A DNA stretch of 55,269 bases from the NCBI RefSeq assembly GCF_000332315.1, contig NZ_KB235933.1:112130-167398 (forward strand). Reading direction: 5' to 3'. A program made the translations under genes and the position numbers. The DNA is from Prochlorothrix hollandica PCC 9006 = CALU 1027 (GTDB lineage: Bacteria > Cyanobacteriota > Cyanobacteriia > Prochlorotrichales > Prochlorotrichaceae). Below the pieces are notes generated by a model. That model was not told the origin of the DNA, made no database searches, and was given only the letters and a program-made list of their open reading frames with translations. Shown one piece after another: positions 1-55,269 of this stretch; positions within the stretch are counted from its first letter, which is position 1, and every line of letters starts with the position of its first letter.

Positions 1-9294: not shown

Positions 9295-9392
9295 GGCACC
9301 TCGATTAATGGGGTTGGGCAGCTTCGCCGCCCGCCTCAACCCTGATTCTTACGTTGGCACAGGGGCGAGAATAGGGATTTTTCGAGGTGCCC
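9294..9392. mobile_element. MITE-like element A, TA-flanked, 99 bp
   Basis: Terminal inverted repeats gggcacctcga and tcgaggtgccc flanked on both sides by TA (9292-9293, 9393-9394). The interior has a further hairpin with a gggttg...caaccc stem. The left TA lies inside the TAG stop codon of the phosphatase remnant. TA-flanked short elements of this form fit non-autonomous relatives of IS630/Tc1-mariner elements. Confidence 0.65.
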
Positions 9393-9394
9393 TA

Positions 9395-9493
9395 CAGCAA
9401 CCCTAAATCAGTTGTAAGGATCTCGACGGCTGAAACCCTTGGTGTGGTGTGCCCCCTCCGGGGGCACACCACACGACCCATTTAGGACTGCTG
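9395..9493. mobile_element. MITE-like element B, TA-flanked, 99 bp
   Basis: Ends are cagcaaccctaaat and atttaggactgctg (12 of 14 paired), flanked by TA at 9393-9394 and 9494-9495, with a central perfect hairpin around gtgccccctccgggggcac. A second 99-bp copy sits at 51813-51911 and a partial one at 21085-21155. It shares its left TA with the right TA of element A, so the two elements abut exactly. Confidence 0.75.
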
Positions 9494-9508
9494 TATAACA
9501 AACCGAGG

Positions 9509-11320
9509 TTATAAACCCAGGGCACGATCGCCGATGGCCCGGTGAATACGATCGAGACACTCCGCCAGGGGCAGCGCCCCCAACTCCCCAGCCGTGCGGG
9601 TGCGGAGATTCAGGGCTTGGGACTCCACTTCCTTAGCGCCCACCACCGCAATGACCGGAATCTTTTGTTTTTCCGCATTGCGTACCATCTTGCCCAGGCG
9701 ATCGCCGCTGTGGTCCACTTCCGCCCGGATCCCCAGAGCCTGCATTTGGGCCGCCACATCCTGGACAAAGGGGCGAAACTCCTCGGTGACCGGCAACAGA
9801 CGCACCTGCACCGGAGCCATCCACAGGGGGAAATTGCCCACATACTCCTCGATTAAAATGCCGATTAACCGCTCTAGGGAACCAAAGGGGGCGCGGTGAA
9901 TCATCACGGGGCGCTGGCGACTGCCATCCTCCGCCACATACTCTAAATTGAACCGTTCCGGCAGATTATAGTCCACCTGCACCGTCCCCAACTGCCACTC
10001 CCGCTCCAGGGCATCCTGGAAAATAAAGTCCAGCTTCGGACCATAGAACGCCGCTTCGCCAATGCCCTCAAAGGTTTGCATCCCCAGGGTCTCCGCTGCG
10101 TTGCGAATGGCGGACTCTGCCTTATTCCAGGCATCATCAGAGCCAATATACTTATCCGACTCCGGATCCCGGAAACTGAGGCGGGCTTTGAAGTTGGTCA
10201 GGTGCAAACTGCGGAACACCGTCAGGATCAGATCCACCACCTTGAGGAACTCAGCGGCCAACTGATCCGGGGTCACAAACAGGTGGGAGTCATCCACCGT
10301 AAAGCCCCGCACCCGCGTCAGTCCCCCCAGTTCCCCCGACTGTTCGTAGCGATAGACCGTGCCGAACTCCGCCAGCCGCATGGGCAGTTCCCGGTACGAT
10401 CGCAGTTCGTTTTTATAAATTTGGATGTGGAAGGGGCAGTTCATGGGCTTCAGCACAAACCCCTGCTCCGCCAGTTGGGCCACGGGATCCTCCGCCATCA
10501 TGGGGAACATATCGTCTTTGTAGTTCTGCCAGTGGCCCGACACCTTGAACAGATCGACCCGGCCAATGTGGGGGGTGACCACGGGCAAATAACCCCGCTT
10601 GGTTTGCTCCCCTTTCAAGAAATCTTCCAGGGTCGATCGCAGCACCGTTCCCTTGGGAGTCCAGAGGGGCAACCCCGGACCCACGGGGTCACTGAACAGA
10701 AACAACCCCAACTCTTTCCCCAGACGGCGGTGATCCCGCTTGAGGGCTTCCTCCTTGCGCCGCTTATATTCCGCCAATTGCTCCGGGGTCTCCCAGGCGG
10801 TGCCATAGATGCGTTGCAGTTGGGCCTTGGTTTCATCCCCCCGCCAGTAGGCACCGGCCACGGTTTCCAGGGCGATCGCCTTGGGATCCAGTTCGCTGGT
10901 GTTGTCGATGTGGGGACCGGCACAGAGATCCCACCATTGATCCCCCATGTGGTAGAGGGTGATCGGCTCCTGGATGCCATCCAGGATCTCCCGCTTGTAG
11001 GGTTCCCCCAGGGCGGCAATGCGGGTCTGGGCTTCCTCTCGGCTCACCTCTTCCCGCACCATGGGCAGCTTTTTGCGAATAATCTTGTCCATCTCCTTTT
11101 TGATGGCCTTGAGGTCAGCCTCAGAAAAGGGCTGATCAATGTCAAAGTCATAGTAAAAGCCGGTCTCTGTCCAGGGTCCAATGGTCACCTGCGCCTGGGG
11201 AAAGAGGGTTTGCACCGCCATGGCCAAAACATGGGAGGTGCTGTGGCGGATCCGCTTGAGGCGATCGGACTCGCTGGTGCGGGGCAGGTGAACCGTGGAC
11301 TGTTCAGGGGAAGGGGACAT
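9509..11320 (-). CDS. thrS: Threonine--tRNA ligase
   Basis: Charges tRNA-Thr with threonine in the cytoplasm. The protein starts with the N2 editing domain (RIRHSTSHVLAMAV; CAGPHIDNT near residue 130) and lacks the TGS domain found before it in E. coli, a common state in cyanobacteria. Class II motifs follow: MNCPFHIQIY with the zinc-ligand Cys, FGTVYRYEQSGELGGLTRVRGFT (motif 2 region), and motif 3 with RAPFGSLERLIGILIEEY, then the anticodon-binding domain from about WMAPVQVRLLPV. I chose ATG at 11320 (MSPSPEQS) because the 27 residues before it are a Pro-rich read-through of intergenic DNA; length is then 603. It is divergently transcribed from the DUF2973 gene. Confidence 0.95.
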   Translation of the reverse strand: MSPSPEQSTVHLPRTSESDRLKRIRHSTSHVLAMAVQTLFPQAQVTIGPWTETGFYYDFDIDQPFSEADLKAIKKEMDKIIRKKLPMVREEVSREEAQTRIAALGEPYKREILDGIQEPITLYHMGDQWWDLCAGPHIDNTSELDPKAIALETVAGAYWRGDETKAQLQRIYGTAWETPEQLAEYKRRKEEALKRDHRRLGKELGLFLFSDPVGPGLPLWTPKGTVLRSTLEDFLKGEQTKRGYLPVVTPHIGRVDLFKVSGHWQNYKDDMFPMMAEDPVAQLAEQGFVLKPMNCPFHIQIYKNELRSYRELPMRLAEFGTVYRYEQSGELGGLTRVRGFTVDDSHLFVTPDQLAAEFLKVVDLILTVFRSLHLTNFKARLSFRDPESDKYIGSDDAWNKAESAIRNAAETLGMQTFEGIGEAAFYGPKLDFIFQDALEREWQLGTVQVDYNLPERFNLEYVAEDGSRQRPVMIHRAPFGSLERLIGILIEEYVGNFPLWMAPVQVRLLPVTEEFRPFVQDVAAQMQALGIRAEVDHSGDRLGKMVRNAEKQKIPVIAVVGAKEVESQALNLRTRTAGELGALPLAECLDRIHRAIGDRALGL

Positions 11321-11565
11321 AGGAGGATGGGGGGTAAAGTCAGGGCAGATAAGGACAACGGGCCGGATCGGGGCAGAGTTAGGCAAAATCGCCCCCCCCA
11401 CCTTAGCCCGCCAGGGGAGGGCAAGGCTAGGGGATCCCGGTTTGCTGAGCCTAGGGGGGCGTGGGATGAACTATAACAAAAGAAGACTACGTTAAGATTA
11501 TAAGAACCGAGCCTGCCTCGGTCCTGTTTTTGCACGTCTTTTGCACTTCGCTGGGGGCAGCGCTT

Positions 11566-11865
11566 ATGTTACATCTCATTTATCTGTTGGCCTTTACTAT
11601 CCTGGCGGTGGTGGCCCTGACCAATCTGTTTCGCAATCTGTTTGCCATGGGGTCTCAGCAGCGCCAGGATCCCGGACTCAACGGCTCCAACGCCCCTAGG
11701 CCGCGCCAAGTCCCCCATCCTGAGTTTTTGGATGATGCGGGCAACGTGGTCAATGAACCCTTGTTGGTGATGCGATCGGTGCAGGTGGAAGATGTGCGCA
11801 GCCGTTTAGATGCCCTCTATGACGCATCTCCCAGCGGCCTGGAGGACAGCACCGACGAGGAATAA
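11566..11865 (+). CDS. DUF2973 small membrane protein
   Basis: Starting at ATG 11566, the protein of 99 residues opens with one hydrophobic helix (MLHLIYLLAFTILAVVALTN), then FRNLF and a polar acidic tail with PHPEFLDDAGNVVNEPLLVMRS. This is the layout and the conserved motif of DUF2973, a family almost confined to cyanobacteria and of unknown function. The upstream frame to 11530 is open but the helix normally begins the protein. It is followed 78 bp later by glk in the same direction. Confidence 0.8.
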   Translation: MLHLIYLLAFTILAVVALTNLFRNLFAMGSQQRQDPGLNGSNAPRPRQVPHPEFLDDAGNVVNEPLLVMRSVQVEDVRSRLDALYDASPSGLEDSTDEE

Positions 11866-11943
11866 GACCCTGAGCCGGGACCCTTGCGATGCCCTCGCGG
11901 TCTCGGTAGGCTAGAGCCTGTACTGCTGTGAGTGGGGTTAGCC

Positions 11944-13026
11944 ATGCAGATAATCGCCGGAGACGTGGGGGGAACTAAAACTATTTTGCATCTGGTGGAT
12001 GTGCCGGAGAGACCACCGACCTTCGGGGAAGAGCCGTTTCGTCTCCACACCTTGCACCAGGGAACCTATACCAGTGCCCATTACCCTGATTTGGCCCCGA
12101 TCGTGACGCAGTTTTTGGGGGAAGCCCGATCGGCGGGCTGGAAGATCCAAGCCGAGGGAGCCTGTTTTGCCATTGCCGGCCCTGTGATCCATAACACCTG
12201 TCGCCTCACCAATTTGGATTGGTCCTTGACGGGAAACCGGCTGGCCCAGGATTTGCAGGTGCCGTCGGTCGAGTTGATCAATGATTTTGCGGCGGTGGGC
12301 TATGGGGTCTTGGGGCTGGGGGAGGGAGACCTCTGTACCTTGCAGGTGGGCGATCGCGATACCACCGCCCCCATTGCCGTCCTCGGAGCCGGAACGGGCC
12401 TGGGGGAAGCTTTTTTAATCCGCCAGAAGGCAGAATCGGGCGACCAGTACCAGGTGTTTGCCTCGGAGGGGGGCCACACCAGTTTTGCGCCGCGATCGAC
12501 CCTAGAATTTGAGCTATTGCAGAATATCCAGGATCGCCACCAGGTGGAGCGGGTGTCCGTGGAGCGGGTGGTGTCGGGCCAGGGGGTGGTGGCGATCTAC
12601 CAGTTTTTGCGGGATTGCTACAAGCGCCCGGAGGATGCCCTGGTGGCGGGGGTGTTGCGCCAGTGGGAACAGGAACCCCCCACCGCCAAGACCCTGGATC
12701 CCGCCGCCACCATCGCCCAATCCGCCGATCGCGATCCCCTCTGCCAGGAAACCCTGGAACTGTTCATCACCGCCTATGGGGCGGAGGCGGGGGACATGGC
12801 CCTGAAGCTGCTGCCCTATGGGGGGCTGTATGTGGCGGGGGGCATTGCGGCTAAAAATCTGGCTTTGATGCGATCGGGGCTGTTTATGGATGCGTTCCAG
12901 GCCAAGGGGCGGGTCAGTGGGATGCTGGATCGGGTGCCGGTGCAGATCGTCCTCAACCCAGAGGTGGGCCTGATTGGAGCCGCTCTGTATGGGTCACGCT
13001 TAACCCTTAGTCGATCGGGGCAATAA
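11944..13026 (+). CDS. glk: Glucokinase (Glk family)
   Basis: Phosphorylates glucose with ATP to glucose 6-phosphate. The 360-residue protein has the ATP-binding GDVGGTKT at its N-terminus, ELINDFAAVGYG with the substrate-binding Asn-Asp, LGAGTGLGEAFL (second phosphate loop) and EGGHTSFAP with the conserved Glu and His of the sugar site; it belongs to the bacterial Glk (PF02685) group, not the ROK group (no CxCGxxGC zinc motif seen). The start at 11944 places GDVGGT at the expected position. Its last codons and stop lie inside the first unit of a 17-bp tandem repeat. Confidence 0.93.
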   Translation: MQIIAGDVGGTKTILHLVDVPERPPTFGEEPFRLHTLHQGTYTSAHYPDLAPIVTQFLGEARSAGWKIQAEGACFAIAGPVIHNTCRLTNLDWSLTGNRLAQDLQVPSVELINDFAAVGYGVLGLGEGDLCTLQVGDRDTTAPIAVLGAGTGLGEAFLIRQKAESGDQYQVFASEGGHTSFAPRSTLEFELLQNIQDRHQVERVSVERVVSGQGVVAIYQFLRDCYKRPEDALVAGVLRQWEQEPPTAKTLDPAATIAQSADRDPLCQETLELFITAYGAEAGDMALKLLPYGGLYVAGGIAAKNLALMRSGLFMDAFQAKGRVSGMLDRVPVQIVLNPEVGLIGAALYGSRLTLSRSGQ

Positions 13027-13078
13027 CCCGATGGGGGCAATAACCCGATCGGGGCAATAACCCAATCGGGGCAATAAC
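13012..13078. repeat. 17-bp tandem repeat overlapping the glk stop
   Basis: Four units of cgatcggggcaataacc. The first encodes the last residues and the TAA of glk, so the array appears to have grown from the 3' end of the gene. Confidence 0.88.
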
Positions 13079-13165
13079 AGAAAAAACGCTAGGGGCACAG
13101 GAGCGTATTTCTGCCCCGCTGGGGCTACCCTGTACCCATAACTGGGAGTATTGCTAATCCTCTGG

Positions 13166-13409
13166 GGCGATCGCCCGATTAAACCACCCCTAACCCCTCC
13201 AGGGAGGGGAATAAGAGCGAATTCCTCCCCCTCTGGGGAAGGGTCCGGGGGGTGGGTCAACCTATGACACCAGCAGATAACGCTTTATCACTTGCTGCGG
13301 CGATCGCCCGGTTAAACCACCCCTAACCCCTCCGGGGAGGGGAATAAGAGCGAATTCCTCCCCCTCCTTGGAGGGGGCTGGGGGGTGGGTCAACCTATGA
13401 CACCAGCAG
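13166..13409. repeat. Two direct copies of a 111-bp repeat
   Basis: Copies at 13166-13276 and 13299-13409, each starting ggcgatcgcccg, containing a palindromic core (cccctcc...ggagggg) and ending caacctatgacaccagcag. They differ by few bases and are separated by 22 bp. The rest of the 517-bp gap between glk and the mutase gene (13410-13543) shows no gene. Confidence 0.85.
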
Positions 13410-13543
13410 GAGCTATTGCCATAGGGACTGACAAAATTGGCCAGAATCCAAGACCACTAGCAGAATCAGGAAACCCGATCCCCAAATTGGCCGAAACCCG
13501 GTAGGGGCGGGGTTCCCCCGCCCAAAGCAAAACCTTGTGTCAG

Positions 13544-15148
13544 TCAACCCGCTAAAGCACTGTCCGCCAAATCCCCACAGCCTTGGAAAAAGGGCTGGAG
13601 TCGGGCCGCAATGGCAGCTACCCCCCCCGCCACATTGGACTCAATATTCAACGGCATCACGGGATCATGGAGGGACAGGCGCAACAGGAACCAACCCGAC
13701 TCCCCCGGACTGCCGCAGGCAATGCGCACCCCTTCATAGTTTTTCGGCACAATCTCCCAGTCTGGTTGCTGGCCAGCAAAATCCTGGAGCGCCGCGATCA
13801 CCTGGGTGCCATAGGTCTTAAAGTCTTCAGCCTTGATCTTCAGGCGAAATTCTTGACTTTCCACCGGTTCTTGTAAGTTAGCAATCAAATCCGTAATACT
13901 GCGGCCCGCCACCTTGGATTTTGATAATTCCACCAGTAACTTACTGACCAGATAGGCTCCGTCATCGAGAAAGTAGTTTTCCCGCATAGCTCCATGGCCA
14001 GAGGTTTCGATCGCCAGCCAAGACTCCTGCCCCGCCTTATTCAGCCCCACCGCTTCGTTAATGACATTTTTATAGCCCCGCTTAAACCGGTGGTGGGTGC
14101 CCCCTAGGTGCTGTTCAATAAACTGGGTCAGGCCATCGGAGGTGATGGAGTCGGTGACAATGGTGGAGGCGGGATGCTCCTGGAGAACAACGGCGGAAAT
14201 TAGGGCAATCAGCCGGTTACGGTTGAGTTCTTTGCCCTGGCTGTCCACGGCTGCGCCGCGATCGACATCCGTATCAAAAATCAGCCCAAAATCTGCCTTT
14301 GCTGCCACCACAGCCCCACAGATCGCCGCCATGGCTTCCGGGTCTTCCGGGTTGGGCACATGGTTGGGAAAGGTGCCGTCGGGATCCAGAAACTGACTGC
14401 CCGTTGTGTCTGCTCCCAGGGGTTCCAGCACCTGGGCTGCATAAAAGCCCCCAGAGCCATTGCCCGCATCCACAATCACCTTCAGTCCCTGGAGGGGGGT
14501 GGCGTAGTGGTGGGGGTGGTTAGCTCCCGATCGAATCATCTCCACTAAACTGGCAGCATAGACCGCCATTAAATCTCGCTGGGCTACAGTGCCGATCGCG
14601 GTATCACTGGGCACCGATCCCCAGTCTCCTGCCGCCGCTAGGTCTAAAATGGCTGTAATGTCTGGTTTTCCCAGTCCCCCCTGGGCCGTAAAGAACTTGA
14701 GACCGTTGCGGTTAAAGGGCAAATGGCTGGCGGTGAGCATGATGGCTCCCTGACACTGCCAGCCGGGGGTGACCGTACTCATGAACATGGCGGGGGTGGA
14801 CGCTAGCCCCACTTCCCACACGGTCGCGCCTAGGCTGGTCATGCCCGCCACCACTGCCGCCAGCAGATCGGGACCCGACAGGCGACTATCGCGACCAATG
14901 GCGATGGTGAGTTGAGGGGGGGCTTTTTCCAGGGTGGTTCCCAGCCAGGTGACAAAGGCTTTGCCCAGGGTTTCCGCCACGGCTGGGGTCAGGTTCACCG
15001 CTTCACCGGGCACCCCATCCAGGGCAACCCCGCGAATATCGGAGCCGTTTTGCAGTTTGGACCAGGAAAAAGAAGAGACCACGGGGGAGGACAGGGAGGA
15101 TGGGTTCATGGTGTTAGGGCGCTGGACGATCGGACTAGACATAGCCAA
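13544..15148 (-). CDS. Phosphomannomutase/phosphoglucomutase (alpha-D-phosphohexomutase)
   Basis: A protein of about 534 residues of the phosphohexomutase superfamily, which interconverts hexose 1- and 6-phosphates for sugar nucleotide and glycogen synthesis. Visible: SDIRGVALDG and IGRDSRLSGP in domain 1, the active-site serine loop LTASHLPFNRNGLKF (Leu where many have Asn), the metal loop DTDVDRGAAVD, and the sugar-binding ETSGHGAMRENYFLDDGAYL loop. The C-terminal domain has GVRIACGSPGESGWFLLRLS phosphate-binding features. Several in-frame Met codons near the start (MAM, MSSP, MNPSS) make the exact start uncertain. It converges with glk, separated by repeats. Confidence 0.88.
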   Translation of the reverse strand: MAMSSPIVQRPNTMNPSSLSSPVVSSFSWSKLQNGSDIRGVALDGVPGEAVNLTPAVAETLGKAFVTWLGTTLEKAPPQLTIAIGRDSRLSGPDLLAAVVAGMTSLGATVWEVGLASTPAMFMSTVTPGWQCQGAIMLTASHLPFNRNGLKFFTAQGGLGKPDITAILDLAAAGDWGSVPSDTAIGTVAQRDLMAVYAASLVEMIRSGANHPHHYATPLQGLKVIVDAGNGSGGFYAAQVLEPLGADTTGSQFLDPDGTFPNHVPNPEDPEAMAAICGAVVAAKADFGLIFDTDVDRGAAVDSQGKELNRNRLIALISAVVLQEHPASTIVTDSITSDGLTQFIEQHLGGTHHRFKRGYKNVINEAVGLNKAGQESWLAIETSGHGAMRENYFLDDGAYLVSKLLVELSKSKVAGRSITDLIANLQEPVESQEFRLKIKAEDFKTYGTQVIAALQDFAGQQPDWEIVPKNYEGVRIACGSPGESGWFLLRLSLHDPVMPLNIESNVAGGVAAIAARLQPFFQGCGDLADSALAG

Positions 15149-15356
15149 CCCTAGGGCAGCAAGTCGCCCTGGGGGCTAGGTTTCAGGGTGCCATGGACTC
15201 TGGCGGGAGGGGCAAATGATCCCAAATTTTGCGGATTTCCTCCAGGCTATGGATCCCCGCCCTCCCCGCCCCTGACCGAGCTAGTTTAAGAATAATGACC
15301 AGAAAAAACTCGCTTAGGGCCATCTATGGCGTATAATCTTACCAAACTCACGTTAT

Positions 15357-15480
15357 TCGGGGATTGCTCCTACCAAAATCGAGGAATCTGCCAAGGTGAA
15401 ATAGACCCTCTCCAATCGCCTCAGGTCTGTTTTCTCAAGCCTGAAACCCTCATTCTCCCGTGACCCCCTGAATAATTACT
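15357..15480. repeat. Dispersed repeat, plus orientation
   Basis: This stretch (…ggggattgctcctaccaaaat … gcctcaggtctgttttct … cctgaaaccctcattctc…) is present in inverted orientation at about 25665-25790 with scattered differences. It has no coding pattern. The rest of 15149-15356 shows nothing I can name. Confidence 0.75.
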
Positions 15481-15629
15481 GTATCGATCGTGAGTTTGAT
15501 TATGTTTATATCGTGGATACCCAATCTGATATAAGAAATAATCCGAAGATTTCTGGCACCAAAAACAACGTATTTGGAATTCAAACCGGAATCGCTGTCA
15601 TGTTTTTAGTTAAGTCACAAGAGGCGTAA
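15459..15629 (+). pseudogene. Type ISP restriction-modification enzyme, internal fragment
   Basis: The frame ending at TAA 15627-15629 reads DREFDYVYIVDTQSDIRNNP then KISGTKNNVFGIQTGIAVMF. This closely follows the part of type ISP (single-chain, N6-adenine methylase plus helicase) enzymes after the methylase domain, where a FDxIYIVDLxGNxRxNPKLSGTxxNVFGIQxGVA pattern is typical. Only about 50 residues remain and no upstream part is present. The matching next segment of the family is at 16344. Confidence 0.65.
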
Positions 15630-15632
15630 TCA

Positions 15633-15959
15633 ATGACTGTTGATGTAGAACTTTTAGAAACCCTAACTCAGATGCCAGAATCTCTTAAGCAAGAGGTTCT
15701 ACATTATGCCAAGTACCTCAATGAGAAATATTCACATAGCTATACAGAAGAAAAGCCAAAAAAACGACGCATTATAGGTTCGATGAAAGGAACCTTTAAC
15801 TTGCCACTACCAAAAGATTTTGATGCGCCGATGGAACTGCTTGATGCTGAACAGAAAGCAGCACTCGAAAAGAAGTATAGCTACGGTAGCTTGGCTGGAA
15901 AAATCATGATGTCTGATGATTTTGATGAACCCTTGGAAGATTTAAAGGATTATATATAA
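15633..15959 (+). CDS. Antitoxin of a VapBC-type module (DUF2281-like)
   Basis: A 108-residue protein directly upstream (1-bp gap) of a PIN-domain toxin. The N-terminus (LLETLTQMPESLKQEVLHYAKYL) is the DUF2281-type helical part; the C-terminus YGSLAGKIMMSDDFDEPLEDLKDYI is the known toxin-neutralising tail of cyanobacterial antitoxins. A second, similar block occurs before it (IGSMKGTFNLPLPKDFDAPMEL), so the neutralising segment appears duplicated and the protein is longer than the usual 70-80 residues. The pair is AT-rich compared with the surrounding genes, a sign of transfer. It probably autoregulates its operon, as VapB-type proteins do. Confidence 0.8.
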   Translation: MTVDVELLETLTQMPESLKQEVLHYAKYLNEKYSHSYTEEKPKKRRIIGSMKGTFNLPLPKDFDAPMELLDAEQKAALEKKYSYGSLAGKIMMSDDFDEPLEDLKDYI

Positions 15960-15960
15960 C

Positions 15961-16350
15961 ATGGCATTTCTTCTAGATACTCATGTTTTTCTTTGGTACC
16001 TATCAAACAATCCTAGCTTAAGTCAAAAAGCTAAAGAGATAGTAGATACCAAGTCAGATTTGTTTTTTAGTGTGGCAAGTCTCTGGGAGATCGTAATCAA
16101 AATCAATGTTGGCAAACTTCAGCTTGACTGTTCTTTTGAGAGCTTTTTGGATCATGTCTCGGTGATGAATGCTGAAATTATCCCGATCGAGATTGAAAGC
16201 CTAAAAATATACTTGAATTTACCCCTTTCTCCTGAACATCGAGACCCCTTCGATCGCATTTTAGTGGCCCAGGCGATGGATTACTCACTAGATATTGTAA
16301 GCCGTGACGAAAAGTTTGATTCTTATCCAATTCAGCGGGTATGGGCATGA
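15961..16350 (+). CDS. vapC: VapC-type PIN-domain ribonuclease toxin
   Basis: A 129-residue PIN protein, the usual toxin length. The four acidic positions of the metal site are visible: Asp6 in LLDTHVFLW, Glu in ASLWEIVIK (about 43), Asp in HRDPFDRIL (about 94-97) and Asp in SRDEKF. PIN toxins cut RNA, often tRNA or rRNA, when the antitoxin is degraded. Co-transcription with the preceding antitoxin is implied by the 1-bp gap. Its end overlaps the start of a type ISP gene remnant. Confidence 0.88.
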   Translation: MAFLLDTHVFLWYLSNNPSLSQKAKEIVDTKSDLFFSVASLWEIVIKINVGKLQLDCSFESFLDHVSVMNAEIIPIEIESLKIYLNLPLSPEHRDPFDRILVAQAMDYSLDIVSRDEKFDSYPIQRVWA

Positions 16351-16583
16351 GCAAAGCAAAAATTTTCTACTTCACGTTGCAGGATGAGCAAACCAAGGAA
16401 GAAAAGCTTGACTGGTTTGAACGAACGCGGTTTGAACAAATTCCCTTTGACCACATTACGCCCGACCAAAAAGCGAATTGGATTAATCTAACCAATAACG
16501 ATTTTGATAGCTTTTTGCCGTTGATTGACACGGGTTTGTACCGTGAGCGATCGCACGATGGAGATTATCCAACAGATGCCTGA
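16344..16583 (+). pseudogene. Type ISP restriction-modification enzyme, second fragment
   Basis: The frame reads SKAKIFYFTLQDEQTKEEKL, DWFERTRFEQIPFDHITPDQ, KANWINLTNNDFDSFLPLID and then drifts into a non-family tail before a stop at 16583. This matches the target-recognition side of type ISP enzymes, which follows the NVFGIQ segment in intact proteins. The two fragments therefore look like one gene split by the toxin-antitoxin pair, with both outer ends lost. Confidence 0.65.
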
Positions 16584-16872
16584 CAGCGTGGAGCATCAGG
16601 GGAGTTAACGCGGGGTTGTGGGTTTTTGTGGGGCGATCGCGGCCTCCAGCCTACCAGCAGTAGTCCCTTCTGGGGATGGTCCCGTGGGAAATTGTCCGGT
16701 CATGGCCAGCCCCTGGGGTAAATCAGGGCGGTTTAGCCTGGGCCTTGTTATAACGGGGACAGCCCGCGATCGCCCCCCCCTGGGGATCATCACCAGAGAC
16801 TTGGATCAAGATCCCCCGGTCCAGGGGCGATCGCCCCGGTTGCCGTTGCTGTCCTTCCCCCCAGAACACCCC

Positions 16873-19776
16873 GTGAACACGCTGACCGCCAAATCTGGTC
16901 TCAATGCCGCCGCCTATCTCACCTTCTGGATGTGGAACCTGATGTTCCTGTCCTGGGCCTATCTGCTGCTGCTGCCCCTGTTGGGCATAGAGCTAGTGCA
17001 AGCCACCCTGCAAGGAGCCTTACCCACCAGCTTTAGCCTCAGCCTCCTGGGGTTAGTGCTGATCCCCACCGCCGCCAGCATTGCCGGTGGCAAAGGCCGC
17101 TTTCGGACATGGCCCGCCCTGTTGATGCGCCTGTTTTATGGGGTAGAACTGCCCCTCTTTGGTCTCTGCCTGTTGCGTTTATTTATTTTGCGGGAATTAA
17201 ACCCCATCTCTGCGGGATTTCTGGTATTTCTGGCCTGGGCCATGGTCAGCTTCGCCCTAGAGATTGCGGTGGGGTATGCCGCCCAGCGTCCCCTGTTGGC
17301 CACGGTGCAACTGGTGAGCCAAAGCGTTGTCCTGCTGTTGGGGCTGTATGGGGGCACCCTGCTGCTGTTATATGTCATTCCCAGCCTCTGTGGCCTGGGC
17401 TATAGCGTTATCACCGCCTTACCCTCGATTTTGTCCTTTCGCTGGCTGGGGGACTTTCTTCGGGAATTGGTGCGCTATCCCACCATCCTGTTTTCCATCA
17501 CCTTAGGGGGGATGTTGCTGCTCTTTAGCTGCACCCTGTTTGTGATCCTGCCCTTTGCCTTCTGCCACCTCTATACCCAATCCTGGTGGCGCATTGCCCA
17601 AGCCTATGGCAAACAGCACGGGCGCAAGGGAGCCATGGCGGTGACCGGAACGGTGGCGATCGTGGCCACTCTCCTGTTTACGGCCAGCGTGCAAACGCCC
17701 CAATCCCAGGTGCAAGCCTTTGCCCAGTTGGGGCTACGGGACCAGGGGGACGTTGACACAGCCCTAGTGTCCAGGCTGGGGGAACCGGTCACAGGGTCCG
17801 CTGATTTCTCGGCGGCGGCGGTGGTGGAGAATTTGGACAGCATTCGCGCCGGTCTTCTCAATGCCTATCTGCATCGCTATCGCTACCTCAGTCCCCAGAA
17901 CCAGGTGGATGGTTTAGCCTTTTTCTATGAAGAAACCACAGCCCTACGCCCCAGCATCATCCAAGCCCTCCAACACTTCCATAATTACCTGATTGCGCCT
18001 TTTCTCTACCAAGGTCAGGCTGATGACCCGGAAGTGGCCGCAACGGTTTACGCCCAAATCTTTGACACCCCCATCCAGCGGGGGGAGCGGCAGGCCATCC
18101 AAGCCGCCCTCCAGGCCACCTGGAACCGGGATGAAGTGCAGGCGGGCTTGCTGAACATTAACCAACAGGTGATCCCCCTGACCCTGCAACAGGTCACCGT
18201 CACCCCCCAGGGGGAGTGGGGCACCGTGGAGATCCAGGAGCGCTATGAAAACCCCACTTGGCAGGATGAGGAAATTTTCTACAGTTTTGCCCTGCCGGAA
18301 ACGGCGGTGATCACCGGGTTGTGGTTGGGGGATGACGAGAACCCCCGCCGCTATCCTGGGGTGGTGGCCAGCCGAGGCGCAGCCCAGCAGGTCTATACCC
18401 AGGAGGTGCAGCGCCAGGTGGATCCGGCCCTCTTGGAGCAGGTGGGTCCCCGCCAGTATCGGTTGCGGGTGTTTCCGGTGCCTGCCCAGGCATTGGATAA
18501 TGAACCAGGTCATGCCCGCATGGTGCTGCGCTATCAGGTGTTGCAAACCCCGGAGGGCTGGCCCTTGCCCCAACTGACGGAGCGGCGCAATGTCTTCTGG
18601 AACCGGAAAACGGTACGGGAGCGCCAGGATCAACCCCTCAAGGCACGGGACTGGGATCCGGATTATGGCTGGTTTGAGCCAACCTTGGCCCTGGCAGAAC
18701 CCACTACCCCCACAACCCACCAAATTACCCTAGAACAGCACCGCATTACGGCCACTCCCGCCGCTGATCTACCCACGGCAGCGCCGATCGACCCGTCCTC
18801 AGCCCTAGCGGTGGTCATTGATGGTTCCTACAGCATGACCCACCATCGCCAGGAGTTGGCCCAAAGTCTGGAGACCTTGCAAACCCTGAATCCTGGAGCC
18901 TTGGACGTTTACCTGACGGCGGCGACGGGGGGAACCCCCCAGGTTTTGGACTCCCTCAGTCCCCAGGCCGTGGCGACCCTGCCCTTCTATGGCACCCTGT
19001 CCCTGGCGGAGATGGTGCAACAGTTTGAGGACTTGCAGGCCACTCAACCGCACCTAGCCCAGGCCCAAGCTGACAGCGGCGATCGCCCCCCCCACTACAC
19101 TGGGATTATCCTGCTCACCGATGAGGGCAGTTATGAATTAGAGACCGATCGCCCTACCCTGGCTATCCCCCCGGCTCCCCTGTGGTTGGTACACCTGGGG
19201 GGGATTTTGCCCGCAGCCTATGAGGACTCCCTGATCACGGCCCTAGACAGCAGTCGCGGCGGGGTGACCACAGCAGTGGAGACGGCCCTGGAGCGGTTAC
19301 GTCGGGACAGTGCGGCGGGTTCAGAGCTGCGCTTGGTGGATGGCTATGGGTGGCAGGTACAGCCCCTAGCTCCCGGTGCACCAGGGGCGGCGACTCCTGA
19401 GGCGGATCCCAGCTTTGCTCCCCTGGCGGCGCGGCAACTGATTCTCTACCAAAGCCGCCACAGCGCCATGACCCAGTTGGCCAGTTTGGATGCGGTCCAT
19501 CGCCTCGCCCAAGCCCACCATATTGTCAGTCCCTACTCGTCCCTGTTGGCCTTGGTCAACGATCGCCAGCGGGAGGATTTAGCCGCCGCTGAACAACAGG
19601 ACGATCGCTTCGATCGGGAAGTGGAAACCGGCGAAGAAACCCTCACCGATCCCAGTAACCCGGTGTCCACCAATGCCATCCCGGAAACCGGTACGTTACT
19701 GGGCATTACCCTGGGTTCCGTCTTGTTGTTGGGGATCTTACGACGGCGATCGCGATCCTCCCTGCTCGATCCTTAG
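16873..19776 (+). CDS. PEP-CTERM-type integral membrane protein with VIT and vWA regions (TIGR02921-like)
   Basis: Starting at GTG 16873 the protein has about 967 residues. Order: several membrane helices (FWMWNLMFLSWAYLLLLPLL onward to the FILPFAF segment), one more helix around IVATLLFTASV, a VIT-like region (VTVTPQGEWGTVEIQERYEN, YTQEV.R.VDPALLEQVG), a vWA-like region with MIDAS motif DGSYS, and a C-terminal tail IPETGTLLG-helix-RRRSR resembling a PEP-CTERM sorting signal. This is the layout of the TIGR02921 family. The function is unknown; family members are tied to exosortase-linked surface systems. The frame is open to 16618 but those 85 residues are a translation of HIP1-rich DNA, so I prefer the GTG. 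It converges on a glycosyltransferase gene with a 4-bp overlap. Confidence 0.8.
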   Translation: MNTLTAKSGLNAAAYLTFWMWNLMFLSWAYLLLLPLLGIELVQATLQGALPTSFSLSLLGLVLIPTAASIAGGKGRFRTWPALLMRLFYGVELPLFGLCLLRLFILRELNPISAGFLVFLAWAMVSFALEIAVGYAAQRPLLATVQLVSQSVVLLLGLYGGTLLLLYVIPSLCGLGYSVITALPSILSFRWLGDFLRELVRYPTILFSITLGGMLLLFSCTLFVILPFAFCHLYTQSWWRIAQAYGKQHGRKGAMAVTGTVAIVATLLFTASVQTPQSQVQAFAQLGLRDQGDVDTALVSRLGEPVTGSADFSAAAVVENLDSIRAGLLNAYLHRYRYLSPQNQVDGLAFFYEETTALRPSIIQALQHFHNYLIAPFLYQGQADDPEVAATVYAQIFDTPIQRGERQAIQAALQATWNRDEVQAGLLNINQQVIPLTLQQVTVTPQGEWGTVEIQERYENPTWQDEEIFYSFALPETAVITGLWLGDDENPRRYPGVVASRGAAQQVYTQEVQRQVDPALLEQVGPRQYRLRVFPVPAQALDNEPGHARMVLRYQVLQTPEGWPLPQLTERRNVFWNRKTVRERQDQPLKARDWDPDYGWFEPTLALAEPTTPTTHQITLEQHRITATPAADLPTAAPIDPSSALAVVIDGSYSMTHHRQELAQSLETLQTLNPGALDVYLTAATGGTPQVLDSLSPQAVATLPFYGTLSLAEMVQQFEDLQATQPHLAQAQADSGDRPPHYTGIILLTDEGSYELETDRPTLAIPPAPLWLVHLGGILPAAYEDSLITALDSSRGGVTTAVETALERLRRDSAAGSELRLVDGYGWQVQPLAPGAPGAATPEADPSFAPLAARQLILYQSRHSAMTQLASLDAVHRLAQAHHIVSPYSSLLALVNDRQREDLAAAEQQDDRFDREVETGEETLTDPSNPVSTNAIPETGTLLGITLGSVLLLGILRRRSRSSLLDP

Positions 19777-20534
19777 GGGGGGGTATCTAGGGCAAATTCC
19801 TGGGCCAGGGCCGGGGTTAAGGGGCGGCGGTTCAAAAAATTGAACGATAGGTTGTCCTCATTGCCGGACATATTATCCCCCGTCGCCAACACATAAACGG
19901 CCCCCGGAAAGGGCAGGCTGTCCATGGGGGTCCCCCGATCGGCCATCATGGCCCGCACCTTTTGGTGATCCACATAGAACTTATAGTAGCCATAGCCCCG
20001 GTTATATTCAGGAATCGCTGGTAACTGAAGGCGATGGAAAGCCACAATATTGGCAGTGCCCGACATGCGATAAAAATTGCGCCGCTTTAAATACAGCACC
20101 CGGTCCCCCTCCCGATACTTATAGCCCTGGTGCAAATACCAGCCCTCGCGGTCTGGCTGTTGTTGCACCAACCCCGCCAACCGCTGGCTGACACAATCAT
20201 CAGAGTCCACAATCATGGCATGGGTGGGGGGATCCGTGGGTTCAGCGGTATCGCGGGCATGGATTAAGCCTTTGAGGACTTTGCGGCCCTTGTCCGTCAG
20301 CCCCCGTGCAATGGGGTTGGTCTCCTTGGCGGGGGGAACAAAGTCCACGGTCAGAAATTCCACCTGGGGATGGTGGAACTGGGGGGCGGGGTGTTCATTA
20401 CAGACGACAATGGTGCGAAAGGCTGGCGATCGCTGCTGGCAGGTGGAGCGCAGGGTCCGCTGGAACAGGCGACAGGTGGACCCCCAGTCCTTGGCGACGG
20501 TGGCGCTTTTGACGGGAATAATAAACACAAGCAT
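19773..20534 (-). CDS. Glycosyltransferase, GT2/GT-A-like
   Basis: Starting at ATG 20534 (MLVFIIPVKS), 253 residues. The N-terminal MLVFIIPV strand and Lys, FRTIVVCNE strand and the DSDD metal motif in HAMIVDSDDCVSQRLA are typical of GT-A fold glycosyltransferases that act on nucleotide sugars in the cytoplasm. The longer open frame upstream to 20903 is out of character (Arg/Ser-rich) and overlaps another gene remnant on the plus strand, so it is not coding. It converges with the TIGR02921-type gene, and this neighbour pair is one I have an impression recurs in cyanobacteria, which would suggest a linked role in surface glycosylation. Confidence 0.75.
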   Translation of the reverse strand: MLVFIIPVKSATVAKDWGSTCRLFQRTLRSTCQQRSPAFRTIVVCNEHPAPQFHHPQVEFLTVDFVPPAKETNPIARGLTDKGRKVLKGLIHARDTAEPTDPPTHAMIVDSDDCVSQRLAGLVQQQPDREGWYLHQGYKYREGDRVLYLKRRNFYRMSGTANIVAFHRLQLPAIPEYNRGYGYYKFYVDHQKVRAMMADRGTPMDSLPFPGAVYVLATGDNMSGNEDNLSFNFLNRRPLTPALAQEFALDTPP

Positions 20535-20619
20535 AACCCTGGCTCCTGCGTTGCCCAATAGTCCCTCAAATTCTAGACTACCCCTGCCCCCAAACTGGAC
20601 CCCTACCGCGATCGCCTGA

Positions 20620-21067
20620 CCAGCACCTGCGATCTGGTCCCCCTCCCGGGAACTGGAGCAAACCCAGCAACAGATGGCTTTGGATGCGGCAAAAGCTGAG
20701 CGGGTGCGGGCGGAGGTGGTGGCCACCTTGGCGGTGGAAGAATTGCGGGATCTGGCGGCAGTGGCCCAGCGCGATCGCCGGCTGGCCTTGGATCGCCAAC
20801 AGCATGATCTGGACAATGATCTGTCCGATCGTTCTGTCCGATCGCGATGTGCAAACCCAGTTAATTGCCCAGTTGCCCCACATTGCCCAACATCTCCCGG
20901 CACCCCAGGAACAGCGCACCACCATCATCACGGGGGATTCCTCCGAGGGGCTGCTCAATCCCCTGGTGGGCTTTTTAACCACCCTGGCCCACCTCAGCCA
21001 AGATATGTTCAACCGCGCTCCCCCCACCCCCGATCCTACCCCCGGTTCTGAAACCCGTGATCGGTAA
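20620..21067 (+). pseudogene. Coiled-coil protein, C-terminal part, frameshifted
   Basis: From an in-frame stop at 20617 the frame reads RELEQTQQQMALDAAKAERV and a long charged helix to DLDNDLSDRSVR, then loses sense. The next frame resumes at LSDRDVQTQLIAQLPHIAQH and ends near 21067 with a Thr/Pro tail. The switch occurs at a 13-bp near-duplication: ctgtccgatcgtt (20821-20833) next to ctgtccgatcgcg (20834-20846). Removing one copy restores one reading frame. The helix-rich then LPxxAQxLPxP pattern recalls the C-terminal part of SPFH/flotillin-like proteins, but I cannot confirm that. No N-terminal part is present; the 5' end abuts the divergent glycosyltransferase. Confidence 0.5.
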
Positions 21068-21084
21068 TCACCGGTTTGGATCTA

Positions 21085-21155
21085 CAGCAATCCTCAATCA
21101 GTTGTCAGGATCTCGATGGCTACAACCCTTTGGGGGGTGTGCGCCCTCCGGGCGT
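21085..21155. mobile_element. MITE-like element B, left part only
   Basis: From the TA at 21083-21084 the sequence follows element B (cagcaatcctcaatcagttg, then atctcgatggct) to the central hairpin at about 21150, then changes abruptly into gttcttgctccccttctccc, part of the repeat family seen at 54790-55269. Two dispersed repeats are joined here. Confidence 0.65.
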
Positions 21156-21265
21156 TCTTGCTCCCCTTCTCCCCTGGTGGGAGAAGGGGCTGGGGGATGA
21201 GGGTTGCCCATAGGTTGCCCATCGCCTGCCTGACCCTGCTCTACGGATACCTAACGACAGTGCCC

Positions 21266-21838
21266 ATGATCGATCGCCCGCCGTCCCCGGATTATCCCCC
21301 AACCCTAATCATTCCCGATCCCCCCTTTGACCATCCCCAGTATCTGGAGCATCGGCGCTGGATGGTGCGGGCCTTAGCCTTGGCAGCAGCAGCAGCAGCG
21401 GCGGGGGAAGTGCCCGTGGGGGCGGTGGTGGTGGGGGCTGATGGCACCCTGGTGGCGGAGGGGGAAAACCGACGGGAACGGGATCATGACCCCACTGCCC
21501 ATGCAGAAATTGTGGCCCTGCGGCGGGCGGGGCAACGGCGGCAGGACTGGCATTTGAATGACTGCACCCTCTATGTGTCGTTGGAACCCTGTGCCATGTG
21601 TGCCGGGGCGATCGTTCAGGGGCGGGTGGGCTGTTTGGTCTATGGGGCTGATGATCCCAAGGCGGGGGCGGTGCGATCGCAGCTTAACCTCCCGGATCAC
21701 GGCTGTTCCCACCATCGGTTGACGGTGGTACCGGGAATTTTGGGGCGATCGGCCCAGGCCCAATTGCAACAGTGGTTTGCCCAACGGCGGCGATCGGCCC
21801 CCCCCTCTGGGTCTCATTCCGAGGAGTCCCGTCCCTGA
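21266..21838 (+). CDS. tadA: tRNA adenosine(34) deaminase
   Basis: Converts A34 to inosine in tRNA-Arg(ACG). The zinc-site motifs of the cytidine/adenosine deaminase fold are present: TAHAEIVALR with catalytic HAE and EPCAMCAGAI with PCxxC, plus EVPVGAVVV before them. I start at ATG 21266 (MIDRPPSPDY); frames upstream run through dispersed repeat DNA. With this start the protein has 190 residues, slightly longer than E. coli TadA because of a Pro-rich N-terminus and a basic, Ser-rich C-terminal tail. Confidence 0.92.
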   Translation: MIDRPPSPDYPPTLIIPDPPFDHPQYLEHRRWMVRALALAAAAAAAGEVPVGAVVVGADGTLVAEGENRRERDHDPTAHAEIVALRRAGQRRQDWHLNDCTLYVSLEPCAMCAGAIVQGRVGCLVYGADDPKAGAVRSQLNLPDHGCSHHRLTVVPGILGRSAQAQLQQWFAQRRRSAPPSGSHSEESRP

Positions 21839-21886
21839 GGCCAGTTTCCTATGATCTTTCTGGATGGCGCTTCTATAGGGCTGTCC

Positions 21887-22009
21887 CTAATGGGCGGAGC
21901 CGTTGCCATGGTAGTCGTCGCTGTCGTAGTAGCCGTTGCGGGTGCCAAAGAAGAGGGTGGTTAAGGTGAAAATGGCGGTCAGAATGACTAAGACAAATTT
22001 GGTATCCAA
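21887..22009 (-). CDS. Small one-helix membrane protein, possibly NDH-1 subunit NdhP-like
   Basis: A 40-residue frame: M(TTG)DTKFVLVILTAIFTL, TTLFFGTRNGYYDSDDYHGN, GSAH, stop at 21887-21889. One membrane helix (about residues 5-22) is followed by a polar, Tyr/Asp-rich end with GTRNGYYDSDDYHGNGSAH. The pattern of a single helix plus G(T)xNGFYDxDxYxGNGSAH is conserved across cyanobacteria; I recall it as matching a small subunit of the thylakoid NDH-1 complex (NdhP), but this assignment is from memory. The TTG start is supported by a ggag sequence about 11 bases upstream and by the lack of an in-frame ATG. It is convergent with tadA. Confidence 0.6.
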   Translation of the reverse strand: MDTKFVLVILTAIFTLTTLFFGTRNGYYDSDDYHGNGSAH

Positions 22010-22148
22010 GGGGCAATACTCCAGTGCAAAAGGATGGAAAACCAGTATCAGTCAGCAGGCAGCAGAAAACAGCCATGACCACAGGGATCAGGGCGGGATC
22101 CCCTGCCTGCTTTTACCTGAACGGTTGCTTTTACCTTAGCGGTTGTCG

Positions 22149-22907
22149 CTGGCGTGGGGGCAGGCTGACCGTAAATTTTTAAGATTAGCCCTCTCAGATC
22201 CCCTCGGATCAATTTTTTACTCTGGCTTTTACTATGGGTTCAGGCTCCCTGCACCGCTCTGGGGTCATGATCAAAGGTGGTTGCTGTAGGTTGGATATTG
22301 GCAACTCGTGGCTTTTGCAAACTCGTGATGGTAAGAAACCCTTATGTCCCAGCCCCTTAACCCAACCGTGTCTGCTTTTTCCCAAGCCCTGGAACGATCG
22401 CCGCAACACCTGGAACGGCTGCGATCGTTCACCTCGCCCCTGGAGGTGGTGACTCTGGCCCAGGACATGGGGTTTGAGCTATCCCCTGGGGATACCAAAG
22501 ATCTGTTCCAGCAGGCTTACCTTCAGTGGTGGAGTCGCATTGATCCCCAGTTTCAGCCCCTGTTTGACACCCTGCGCACTGATCCGGCCCTTAATCACCG
22601 CCACCGAGACTGTAAAACCCCCGCCGATGTGCTGGCTTTGGCGGCGGAGCTGGGTTACCCCATGACCCTGGCGGAGTTGCAAACCCTGGCGGCGGTGGCC
22701 CTGGCTCAGCCCGGTTTCAGTTGCGAAAAACTGTGGTTTCAGTCCCTGGGGCTGGGGACTGTCTAGCGAGTGTTGTCTGGTGTAGCCCAGATCCCCGTTC
22801 TGGGGCTGGGTTCTCAACGGGTCTGCGGTGTTCTATCAGAAACCGGGGGTCTCGCAGATCCTCATAAGAACAATGGAAGCACGGAGAGCCGGTATATAAG
22901 ATTCTGT
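22149..22907. repeat. Long direct repeat, copy 1 (carries a Nif11 gene)
   Basis: About 759 bp, nearly identical to 30906-31660 in the same orientation apart from a divergent stretch of some 110 bases before the gene. It starts ctgg(c/t)gtgggggcaggctgacc and ends gagccggtatataagatt(c/t)tgt. Together the copies bracket 8 kb of accessory genes. Confidence 0.9.
22344..22766 (+). CDS. Protein with two Nif11 domains, copy 1
   Basis: 140 residues. Two Nif11-type helical units are visible: SAFSQALERSPQHLERLRSF, SPLEVVTLAQDMGFELSPGD (about 10-50) and DPALNHRHRDCKTPADVLAL, AAELGYPMTLAELQTLAAV (about 82-122). Nif11 domains occur in nitrogen-fixation linked proteins and as leader regions of natural-product precursors. 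No GG-type cleavage site or core peptide is seen and no modification enzyme is near, so a leader-peptide role is not supported. A second copy at 31097 differs at a handful of residues. Function unknown. Confidence 0.75.
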   Translation: MSQPLNPTVSAFSQALERSPQHLERLRSFTSPLEVVTLAQDMGFELSPGDTKDLFQQAYLQWWSRIDPQFQPLFDTLRTDPALNHRHRDCKTPADVLALAAELGYPMTLAELQTLAAVALAQPGFSCEKLWFQSLGLGTV

Positions 22908-22987
22908 CCTTGGGTCTCCGGCTCTACACCTTGCGATCGCCGACCTTTTCTCCCCCAACCTCAAATCTGCCAACGCTCAATCTTAAA

Positions 22988-23040
22988 CTTGCTCCCGACT
23001 CTGTACCTTTGCTCCCGACTCTGTACCCTTGCTCCCCACA
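22988..23040. repeat. 20-bp tandem repeat before the AAA gene
   Basis: Two full units and a partial third of cttgctcccgactctgtacc immediately upstream of the ATPase start, where its promoter or ribosome-binding region should be. I see no clear Shine-Dalgarno sequence there. Confidence 0.8.
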
Positions 23041-23049
23041 GCCTGACCC

Positions 23050-24204
23050 ATGTTAAAAACCCTCTCGATCGAGAACTTCCGATGCTTCAAACGCTTTGAA
23101 CTCAACCCCCTCGGTCGCATTAATCTCCTGGTTGGAGCCAATAACAGCGGCAAAAGTTCAATTTTAGAAGCAATTTACCTTTTGCTGAACCCGAATCCCC
23201 TTAACGGACTGTATGAGGTTTGCATCGGACGTAATGAGTATAGTATTGAAGAAGATTCCCGAAAGCTAGATCAGCGCCCCACAAGGCAGTTGCACATTGC
23301 CCACCTCCTGTATAATCACGACCTTTCCCTAGGCACCTCCCTCAAGATTGCCACTTCTCTCACCGATGGGACACAACCTCAACTCACTCTTACAGTCCTA
23401 AATCAGGATAATCTCCAGGAATCCTTTGATCTCGACGGTTTTGAGCCACTCAGCGAGACCTTAAAACTAGAAATCAACAGTTTAGCGTATCTTGCGAAGC
23501 CTCTAGATCTTAGGCTCTCTGCACAGGGGATGCTTTCCCTTGAAGACTTACGCCGCTTTCCGAGACAAGTGACAAGGGATCAAGTGACAAGGGATCAAGA
23601 GTTACACCAACAATCCAAGGCAATTCAGGTCCAGCTTATGCGCACCCTGGGGCTTTCGATCGGGGAAACAACGGATCTGTTTGACAAAATCAGTTTAACC
23701 CCGGAAGAAGATCTTGTTACCAAGACCTTACAGACCATTGAGCCGAGGTTACAACGGATTGCTTCTGAAGGCAGTACCAGACGTTACCCTAGTGACTCCT
23801 TTGTTAGAGGGGGTTTGAAGGTCAGACTGGAAGGGCAAGATCAGCCCATTCCGATCGGGAGTATGGGGGAGGGGATGTGGCGGATGTTGGGTTTGGCCCT
23901 GGCGATCGTCAATGCTAAAGACGGCGTGCTTTTAGTCGATGAGATTGATACCGGCCTGCATTTCACCGCCATGGGCGAAATGTGGCGCATGATCTGCCAA
24001 ACAGCCCAGGATTTGAATGTCCAGGTTTTTGCAACCACCCACAGCCGTGATTGCTGGCAAAGTCTCGCTGAGGTCGTCCAAGAGGGTGGCCTTGAAGCAG
24101 AACAAGTCTTTGTGCATCGGATTCACCCCGATCGAGAAGCCAGTGTTCCCTTTGATGGCGAAGAACTCGCGATCGCCACTGAACAAGATCTGGAGGTGCG
24201 ATAG
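23050..24204 (+). CDS. AAA ATPase of the OLD/AAA15-21 (ABC-ATPase-like) type
   Basis: 384 residues. N-terminal strand MLKTLSIENFRCFKRFEL and Walker A GANNSGKSS (about 30-38), ABC-like signature region IGSMGEGMWRMLGLALAI, Walker B GVLLVDEIDTGLHF (about 295-308) and the switch TTHSRDCW. This is the class of stand-alone SMC-like ATPases paired with TOPRIM nucleases in OLD, Gabija-like and PARIS-like defence systems. The next gene, 5 bp downstream, is TOPRIM-like, so the two form an operon. A 15-bp in-frame duplication (VTRDQVTRDQ) lies in the middle. The defence role is inferred from context. Confidence 0.8.
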   Translation: MLKTLSIENFRCFKRFELNPLGRINLLVGANNSGKSSILEAIYLLLNPNPLNGLYEVCIGRNEYSIEEDSRKLDQRPTRQLHIAHLLYNHDLSLGTSLKIATSLTDGTQPQLTLTVLNQDNLQESFDLDGFEPLSETLKLEINSLAYLAKPLDLRLSAQGMLSLEDLRRFPRQVTRDQVTRDQELHQQSKAIQVQLMRTLGLSIGETTDLFDKISLTPEEDLVTKTLQTIEPRLQRIASEGSTRRYPSDSFVRGGLKVRLEGQDQPIPIGSMGEGMWRMLGLALAIVNAKDGVLLVDEIDTGLHFTAMGEMWRMICQTAQDLNVQVFATTHSRDCWQSLAEVVQEGGLEAEQVFVHRIHPDREASVPFDGEELAIATEQDLEVR

Positions 24205-24209
24205 GGACT

Positions 24210-24692
24210 ATGGCTAACCTAACCGGAAATCGCCCTAATCAGAATCGGCTAATTGTTGAGGGAGTAACTGAACAGCGCGTTATTCCTGAGCTAATGGAGA
24301 AAAACGGCGTTCTATGGTCCCAAAAGCAGCCCCCTGTTGATATCAAGGTTTCAGGGGGATATGAGGAAATTACAGCCAAGGTAATCTCTGCGAACCTCAA
24401 AACTGAAGGTCTTAAAGCCCTAGGTCTTATCATTGATGCAGATGAAAATCCCCAGGAGCGTTGGCAGAGCATTCGGAATCGGGCCTTAACAAGCATTGAT
24501 GACTTGCCAGAGGACTTGCCGGAAACGGGGCTGATTCACGAGACACAGCGGGGAATTCGGTTTGGGGTGTGGATATGGCAAAATCCCCCCGGTCGCCAGT
24601 TGCACCAAGCCCTGAAAGAAAAGATTTTCCAGCCCAGTCACCCCCACGCCCAGCGCTTTGTGCAGTGGTTTCAGGATCTCTATCGCTTTTAG
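24210..24692 (+). CDS. DUF3226 TOPRIM-like protein, internally shortened
   Basis: 160 residues. LIVEGVTEQRVIPEL carries the first TOPRIM glutamate and LGLIIDADENPQERW the DxD-type metal motif; FGVWIWQN follows. Complete DUF3226 proteins are longer (roughly 210-240 residues) and have about 50 residues between FGVWIMPDN and the C-terminal PGRxLxxAI region; here these are joined directly (WIWQNPPGRQLHQALKEKIF), so an in-frame internal deletion is likely. Catalytic motifs are kept. It is probably the partner nuclease or regulator of the preceding ATPase. Confidence 0.72.
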   Translation: MANLTGNRPNQNRLIVEGVTEQRVIPELMEKNGVLWSQKQPPVDIKVSGGYEEITAKVISANLKTEGLKALGLIIDADENPQERWQSIRNRALTSIDDLPEDLPETGLIHETQRGIRFGVWIWQNPPGRQLHQALKEKIFQPSHPHAQRFVQWFQDLYRF

Positions 24693-24785
24693 CCCAGGGA
24701 TTGCGGTTAACCCAGATCCCTGGTTGACGAACAAAAGCTTTGCCGGGGGGCGCGAAAACTGCGCCCCTACCAGGGGTGACCGTAG

Positions 24786-24917
24786 TAATTTATTGCCACA
24801 CAAACCTTTTGCCAGTAATCTAGCGAGTGTTGTCTGGTGTGGCCCAGATCCCCGTTCTGGGACAGGGTTCTCAACGGGTCTGCGGTGTTCCATCAGAAAC
24901 CGGAGATTTCGCAGATC
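24786..24917. repeat. Long repeat, short copy 2 without the Nif11 unit
   Basis: Its left part (tttattgccacacaaacctt, gccagtaatct) matches the left flank of the third copy at 30833-30906 and its right part (agcgagtgttgtctggtgtg onward) matches the DNA following the Nif11 stop codon in both long copies. The ~610-bp Nif11 segment is absent and the junction is tct at 24819-24821. The remaining gap 24693-25057 holds no gene. Confidence 0.8.
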
Positions 24918-24921
24918 CCCG

Positions 24922-24941
24922 ACCCGATCGCGGGTTTTTTT
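24922..24941 (+). terminator. Probable intrinsic terminator after the AAA/DUF3226 pair
   Basis: acccg-atcg-cgggt stem-loop of five pairs followed by seven T. The stem is short but GC-rich. It lies 230 bp after the DUF3226 stop with no gene between. Confidence 0.5.
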
Positions 24942-25057
24942 CGCTGATTTCTTCTCTTCCCCCCCCCTCCGAAAATCTCCAACCTGATTCCCGGTCTCTT
25001 CGGTGCTAAACGCCGAAATCTTTAAACCTGGCGTTGGTCAATCAAAATAGCTTGCGC

Positions 25058-25363
25058 TTAGTAAACAACGCCATGATTCTTCTCGGCGCAACCTTGGCAG
25101 ATGACATGATTATGCATCCAACCACGGGGGTTTCGCTGCCCACACTCCTGACAAATTTGAAAATATTGCTTGTTATCTAGAATTTTCTGGATTTTGACAT
25201 CCACTTCCTGAGATGAGGATATTTGCGGGAGCACAGAGGCTACTGTCCAGCTAGATACAGGTTCATGGGGATGTGGCCAAGATATGCCACGAACAAGAAT
25301 ATGAAGTCCATCATTTTCTTGTTTGAGTTGTATGAATTCAGAGATGATTTCTTTATCGTTCAT
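25058..25363 (-). CDS. Small protein with C-terminal zinc-ribbon-like motif
   Basis: 101 residues. The C-terminus has CQECGQRNPRGWMHNHVICQ then GCAEKNHGVVY, i.e. two CxxC pairs about 17 residues apart, a zinc-ribbon pattern found in several uncharacterised cyanobacterial proteins. The N-terminus is acidic and helical (MNDKEIISEFIQLKQENDGL). A run of eight 10-bp repeats ends 17 bp before its start codon, on the promoter side. Zinc ribbons of this size often bind nucleic acid or protein; no more specific role can be supported. Confidence 0.7.
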   Translation of the reverse strand: MNDKEIISEFIQLKQENDGLHILVRGISWPHPHEPVSSWTVASVLPQISSSQEVDVKIQKILDNKQYFQICQECGQRNPRGWMHNHVICQGCAEKNHGVVY

Positions 25364-25380
25364 AATTTAGACTGCATCAT

Positions 25381-25460
25381 TAATGTTCAGAAATGTTCAG
25401 AAATGTTCAGAAATGTTCAGAAATGTTCAGAAATGTTCAGAAATGTTCAGAAATGTTCAG
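25381..25460. repeat. Eight tandem 10-bp repeats upstream of the zinc-ribbon gene
   Basis: Eight units of aaatgttcag (first one taatgttcag) with no other change. The period is close to one helical turn, so every unit faces the same side of the DNA. On the minus strand the unit is ctgaacattt. Confidence 0.95.
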
Positions 25461-25664
25461 ATCAAACTCATCAAACACCTTTAGCCAGTGCCTTGGAAAT
25501 CTCAGAACTCCAGTATGCTAGCTTATTTTTGTAGGTAGGAGATTGATTCAGCAGCTTTTTCTAAGCCCTATTGGCAGCGCTACCAGGGTGGGGACAATTC
25601 AAGTGCTGAATATTGAGGTCTATTTTCTTAACGCTATTAACTGACTCCTTCCCCCAGGTTACTA

Positions 25665-25790
25665 GAGCGAGTTACTATTCAGGAGTCCACAGGAGAATGA
25701 GGGTTTCAGGCTCCAGAAAACAGACCTGAGGCGATTTGAGAGGGTCCATTTCCCTGGGGCAGAGTCCCCGATTTTGGTAGGGGCAATCCC
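25665..25790. repeat. Dispersed repeat, inverted copy
   Basis: Inverted counterpart of 15357-15480. Next to it, 25806-25840, there are three short units of aagagggtcg(c/g)c. The 25374-26018 interval otherwise holds no recognisable gene; the open frames across it are low-complexity. Confidence 0.72.
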
Positions 25791-26018
25791 CCCGTGGTTG
25801 CCCCGGTTGTGGGTCGCCAAGAGGGTCGCCAAGAGGGTCGGCACGGGGGCAAGAACCCTACCCGAGGTCAATTGCTCCAAGGTGCCATGCACCCCGTTGA
25901 TCCGGCTCTGACCGGCGATCGTGGGGCTGAAACCCTACTCACTTTCCCCCTGAATAGTTACCAATACCGGCATAATACAGCCTGTAGTTTACCAACGCCA
26001 AAGTGGGCCTCTCCTTGT

Positions 26019-27485
26019 TTACTTGTATCTTCTCAACTGCTCTTCTCGCTTCTTTATCCCCTCTTGGGAAGGGCGAGGCATTCCCTGGGATCGACTATAA
26101 GGATGATAGTTTTCAGAATCTTGTCGAAACTTGGTGATTCCGTCATTAGGAAAAATTTTATGTATAGCTAACCACCGCTCACAAAAGTTTTGCCACAGCA
26201 ACATGTGGTCATGTCTCCAAGAGACAACTGAACCCATCTGCTTTAAGGAGAGATTTGGCTTTTCCATTAGCATCTTGCCCACTTTATCTCGAAATAGATA
26301 CATATCCTTGGTTCCTCGTAGCGGTTCTGCAATAATATAATTACCAAAATCAAAGAAGCAGAACTCCGTTTCTTCTTCTGCGGGAACACTCGATACATCT
26401 AGCTTTTCAATGTAATTCATATCATGGTTAGCTTGTTCTAAAATCTGATAAGAACTGGGAGGGACTAAAATCTTAACTGCTTCAAAGCGATCGCTATAGT
26501 TAGACCAAAAATAGCGCCGCATATCAATTCGATTACGTTCTTTATTTTCAGAACCTTCTGTTTCTTGAAAAATGGGAGAATATTTCAGTAAGGTGTCTAC
26601 TAACTCAGAGAATAGGGTATAGTTAGCAGCACCGATTAAAGCATTGAGTCTGATTTTAGCTTGATCGCCAAGGAGATTATATAGCTCGGGCTGCTGCCAA
26701 CGGAGTTGAATAAATAGTTCTATAAGCTGGGGACAAGTAGATGAAAAATTAGTTGGAGCCGCTTCAAGAATTGTAGTTATCCCGATCGCAAGCTCTGCCT
26801 TAGAAACTGCGGGATCATTCAAACATGAAGTCATCCATTTCTCGTCACTACTCTGATAGCTTTTATGTTCTATCTTGTGATTAAAATAAATCGCAGCCTG
26901 TTCGATAAAGTGTAGATTTAGCAGGTTGGTATCCTGCCAAGAGAGGGATAATCTTTTGGATAGCTGAGCAATATAGTCACCTTTATTGAGGCGGTACTGT
27001 GCAGCAACAGGCCCAAGAGCAGAGACCGGGTGCTGTGTAGTTTGATCTACTGCTTTACCCAAGGTCTGGTAGACAGCATAGACTAAGTTAACAAAATCTT
27101 TTTGATTCCCCAGCCAAGCTTGATTATAAATTGTATCTACTGTATCTAAAATTGAAGGTGCAAGGCAAAGTTGCTCTCTGCTTTGGCACTGATCGAGCAA
27201 ACGACGCAGTAAAAAAATGCAAAGCCAGGAATCTTGGCCAATTTGTCGCCAAATTAAAGTTGCAGAGTGCCGTTGCTGATCGGGAGACTGCTGTTGATCC
27301 CATTCTGCCTTAGCTTTAAGACAGCAATACCATTCCAACGGAGTGATATTGGTATGCCCTTGGGTCAGTTTTTCGAGAACTTGATCGACCGAAGGGATTT
27401 GCTGAAATTGGCTCTGCTGTTGTTGAGCGAGGGCAATGAGTTGTTGGGGGCGCTGGGGCGAAAGGGGAGGAAGGGAAAGAATCAT
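26019..27485 (-). CDS. zorC: Zorya protein ZorC (EH_Signature domain)
   Basis: 488 residues, third cistron after zorA and zorB; its start overlaps the zorB stop by 4 bp (ATGA), which points to coupled translation. The N-terminal two thirds are helical and Gln/Leu-rich; the C-terminal part has the pattern of the EH_Signature domain, including MRRYFWSNYSDRFEAVKIL and SWRHDHMLLWQNFCERWLAI, the region that gives the domain its Glu/His name. In E. coli type I Zorya, ZorC is a cytoplasmic DNA-binding effector that works with the ZorD helicase-nuclease when the membrane motor ZorAB senses phage infection. No ZorD gene follows; the next gene downstream is an unrelated small protein. Confidence 0.78.
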   Translation of the reverse strand: MILSLPPLSPQRPQQLIALAQQQQSQFQQIPSVDQVLEKLTQGHTNITPLEWYCCLKAKAEWDQQQSPDQQRHSATLIWRQIGQDSWLCIFLLRRLLDQCQSREQLCLAPSILDTVDTIYNQAWLGNQKDFVNLVYAVYQTLGKAVDQTTQHPVSALGPVAAQYRLNKGDYIAQLSKRLSLSWQDTNLLNLHFIEQAAIYFNHKIEHKSYQSSDEKWMTSCLNDPAVSKAELAIGITTILEAAPTNFSSTCPQLIELFIQLRWQQPELYNLLGDQAKIRLNALIGAANYTLFSELVDTLLKYSPIFQETEGSENKERNRIDMRRYFWSNYSDRFEAVKILVPPSSYQILEQANHDMNYIEKLDVSSVPAEEETEFCFFDFGNYIIAEPLRGTKDMYLFRDKVGKMLMEKPNLSLKQMGSVVSWRHDHMLLWQNFCERWLAIHKIFPNDGITKFRQDSENYHPYSRSQGMPRPSQEGIKKREEQLRRYK

Positions 27486-28228
27486 GGGGTTGTTGGAGCA
27501 GGGACAGGGGGGGTGGCTGATTGGGTGAAGTCGGCTAGGGTTGGGGGACGGACTTGGAATTGGAAAGTGACCCGTCGATCGCTAGCAATAATGGTTTGTT
27601 GGTTCGCATCAATTTCGCCGCGACCAGCCACCAGAATTCGTTGGCGCAGTTGGGCCTTGGTTGGAAAGTTGGGAAAGGTTGGATCATTGAAAATATATTG
27701 ATAAACCGAAGAAGCGCGGCTGAGGCTGACATCCATATTGTCCTGGTCGGGACCAGAGGAACTTGTGGAACCTTCGAGGGAAATGGCTGTAATTTGGCCA
27801 GCAATCTCTGGCGGTAGGCTAAAGATGATGTTGCTATAGACCGGGATAAACTGACGCAAAAAAGCTTGGCCCGCAGGTTTGAGGGTGGTGACATTTTCAT
27901 CAAAGAGAATTTTATCAGCAATAATGAGATCGCCAGTCTCTGGATCAACTTCAAATCCTCCCGTGCCCAATTCTGCCTCCAGTTGAGTGCGCAGCAGCAG
28001 GGGCAACTCCCGAAAGGCTTTTTCATACTGCTCCACCTGTTGCTTGAGTTGTTCTGCCTCTTTCAGAAGCCGCTTTTGCTCTTGAATTGCGACTTGGTAC
28101 TGAATAAAAACAATGCTAAAGAGTAGGGCAAAAATCATCAGCAATCCTGACATCAAATCACCGACACTTAAGAAGATAGAATTATCTTCTTCGGTTTGGG
28201 GTTCGCTGGGGTCAAAATCAAGCTGCAT
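27482..28228 (-). CDS. zorB: Zorya protein ZorB (MotB/OmpA-like)
   Basis: 248 residues. One membrane helix (about 22-43) in SVGDLMSGLLMIFALLF carries Asp24, the place of the proton-handling aspartate of MotB-type stators. A coiled coil follows (about 46-80), then an OmpA-like peptidoglycan-binding domain with KILFDENVTTLKPAG, LEGSTSSSG and GRGE...SDRRVTFQF. Its start overlaps the zorA stop by one base (TAATG). ZorB anchors the ZorA5B2 motor to the wall. Confidence 0.88.
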   Translation of the reverse strand: MQLDFDPSEPQTEEDNSIFLSVGDLMSGLLMIFALLFSIVFIQYQVAIQEQKRLLKEAEQLKQQVEQYEKAFRELPLLLRTQLEAELGTGGFEVDPETGDLIIADKILFDENVTTLKPAGQAFLRQFIPVYSNIIFSLPPEIAGQITAISLEGSTSSSGPDQDNMDVSLSRASSVYQYIFNDPTFPNFPTKAQLRQRILVAGRGEIDANQQTIIASDRRVTFQFQVRPPTLADFTQSATPPVPAPTTP

Positions 28229-30249
28229 TAGTTCTCCTGGTTCCCGTCTGTAGTCTGAGTGGGCATTTCACTCAGTAGGTCTGCGATCAGCTTGGCGGTC
28301 TCTAGGAGCTTGCCAGAAACCTGAGCCATAGCTGTATCCGCATCATTAAAGAACTGCTTTCGTTCTTGGGCGAGACTTTCCACGTATTGATTTAGCTCCT
28401 GGGTCCAATCAGCCCGCATTTTCTGATTTTGCCTAGCGATGGTTTGAAGTTCCCGATCGGATTCTGCCAGCCGATCGGCCAAGGTTTGGAGGAGGTCGAG
28501 CTTGTCTTGGGTATAAAGGGTCTCTGAAGTGGCAACTAACTTGTTGACATCCTTGATGGTTTTGGCGATCAGTTTGATCCGATCGTCTAGACCTTGATTC
28601 AGTTCGCTGCGCCGCCCATACTCTTGCTGAAATACGAGATTGAGATTCTCGACCACTGCTGCTAAGCTATTGCGCTGCTGTCCGAGGGTGCCTTCAAGAA
28701 GGTTATTTTGCTGGGTAAAAAAGTCTTGGAGATTGTCTTGGTAAGCGAGTCTAAAAGCTTCCAGTTGCTTTTGGGTGGCTTCACTCATGTCTTGCAAGCG
28801 CTGATCAATGCTCCCAAGACTGGTGATCAGTTCGATCCGTGCAGTTGCCATTAAACTGGAGGCTTCTTGGCCGATCTCAGCTAATGTATCCGACTGCTTT
28901 TGGAATGTTATCTCTGCTTGCTGAAGGATGTCGATCGTGCCGCTGCGAATTTCCTTAGCTGTTTCTTGGAGTACCTCTTTGGTGTTGGTTTGAAACTCAG
29001 TGAGGGTAATTTCTAGGTGTTGCGTAAAGCGTTGAAGCTGCTCTAGGGTTCTGTTTTGAAAGGTTTCGATCGTTTCTACGGTGTTGGTGAGGGTGGCGAT
29101 TGATCGGGCAAGGCGATCGGCCAGATCCGCCAGTTCAATATGCAAGCGCTCAACAGCTTGAGAAGCCCGCTCAGTCATGTCGGCGCTAGTATCTAGGCGG
29201 GTGGCAACGGGTTCAATGAGTTCCGTTCGCATATTGCCAATCAGATCACGCAGCACAGTTTGCTGATCGGCATTGAGTCCCTCTAGCCGTGTCTGACTTT
29301 CCTCAATCTGTACAAAAACAGGCCGCAAATGGGTCGCTAGCAAATCCTCAAAGACAATCCCGATTTGCCCGCCCACCGCTTGACCAATTTTCTCAGCATT
29401 AAACTGGGTCTCTAGCTGTTGGGAAAACCTAGCTAATATCCGAGCGGCTTTTTGCATATCCTGGGCAGCATTTTGCATGGGATCGAGGTTGATAGTTTCA
29501 CCAATGCGTTGGGGCAGACCCTCAACAATGCTGTAGAGTTCTTGACTCGATCTGTAGAGTTCTTGACTCGATTGGGTGGGTGGTTTTAAGGCGGCAACTT
29601 TCCCTAATCGATCGCGTAAGTCATAGCAATAGCGTCTTCGCTGATAGTTGGAGGCCGTAATGACTAAGGAAAAGAGTAAGCTGCACGACAGTCCCATGAG
29701 GGAGGTGGAGAAGGCTGTTCCCATGCCATCTAAAAGGTTTAGGGTACTGTCTAAAGATGCTTCAACATTACTGGAGTTAATCTCAACCCCTTGAATCCCT
29801 GTTGTAATACCCCAAAATGTTCCGAGAATACCGAGGGCGGTTAAAATTGTAGGTATAACGGTTAAGTTGCTACGGGAAATGGTGGCGAGTTCTATGGGGT
29901 AGGACAGTAGGATTGGAAGGCTAGAACTACCCACTGATAGTTGATAGATATATCGCCGGTTTTTCTCAGTCTCTGCTATTTTCTCAATCCCTTCTATATG
30001 TTGTCGCACCCAACTGTAGTGTTGTTCGTCCTGGGATTCGGGTTGAGGTTTAGAAATTTGCTGTTTTCCGCCCTGTAAGGCATCTGTGAGATATGCAATG
30101 CTGAGATCGAGGCGTTTAAGCTTACCCCAATTTCTCCAGAAAGAATAAAACTCCGCGCCACATCCGACGAGGAAAAAGACAACAATAAAGCTAATGAGGG
30201 GCAAGTTGGGGGAAATAATCTTTTCAAACCAGATCCCGATTTCATTCAT
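28228..30249 (-). CDS. zorA: Zorya protein ZorA (MotA/TolQ/ExbB-like with long tail)
   Basis: 673 residues. Membrane helices at about 14-31, 129-153 (TVIPTILTALGILGTFWGIT) and 173-200 (MGTAFSTSLMGLSCSLLFSL) give the MotA/TolQ core; from residue 215 to the end is an almost unbroken coiled coil, as expected for the long intracellular ZorA tail that carries the infection signal. A 21-bp in-frame duplication gives SSQELYRSSQELYS at about 227-240, where the tail leaves the membrane part. First of the three zor genes; another gene ends 42 bp upstream. Confidence 0.88.
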   Translation of the reverse strand: MNEIGIWFEKIISPNLPLISFIVVFFLVGCGAEFYSFWRNWGKLKRLDLSIAYLTDALQGGKQQISKPQPESQDEQHYSWVRQHIEGIEKIAETEKNRRYIYQLSVGSSSLPILLSYPIELATISRSNLTVIPTILTALGILGTFWGITTGIQGVEINSSNVEASLDSTLNLLDGMGTAFSTSLMGLSCSLLFSLVITASNYQRRRYCYDLRDRLGKVAALKPPTQSSQELYRSSQELYSIVEGLPQRIGETINLDPMQNAAQDMQKAARILARFSQQLETQFNAEKIGQAVGGQIGIVFEDLLATHLRPVFVQIEESQTRLEGLNADQQTVLRDLIGNMRTELIEPVATRLDTSADMTERASQAVERLHIELADLADRLARSIATLTNTVETIETFQNRTLEQLQRFTQHLEITLTEFQTNTKEVLQETAKEIRSGTIDILQQAEITFQKQSDTLAEIGQEASSLMATARIELITSLGSIDQRLQDMSEATQKQLEAFRLAYQDNLQDFFTQQNNLLEGTLGQQRNSLAAVVENLNLVFQQEYGRRSELNQGLDDRIKLIAKTIKDVNKLVATSETLYTQDKLDLLQTLADRLAESDRELQTIARQNQKMRADWTQELNQYVESLAQERKQFFNDADTAMAQVSGKLLETAKLIADLLSEMPTQTTDGNQEN

Positions 30250-30291
30250 GTGGATACCTAGGTTTTAACAAGTTGCAACGGGTCAGCGCGA

Positions 30292-30717
30292 TTAGTGCAG
30301 GAGTCCCCAGTCGTCAAGCAGACGTTGAGGGACATGGTTCGCATTGTCATAGATGCGATCCTCGCCAGGAAGTTGAATGGGTTCCCGCAACTTGAGACCA
30401 TAGATGGCTTCACCCGCTTTTTCAGATTCAGCCGGATCGAAAATAAGGCTGACGCGATCGGGAAATTTCGTCAATAGTCTATGTTGAAGGCGGTTTTTAG
30501 TTTCGCGCTGGGATTTGACGATCCGATCGTCTGGATCGAGCAAGTCCCGCAAGTCATGCCAGATCCGATTGGTTGTAACAATTCGGAGTATTAATTCCTC
30601 ATAGCTAAAAGACAACAATTGGCTGATCCCTCTTGGTGCAGTCTTTACGATCGTACCCAACGCTAACGGATAAAACGCTGCGGAGTTACAACATTCTATA
30701 ACAAAAACCTTGCCCAT
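30292..30717 (-). CDS. Unknown protein at the head of the Zorya operon
   Basis: I do not recognise a family. From ATG 30717 the protein has 141 residues (the frame is open to 30756): a hydrophobic/cysteine-containing N-terminus (MGKVFVIECCNSAAFYPLAL), a charged helical middle (LRDLLDPDDRIVKSQRETKN, RLQHRLL) and a compact end with FDPAESEKAGEAIYGLKLRE and DNANHVPQRLLDDWG. It runs in the same direction as zorA with a 42-bp gap, so it is likely part of the operon. Its 5' end is close to the repeat cluster at 30833 and no Shine-Dalgarno sequence is seen, so it may be the 3' remnant of a longer gene. Confidence 0.55.
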   Translation of the reverse strand: MGKVFVIECCNSAAFYPLALGTIVKTAPRGISQLLSFSYEELILRIVTTNRIWHDLRDLLDPDDRIVKSQRETKNRLQHRLLTKFPDRVSLIFDPAESEKAGEAIYGLKLREPIQLPGEDRIYDNANHVPQRLLDDWGLLH

Positions 30718-30838
30718 TAAAGACGCTATCAGCTTAATGCACGGCCTGTCAAGCAAAGCGAGGGTTCAGTTCAAGCCAAATCTAGGGAGATCTCTCTGTA
30801 CAAGACAAGACAAAACAAAAGACGGTAGTAGTTTATTG

Positions 30839-30893
30839 TGACACAAATCTTGTAACACAAATCTTGTAACACAAATCTTGTAACACAAATCTT
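30839..30893. repeat. 14-bp tandem repeat
   Basis: Almost four units of acacaaatcttgta in the left flank of the third long-repeat copy. The corresponding flank of copy 2 has a single degenerate unit, so the array expanded locally. Confidence 0.88.
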
Positions 30894-30905
30894 CTGCCAG
30901 TAATC

Positions 30906-31660
30906 TGGTGTGGGGGCAGGCTGACCATAAATTTTTAAGATTAGCCGTCTCAGATCCCCTCGCATCAACCCTTTGACCTGGATCCAGGCTCCCTGAACGG
31001 CCCTGGGTGGCGATGTTGGGTGACCCGTGATGTTGGGTGACCCGTGATGTTGGGTGACCCGTAATTTTTACACACTCGTGATGGTGAGAACCCCCTATGT
31101 CCCCCACCCTGAACCCAACCGTGTCTGCTTTTTCCCAAGCCCTGGAACGATCGCCGCAACACCTGGAACGGCTGCGATCGTTCACCTCGCCCCTGGAGGT
31201 GGTGACTCTGGCCCAGGACATGGGGTTTGAGCTATCCCCTGGGGACACCAAAGATCTGTTCCAGCAGGCTTACCTTCAGTGGTGGAGTCGCATTGATCCC
31301 CAGTTTCAGCCCCTGTTTGACACCCTGCGCACTGATCCGGCCCTTAATCACCGCCACCGAGACTGTAAAACCCCCGCCGATGTGCTGGCTTTGGCGGCGG
31401 AGCTGGGTTACCCCATGACCCTGGCGGAGTTGCAAACCCTGGCGGCGGTGGCCCTGGCCCAGCCCGGTTTCAGTTGCGAAAAACTGTGGTTTCAGTCCCT
31501 GGGGCTGGGGGCTGTCTAGCGGGTGTTGTCTGGTGTGGCCCAGATCCCCGTTCTGGGGCAGGGTTCTCAACGGGTCTGCGGTGTTCCATCAGAAACCGGG
31601 GGTCTCGCAGATCCTCACAAGAATAATGGAACCACGGAGAGCCGGTATATAAGATTTTGT
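30906..31660. repeat. Long direct repeat, copy 3 (carries a Nif11 gene)
   Basis: Same orientation as copy 1 at 22149-22907 and nearly identical through the Nif11 gene and its 3' flank. In this copy, 31013-31066 holds three 17-bp units of gatgttgggtgacccgt in the stretch that differs from copy 1. Confidence 0.9.
31097..31519 (+). CDS. Protein with two Nif11 domains, copy 2
   Basis: 140 residues. It differs from the copy at 22344 only near the start (MSPTLNP for MSQPLNP) and at the penultimate residue (AV for TV), so the duplication is recent or kept uniform by gene conversion. The upstream 110 bases differ between copies, so their promoters are probably different. Function unknown. Confidence 0.75.
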   Translation: MSPTLNPTVSAFSQALERSPQHLERLRSFTSPLEVVTLAQDMGFELSPGDTKDLFQQAYLQWWSRIDPQFQPLFDTLRTDPALNHRHRDCKTPADVLALAAELGYPMTLAELQTLAAVALAQPGFSCEKLWFQSLGLGAV

Positions 31661-31661
31661 A

Positions 31662-31706
31662 GTTGGTGCGTTACGCTACGCTAACGTACCACTACCAGAT
31701 CTACTT
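31662..31706. repeat. Left flanking repeat of the helicase gene
   Basis: gttggtgcgttacgctacgc, taacgtaccactaccagatc, tactt. A copy in direct orientation lies right after the helicase gene at about 37039-37082. The core is a dispersed palindromic repeat (ggtgcgtta...taacgcacc) that I recognise as widespread in cyanobacteria. Confidence 0.85.
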
Positions 31707-31723
31707 TTCTCAAGGGGTGAAGG

Positions 31724-34700
31724 ATGACGATCGAGGCTGGCAACACAATGGTCCCGCAATCTGTGGAAGCTCTACCTTCGGGGTGGCTGGTGTTGGATTT
31801 GGAGGTGTGGAAGGACCGATCGGGGATTCGATTGGCGGCTTACCTGTGGGAACGGGGGGAGCATCGGCTGGAGCCGCCCCAGGGGGAAAGCAATTTGACG
31901 GGGGCGCAGGTGCGGGAGTTGGTCGATCGGGTGCGGGGGGCGACGGTGGTGATGGGCCACAATATCCGGGCGTTTGATGTGCCGATTTTGTTTGGGCTGG
32001 CGAAGGAGGAGGCTCCGGCGGGGTTGGCCGATCGGATCTGCGATACCTTGGAGCTTTCCAGCCTGTTCCGAGTCGGCCAGCCCACCCATCGCCTCGAAAA
32101 GCTGTACAAACTGAGCCAGTCCAATAATGATCCCCTTGAGGACTGCTGGGAAAGCTATGAGTTATACCAGGATATCAAGGTCAAGCTCTTAGAAAGTCCA
32201 GACAATGTTCCTGCGGAGGTCAGGACTTGGCTGTATCGCCTGCTACCTGATGAATGCTTCATCGTCCAACAACAGTTCTTTGCACCCTTGGAGCAGGAAC
32301 ACATTCCCTACGCTTGGGAAGGACTGAACGTTGACGCTCTACAGTCCTATCTAGAGACCCTCGCCGATCGGAAAGGTCAAGGGAATTTTGGAGCTTTGGT
32401 TTTCCTGGCATGGCTTTCTACCTATGGCTCAGATCAAGATCATCGACCGGGTTGGACAGACCATACGTTTAGTACTTTTCAAGAAGCTGCAAAAATCGCT
32501 TGGAGTTTCTCTGAGAAAGGAACTTTGCTAAGAGAATTAGAGTTTTTCTTCGGCTTTAAGCAGTTTAAGGCCGGTCAACAGGAGATTGCAGAGGCATTGC
32601 TCCAGAATGATGTTGTCCCTTTAGGTGTTTTACCAACCGGAGCGGGTAAAAGTCTCTGTTTTCAGCTTCCTGCCTTAATTTTCTCAAAAATATGGGGAGG
32701 CTTGACCGTTGTCGTCTCGCCTCTTCAAGCGCTGATGGCGGATCAGGTTTCTGGACTCCGACAAAAGCTAGAAGAGCAGAAGCGTAACGAATATGTGGAT
32801 CGGGTTGATTTGTTGGTTGCCAATCAAGAACCAGACGAACAGAAAAAAATCTTAGAACGGCTTAACAATGGCCAGATTGACTTGATCTATCTTTCACCAG
32901 AACGCTTGCGTCACCCACTAGTGCGGGAAATTCTGATAAAACGTCGCCCACATCTTTGGGTTTTGGACGAAGCTCATACGCTTTCTCAGTGGGGACATGA
33001 CTTTAGACCCGATTTCCTCAGAATTACAACCGGGATCAAAGATATGTACCGTCAGGTCCATCCCCAGGGGACACGATGGGGATTTGTGACGGCAACCGCT
33101 ACGGTGAAAGTTGTTTCAGATATCCAAAAAAAGGTTAAGGAACATCTAGAGGGTGTTGTAGCCAATGAGTTCAGTCGGTTACCTCGGCATGGACGACTGT
33201 TCTCATGGCGGGAGGAGATCCAGACTGCGATCGAGTCGCAACCGTACTGTTCTCCCTCCCAGTTAGCAGATTCCGATCGCCTCAAGCGGTCTGCTGAGTT
33301 GATCGATCAGCACTTTGCAGCCCTAAAGTCTCTAGACGACTCGACACTGCCACCCGTCGCTATTATTTACGTTCCTACACGGAAGGCAGCAGAAAAATGT
33401 GCCAAAGCGTTGTCGGAGATACAGTTTCAGCTTGGTACTCGTTCTGGTGAAAGGTTTAAGGCAGAACCTTACCATGGTGGAAGAAAGAGTGCAGATAAGA
33501 AAGCGACGATTACAGCGTTTCAGAAAGCTGAGTTAGATGTGGTGGTTGCAACCAATGCGTTTGGGATGGGGATCGATCGGTCCAACATTCATCTGGTCAT
33601 TCACCTAGCACCTCCCCAAACCCCAGAGGCTTATATTCAGGAGATTGGTCGTCTAGCCCGTAAGGAAGGTGAGGAAGGCTTTGCCTATCTCTTTATGGAG
33701 CGTGACGGAGAACGTGATTTTGACTGGATTTTCAAGCAAGATACACGCGGTCGTATTAGTCCCCATGGTCTGAAAAAATGCTGGGAGGTCATTAGAAATA
33801 AGAGTAATGATAAGAACAGTTGTCTTACGGCTGATGGCAAGGAATTTTGGGTTAGTAGTTTAGATTTTCAAGAGTATTTACCCAACCACGATGCAGACGT
33901 GCTGGAAACACAAACCCGTGTTGCCCTCTTCTATCTGGAGCAGGCAGGATTGATTAAGGAGAAGGAATCTGTCCCTTGTTCACTAGAGATCACTTTGCTC
34001 GTTGATCTAGATCAGGCAACCGATCTAATTCAGGATCTCAACGGCCAAGCAATATTGGCATATTTCAAAGCAGGGGGCTTTAGTCGGCAAGGAAGTCAAT
34101 GTACAGTTGATATTCGTGAGCTTGCCCTGATTTCTGAACTTGGACCCAAAAAAGCTCTATCTACTATTCGTTCCTTGGTCGATCATGGAATTCTGGAGTG
34201 GGCTTACCGCGTATCATTTAGATTTAATGGCAATACTAAAAAAGCAATTAAGTCTAAATTTGATAAATTCACAGAAGCTCGGAAGATCATTGAGCAATGG
34301 GACTCTCAACCAATTCCATTGAGTCATGACAATGATTTTCGGGTTAATTTGGCTGGTAATGAGAAGTCTCAGCAAATCAAGGCTTGCTTGCAGCTTCTCT
34401 CTCTATTGAAGCTTGCCCATCATCACCCCGACGAACAATCTGGTGAGATAGTTGAGCCTCTTCTGGAAGGAGGTCGTTACACAGACTGGCTACAACAGGC
34501 TGTTCATAAGGTGGGAACCTTACTTGATGAGATCGAGGAAGCCCAGAATCTCATCCTGGACTTTTATCAGCAAGAGTCTACTTCATTAAAGGAAAGTACG
34601 CTTTTAAATTTGGCAAAACTGAGTACGAAGGTTAGTTTTGCACTTGTGGAAACGCTAGAGATCATGCAGTGTTTGGGTTTAGTCTCTTTGGGAAATGGCG

Positions 34701-37027
34701 CATCTCAATACTCGACGCTTCACCATATTCAGCGAACCAGCAAAAAATGGTCTGATCGGATCTACCAACCCCTAGAAGAGCACTATAATCAGCGGCGGCG
34801 GCGCATTTATGCGCTTCAGCGGATTTTGAGTATGGCTGAGGCCAAGCTAACGGCGCATGAGGTTTATCATGATATTTGCTATCGCATGATGCATTCCGGG
34901 GATGTGGATGAGGATGAGGCGATGCAGCTTCGGGAAGCTTACCAAGAGTTTCTGAAAGCGGAGGGTGATGATCAGAAAGAGTGGGAAGATTTGATTCTGA
35001 AGGAATATGGTGCCCAGTATCTTGGCAACTTGGAGTTGCAACGGGTGCGGGCTTTCCGCAATTACTTTCTGTGGAGTTTGGAGGAGTTCGATCGGCACTA
35101 CTTACAGGATGTTAACCTGAGTGAACCTCCTTCTGTAAATCGTCTGATCCAGGAGCTAAATCCGGAGCAATTGGAGGTTGTTACGGATGATAAAAGCCGC
35201 GCTATTTTGGTGCTGGCTGGTCCAGGGGTTGGCAAAACCCGTGTGATTGTCTATCGGATCTTCTATTTAGTGCGTTCTCGTGGTGTTGCACCTGAGAAAA
35301 TTCTAGCCATTGCTTACAGTGGCAGTGCTGTAGGTGAGTTAAGAAAGCGTCTGTATGACTTGCTAGGCTCACAGGCTAATAGTCTTAATATTATGACTTT
35401 CCACGGCCTAGCTCGTCATCTAACTGGACTTAAGGAAAGTGATGCCCCTAATCATGTCTCCAAAGATAAGAAATATGACTGGCTACTAGAACAGCTACAA
35501 TTTTTCTTAAAAAATGATCATCCTGGCTATCAATATATTCTGATCGATGAATTTCAAGATATTACAGAGAAACAGTACAAGATTGTACAGTCGCTAGCCC
35601 AGCTTGATGTCATTGATGAGGAAGCGGAGCAAAAAAGCTTTCTGGTTGCCGTTGGCGATGATGATCAAAATCTTTATGAATTTAATGGTGCAAACATTGA
35701 ATTTATCCAGAGTTTCGAGCGTTACTTTAAGATGGAGGATCAGAACAGTCAAGCTAAAAAGATCTTTCTGCTCAAAAACTATCGTTCTGATAGAGTTATT
35801 GTAGAATTTGCCAACAAGTTTATTGAAACTTGTATTGCTTCTGAGAACCGTCTGAAGAGCCAGAACACGGCTATTTATCCTCACTCCAGTGAGAATGGTC
35901 AAATTGTCTGGGGACTATATGATCATATTTATCAAGCGTCTTTCTATATTGCAGAACGTATTAAAGGTCTACAGAAGCATCAAGCAGATCTTGCAGAGAT
36001 AGCTGTTTTAGCTCATAAATGGGATGACCTTCGCTGTGTACAGCACCTTTTAAGAAAGTATGATATCCCTTATCAGCTTTATAACAGTCATGATACCTAT
36101 CAACCTTCAAATAGTCTGATTGGTCAGAGACTGCTAGAAAGATTAGCTAGTCAGATCGCCCAATCAGATTATGATGCAGACACAAAAGTCTGTCCTAAAA
36201 TCTATATAGAGTCATGGCGCACTCAACAAGGCTATAGCGATCGTGATCCGGCTTGGGCTGCTTTCCTCAATACCATCGAAGATTCTGACGTAATGAGCCT
36301 AGAAGACTTATATTATGTATTGCGACAAACTCGTCCCGTAAAAGCAAGTTGTGTTGTGCTGTCTACTTTCCATAGTGCGAAAGGATCTGAGTTCAATGAT
36401 GTATTCATCTTGGATACAGGAAAGCTTTTCAGCAATGATACACCGGAAAGTTATGCACGCTTACTTTATGTTGGTTTTACCCGTGCCAAACAACGTCTTA
36501 ATATCCTAATCAAACAAGATGTAGTCTTAAATAAGATGAGTCCATCCTATCAAGCATCTCAAATCTTATCCTTAATGTCCTCTGATATCAAAATTTTTGA
36601 TATTTCCACTCGTCTTATGCAAGCTCAAGATGAGATTCCTGCAACCATTCACTACGAGTTTGTCTTAAATCCTCGGGAAGGTATGTTATTTTTAACTCGC
36701 CCAGATGTTTTCCAAGAATCAGGTCAACGTGTTATTGATCGGTGTGCAAGAGAGTGGAAAAGCTTAGGATACCGTCATGGTACCAAAATCAAGATTCACT
36801 TGCGTGAGAATCCCCGCTATGTTGTTTGTGTTTTGTCAGAAAAAGGAACTCGTATATTCAATACCTTAATCAATGGGGCCACCTCTGTAAATATTTCTCC
36901 TCAGACCATTGTGCGTATCGAACGTGATGAGAACTTTGTGAAAGGAAATCAAGCTTATCCTGGAGATCATCATTTTATTGTAGTACCTAAGCTCTTGATC
37001 TCTTACCCTTCACACTTACTCAGTTGA
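31724..37027 (+). CDS. Fusion of DnaQ-like exonuclease, RecQ helicase and UvrD/Rep helicase
   Basis: 1767 residues, start ATG 31724 after aaggggtgaagg. Domains: DnaQ-like exonuclease (about 20-150) with LVLDLEV (Asp25, Glu27), GHNIRAFD (Asp85) and DPLEDC (Asp140); RecQ-type helicase (about 275-680) with Walker A PTGAGKS (304-310), DEAH (415-418), TATAT, ATNAFGMGIDRSN and QEIGRLARK; a middle winged-helix-like region; and a UvrD/Rep superfamily 1 helicase (about 1140-1610) with NPEQ, AGPGVGKTR, IDEFQD, GDDDQNLYEFNGA, NYRS, TFHSAKGSEF and YVGFTRAKQRL. Such proteins unwind DNA; the fusion suggests a single machine for processing DNA ends. It begins about 1.5 kb from the Zorya operon, on the opposite strand. 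After the first 400 bp the gene is AT-rich. Confidence 0.9.
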   Translation: MTIEAGNTMVPQSVEALPSGWLVLDLEVWKDRSGIRLAAYLWERGEHRLEPPQGESNLTGAQVRELVDRVRGATVVMGHNIRAFDVPILFGLAKEEAPAGLADRICDTLELSSLFRVGQPTHRLEKLYKLSQSNNDPLEDCWESYELYQDIKVKLLESPDNVPAEVRTWLYRLLPDECFIVQQQFFAPLEQEHIPYAWEGLNVDALQSYLETLADRKGQGNFGALVFLAWLSTYGSDQDHRPGWTDHTFSTFQEAAKIAWSFSEKGTLLRELEFFFGFKQFKAGQQEIAEALLQNDVVPLGVLPTGAGKSLCFQLPALIFSKIWGGLTVVVSPLQALMADQVSGLRQKLEEQKRNEYVDRVDLLVANQEPDEQKKILERLNNGQIDLIYLSPERLRHPLVREILIKRRPHLWVLDEAHTLSQWGHDFRPDFLRITTGIKDMYRQVHPQGTRWGFVTATATVKVVSDIQKKVKEHLEGVVANEFSRLPRHGRLFSWREEIQTAIESQPYCSPSQLADSDRLKRSAELIDQHFAALKSLDDSTLPPVAIIYVPTRKAAEKCAKALSEIQFQLGTRSGERFKAEPYHGGRKSADKKATITAFQKAELDVVVATNAFGMGIDRSNIHLVIHLAPPQTPEAYIQEIGRLARKEGEEGFAYLFMERDGERDFDWIFKQDTRGRISPHGLKKCWEVIRNKSNDKNSCLTADGKEFWVSSLDFQEYLPNHDADVLETQTRVALFYLEQAGLIKEKESVPCSLEITLLVDLDQATDLIQDLNGQAILAYFKAGGFSRQGSQCTVDIRELALISELGPKKALSTIRSLVDHGILEWAYRVSFRFNGNTKKAIKSKFDKFTEARKIIEQWDSQPIPLSHDNDFRVNLAGNEKSQQIKACLQLLSLLKLAHHHPDEQSGEIVEPLLEGGRYTDWLQQAVHKVGTLLDEIEEAQNLILDFYQQESTSLKESTLLNLAKLSTKVSFALVETLEIMQCLGLVSLGNGASQYSTLHHIQRTSKKWSDRIYQPLEEHYNQRRRRIYALQRILSMAEAKLTAHEVYHDICYRMMHSGDVDEDEAMQLREAYQEFLKAEGDDQKEWEDLILKEYGAQYLGNLELQRVRAFRNYFLWSLEEFDRHYLQDVNLSEPPSVNRLIQELNPEQLEVVTDDKSRAILVLAGPGVGKTRVIVYRIFYLVRSRGVAPEKILAIAYSGSAVGELRKRLYDLLGSQANSLNIMTFHGLARHLTGLKESDAPNHVSKDKKYDWLLEQLQFFLKNDHPGYQYILIDEFQDITEKQYKIVQSLAQLDVIDEEAEQKSFLVAVGDDDQNLYEFNGANIEFIQSFERYFKMEDQNSQAKKIFLLKNYRSDRVIVEFANKFIETCIASENRLKSQNTAIYPHSSENGQIVWGLYDHIYQASFYIAERIKGLQKHQADLAEIAVLAHKWDDLRCVQHLLRKYDIPYQLYNSHDTYQPSNSLIGQRLLERLASQIAQSDYDADTKVCPKIYIESWRTQQGYSDRDPAWAAFLNTIEDSDVMSLEDLYYVLRQTRPVKASCVVLSTFHSAKGSEFNDVFILDTGKLFSNDTPESYARLLYVGFTRAKQRLNILIKQDVVLNKMSPSYQASQILSLMSSDIKIFDISTRLMQAQDEIPATIHYEFVLNPREGMLFLTRPDVFQESGQRVIDRCAREWKSLGYRHGTKIKIHLRENPRYVVCVLSEKGTRIFNTLINGATSVNISPQTIVRIERDENFVKGNQAYPGDHHFIVVPKLLISYPSHLLS

Positions 37028-37038
37028 GCATTAAATCA

Positions 37039-37082
37039 GTTGGTGCGTTACGCTACGCTAACGCACCCTACCAGATCTACTT
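37039..37082. repeat. Right flanking repeat of the helicase gene
   Basis: Direct copy of the element at 31662-31706 (gttggtgcgttacgctacgc, taacgcaccctaccagatct, actt), 12 bp after the helicase stop codon. Confidence 0.85.
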
Positions 37083-37083
37083 A

Positions 37084-37124
37084 AAATGGTGCATTTTCCA
37101 TTCAGCAATGCACCCTACAAGATT
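37084..37124. repeat. Dispersed repeat, first of two bracketing a three-gene operon
   Basis: aaatggtgcattttccattc, agcaatgcaccctacaagat. A similar direct copy at about 38894-38935 lies on the other side of the operon. Each unit is itself an imperfect inverted repeat (ggtgcatt / aatgcacc). Confidence 0.75.
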
Positions 37125-37133
37125 GATGTTTAT

Positions 37134-37502
37134 TCAGAAGCCAAAATCAAGATTACCGTCATCATTAAAGTCATAATCGAATGCATCTGCATAATTGTCA
37201 ATTTGAGCATCTAAAATATCCTGATCACTAGCAATTAAATTTCCTCTTGACATATTTTCTTGTGGATCTTCTAGAAAAATATTACTAAAACTACTTTCTA
37301 GATTGGGAAAAGTACTAACAGGGTAAATGTGGGAAATATGCTTATGACGTAGAAAGGCATCAATCATATCTGGGCCTTGCATTTTCACATCCAAGGGAAT
37401 GAAATGATTGTACGCCAACTCTGGATCCATTCCATACTGTAGAAATCGGGAGCTTATATAGTCTTGAAGATCTTCAGGTAATTCACTAAAGCTTAGGTTC
37501 AT
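37134..37502 (-). CDS. Unknown acidic protein, third gene of an unrecognised operon
   Basis: 122 residues from ATG 37502 (MNLSFSELPEDL). No family recognised. The middle part has VKMQGPDMIDAFLRHKHISH followed by IYPVSTFPNLES; the C-terminus is very acidic and low-complexity (DNYADAFDYDFNDDGNLDFG). No membrane segment. Its start lies 17 bp inside the end of the previous membrane-protein gene, so the two are translationally coupled. AT-rich composition unlike the flanking core genes. Confidence 0.6.
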   Translation of the reverse strand: MNLSFSELPEDLQDYISSRFLQYGMDPELAYNHFIPLDVKMQGPDMIDAFLRHKHISHIYPVSTFPNLESSFSNIFLEDPQENMSRGNLIASDQDILDAQIDNYADAFDYDFNDDGNLDFGF

Positions 37503-37719
37503 TATTTTTTCTCCAGCTAACAACTACTCTTAAAGCAAGCAACAGAATTGCTTGACCAGCCAAAAAGAACAGAGGTTGTCTCAGATATAGACTGATTAAA
37601 GAAAGCAATACAAAGTAAATTAGTAAAATTACTCTTCTTTGACGAGATCTAGACTGAAAAACATACCATCTATTATCTTCAATAGTCCTGAGTGTTATTT
37701 TTTCAATTGGATTTTTCAT
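37486..37719 (-). CDS. Unknown small membrane protein, second gene of the operon
   Basis: 77 residues, MKNPIEKITLRTIEDNRWYV then two closely spaced hydrophobic stretches (VILLIYFVLLSLISLYL and FFLAGQAILLLALRVVV) with basic residues on both outer sides, so both ends probably face the cytoplasm. No family recognised. It follows the 320-residue gene by 32 bp and overlaps the next gene. Confidence 0.6.
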   Translation of the reverse strand: MKNPIEKITLRTIEDNRWYVFQSRSRQRRVILLIYFVLLSLISLYLRQPLFFLAGQAILLLALRVVVSWRKNNEPKL

Positions 37720-37751
37720 TGTATTTATCAGGATTACTCTATGGTGTTGAT

Positions 37752-38714
37752 TTAGTAAAGGTAATCATGGGGAGCCTGGTAGGGCACTGCCACAACTGTT
37801 GAGCCTTGCGCATCCCTCCAAATCTCTAGTGGCACATCTATTCCATTATCCATTTGAAGTTGTTTTGCTATAATTCGTTCCTTAACTAAGGTAGCATCAA
37901 ATCCATGACTCGAAACAGCATAACTCCCTGCCAAGTTACCTGAAAGTATTAGAGATAGCTGACTAACATAGCCATCTGGAAACTGCACAGCAAAACAAGT
38001 TGCGAGATCTTGAGTTGCAGGATTTACTGTCAAAAGGAGCAAACGTCTCACGGCTGAACCTTTATGTCGCTTAACATGATAGACATAAGAGTCTGGCGAG
38101 TTAATCCATTCTAGATTTAGTGCTTTAAGATCAGCAGCATCGAGTTCTTGAAGGCTAGCAATACTACCACTTACCATTGCTCCTGCAATTGCTCCATATA
38201 GAAAATCAGATATCTGCAATCCGTCTCCCAATCCTAAAGCAGTTGCAGCAATACCAACCCCAAGTCTCCATGCGTTTGCTTCTTTCTTTTTCTGGAGTTG
38301 ATATTCTTGCATAATCGTCTGAATAATATACTCCTCATTAACAGTTCTATAATAAACCTGAGAAGTTAAAATCTTACCATTTGATGAAAGAACTGGAGGA
38401 GTATTATATACGGTAGGTTGCATGAGGTATTGAATTGCCATGTTGGTAGTCTGTCTGATTTCAAACTCAGGATGGCATTGTGGATTATTTGTCTGAGCAT
38501 AAGAGTTGGATTGGTCTTGATAATCTGAAAGAGATAAGTCTAGCACTTCAAAACCATAAGCTTTTACTTTCAAAAGAGCTAACTCTTGCACTTTATAAAA
38601 ACTTATGTGAAAAGTTGATGATAGATAGCGCAAAATTGTGTTAGAAGGCATACCCTTGCATTGATACACAATCTCGTCTAAATCTTGAATAAGCTGACGC
38701 GGAATAGGACTCAT
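37752..38714 (-). CDS. Unknown protein with a glycine-zipper hairpin, first gene of the operon
   Basis: 320 residues, no family recognised. The N-terminal 45 residues look like a small helical domain (LIQDLDEIVYQCKGMPSNTI...FHISFYKVQELALL). In the middle, after a basic stretch (LQKKKEANAWR), are two Gly/Ala-rich hydrophobic segments, GVGIAATALGLGDGL and YGAIAGAMVSGSIASL (about 152-192), like the glycine zippers of pore-forming or membrane-inserting proteins. The C-terminal 120 residues look like a beta-rich domain (RRLLLLTVNPATQDLATCFA, PLEIWRDAQGSTVVAVPY). With the two small downstream genes it forms an AT-rich unit bracketed by dispersed repeats. Confidence 0.6.
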   Translation of the reverse strand: MSPIPRQLIQDLDEIVYQCKGMPSNTILRYLSSTFHISFYKVQELALLKVKAYGFEVLDLSLSDYQDQSNSYAQTNNPQCHPEFEIRQTTNMAIQYLMQPTVYNTPPVLSSNGKILTSQVYYRTVNEEYIIQTIMQEYQLQKKKEANAWRLGVGIAATALGLGDGLQISDFLYGAIAGAMVSGSIASLQELDAADLKALNLEWINSPDSYVYHVKRHKGSAVRRLLLLTVNPATQDLATCFAVQFPDGYVSQLSLILSGNLAGSYAVSSHGFDATLVKERIIAKQLQMDNGIDVPLEIWRDAQGSTVVAVPYQAPHDYLY

Positions 38715-38893
38715 AATTTTAATACACCTATTGTCGTAAACATTTCAATTAATTGAGAAAAGCTAGCAGCGGTAGGGTGCGTTGCGACAAGCAAACGCAC
38801 CATCACTCCCATTGACGATCGAACTCAAGCTCAACCGGATCTTTGACCCAATTTGGCGAATAAATTCCTTGAAAATTCATATTAGGATGCTTA

Positions 38894-38935
38894 AAAATGG
38901 TGCATTTGCCGTTCAGCAACGCACTTTACAAGATC
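38894..38935. repeat. Dispersed repeat, second of two bracketing the three-gene operon
   Basis: aatggtgcatttgccgttca, gcaacgcactttacaagatc; direct relative of 37084-37124. At 38771-38803 there is a further palindrome, agggtgcgttgc...gcaaacgcacc. The stretch 38715-38990 contains only these repeats. Confidence 0.7.
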
Positions 38936-38990
38936 AGCGATCGCACCGAAGTTACGATTATTCAATGACTCCAAACTAATTTACACCAGG

Positions 38991-39167
38991 GTGGCAGGAA
39001 TTTTCAAGGTGGCATTGCTAAAAATCCTCTTTGGAGAGATCGTTGAACCCGTGGCTCAGCGATCGCCCGACATTGCCACCCACTTAGCTCAAATCAACTT
39101 ACGCCTAAAACTGGGAGGCTTGGGCTTACAAGTAGAGCAGTGGGGACAGCGCCTGAGTTTGCAGTGA
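38991..39167 (+). pseudogene. Short open frame, probably the 3' remnant of a gene
   Basis: GTG 38991 to TGA 39165-39167 gives 58 residues (VAGIFKVALLKILFGEIVEP, VAQRSPDIATHLAQINLRLK, LGGLGLQVEQWGQRLSLQ) with a natural residue mix and an amphipathic character. No family recognised. It follows repeat DNA, so it may be the tail of a lost gene. Confidence 0.35.
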
Positions 39168-39205
39168 TCTGTTTGCAGCGATCGTATAGATAGTTAAGCC
39201 ATAGT

Positions 39206-40195
39206 CTACTGGTCTTCTGGGTTGAGCGCGTCTAAATTGGCTTGGGCATTGCGTCGCCACTGTGCTGGCTTAATGCGCCGCAGTGCCGAGGCGGGGAAGC
39301 GGTCTTCCCATTGAGCCGCCGTCAGGGTGGCCAGCGCTGCTAAAGGGGGGGCAATATTGTCCGGATAGGGCTGAAACTCCGCCACATCAGTTTCCTGGGC
39401 AAAGCGTTGATTCCAGGGACAGACATCCTGGCAAATGTCGCAGCCCGCCACCCAGCCCTGGAGATGGGGCACGATCGCCGCCGGCAGTTGGGGCGATCGA
39501 TTCTCGATCGTGTGGTAGGCAAGGCAGCGATTGGCATCCACCACCGCCGGAGCCACGATCGCCCCCGTGGGGCACGCCTCCAAACAGCGGCTACAGGTGC
39601 CACAGTGGGCCAAGTGGGGGGCATCGGGGGGCAGAGCCACCGTCGTCAAGACTTCCCCCAGAAAGACCCAGGAACCATAGTCGCGGGTGATGACATTGCC
39701 ATTTTTGGCGATCCAGCCCAGGCCCGCCCGTTGTGCCCAGCCCTTATCCTGCACCGGTCCCGTATCGGCATAGTAGCGGGATTCTTGGGGGATGCCCTGG
39801 GCCGCTGCCTGCTGCTGGAGCCACAGGTTCAGGGCTTTGAGTTTTTTGTGCAAAATGCGGTGGTAGTCTCGACCCCAGCCATAGCGGGAGATTTTGCCCA
39901 CCTGGGGATCGGTGCTGTGGGGGGTGGGGGTGTAGTAGTTGAGGGCCACGGCGATGACCGATCGCACCCCCGGCAAGACTTGGTGTAGATCTTGGCGTTT
40001 AGGGTTCTGCATCCAGGCCATGTCTGCTTGATAGCCCCGATCGAGCCAGTCCCCCAGTCCCTCTGGGGTGGGGGCATCGGGGACGGCGGCAATGCCCACT
40101 TTATGGAATCCCAGGGCCAGGGCTTGGGTTTTGAGGGCCGTCGCCAAGGCTAGGGTATCTTCCGCCGCAGCGGCAGGGGGACTACTCTGGGGCAT
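39206..40195 (-). CDS. queG: Epoxyqueuosine reductase
   Basis: Last step of queuosine synthesis in tRNA: reduces epoxyqueuosine to queuosine using cobalamin and two [4Fe-4S] clusters. Visible: the N-terminal cobalamin-binding part with [18 protein letters not shown] and [24 protein letters not shown], then clusters [13 protein letters not shown] and [12 protein letters not shown]. 329 residues, full length. Its start overlaps the end of the armadillo-like gene by 14 bp, so the two are likely co-transcribed. Confidence 0.95.
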
Positions 40196-41573
40196 CAGAC
40201 CAAGTGGACTCCAGAATGGCAGGGGCCAGGGTCACCGGACAGGGGACTAATTCCAGTTCGGGGGATGGGGCGATCGCCGTGGGCGGTTCCAGGGGTTGCA
40301 GGGGAGACGGCTGGGGTTGGGCCTGGGTTCTGGCCGGGGGACGATCGGGGGAGCCGCGATCGGGGCCGCGATCGGGGCCGCGATCGGAGTTGAGGGGACG
40401 GGGGCGATCGTCCCAACCCTGATTTCCCCTAGGGACCTGCCCTGAACCCTGCCGCTGCTCCGGTCTGTGATGGTTGCTGAGATCTGAACCCCTATGGCGC
40501 TGGCCGCTGCTGCGTTGTCTGGTTTGGGGCTGGCCGGTTTGGGGCTGGCCGATCGGGGGGGGGTCGATCGCCAGTTGCTCCAACGCCGCCTCCCGCACCA
40601 GGGCATCCCGATCCTGGGTGCCCAACCACCGCAACCCCCCTTGGATTAACTGATCCTGGGCCGGGGTTACAGTGGGATCCTGGCGGAGCTGACCCAACCG
40701 ATGGATAGCCGCCAGTCGTCCCAGGGGGTGGGGATCCTCGGCCCGCTTCAGAGCGGCGGTGAGGGCTAGCTCCAGACCGTTATCCCGCCGCTGAACCTTA
40801 GGCTGAACCTTAGACAGGGTGAACCCATCCGCTGTCCCCAGGGGATCGAGGCTGGGGGAGTCTAGGCTGGGGGAGTCTAGGCTGGGGACTTGGGTCCGGA
40901 ACCAGTGGTAGACCAACACCCCCAGCCCCCCCAATAGCCCCCCACTTTGCAGCACTAGCCCCAGGGTTAGCCCCGGACTGCCGGTTTCCGTCCACACCAC
41001 CGCCAGCCAATAGGTATTGATGGCCGCTACGCCCCCACTGGTCACCGCCAGGATCAGAAATTGTTGGGGCGGGCTGAGGCGTTGGGGCCAGTGCCAGAGC
41101 CAGGGGTTGCGACCCAGGTGTCGCAGGCGATCGGCCAAAAACATCACCCCCAGCCCGACGGATCCCGCCAAGGTCAGTTGCCAATCCCACAGCCACAGTT
41201 CCACCCCCAACCCCAGGCCCAAGGCTCCCACGGCCAGGGGTTTCAGGCTTGGGGGTCGCAGCAGAGCCAGGGACGGCATCTGGGGCAGCGATCGCAGCGG
41301 TAACAGCCGTCTCTGGGGTAAAAAGGGTTCTACCGCCGTGGCCAGGGCATCGGGAAGCTGCTGGATCTGGTGGCGGTGGTGGTGAATCAAAACCTGGAGG
41401 TGGCGCTGGAGGCGCTGGCGCTGATTCCGTTGCCCGTCTTGCCTCGAACCTGGGCCTGAACCTGGGCCTGAACCTGGGCCTGAACCTGGGCCTGAACCTG
41501 GGCCTGAACCTGGGCCTGAATCTTGGCCTGAACCTGGGCCTGAATCTTGGGAAAACTTGCCCTGCATTGCCAT
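40182..41573 (-). CDS. Membrane protein of the cyanobacterial armadillo-type-fold group
   Basis: About 463 residues from ATG 41573. N-terminal Gly-Pro-Gly-Ser repeats (12-bp units), then [33 protein letters not shown], two or three hydrophobic hairpins ([58 protein letters not shown]), a HEAT/armadillo-like helical part ([24 protein letters not shown]...[13 protein letters not shown]) and a Pro/Arg/Gln-rich tail with GPDR and GQPQT repeats. The order matches uncharacterised cyanobacterial proteins named for their armadillo-type fold. Role unknown; upstream partner of queG in the operon. Confidence 0.65.
41447..41547. repeat. 12-bp in-frame tandem repeat
   Basis: Eight or nine units of cctgaacctggg (some cctgaatcttgg) coding the GPGS tetrapeptide run at the N-terminus of the armadillo-like protein. 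Confidence 0.92.
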
Positions 41574-41677
41574 GAACGCTGTTCCTATCTGCTGTCGATC
41601 GCCGTGGGGCTTCACCATTCTACGCACGATCGCCCCCTCTGGGGCAGTTCCATCCCCCGCCGGTTGTTAGGGTCGCC

Positions 41678-42211
41678 TTAGGGGCTGGCACCGGTGCGCC
41701 GTGCATACCACCAGGTCTGGAGATCACGGGGTAATTTCTCCTGGTAGAAGGTCATCACCACCGGCTCTCCGCCGCCACTGGCCTCCAGAATTTGCACCGC
41801 ATAGGAGGGGGACTGTTTCACCGACAGATCCGGCACCAACCGCCGCCCAATGCGTCGCCAACTGGGTTCTTTGCCCCGCCATTGCAGGCGACAACAGGGC
41901 CAAGGCAATTCCTCGCGATCGAATAACCGGCAGCAGGGACCAATGATGCGGTAGTTAAAGTGGGCACCGGGGCTAGGGACAAGGGTGCCCCAGGCCAGGG
42001 GGTGGCGGTGGGGCGGGGGTTGGCTAGGGTCTTCTAGGGAGGGGGATGGGGCGATGTCTGGGGCGTTAGGGTCTGCGGCGGGTTCTGGGTTTGGGGAACG
42101 GCGATCGCCCTCCGTTGCCGCTGGACTGCTGTCTGGGTTAAGGGTTGGGGTTGGGGTTGGCGGGGTAGATTGCGGGGCAGAGTCCGTTAAAAATGACAGT
42201 TGCTGCATCAT
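41678..42211 (-). CDS. Hypothetical cyanobacterial protein, 177 residues
   Basis: No named family. The first 70 residues are Pro/Ser/Thr-rich and probably disordered (QSTPPTPTPTLNPDSSPAAT). The remaining 105 form a compact domain with HFNYRIIGPCCRLFDREELP, WRRIGRRLVPDL, YAVQILEASGGGEPVVMTFY and DLQTWWYARR. No membrane segment. It precedes the armadillo-like gene and queG in the same direction with a gap of about 100 bp. Confidence 0.6.
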   Translation of the reverse strand: MMQQLSFLTDSAPQSTPPTPTPTLNPDSSPAATEGDRRSPNPEPAADPNAPDIAPSPSLEDPSQPPPHRHPLAWGTLVPSPGAHFNYRIIGPCCRLFDREELPWPCCRLQWRGKEPSWRRIGRRLVPDLSVKQSPSYAVQILEASGGGEPVVMTFYQEKLPRDLQTWWYARRTGASP

Positions 42212-42482
42212 ATTCTGCTAGTCTCCCCGAAGCTTGGAGTTTGGGACAGGTTTTCCTGATTTTCAGGACAATTCGTCCTCACACCGTTATTAAGATCTTG
42301 CAACACTCTTCCTCAGGTTTGACGGCTATGGGACACAATTAGCTTAGGGCAAACCTAGACAGTTGCGATTCCGTTGCGATTCCAGGCATATTATGCCCCC
42401 TCAGCACGATGATCCCCAGGGGTTTAGGGTCAGGGGGTGCAGCCCTGGGAACGGTAAAGGTGTAGCCCTGAGGCTACCCTGG

Positions 42483-42524
42483 ATTGCAGGTCATGAATTG
42501 CAGGTCATGAATTGCAGGTCATTG
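42483..42524. repeat. 14-bp tandem repeat, intergenic
   Basis: Three units of attgcaggtcatga. The 42212-42903 gap between the divergent genes also contains short T-rich repeats (gtagtttggttt, gttgcattttgg) at 42826-42880. No gene seen in it. Confidence 0.85.
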
Positions 42525-42903
42525 TCCATAATTTTCTCCATTGCCTCGGTGTAAAAGATAAAGATAGGGACGTTTAACACCTTGGGATCACCCTTAAGAC
42601 GGTAATAGGGGTTTTGAGTTCAGTATTCGGGTGAATCTCCAGTGTGGTTAGGTCAATCGGGTTCTGTCCATGGGGCAGGTCTGGTGTTGGACTGTGCCGA
42701 TCCTGGATGTGTTCACCGATCGCTAGCGCTGCCCTAGGGCTGCACGGGTTCCCCCTGGGGGTGGGGGCAGTGGGTCTTGGGGTGGGGCGATCGCCGAGCC
42801 TGATCTCGGTCTCTATGGCTTGGTTTTGTAGTTTGGTTTTGTAGTTTGGTGTTGCATTTTGGTGTTGCATTTTGGTTCTGTCTTTTCCCTCCACTCCTCT
42901 GTC

Positions 42904-45900
42904 ATGACTAAGTTAGAACCCATGGGCGATCGTTGCTCTACTCCAACTCTCCCTTCACTGGCATTAGCCCACCCTTTTGGCTATTTTTGGGGTTATCCAG
43001 CCCCCTCTGGACGATTCCCCCCTACGGCCCAGGTTCAGTCAGGGTTCCCAGCAGACGGGGAGCAGGATCGAACGCGATCCTACTGGGTCGATATCCCTGG
43101 GGTTGATGCTCTTAGTCTTGAGGGTTCTGGCGTGTACGCTCCTGGTGCCCACATATTAGCCCCCCCGCTGGAGTCACAGACTGCTCAGACACCGGATCAG
43201 TCTGTGCAACTGCCTAGTGCCCAACTTCCCCTGGCAGAGCCTACCGTATTAAAACCCCAGATTCCCCCCTCTACTGTGGTCTCTCGGTCTACGTTGCAAC
43301 CTCAGAGCATGGTGCAACCTCAGAGTATTGTGCAACCTCAGAGTATTATGCAACCTCAGAGTATTGTGCAACCTCAGAGTATTGTGCAACCTCAGAGTAT
43401 TGTGCAACCTCAGAGACCGATACAGGCTCAATCGGACTTGCAGGATCGATCGAGGACGTTGCAACAGATTGCCCAGAAACTGGACAACGATCGATCCCCC
43501 ATGCCTCTGTCCTGGCACCCCTTCCTCCGAGTTCAGGGTTTAAGACGATCGCCGTTAAATATCTCAACTCTACAGCAACCGATCGACCCAATAGCGGCCT
43601 TAGATCGATCTAAATCTCAAAAAATTACGTTCCAAAATCAAAATTCAAATCAAGATTTTTATCTAGATTCAGATCAATACTTAGGTCAAAACTTAAATCA
43701 AACCTTAGGTCAAACCTTAAATCAAAACTTAGGTCAAACCTTAAATCAAAACTTAGATCAGTCCCTAGAGCAATCAACGTCAGAAAAACTAAACCCAGAA
43801 AAATCAAACCCAGAAAAATCAAACCCAGAAAACTCTAGGTTAGAAAACTCTAGGTTAGAAAACCCGATCGCCCATCGGTCAGCCCATCACTCAACCGCCA
43901 AACCCTTCACTCCCCCCCTATCCACCACCACAGCAGGGGCGAGGGTGTCCTCTCCTGCTGTAGAAACGGTGCAAAACCCGGTGCAAAACCCGGTGCAAAA
44001 CCCGGTGCAACCCGATCCAAGCTTAAATTCCCTATCCCCTGCCCTAGAGCCTCCCTTGCCGCCTGTTCCTGATGCTTCTGGGGATTTATCGGAACAATAT
44101 GCCTTGCTGCAACAGCGCTACCAGGCTTTGCAACAGGTCCACGCCACCCTCCAGACCGACCACCTGGCCCTCCAGCAACAACACCAAGATCTCCAAACCA
44201 GCACCCAAAAGGCCCGCCAGATTGAACAGGTATTTCTCCAGGGTTGGGAAACCCTAGAAGCCATGATCCAAGGGATTGGGGAGGGTATTTGTGTTTTTAA
44301 TCCCCAGGGTGAAATCGCCTATGGCAATGATCCGGCCCGCCAAGCCTTTGGCTTTGATACCGTGGAAACTCTGCTGGCCCAAGGCACCCTAGAACAGCTT
44401 TTGCAGCAGTTTCAATGGATCACCGAAGGGGGTATTCCCCTGGCTCCCCAGCAACTATCCCCCACCATCGCCTTGCATCGGGCTAGTCCCCTGGATCAAA
44501 CCGTGGGCTTGCACGATCGCCAGACCGGAGCCGTGCGCTGGTTGACCTTGAACAGTAAGCCCGTGTTGGAGGGCGATCGCACCCTGGCGTATGTGGTTTT
44601 GGTCATTGAAGACATCAGCCAACGGAAAGCCAATGAGCAGATTCTGTACCAACAAACGGCTACTCTTCAAGGCTTGTTCAATGCCATCCAGGAGTCACTG
44701 CTGCTGTTGGATAGCCGGGGCCGAGTTCTGACGGCCAATGTCACCGCCGCTCACCGCCTGGGGACGACGGTGGAGGCATTGGTGGGATCGCTCCTGAAGG
44801 ACCATCTGTTTCCTGGGGCGTGCCAGTTACGGCAACCGTGGCTGGACTATGTCATGGAAACCCGATCGGCCCTCCATGTGGGGGACATGCGGGACGATCG
44901 CTATCTTAATTTCAGCCTATGGCCCTGTTTAGATAGTCGGGGAGAGGTGGAGCAGGTGGTGGTTCTGGGGTATGACGTAACCCAACAGAAACAATTAGAG
45001 AAAGAACTGAGCCACCAACAGGAGCTATTGCAATTGATCTTCGACACCATCCCCATCATGCTCACCTACTATGATCCCCAGACCCACAGAACCGTGGTTA
45101 ATCGGGAGTGGGAACGGGTCATGGGCTGGAGCATGGAGGATCTGGAAGGCCGGGATCAACTGCTGGAGTTCTATCCCGATCCCCACTATCGAGAGTCCGT
45201 AGTGCAGTTTATCGAGAAAGCAAACCGAGAATGGCGGGATCTGAAAACCCAGGTGCGCAGTGGCCAAGTGCTGGATACCTGTTGGGCCAATGTCAAACTC
45301 TCCGATGGCTGCATCATTGGCATTGGCCAAGACGTAACCCGACGCAAGCGCCAGGAAGAAGCCCTGCGACAACAACTGGCCCAAGAGCATCTGATCAGCA
45401 GCATCGCCCAACATATCCACCTGGCCTCGGATTTGCAGTCGATTTTGACCTATGCCGTGGAGTCCATACGCCTGTTTATTCAGGTCGATCGGGTGATCAT
45501 CTATGGCCTGGAACCAGAGGGAGGGATTGAACTGGTGGTGGAGTCCTGTAGACCTGACCACTCATCCATGGCGGACTGGACGGTGGTGGAACCCTGGCTG
45601 GTGTCCGATCGCTACCTCAGTCTCTATGGCGAGGGGTATGTGTTGGCGGTGGATGACATTTACACCCGACCCCTGGAAACGGATCAGCTTGAATTGCTAA
45701 ACCTGTTTAACATTCGAGCCAAATTGGTGATTCCCATCAACCGTGGGGATAGCCTCTGGGGCATGATGGATCTGCACCAATGCAATGCTCCCCATCAGTG
45801 GACTAATGCTGAGGTGCGGCTGTTGCAACAGTTGGCGGTACAGGTGGGCATTGCCATTCACCAAGCCCAACTCTATGAAGACCTGCACCAAGCGAATCAT

Positions 45901-46434
45901 CGGTTGACCCAACAAGCCATGTCCGATGGTCTCACGGGTATCGCCAATCGTCGGCAGTTTGATACTTATCTCCAGCAGGAATGGCAACGGGCCTATCGAG
46001 AGCAGCATCCCTTGAGTTTGCTGTTGGGGGATATTGATTTTTTCAAGGATTTTAACGATCGCTATGGCCATCCCGCCGGGGATGTCTGTCTACGTCATGT
46101 GGCTCAGTTTTTGCAACAACAAGTGCAGCGATCGGTGGATTTGGTCGCCCGCTATGGGGGGGAAGAGTTTGCCATTGTCTTGCCCAATACGGGGGAGGGG
46201 GGAGCGCGGCAGTTGGCCCACGATATTTGTCGGGGCATTCGCGGGGAACGCCTAACCCACAGCGGGGCGGCTATCCCAGACCCTGTTACCCTCAGCATCG
46301 GAGTCGCAACGGTGGTTCCCCAAACTGAACAAGGGGTGACGGGTTTGATCGAGAAGACGGATCAAGCCCTGTATCAGGCGAAACAACAGGGCCGCGATCG
46401 CGTTTGCACAGCGGGGGACTGGCACACCTGGTAG
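42904..46434 (+). CDS. Sensor diguanylate cyclase: PAS-PAS-PAS-GAF-GGDEF
   Basis: About 1176 residues from ATG 42904. The first ~390 residues are low-complexity with four tandem-repeat tracts. A coiled coil (LLQQRYQALQQVHATLQTDH) leads to PAS1 (about 44250-44600), PAS2 (44660-44990) and PAS3 (45030-45350), a GAF domain (45400-45880) and a GGDEF domain (45910-46425) with DGLTGIANRR, GDIDFFKDFND and the active-site GGEEF. Five residues before GGEEF is RSVD, a c-di-GMP inhibitory RxxD site. The enzyme should make c-di-GMP from GTP, with product inhibition, in response to ligands of the PAS/GAF domains. No membrane helix is seen. ATG 42859 also opens the frame but lies in repeat DNA. Confidence 0.9.
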   Translation: MTKLEPMGDRCSTPTLPSLALAHPFGYFWGYPAPSGRFPPTAQVQSGFPADGEQDRTRSYWVDIPGVDALSLEGSGVYAPGAHILAPPLESQTAQTPDQSVQLPSAQLPLAEPTVLKPQIPPSTVVSRSTLQPQSMVQPQSIVQPQSIMQPQSIVQPQSIVQPQSIVQPQRPIQAQSDLQDRSRTLQQIAQKLDNDRSPMPLSWHPFLRVQGLRRSPLNISTLQQPIDPIAALDRSKSQKITFQNQNSNQDFYLDSDQYLGQNLNQTLGQTLNQNLGQTLNQNLDQSLEQSTSEKLNPEKSNPEKSNPENSRLENSRLENPIAHRSAHHSTAKPFTPPLSTTTAGARVSSPAVETVQNPVQNPVQNPVQPDPSLNSLSPALEPPLPPVPDASGDLSEQYALLQQRYQALQQVHATLQTDHLALQQQHQDLQTSTQKARQIEQVFLQGWETLEAMIQGIGEGICVFNPQGEIAYGNDPARQAFGFDTVETLLAQGTLEQLLQQFQWITEGGIPLAPQQLSPTIALHRASPLDQTVGLHDRQTGAVRWLTLNSKPVLEGDRTLAYVVLVIEDISQRKANEQILYQQTATLQGLFNAIQESLLLLDSRGRVLTANVTAAHRLGTTVEALVGSLLKDHLFPGACQLRQPWLDYVMETRSALHVGDMRDDRYLNFSLWPCLDSRGEVEQVVVLGYDVTQQKQLEKELSHQQELLQLIFDTIPIMLTYYDPQTHRTVVNREWERVMGWSMEDLEGRDQLLEFYPDPHYRESVVQFIEKANREWRDLKTQVRSGQVLDTCWANVKLSDGCIIGIGQDVTRRKRQEEALRQQLAQEHLISSIAQHIHLASDLQSILTYAVESIRLFIQVDRVIIYGLEPEGGIELVVESCRPDHSSMADWTVVEPWLVSDRYLSLYGEGYVLAVDDIYTRPLETDQLELLNLFNIRAKLVIPINRGDSLWGMMDLHQCNAPHQWTNAEVRLLQQLAVQVGIAIHQAQLYEDLHQANHRLTQQAMSDGLTGIANRRQFDTYLQQEWQRAYREQHPLSLLLGDIDFFKDFNDRYGHPAGDVCLRHVAQFLQQQVQRSVDLVARYGGEEFAIVLPNTGEGGARQLAHDICRGIRGERLTHSGAAIPDPVTLSIGVATVVPQTEQGVTGLIEKTDQALYQAKQQGRDRVCTAGDWHTW
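43296..43418. repeat. 18-bp in-frame tandem repeat in the diguanylate cyclase gene
   Basis: Seven units of caacctcagagtattgtg coding QPQSIV. Further in-frame arrays in the same gene: 43680-43765 (LNQTLGQT, 24 bp), 43788-43862 (NPEKS and RLENS, 15 bp) and 43974-44010 (VQNP, 12 bp). Confidence 0.92.
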
Positions 46435-46580
46435 CCCGAGGACACCAGGCTGTAAGTTCGCCTACCCCTCCCAATTCCAGTCCTGTTCGTAGTGCTCAAT
46501 TTATTGAGCAGCCAATCCCGCTTATAGCGTTCACCTGAGACCGTAAGCTGCTAAAGATTAAGCTGCTAAAGATAAGGACT

Positions 46581-46861
46581 GGAGAGTTTCACTCAAATAA
46601 TGCTGTTGGTCGATGGCGATCGCTAGCATCTGTTGGCCTGGGTCGTGATGCCTCATCCCATTGGCTGGACCCTCTCGAACGTTGAGATGGGATTGTCGAG
46701 TTGTACTCGACCCTAAGCCGACTACAAGTCGGCTCTCCCAGGGGGATTGTCGAGTTGTACTCGACCCTAAGCCGACTACAAGTCGGCTCTCCCAGGGGGA
46801 TTGTCGAGTCTCCCAAGGCGATTGTCGAGTTGTACTCGACATTATTGGAGTGAAACTCTCC
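46581..46861. mobile_element. MITE-like element with 21-bp terminal inverted repeats and repeated hairpins
   Basis: Ends ggagagtttcactcaaataa(t) and (a)ttattggagtgaaactctcc pair at 20 of 21 positions. Inside, 46685-46840, are near-identical ~55-bp units, each with two perfect hairpins: gtcgagt-tgt-actcgac and agccgact-aca-agtcggct. Outside the element a further direct repeat, gaggacaccaggctgta(a/t)gttcgcctac, occurs on both sides (about 46438-46465 and 46866-46893). No transposase. The 46435-46986 gap has no other gene. Confidence 0.65.
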
Positions 46862-46905
46862 GAACGAGGACACCAGGCTGTATGTTCGCCTACTATTCAA
46901 ATTGA

Positions 46906-47328
<423 letters not shown>

Positions 47329-47350
47329 GCCCCCCGATTAAGCCCCCCGA

Positions 47351-48754
<1,404 letters not shown>

Positions 48755-48868
48755 ATCCTTTGCTCGTGTATGGAAGGTTTCGATCGCGCTTCAACGCGCC
48801 ATAGCGACTTGTCCATCTTAACGTGGGGAGGTTGCACCGCTTCGGCTCGCCCATCCGCCCAAGACACC

Positions 48869-48922
48869 CCCCCAAAAAACAACCCCAAAAAACAACCCCG
48901 AAAAACAACCCCGAAAAACCTA
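48869..48922. repeat. 13-bp tandem repeat upstream of leuC
   Basis: Four units of ccccaaaaaacaa or ccccgaaaaacaa, about 115 bp upstream of the leuC start. The longer gap 48755-49398 otherwise holds the promoter listed below and no gene. Confidence 0.82.
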
Positions 48923-49207
48923 GCGGTGCCAGGAGTCAGCCGGACTGATTGCCGGGGAACCCTGAACCCCAGCTTGGCTCCGCAAGCATTTCTGAGGAAA
49001 TTATGAACGTATGTAACGTTAAGTTCACGTAACGAAAGGAAAAGCAGAATACCTGCCCTTGTCCTGGTTCAATATCAGACTGACAAAGGGTTCAAACCCC
49101 CATAGGCTCGAAAGATCCTGCTGTCCCCTCCCCTAGCTGGCTGGGCACTGGCTTAAGAATTGATAAAGGAATCCTGAGGGAATAGGGGTATTGTAAAGTT
49201 TCCTATC

Positions 49208-49236
49208 TTGACCCTCATCTTCCAGAAAACTATCCT
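49208..49236 (+). promoter_or_regulatory. Sigma-70-type promoter for the 125-residue membrane protein
   Basis: ttgacc at 49208-49213, 17 bases, tatcct at 49231-49236. Transcription would start near 49243, leaving a leader of about 155 bases, AT-rich around 49280-49320, before a strong ribosome-binding site (aaggagg at about 49384-49390). Confidence 0.5.
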
Positions 49237-49398
49237 ATACTAAGTTCACAGCCGAGCAAGAAGTCGGTAAATTTTTCGCACCTTGCTATTTTTTTAATAG
49301 TAACGATGCAACTTTCGCATATAAAAGACTAGGTTCGTTCCGTGGACTTAGGACAAACTTTCACAATAATAAAATTCACCATACAAGGAGGAAGGGGC

Positions 49399-49776
49399 AT
49401 GGCATTAACGAATAGCCAAGGCTTAGAAAAAACTTATTCTTTAATGATCGCTCAAAGCTTTCTGACCTGGGTTTTTACCCTGGCGGTTTGCTCTCTCGTC
49501 ATTGGATTTCCCATTTTAATTTTGGTGGTTACCATTGGTGCGTTGCTGATGGTCACGTTGCAAAGCATGTTTTCTATGAGTGCTGCGTTGGTCATTGCCG
49601 CTAGTATTCTGGGCATCCACATCCTCGGTATTGTGGGCACCGCCGCTATTTTGACCTTCCGGGGCATTCATCCCCAGGATGTCACCTGGTTGGCCTGGTT
49701 GAATGGCCGGGAAAATTCCACGGCTCTGTCAGTCTATGCCGCTTGCCCCCTCACCTGCGACATTACCACTCCTTAA
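49399..49776 (+). CDS. Unknown membrane protein, 125 residues
   Basis: Start ATG 49399 is fixed by aaggagg nine bases upstream; the longer frame from 49342 ignores this site. Three hydrophobic stretches (FLTWVFTLAVCSLVIGFPIL, LILVVTIGALLMVTLQSMFSM and AALVIAASILGIHILGIVGT) and a polar C-terminus with FRGIHPQDVTWLAWLNGREN. No family recognised. Own promoter, long leader and strong terminator show a single-gene unit that is probably well expressed. Confidence 0.7.
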   Translation: MALTNSQGLEKTYSLMIAQSFLTWVFTLAVCSLVIGFPILILVVTIGALLMVTLQSMFSMSAALVIAASILGIHILGIVGTAAILTFRGIHPQDVTWLAWLNGRENSTALSVYAACPLTCDITTP

Positions 49777-49868
49777 GCCTTAAGGGTCTAGATTCCGGTT
49801 TATTCCGGAGATGTTTGGGCTTCACCCCAGCTTTATCCTTAGATTGCCAATTTGTTACTGATGCCATA

Positions 49869-49907
49869 ACCGAAGGCGTAGATCGACTGCGCCTTCGGTT
49901 TTTGTTA
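49869..49907 (+). terminator. Intrinsic terminator after the 125-residue membrane protein
   Basis: Perfect 10-bp stem accgaaggcg / cgccttcggt with an 11-base loop, followed by ttttt gtt. It is 93 bp after the stop codon. Confidence 0.88.
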
Positions 49908-49941
49908 GGCCATGGTTTTTGGGCCATGGTTTTTGGGCCAT
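49908..49941. repeat. 14-bp tandem repeat
   Basis: Two and a half units of ggccatggtttttg right after the terminator. The stretch 49942-50260 shows no gene or other structure I can name. Confidence 0.8.
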
Positions 49942-50267
49942 GAACATTTAGGGCGTTGATTCAGGGATCACCGAGAAAATACGGACGCGACACCGACTCC
50001 AGGGCTGAAACCTGTCAGATTAGGCTGGGTTTTGGTGCAATACAGTATTGTTGCAATTTCCAGCCCAGCCCCCTAGCAGCCAGGGGCGTAGCCCTATAGG
50101 ATTCTCGGCCCATAGTCCTGATGGTCTTTCTTATTCCCAACCCTCAGACTAATGGGCTAGGTTGGCGGATCGATCGTGGAACCCAGAAACCAGAACCCTT
50201 ATGCCTGGGGTTTCAGCCGCAGTGTTCCTGAACAAGACCACAGAAAACACGGGTATCAACTTAAGCC

Positions 50268-50300
50268 GGGAGAGTGGGGCGCGGAGCGCCCCACTCTCCC
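50268..50300. other. Perfect 14-bp hairpin upstream of trpA
   Basis: gggagagtggggcg, loop cggag, cgccccactctccc. No T-run follows, so it is not a standard terminator. It lies about 135 bp before the trpA start. Confidence 0.8.
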
Positions 50301-50330
50301 ATTAATCTTGTCCCGCTTTAAGCGAGAACC

Positions 50331-50386
50331 CGAAAACACCACAGAAAACACCACAGAAAACACCACAGAAAACACCACAGAAAAGG
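50331..50386. repeat. 12-bp tandem repeat upstream of trpA
   Basis: Four units of accacagaaaac (a single earlier unit is at 50238-50249). A tataaa box at 50400-50405 follows 14 bp later and could be the trpA -10 element; no good -35 is seen, so the array occupies its place. Confidence 0.85.
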
Positions 50387-50435
50387 AGACCGAAAGCGCT
50401 ATAAAATAGGGTGCGGTATTGGACCTATCCCCCCC

Positions 50436-51227
50436 ATGACAGTCATTTCCGAACATTTTGCTGCCCTGCGATCGCGCCAACAATGCGCCTTTATTCCCTT
50501 CATCACCGCTGGGGATCCTGACCTGGAGACCACCGAAAAAGCCCTGTTGTTGTTGGATCGGGAAGGGGCAGATTTCATTGAATTGGGGGTGCCCTACTCA
50601 GACCCCTTGGCCGATGGTCCGGTGATCCAAGCGGCGGCGACGCGATCGCTGCAAAAGGGAACCCGCCTCAATGATGTTTTGGCTTTGGTGCGCCGCGTCA
50701 CGCCCCACTTGACCGCTCCCATTATTTTATTTACCTATTACAACCCCATCTTGAATCGGGGGGTGGAGACCTTTCTGAAGGACGTTGCCGAGGCGGGGGT
50801 GCGGGGGCTGGTGGTGCCCGATCTGCCCCTGGAGGAAGCGGGCAAACTGCTGGAACAGACCGCTGCCCTCAATCTAGACTTAATTCAATTGGTGGCTCCC
50901 ACGAGTTCCCGCGATCGCATTAAAGCCATTGCCCAACAGTCCCAGGGCTTTATTTATCTGGTCAGTGTCACCGGGGTCACTGGTGTACGCCAAAATCTGG
51001 AAAGCCGGGTGAGCGATATTTTGCAGGAACTGCGGCAGATTACCGACAAACCGATCGGGGTGGGCTTTGGCATTTCCCAACCGGAACAGGCCCAACAGGT
51101 GAAGGACTGGGGAGCCGATGCCGTTATTGTGGGCAGTGCGATCGTCAAACGCCTGGGAGAACAGGCACCGGAAGCGGGTTTGCAGGCGGTGGCTGAGTTT
51201 TGCCAGTCCCTGAAACAGGTGTTGTAG
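50436..51227 (+). CDS. trpA: Tryptophan synthase alpha subunit
   Basis: 263 residues. Cleaves indole-3-glycerol phosphate to indole, which is channelled to TrpB. Catalytic Glu in [19 protein letters not shown] (about 49) and Asp (about 60) are present, as are the flexible loop [11 protein letters not shown] and the phosphate-binding [11 protein letters not shown] and IVGSAIVKR. No other trp gene is in the window, as usual in cyanobacteria where trp genes are scattered. Confidence 0.97.
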
Positions 51228-51358
51228 CGCCCTGTGTGTTCCCGATCGCCAAGATCATCGCCCGATCGCCAAGATATCCCGATCTACAAAATCGCCAAGA
51301 TCATCGCCCGATCGCCCCTTCACCGGGGCGTGCCGCCCTGTTCTGAACCCTAGGAACC

Positions 51359-51748
51359 ATGCTCCGAACCCTAGTCTTGGGGCTATTGCGGGCCTATAAA
51401 GCCTGGATCTCCCCCCTGTTGCCCCCCGCTTGTCGCTATGAACCCAGTTGCTCCCGTTATGCCATGGAAGCCATCGATCGCCATGGTCTCCGGCGGGGGG
51501 GCTGGCTGGCCCTGGGTCGCTTGGGCCGCTGCAATCCCTGGGGCGGGTCGGGCTATGATCCGGTTCCCCTGACCCTAGAGACCCTGAACACCACCTCTCT
51601 GGCGGAGTCCCTGGCCCGCAACCAACAGCGCCGATCCTCTGGGTCTGGGGTTATTCCTGGGGTTATTCCTGGGGTTATTCCTGGGGCTAAACCCTCCGAG
51701 GCTCCAGAGGGGATCCCTGGGGTGCAGCCACGCCCCCCTAGCCTCTAG
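51359..51748 (+). CDS. yidD: Membrane protein insertion efficiency factor YidD
   Basis: 129 residues. The N-terminal 75 residues are Yid[32 protein letters not shown] and [18 protein letters not shown] with the conserved Cys residues. YidD aids YidC-mediated insertion at the membrane. The C-terminal extension holds three 12-bp units coding GVIP (51648-51690), probably disordered. The upstream 51228-51340 interval has several short gatcgccaagatc units. Confidence 0.92.
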
Positions 51749-51812
51749 GGACGGTAATACCCTTAGAAGTTGTAGTTTTATATACTATAATTAACAAAGA
51801 TTAATGAATCTA

Positions 51813-51911
51813 CAGCAACCCTAAATCAGTTGTAGGCATCTCGATAGCTGAAACCCTTGGTGTGGTGTGCCCCCTCTGGAGGCACACTACACGACCCATT
51901 TAGGACTGCTA
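51813..51911. mobile_element. MITE-like element B, second full copy
   Basis: 99 bp with TA on both sides (51811-51812, 51912-51913), closely matching 9395-9493 with the same length and the central hairpin. Its right end lies 54 bp before the start codon I chose for the next gene. Confidence 0.75.
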
Positions 51912-51965
51912 TATAACACTTCAACTTTTTATCCGTACTGTTTCATCCGTCAGGAACTGAACAAG

Positions 51966-53708
51966 GTGGGGCTAAATCAGACCGTGGGGCAACCCAAGTT
52001 ACAAGGACTGCGATCCTACGATCCAGAGGTCATTGCACGCTATTTTCAAGCTCGATTTTGGTTGGTGATTGCCCGGGCGGTCACCGTTGGCTGGACCCTC
52101 CTTACCTTTGTCTTAGCCCTGAAATGGGATCACTGGTTTAAAGGGGCCGATCGCAATCGACTGAAACGAGCTAGTCAGCTTCGCCAAATCCTGACGGATC
52201 TCGGTCCGACCTTTATTAAGGTGGGGCAAGCTTTGTCCACCCGCCCCGATCTGGTACGCCAAGACTTTTTGGACGAGTTGGTTAAACTCCAAGACCAACT
52301 GCCCCCCTTCCCCAATGCCCTGGCCTTTGCCATTATCGAAGCCGAACTCCAGCGCTCCATCGCCACCACCTTTAAGGATATTTCCCCCGATCCCGTCGCT
52401 GCGGCCAGCCTCGGTCAAGTCTATAAAGCCACCCTCCACAGCGGCGAAACCGTGGCGGTGAAGGTGCAGCGCCCCAATCTTGTGCCCCGCCTGACCCTGG
52501 ATCTGTATCTAATTCGCCTGTCTGCCCGCTGGTTGGGTCCCTTTCTGCCCCTCAACCTGGGCCATGATCTCTGCTTAATTGTTGATGAGTTTGGCATCAA
52601 GCTGTTTGAAGAAATCGACTATATCAATGAAGGGCGCAATGCGGAGCGTTTTGCCCACAACTTCCGCCACAGCACCCAAGTCAAAGTTCCCTCCATTTAT
52701 TGGCGCTACACCAGCCAGCGGGTCTTGACCCTGGAATGGATCCATGGCTACAAGCTGACGGGGGTTCAGCAGCTCCAAGCCATGAACGTCAACCCCGATG
52801 AGATTGTCTATATCGGGGTCACCACCGGCTTGCAGCAACTGATGGAAATGGGCTTTTTCCATGCCGATCCCCATCCCGGCAACCTCTTTGCGGTGCCGGC
52901 GAATCCAGAGACAGACACCCCCTGCCAGATGGCCTACATCGACTTTGGCATGATGGATCAGTTGGAGCAAGAGTCCAAGGAAACCCTGGTGGATGCGGTG
53001 GTGCATCTGCTCAATAAAGACTATGAAGAACTAGCCCAGGACTTTATCACCCTGGGATTCCTGGCCCAGGGCACCGATATTCGCCCCATTGTCCCGGCCC
53101 TGGAAGCTGTGCTGGGGGACATTATGGGGGAAAGTGTTCAGGACTTTAACTTTAAGGTGGTGACCGATCGCTTTTCCCAGTTAATGTTTGATTACCCTTT
53201 CCGGGTGCCCGCCAAGTTTGCCTTAATTATTCGATCGATCGTCACCCAAGAAGGCTTAGCCCTCAGCGTTAACCCCAACTTCAAAATTGTCGATGTGGCC
53301 TATCCCTATGTGGCCAAGCGGCTACTCCAGGGAGAAACTCCAGAACTGCGGCGGCGGTTGCTGTCGGTGTTGTTTAAGGAAGGGCGCTTCCGCTGGGAAC
53401 GGCTGGAAAATATGATTCGCATTGCCCGCACCGATGGCCAATTTGATCTGTTACCTACAGCTCAGTTGGGGCTGCAATATTTGATGTCGGAGGAGGGTCG
53501 CTATCTGCGCCATAAGCTGCTGTTGGCCTTGATCGAAGACGATCGCCTCCACACGGAAGAAGTTCAACGCCTTTGGGAATTGCTCAAGGATGATTTGCAA
53601 CCCTCCAAGCTGATGAGCAGTGCTTGGGATGCCTTTACCTATTTTTCCCGCGAACAGGCCGCTAATCTGTTCCCGGCTATGGTGGAATCCCCCTCCCCTA
53701 AGCGGTGA
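51966..53708 (+). CDS. ABC1/AarF (UbiB-type) atypical kinase
   Basis: About 580 residues from GTG 51966, preceded by agga. Family motifs: LGPTFIKVGQALSTRPDLV (KxGQ motif, inhibitory KxGQ...), AAASLGQVYKATL (Ala-rich nucleotide loop), VAVKVQRP (lysine), EIDYINEGRNAERF, FFHADPHPGNLF (catalytic Asp loop) and AYIDFGMM (metal DFG). UbiB-type proteins help prenylquinone metabolism; cyanobacterial and plastid members affect plastoquinone and tocopherol levels. The frame stays open to 51867, but those 33 residues translate MITE DNA. It converges with the next gene by an 11-bp overlap. Confidence 0.93.
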   Translation: MGLNQTVGQPKLQGLRSYDPEVIARYFQARFWLVIARAVTVGWTLLTFVLALKWDHWFKGADRNRLKRASQLRQILTDLGPTFIKVGQALSTRPDLVRQDFLDELVKLQDQLPPFPNALAFAIIEAELQRSIATTFKDISPDPVAAASLGQVYKATLHSGETVAVKVQRPNLVPRLTLDLYLIRLSARWLGPFLPLNLGHDLCLIVDEFGIKLFEEIDYINEGRNAERFAHNFRHSTQVKVPSIYWRYTSQRVLTLEWIHGYKLTGVQQLQAMNVNPDEIVYIGVTTGLQQLMEMGFFHADPHPGNLFAVPANPETDTPCQMAYIDFGMMDQLEQESKETLVDAVVHLLNKDYEELAQDFITLGFLAQGTDIRPIVPALEAVLGDIMGESVQDFNFKVVTDRFSQLMFDYPFRVPAKFALIIRSIVTQEGLALSVNPNFKIVDVAYPYVAKRLLQGETPELRRRLLSVLFKEGRFRWERLENMIRIARTDGQFDLLPTAQLGLQYLMSEEGRYLRHKLLLALIEDDRLHTEEVQRLWELLKDDLQPSKLMSSAWDAFTYFSREQAANLFPAMVESPSPKR

Positions 53709-54639
53709 CGGCCTGCAAAATCTCGTCATCGGTGGAAAAGTCGATGGCTGCTGCTCCTTTGTTTTGGGGTTGATAGTCCCGATCGAAGGAATCACGCAAC
53801 CCCGCCACTAAATCAAATTGGGGAGTCCAGGACAGGTGCTGCTTGGCCTTCTCGATCGACGTAAAGAAATGTTGGGGGCGCAGGGGGAAGGCTTTGCGTT
53901 TGCCAAAGTCAAAGGCTTTGGGGTCGTAATGCACCAGTTGGAGGCTGCTGGGATCTTTGCCCGCCGCCGCTGCACAGGCTTGGGCCAGACCATCAAAGGT
54001 GACAAAGCGTTCCCCGGAAATATTGTAAATTTGGCCCATGGCCTGGGGATTGTCCACCATGGCCACCAGGGCCGAGGCCAGATCCTGACAATGGCCCAAC
54101 TGGGTCAGGTGTTGCCCATGGCCGGGAATGGGGATGGGGCGATCGTGGACAATGCGATCAAAAAACCACTCTTCCAAGGGATTGTAGTTTTGGGGACCAT
54201 AGATATAGACCGGGCGCACCGCCGTAAAGGGAATCCCCTGGGCCGCGAGGTAGTCTTCCGTGGCGAATTTACCCTTATGGCGACTGTTGGGATCGACGGC
54301 ATCCCCTTCGATGTGGGGCATTTGGGCCGATTTTTGGTAGACCCCAGCGGAACTGATATAGATAAACTGGCGCAGCTTGCCCTTAAAGATCTCCACCAGG
54401 GGTTGGGTATCGGCTAATTCCCGGCCATTATTGTCAAAGATGACATCAAAAGACTGATCGCTGAGGTTGGCCTTCAGTTGGGCTGCATCGGTGCGATCGC
54501 CGTGGATCTGGGTCACCCCTGCCACGGGGCTGGGTCGGTTCCCCCGGTTAAACAGCACCACGTCATGGCCTTGGCTCACCAACTGTTGGGTTAAGTACAC
54601 CCCAATGAACCGGGTTCCCCCCATCACAAGAATACGCAT
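53698..54639 (-). CDS. NAD-dependent epimerase/dehydratase family protein, CSP41b-like
   Basis: 313 residues. N-terminal Rossmann motif ILVMGGTRFIGVYL (GGTRFIG variant of GxxGxxG), ISSAGVY and the LDH..F-type segment NYNPLEEWFFDRI. The GGTRFIG start, DNNGRELADTQPL and LSWTPQFDLVAGL are typical of the CSP41b group (chloroplast stem-loop binding protein homologues), which in plastids bind RNA and support ribosomes and transcription. The classical YxxxK pair is not evident, so it may act as a binding protein rather than a dehydratase. Confidence 0.82.
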   Translation of the reverse strand: MRILVMGGTRFIGVYLTQQLVSQGHDVVLFNRGNRPSPVAGVTQIHGDRTDAAQLKANLSDQSFDVIFDNNGRELADTQPLVEIFKGKLRQFIYISSAGVYQKSAQMPHIEGDAVDPNSRHKGKFATEDYLAAQGIPFTAVRPVYIYGPQNYNPLEEWFFDRIVHDRPIPIPGHGQHLTQLGHCQDLASALVAMVDNPQAMGQIYNISGERFVTFDGLAQACAAAAGKDPSSLQLVHYDPKAFDFGKRKAFPLRPQHFFTSIEKAKQHLSWTPQFDLVAGLRDSFDRDYQPQNKGAAAIDFSTDDEILQAVTA

Positions 54640-54682
54640 GACTCACCTTCCCTCTGGCTAAAACGGCCACCGCCCCCATGGC

Positions 54683-54727
54683 CAATGGTTGGCTAATGGT
54701 TGGCTAATGGTTGGACAATGGTTGGAC
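54683..54727. repeat. 11-bp tandem repeat upstream of the CSP41b-like gene
   Basis: Four units of caatggttgga / taatggttggc about 45-90 bp before the start codon on the minus strand, in the expected promoter region. Confidence 0.85.
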
Positions 54728-54792
54728 TTTCTCCTTTAAAACTACAACGGGTGAGCGCCATGCACTCACCCAGTTTATAGCCAGGATCCTGA

Positions 54793-55269
54793 AGACCCTC
54801 ACCCTAAATCCCTCTCCCAGGACGGGCGAGGGACTTTGAAGCATTCTTACTCCCCTTCTCCCACCCTGGGAGAAGGGGCTGGGGGATGAGGGTTTCCCAT
54901 AGGTTGTGATGTGGGACTTTCCTGAAGACCCTCACCCTAAATCCCTCTCCCAGGACGGGCGAGGGACTTTGAAGCATTCTTGCTCCCCTTCGCCCCTGGT
55001 GGGAGAAGGGGTTGGGGGATGAGGGCTTTCCCTTTCCCATCCATTACCCGGCATCTAGGGAGTAAAGACCCTCACCCTAAATCCCTCTCCCAGGGCGGGA
55101 GAGGGACTTTGAAGCATTCTTGCTCCCCTTCGCCCCTGGTGGGAGAAGGGGTTGGGGGATGAGGGCTTCCCCTTTCCCATCCATTACCCGGCATCTAGGG
55201 AATAAAGACCCTCACCCTAAATCCCTCTCCCAGGGCGGGAGAGGGACTTTGAAGCATTCTTGCTCCCCT
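54793..55269. repeat. Tandem array of a ~133-140-bp repeat, cut by the window end
   Basis: Units begin at 54793, 54926, 55066 and 55206 with agaccctcaccctaaatccc. Each has two palindromic parts: cctctccca...gggagagg and ccccttc(t/g)ccc...ggagaagggg. The family is dispersed: part of it is at 21155-21215. No gene is present in 54728-55269. Confidence 0.92.

Follow-up and report, generated by a model that had tools for sequence, protein, structure and literature searches.

The window analyzed here, a stretch of 55,269 nucleotides from Prochlorothrix hollandica PCC 9006 = CALU 1027, contains a gene whose single product joins an exonuclease domain to two unlike helicase motors. This exonuclease–RecQ–UvrD fusion, which we have named "ERU," belongs to a family that is spread over at least four phyla and is carried by plasmids, prophage-like contigs, and chromosomes. 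We tentatively favor the view that ERU is a free-standing, horizontally moving helicase–nuclease whose probable target is foreign DNA, either incoming or replicating, and whose role is probably anti-MGE defense. A type I Zorya operon lies close by, but it is very unlikely that ERU is a dedicated Zorya subunit. The window appears simply to have collected both.

Domain architecture and active sites

The ERU gene is an intact open reading frame that starts with ATG and has no internal stop. A Shine–Dalgarno-like AAGGGG is located 6 nt upstream of the start codon. The features of the gene are listed below, with the basis for each assignment in parentheses.

31712 to 31723, + strand: AAGGGGTGAAGG, Shine–Dalgarno-like, before the ERU ATG (sequence)
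31724 to 37027, + strand: ERU, exonuclease–RecQ–UvrD fusion gene, 1767 aa (ORF reading, Pfam, NCBIfam)
31781 to 32203, + strand: DEDD-fold exonuclease domain, aa 20–160, with D25, E27, D85, and D140, and N135 at the DEDDh His position (family profile, predicted fold, alignment)
32537 to 33703, + strand: RecQ-type SF2 helicase core, aa 272–660, with Walker A K309, DEAH 415–418, and R643/R646 (Pfam, NCBIfam, alignment)
33704 to 35143, + strand: family-specific linker, aa 661–1140, with mixed helices and winged-helix-like parts in a low-confidence model (profile, predicted model)
35144 to 36523, + strand: UvrD/PcrA-type SF1A helicase, aa 1141–1600, with K1171, DEFQD 1275–1279, NYRS 1352, and YVGFTR 1582 (Pfam, NCBIfam, motifs)
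36524 to 37024, + strand: C-terminal tail, aa 1601–1767, conserved in the close clade only (comparison of relatives)

A preliminary description of this DNA had proposed that one chain of 1767 residues carries a DEDD exonuclease, an SF2 RecQ helicase, and an SF1 UvrD helicase. Domain searches and the predicted fold confirm this composition and place the exonuclease at the N terminus, followed by the RecQ-type helicase, a linker of ∼480 aa, and the UvrD-type helicase. Pfam matches DEAD (284–466) and Helicase_C (544–647) in the first motor, and UvrD_N (PF00580, from 1145) and UvrD_C (PF13361, to 1595) in the second, where motifs I–VI of UvrD/PcrA/Rep SF1A helicases are present. The NCBIfam recQ, pcrA, and uvrD models match both helicase parts, each below its own cut-off. 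For the RecQ-type sequence, which has the SF2 core motifs, the scores are 237 bits with TIGR01389 and 200 bits with TIGR00614, likewise below the curated cut-offs. No clear match to the linker was obtained by profile or fold search; when compared with the RQC winged helix/zinc module, it gives weak winged-helix matches in a low-confidence model. The gene had also been described as AT-rich, which agrees with a steady drop in GC content from 54% in the exonuclease region to 39% at the C terminus, compared with 54% for the window. Third-position GC falls from 61% to 33% over the same interval.

Pfam did not detect the exonuclease domain in the single ERU sequence. However, a profile built from 17 relatives matches solved DEDD exonucleases (9mrc at 1e-4, DinG at 0.02). 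The predicted model of the domain has a mean pLDDT of 70, with a core of about 85–95, and a fold search with this model returned DEDD-fold exonuclease domains in all of its top rows, which assigns the domain to the RNase H-like exonuclease fold. VIA Z values are 12.4 for E. coli ExoI, 12.2 for S. aureus DinG, and 11.4 for DnaQ, and T7 polymerase also reaches about 11–12.

Alignment of 32 full-length relatives reveals that the metal-binding acids D25, E27, D85, and D140 are invariant (32/32), as are Asp107 and Lys126. Where DEDDh enzymes have their catalytic His, five residues ahead of the final Asp, 28 relatives have Asn, four have Ser, and none has His. An hmm alignment to a TREX1-like exonuclease sets the same ERU residue, Asn135 in the window, opposite the TREX1-like His. 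No Tyr is present at the DEDDy place in these relatives. Because the four acids are kept and the His is replaced by Asn or Ser, the domain is best classed by its sequence as DEDD type, neither DEDDh nor DEDDy. The label "DnaQ-like" given earlier thus holds for the fold and the acids, but the DnaQ-type (DEDDh) histidine is absent. Every helicase motif examined is intact. The 32 relatives show no change at the two Walker A lysines, the two Walker B acids, or the motif IV/VI arginines that we checked (with one alignment gap, at R1587). Since the four acids and both Walker lysines never vary, all three active sites appear to be under selection.

Other proteins combine such domains. DinG of Staphylococcus aureus and Bacillus subtilis is likewise an SF2 helicase with a DEDD exonuclease at its N terminus, and this exonuclease is one of the best matches by both fold and profile. 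However, DinG has one XPD-like motor, whereas ERU has a RecQ and a UvrD motor and lacks the DEDDh histidine. In the vertebrate RecQ protein WRN, a DEDD exonuclease precedes the RecQ helicase in one chain, as in ERU. WRN is a eukaryotic DEDDy protein without an SF1 helicase, and the likeness is architectural only.

The altered nuclease site admits a second interpretation, which we regard as possible but doubtful: The exonuclease domain might be a noncatalytic clamp or sensor for 3′ ends, making ERU purely a dual-motor translocase. The absence of the general-base His from every relative, with no Tyr in compensation at the DEDDy place, is what such a domain would display. In contrast, four invariant metal ligands would be unusual for a dead nuclease, and the invariant Asp107 and Lys126 could help catalysis. 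A clamp or sensor would fit either defense or repair, and the question of nuclease activity therefore cuts across both readings.

Distribution and genomic neighborhoods of the family

The same domain order occurs in clade A (cyanobacteria and Deinococcus), in clade B (cyanobacterial plasmids), in Burkholderiales, on other proteobacterial plasmids, and in Bacteroidia. Presence is sporadic, with ERU detected in 14 of 399 Burkholderiales genomes (split copies counted) and 24 of 395 Bacteroidia genomes, and clade A ERU in one of 386 cyanobacterial genomes. The Ramlibacter ERU protein matches 17 plasmid records at a coverage of at least 80%, and further plasmid copies were found besides these. Contigs in IMG/VR also carry ERU. 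A phage collection gave ordinary RecQ matches only and no match of ERU length, and we rejected ERU as a gene of sequenced phages. On a plasmid of Nostoc ATCC 53789 (L142, 8954–15699), the ERU gene is split by an IS1634-family transposase gene, and a viperin-family antiviral gene is located ∼4 kb downstream.

In a tree of RecQ domains, ERU clades A, B, and C are split from 13 ordinary RecQ proteins by a 100/99 branch. Because the ERU sequences form this single clade, the fusion is taken to be old, and by this tree ERU appears to be one fusion rather than a chance joint. Separate fusions in each phylum are ruled out for the RecQ part.

Each component domain is known, and databases already contain the fusion, whose members NCBI names "RecQ family ATP-dependent DNA helicase" or "UvrD-helicase domain-containing protein." A search of the open literature found no paper on a RecQ–UvrD or exonuclease–RecQ fusion. 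PADLOC (2023) yielded no full-length match to one model, and only partial matches to DpdF, PsyrT, and GajB. The RecQ-like defense helicase PsyrT/RqlH (199 bits) shares the RecQ core, but the match covers this region only; PsyrT lacks the exonuclease and UvrD parts and works with an antitoxin. DpdF of the dpd (7-deazaguanine) system (260 bits) also shares the RecQ core, but the alignment is confined to aa 268–659 and no dpd genes are present beside the window ERU. Gabija GajB has a UvrD-like SF1 motor in a defense setting and its models match aa 1259–1495, but its partner nuclease GajA is a separate chain and it has no RecQ part. A UvrD-like SF1 motor is also shared with the defense helicase ArmD of ARMADA (PMC12458937).

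Known defense systems recur near ERU, which favors a role in defense. Besides type I Zorya, these include DISARM (in Scytonema and on a Deinococcus AJ005 plasmid), SIR2-HerA, OLD, and PDC-S36 (in Variovorax), type I-D CRISPR (in Thiothrix), and type I restriction–modification (R-M; in Allochromatium). The ERU flanks of Bacteroidia yield matches to 129 PADLOC models, with type I and III R-M and HEC-06 among them, and comparably sized control stretches yield matches to 33; these counts are of redundant models rather than proteins or loci and include one separate RecQ-like gene, and the excess is only suggestive of a defense setting. As read by eye, phage-like genes neighbor ERU on prophage-like contigs (L015, L017), and Mu-like genes adjoin a truncated copy (L040).

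Other settings also fit DNA maintenance and count against a defense role. Many Burkholderiales copies reside among ordinary chromosomal genes (G458, G609, G400, G690, G653, G501). In three Nostoc loci (L024, L025, L027), ERU has replisome-like genes (beta clamp, DnaX, HolA) on one side and a PRTRC-like cassette on the other, as judged by eye, and this arrangement is conserved at roughly 70–99% identity. Across plasmids, prophage-like elements, and defense islands, ERU has no fixed partner gene.

These neighborhoods give some weight to an alternative that we nevertheless consider rather unlikely, namely that ERU serves plasmids and accessory replicons in DNA repair or replication restart. Its motors would remodel forks and its exonuclease would edit 3′ ends, in the manner of WRN or of DinG with its exonuclease, and it would have no antiviral role. 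The three Nostoc loci and the ordinary neighbors of many chromosomal copies suit such a factor, and RecQ, UvrD, and DEDD exonucleases each belong to a family with a role in repair. However, ERU has a patchy presence, in 3%–6% of genomes, and the window genome already has an ordinary RecQ and PcrA. The recurrence of defense and prophage neighbors also argues against a purely maintenance function. On the basis of this distribution, we lean toward an anti-invader role over the maintenance of plasmid or phage DNA.

Zorya genes and the layout of the window

The Zorya genes of the window and the repeats that flank ERU are as follows.

26019 to 30249, − strand: zorC (26019–27485), zorB (27482–28228), and zorA (28228–30249), without zorD, judged a module separate from ERU (PADLOC)
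31661 to 31690, unstranded: upstream copy of a dispersed 30–46 bp repeat flanking ERU (repeat comparison)
37038 to 37067, unstranded: downstream copy of this repeat, 11 bp past the ERU stop, 97% identical (repeat comparison)

PADLOC scores the window ZorA, ZorB, and ZorC as type I at 717, 234, and 248 bits. A search of the host genome for ZorD gave matches to the SNF2 helicase core only and no full-length ZorD. The zorA and ERU starts are 1475 bp apart on opposite strands, in accord with the distance of about 1.5 kb in the preliminary description. That description had further proposed that a combined nuclease–helicase is the missing activity of the Zorya set, that functional pairing of the two is a testable idea, and that homologs be surveyed for enrichment next to zorABC or other defense genes; homologs mostly in nondefense settings without a Zorya link would speak against pairing.

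Proximity does recur. The ERU gene of Ramlibacter paludis (L041) begins 51 bp after a full zorABCD set on the same strand, an operon-like arrangement. In the Burkholderiales genome G530, ERU and zorA are divergent, with starts ∼4.3 kb apart. Among the 399 Burkholderiales genomes, 20 have ZorC and two have both ZorC and ERU (0.7 expected, P = 0.15), one of the two being the seed. In both genomes the genes are close together, for which random placement gives a probability of about 0.8% each.

Such pairing is not general. The Burkholderiales co-occurrence is not significant, and about 50 of the ∼53 ERU loci with readable flanks have no type I Zorya nearby, the exceptions being the window, R. paludis, and G530. 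These loci comprise six from clade A, five from clade B, nine from a contig scan for the Burkholderiales type, 10 from the order sample, nine plasmid records, four viral contigs, and 10 from Bacteroidia. Most homologs thus have no link to Zorya, which largely speaks against the pairing that had been proposed.

Similar ZorA proteins are present in 25 of the 386 cyanobacterial genomes, with ERU in the window genome only. We fetched 20 other cyanobacterial zor loci (L110–L129), which often lie among ordinary chromosomal neighbors. ZorB was detected at 19 of these and ZorC at 15, mostly in full length, whereas neither ZorD nor ERU was found at any. The ZorD query is distant and also failed to detect the DpdE/DrmD-like SNF2 helicase that follows zorC in Nostoc HK-01 (L130); the absence of ZorD from cyanobacterial loci also rests on the lack of a large ORF beside zorC in the others. 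Because the 20 loci contain neither ZorD nor ERU, ZorABC without ZorD is the usual cyanobacterial form and not a gap filled by ERU. We therefore rejected ERU as a ZorD replacement as a rule, and the proposal of a missing activity fails also because Ramlibacter already has a full ZorD. Type I ZorD is an SNF2 helicase with an Mrr nuclease, and the Pfam domains of ERU differ. Although both are nuclease–helicase fusions near ZorABC in a few loci, their common ground is the generic SF2 core only.

The layout of the window points the same way. A 762-bp direct repeat (22149–22913 and 30905–31666, 90% identical), each copy of which holds a nearly identical 140-aa ORF with a Nif11 domain, brackets a PDC-M38 pair and ZorABC. 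ERU is just outside the duplication-bounded segment, and the two modules look separately acquired. Other defense systems flank ERU too. Recruitment of ERU by ZorABC, instead of or besides ZorD, is very improbable.

Several other arrangements were observed. On the Nostoc HK-01 plasmid (L130, 16254–22973), the genes after ZorABC encode the DpdE/DrmD-like helicase and a large enzyme that putatively modifies DNA; the two may form an alternative effector set resembling ZorD. In the window, the PDC-M38A/B candidate defense pair (23050–24692, + strand; AAA_15 ATPase and DUF3226) adjoins the Zorya genes, and a 100-bp piece of the 762-bp repeat recurs between PDC-M38AB and ZorABC (24819–24918). A tandem array of the 10-bp unit GAAATGTTCA is located downstream of zorC (25357–25466). 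Just downstream of ERU is an AT-rich 320-aa ORF (37752–38714, − strand) without a Pfam or PADLOC match.

A possible mechanism and its significance

RecQ and UvrD family helicases both translocate 3′ to 5′. If ERU acts on invading DNA, then it would load on a 3′ single-stranded tail, a gap, or a fork, and its two motors would open the duplex in turn or on two arms. The exposed 3′ end would be passed to the DEDD domain, which could trim it slowly, with Asn replacing the usual general-base His, or merely grip it. In either case the invading DNA would be destroyed or stalled. No self/nonself rule is visible in the ERU sequence, and the exonuclease may be inactive without its His, which would weaken the defense interpretation. 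The most specific form of the proposal, a one-gene anti-invader system in which two 3′-to-5′ motors serve a DEDD nuclease with an invariant Asn/Ser in place of His, is possible but held with considerable reserve. If true, ERU would be a self-contained analog of the multisubunit RecBCD, AddAB, and Gabija.

What becomes of invading DNA is decided by helicase–nuclease machines, most of which have several subunits. ERU combines two unlike motors in a single chain that is labeled merely as a RecQ helicase, and it is tractable for biochemistry and phage challenge. Its position in the window is also a caution against inferring functional pairing from one defense-island neighbor. The altered yet invariant nuclease site of this widespread family raises the question of whether an enzyme of the DEDD type that lacks the histidine can still function.
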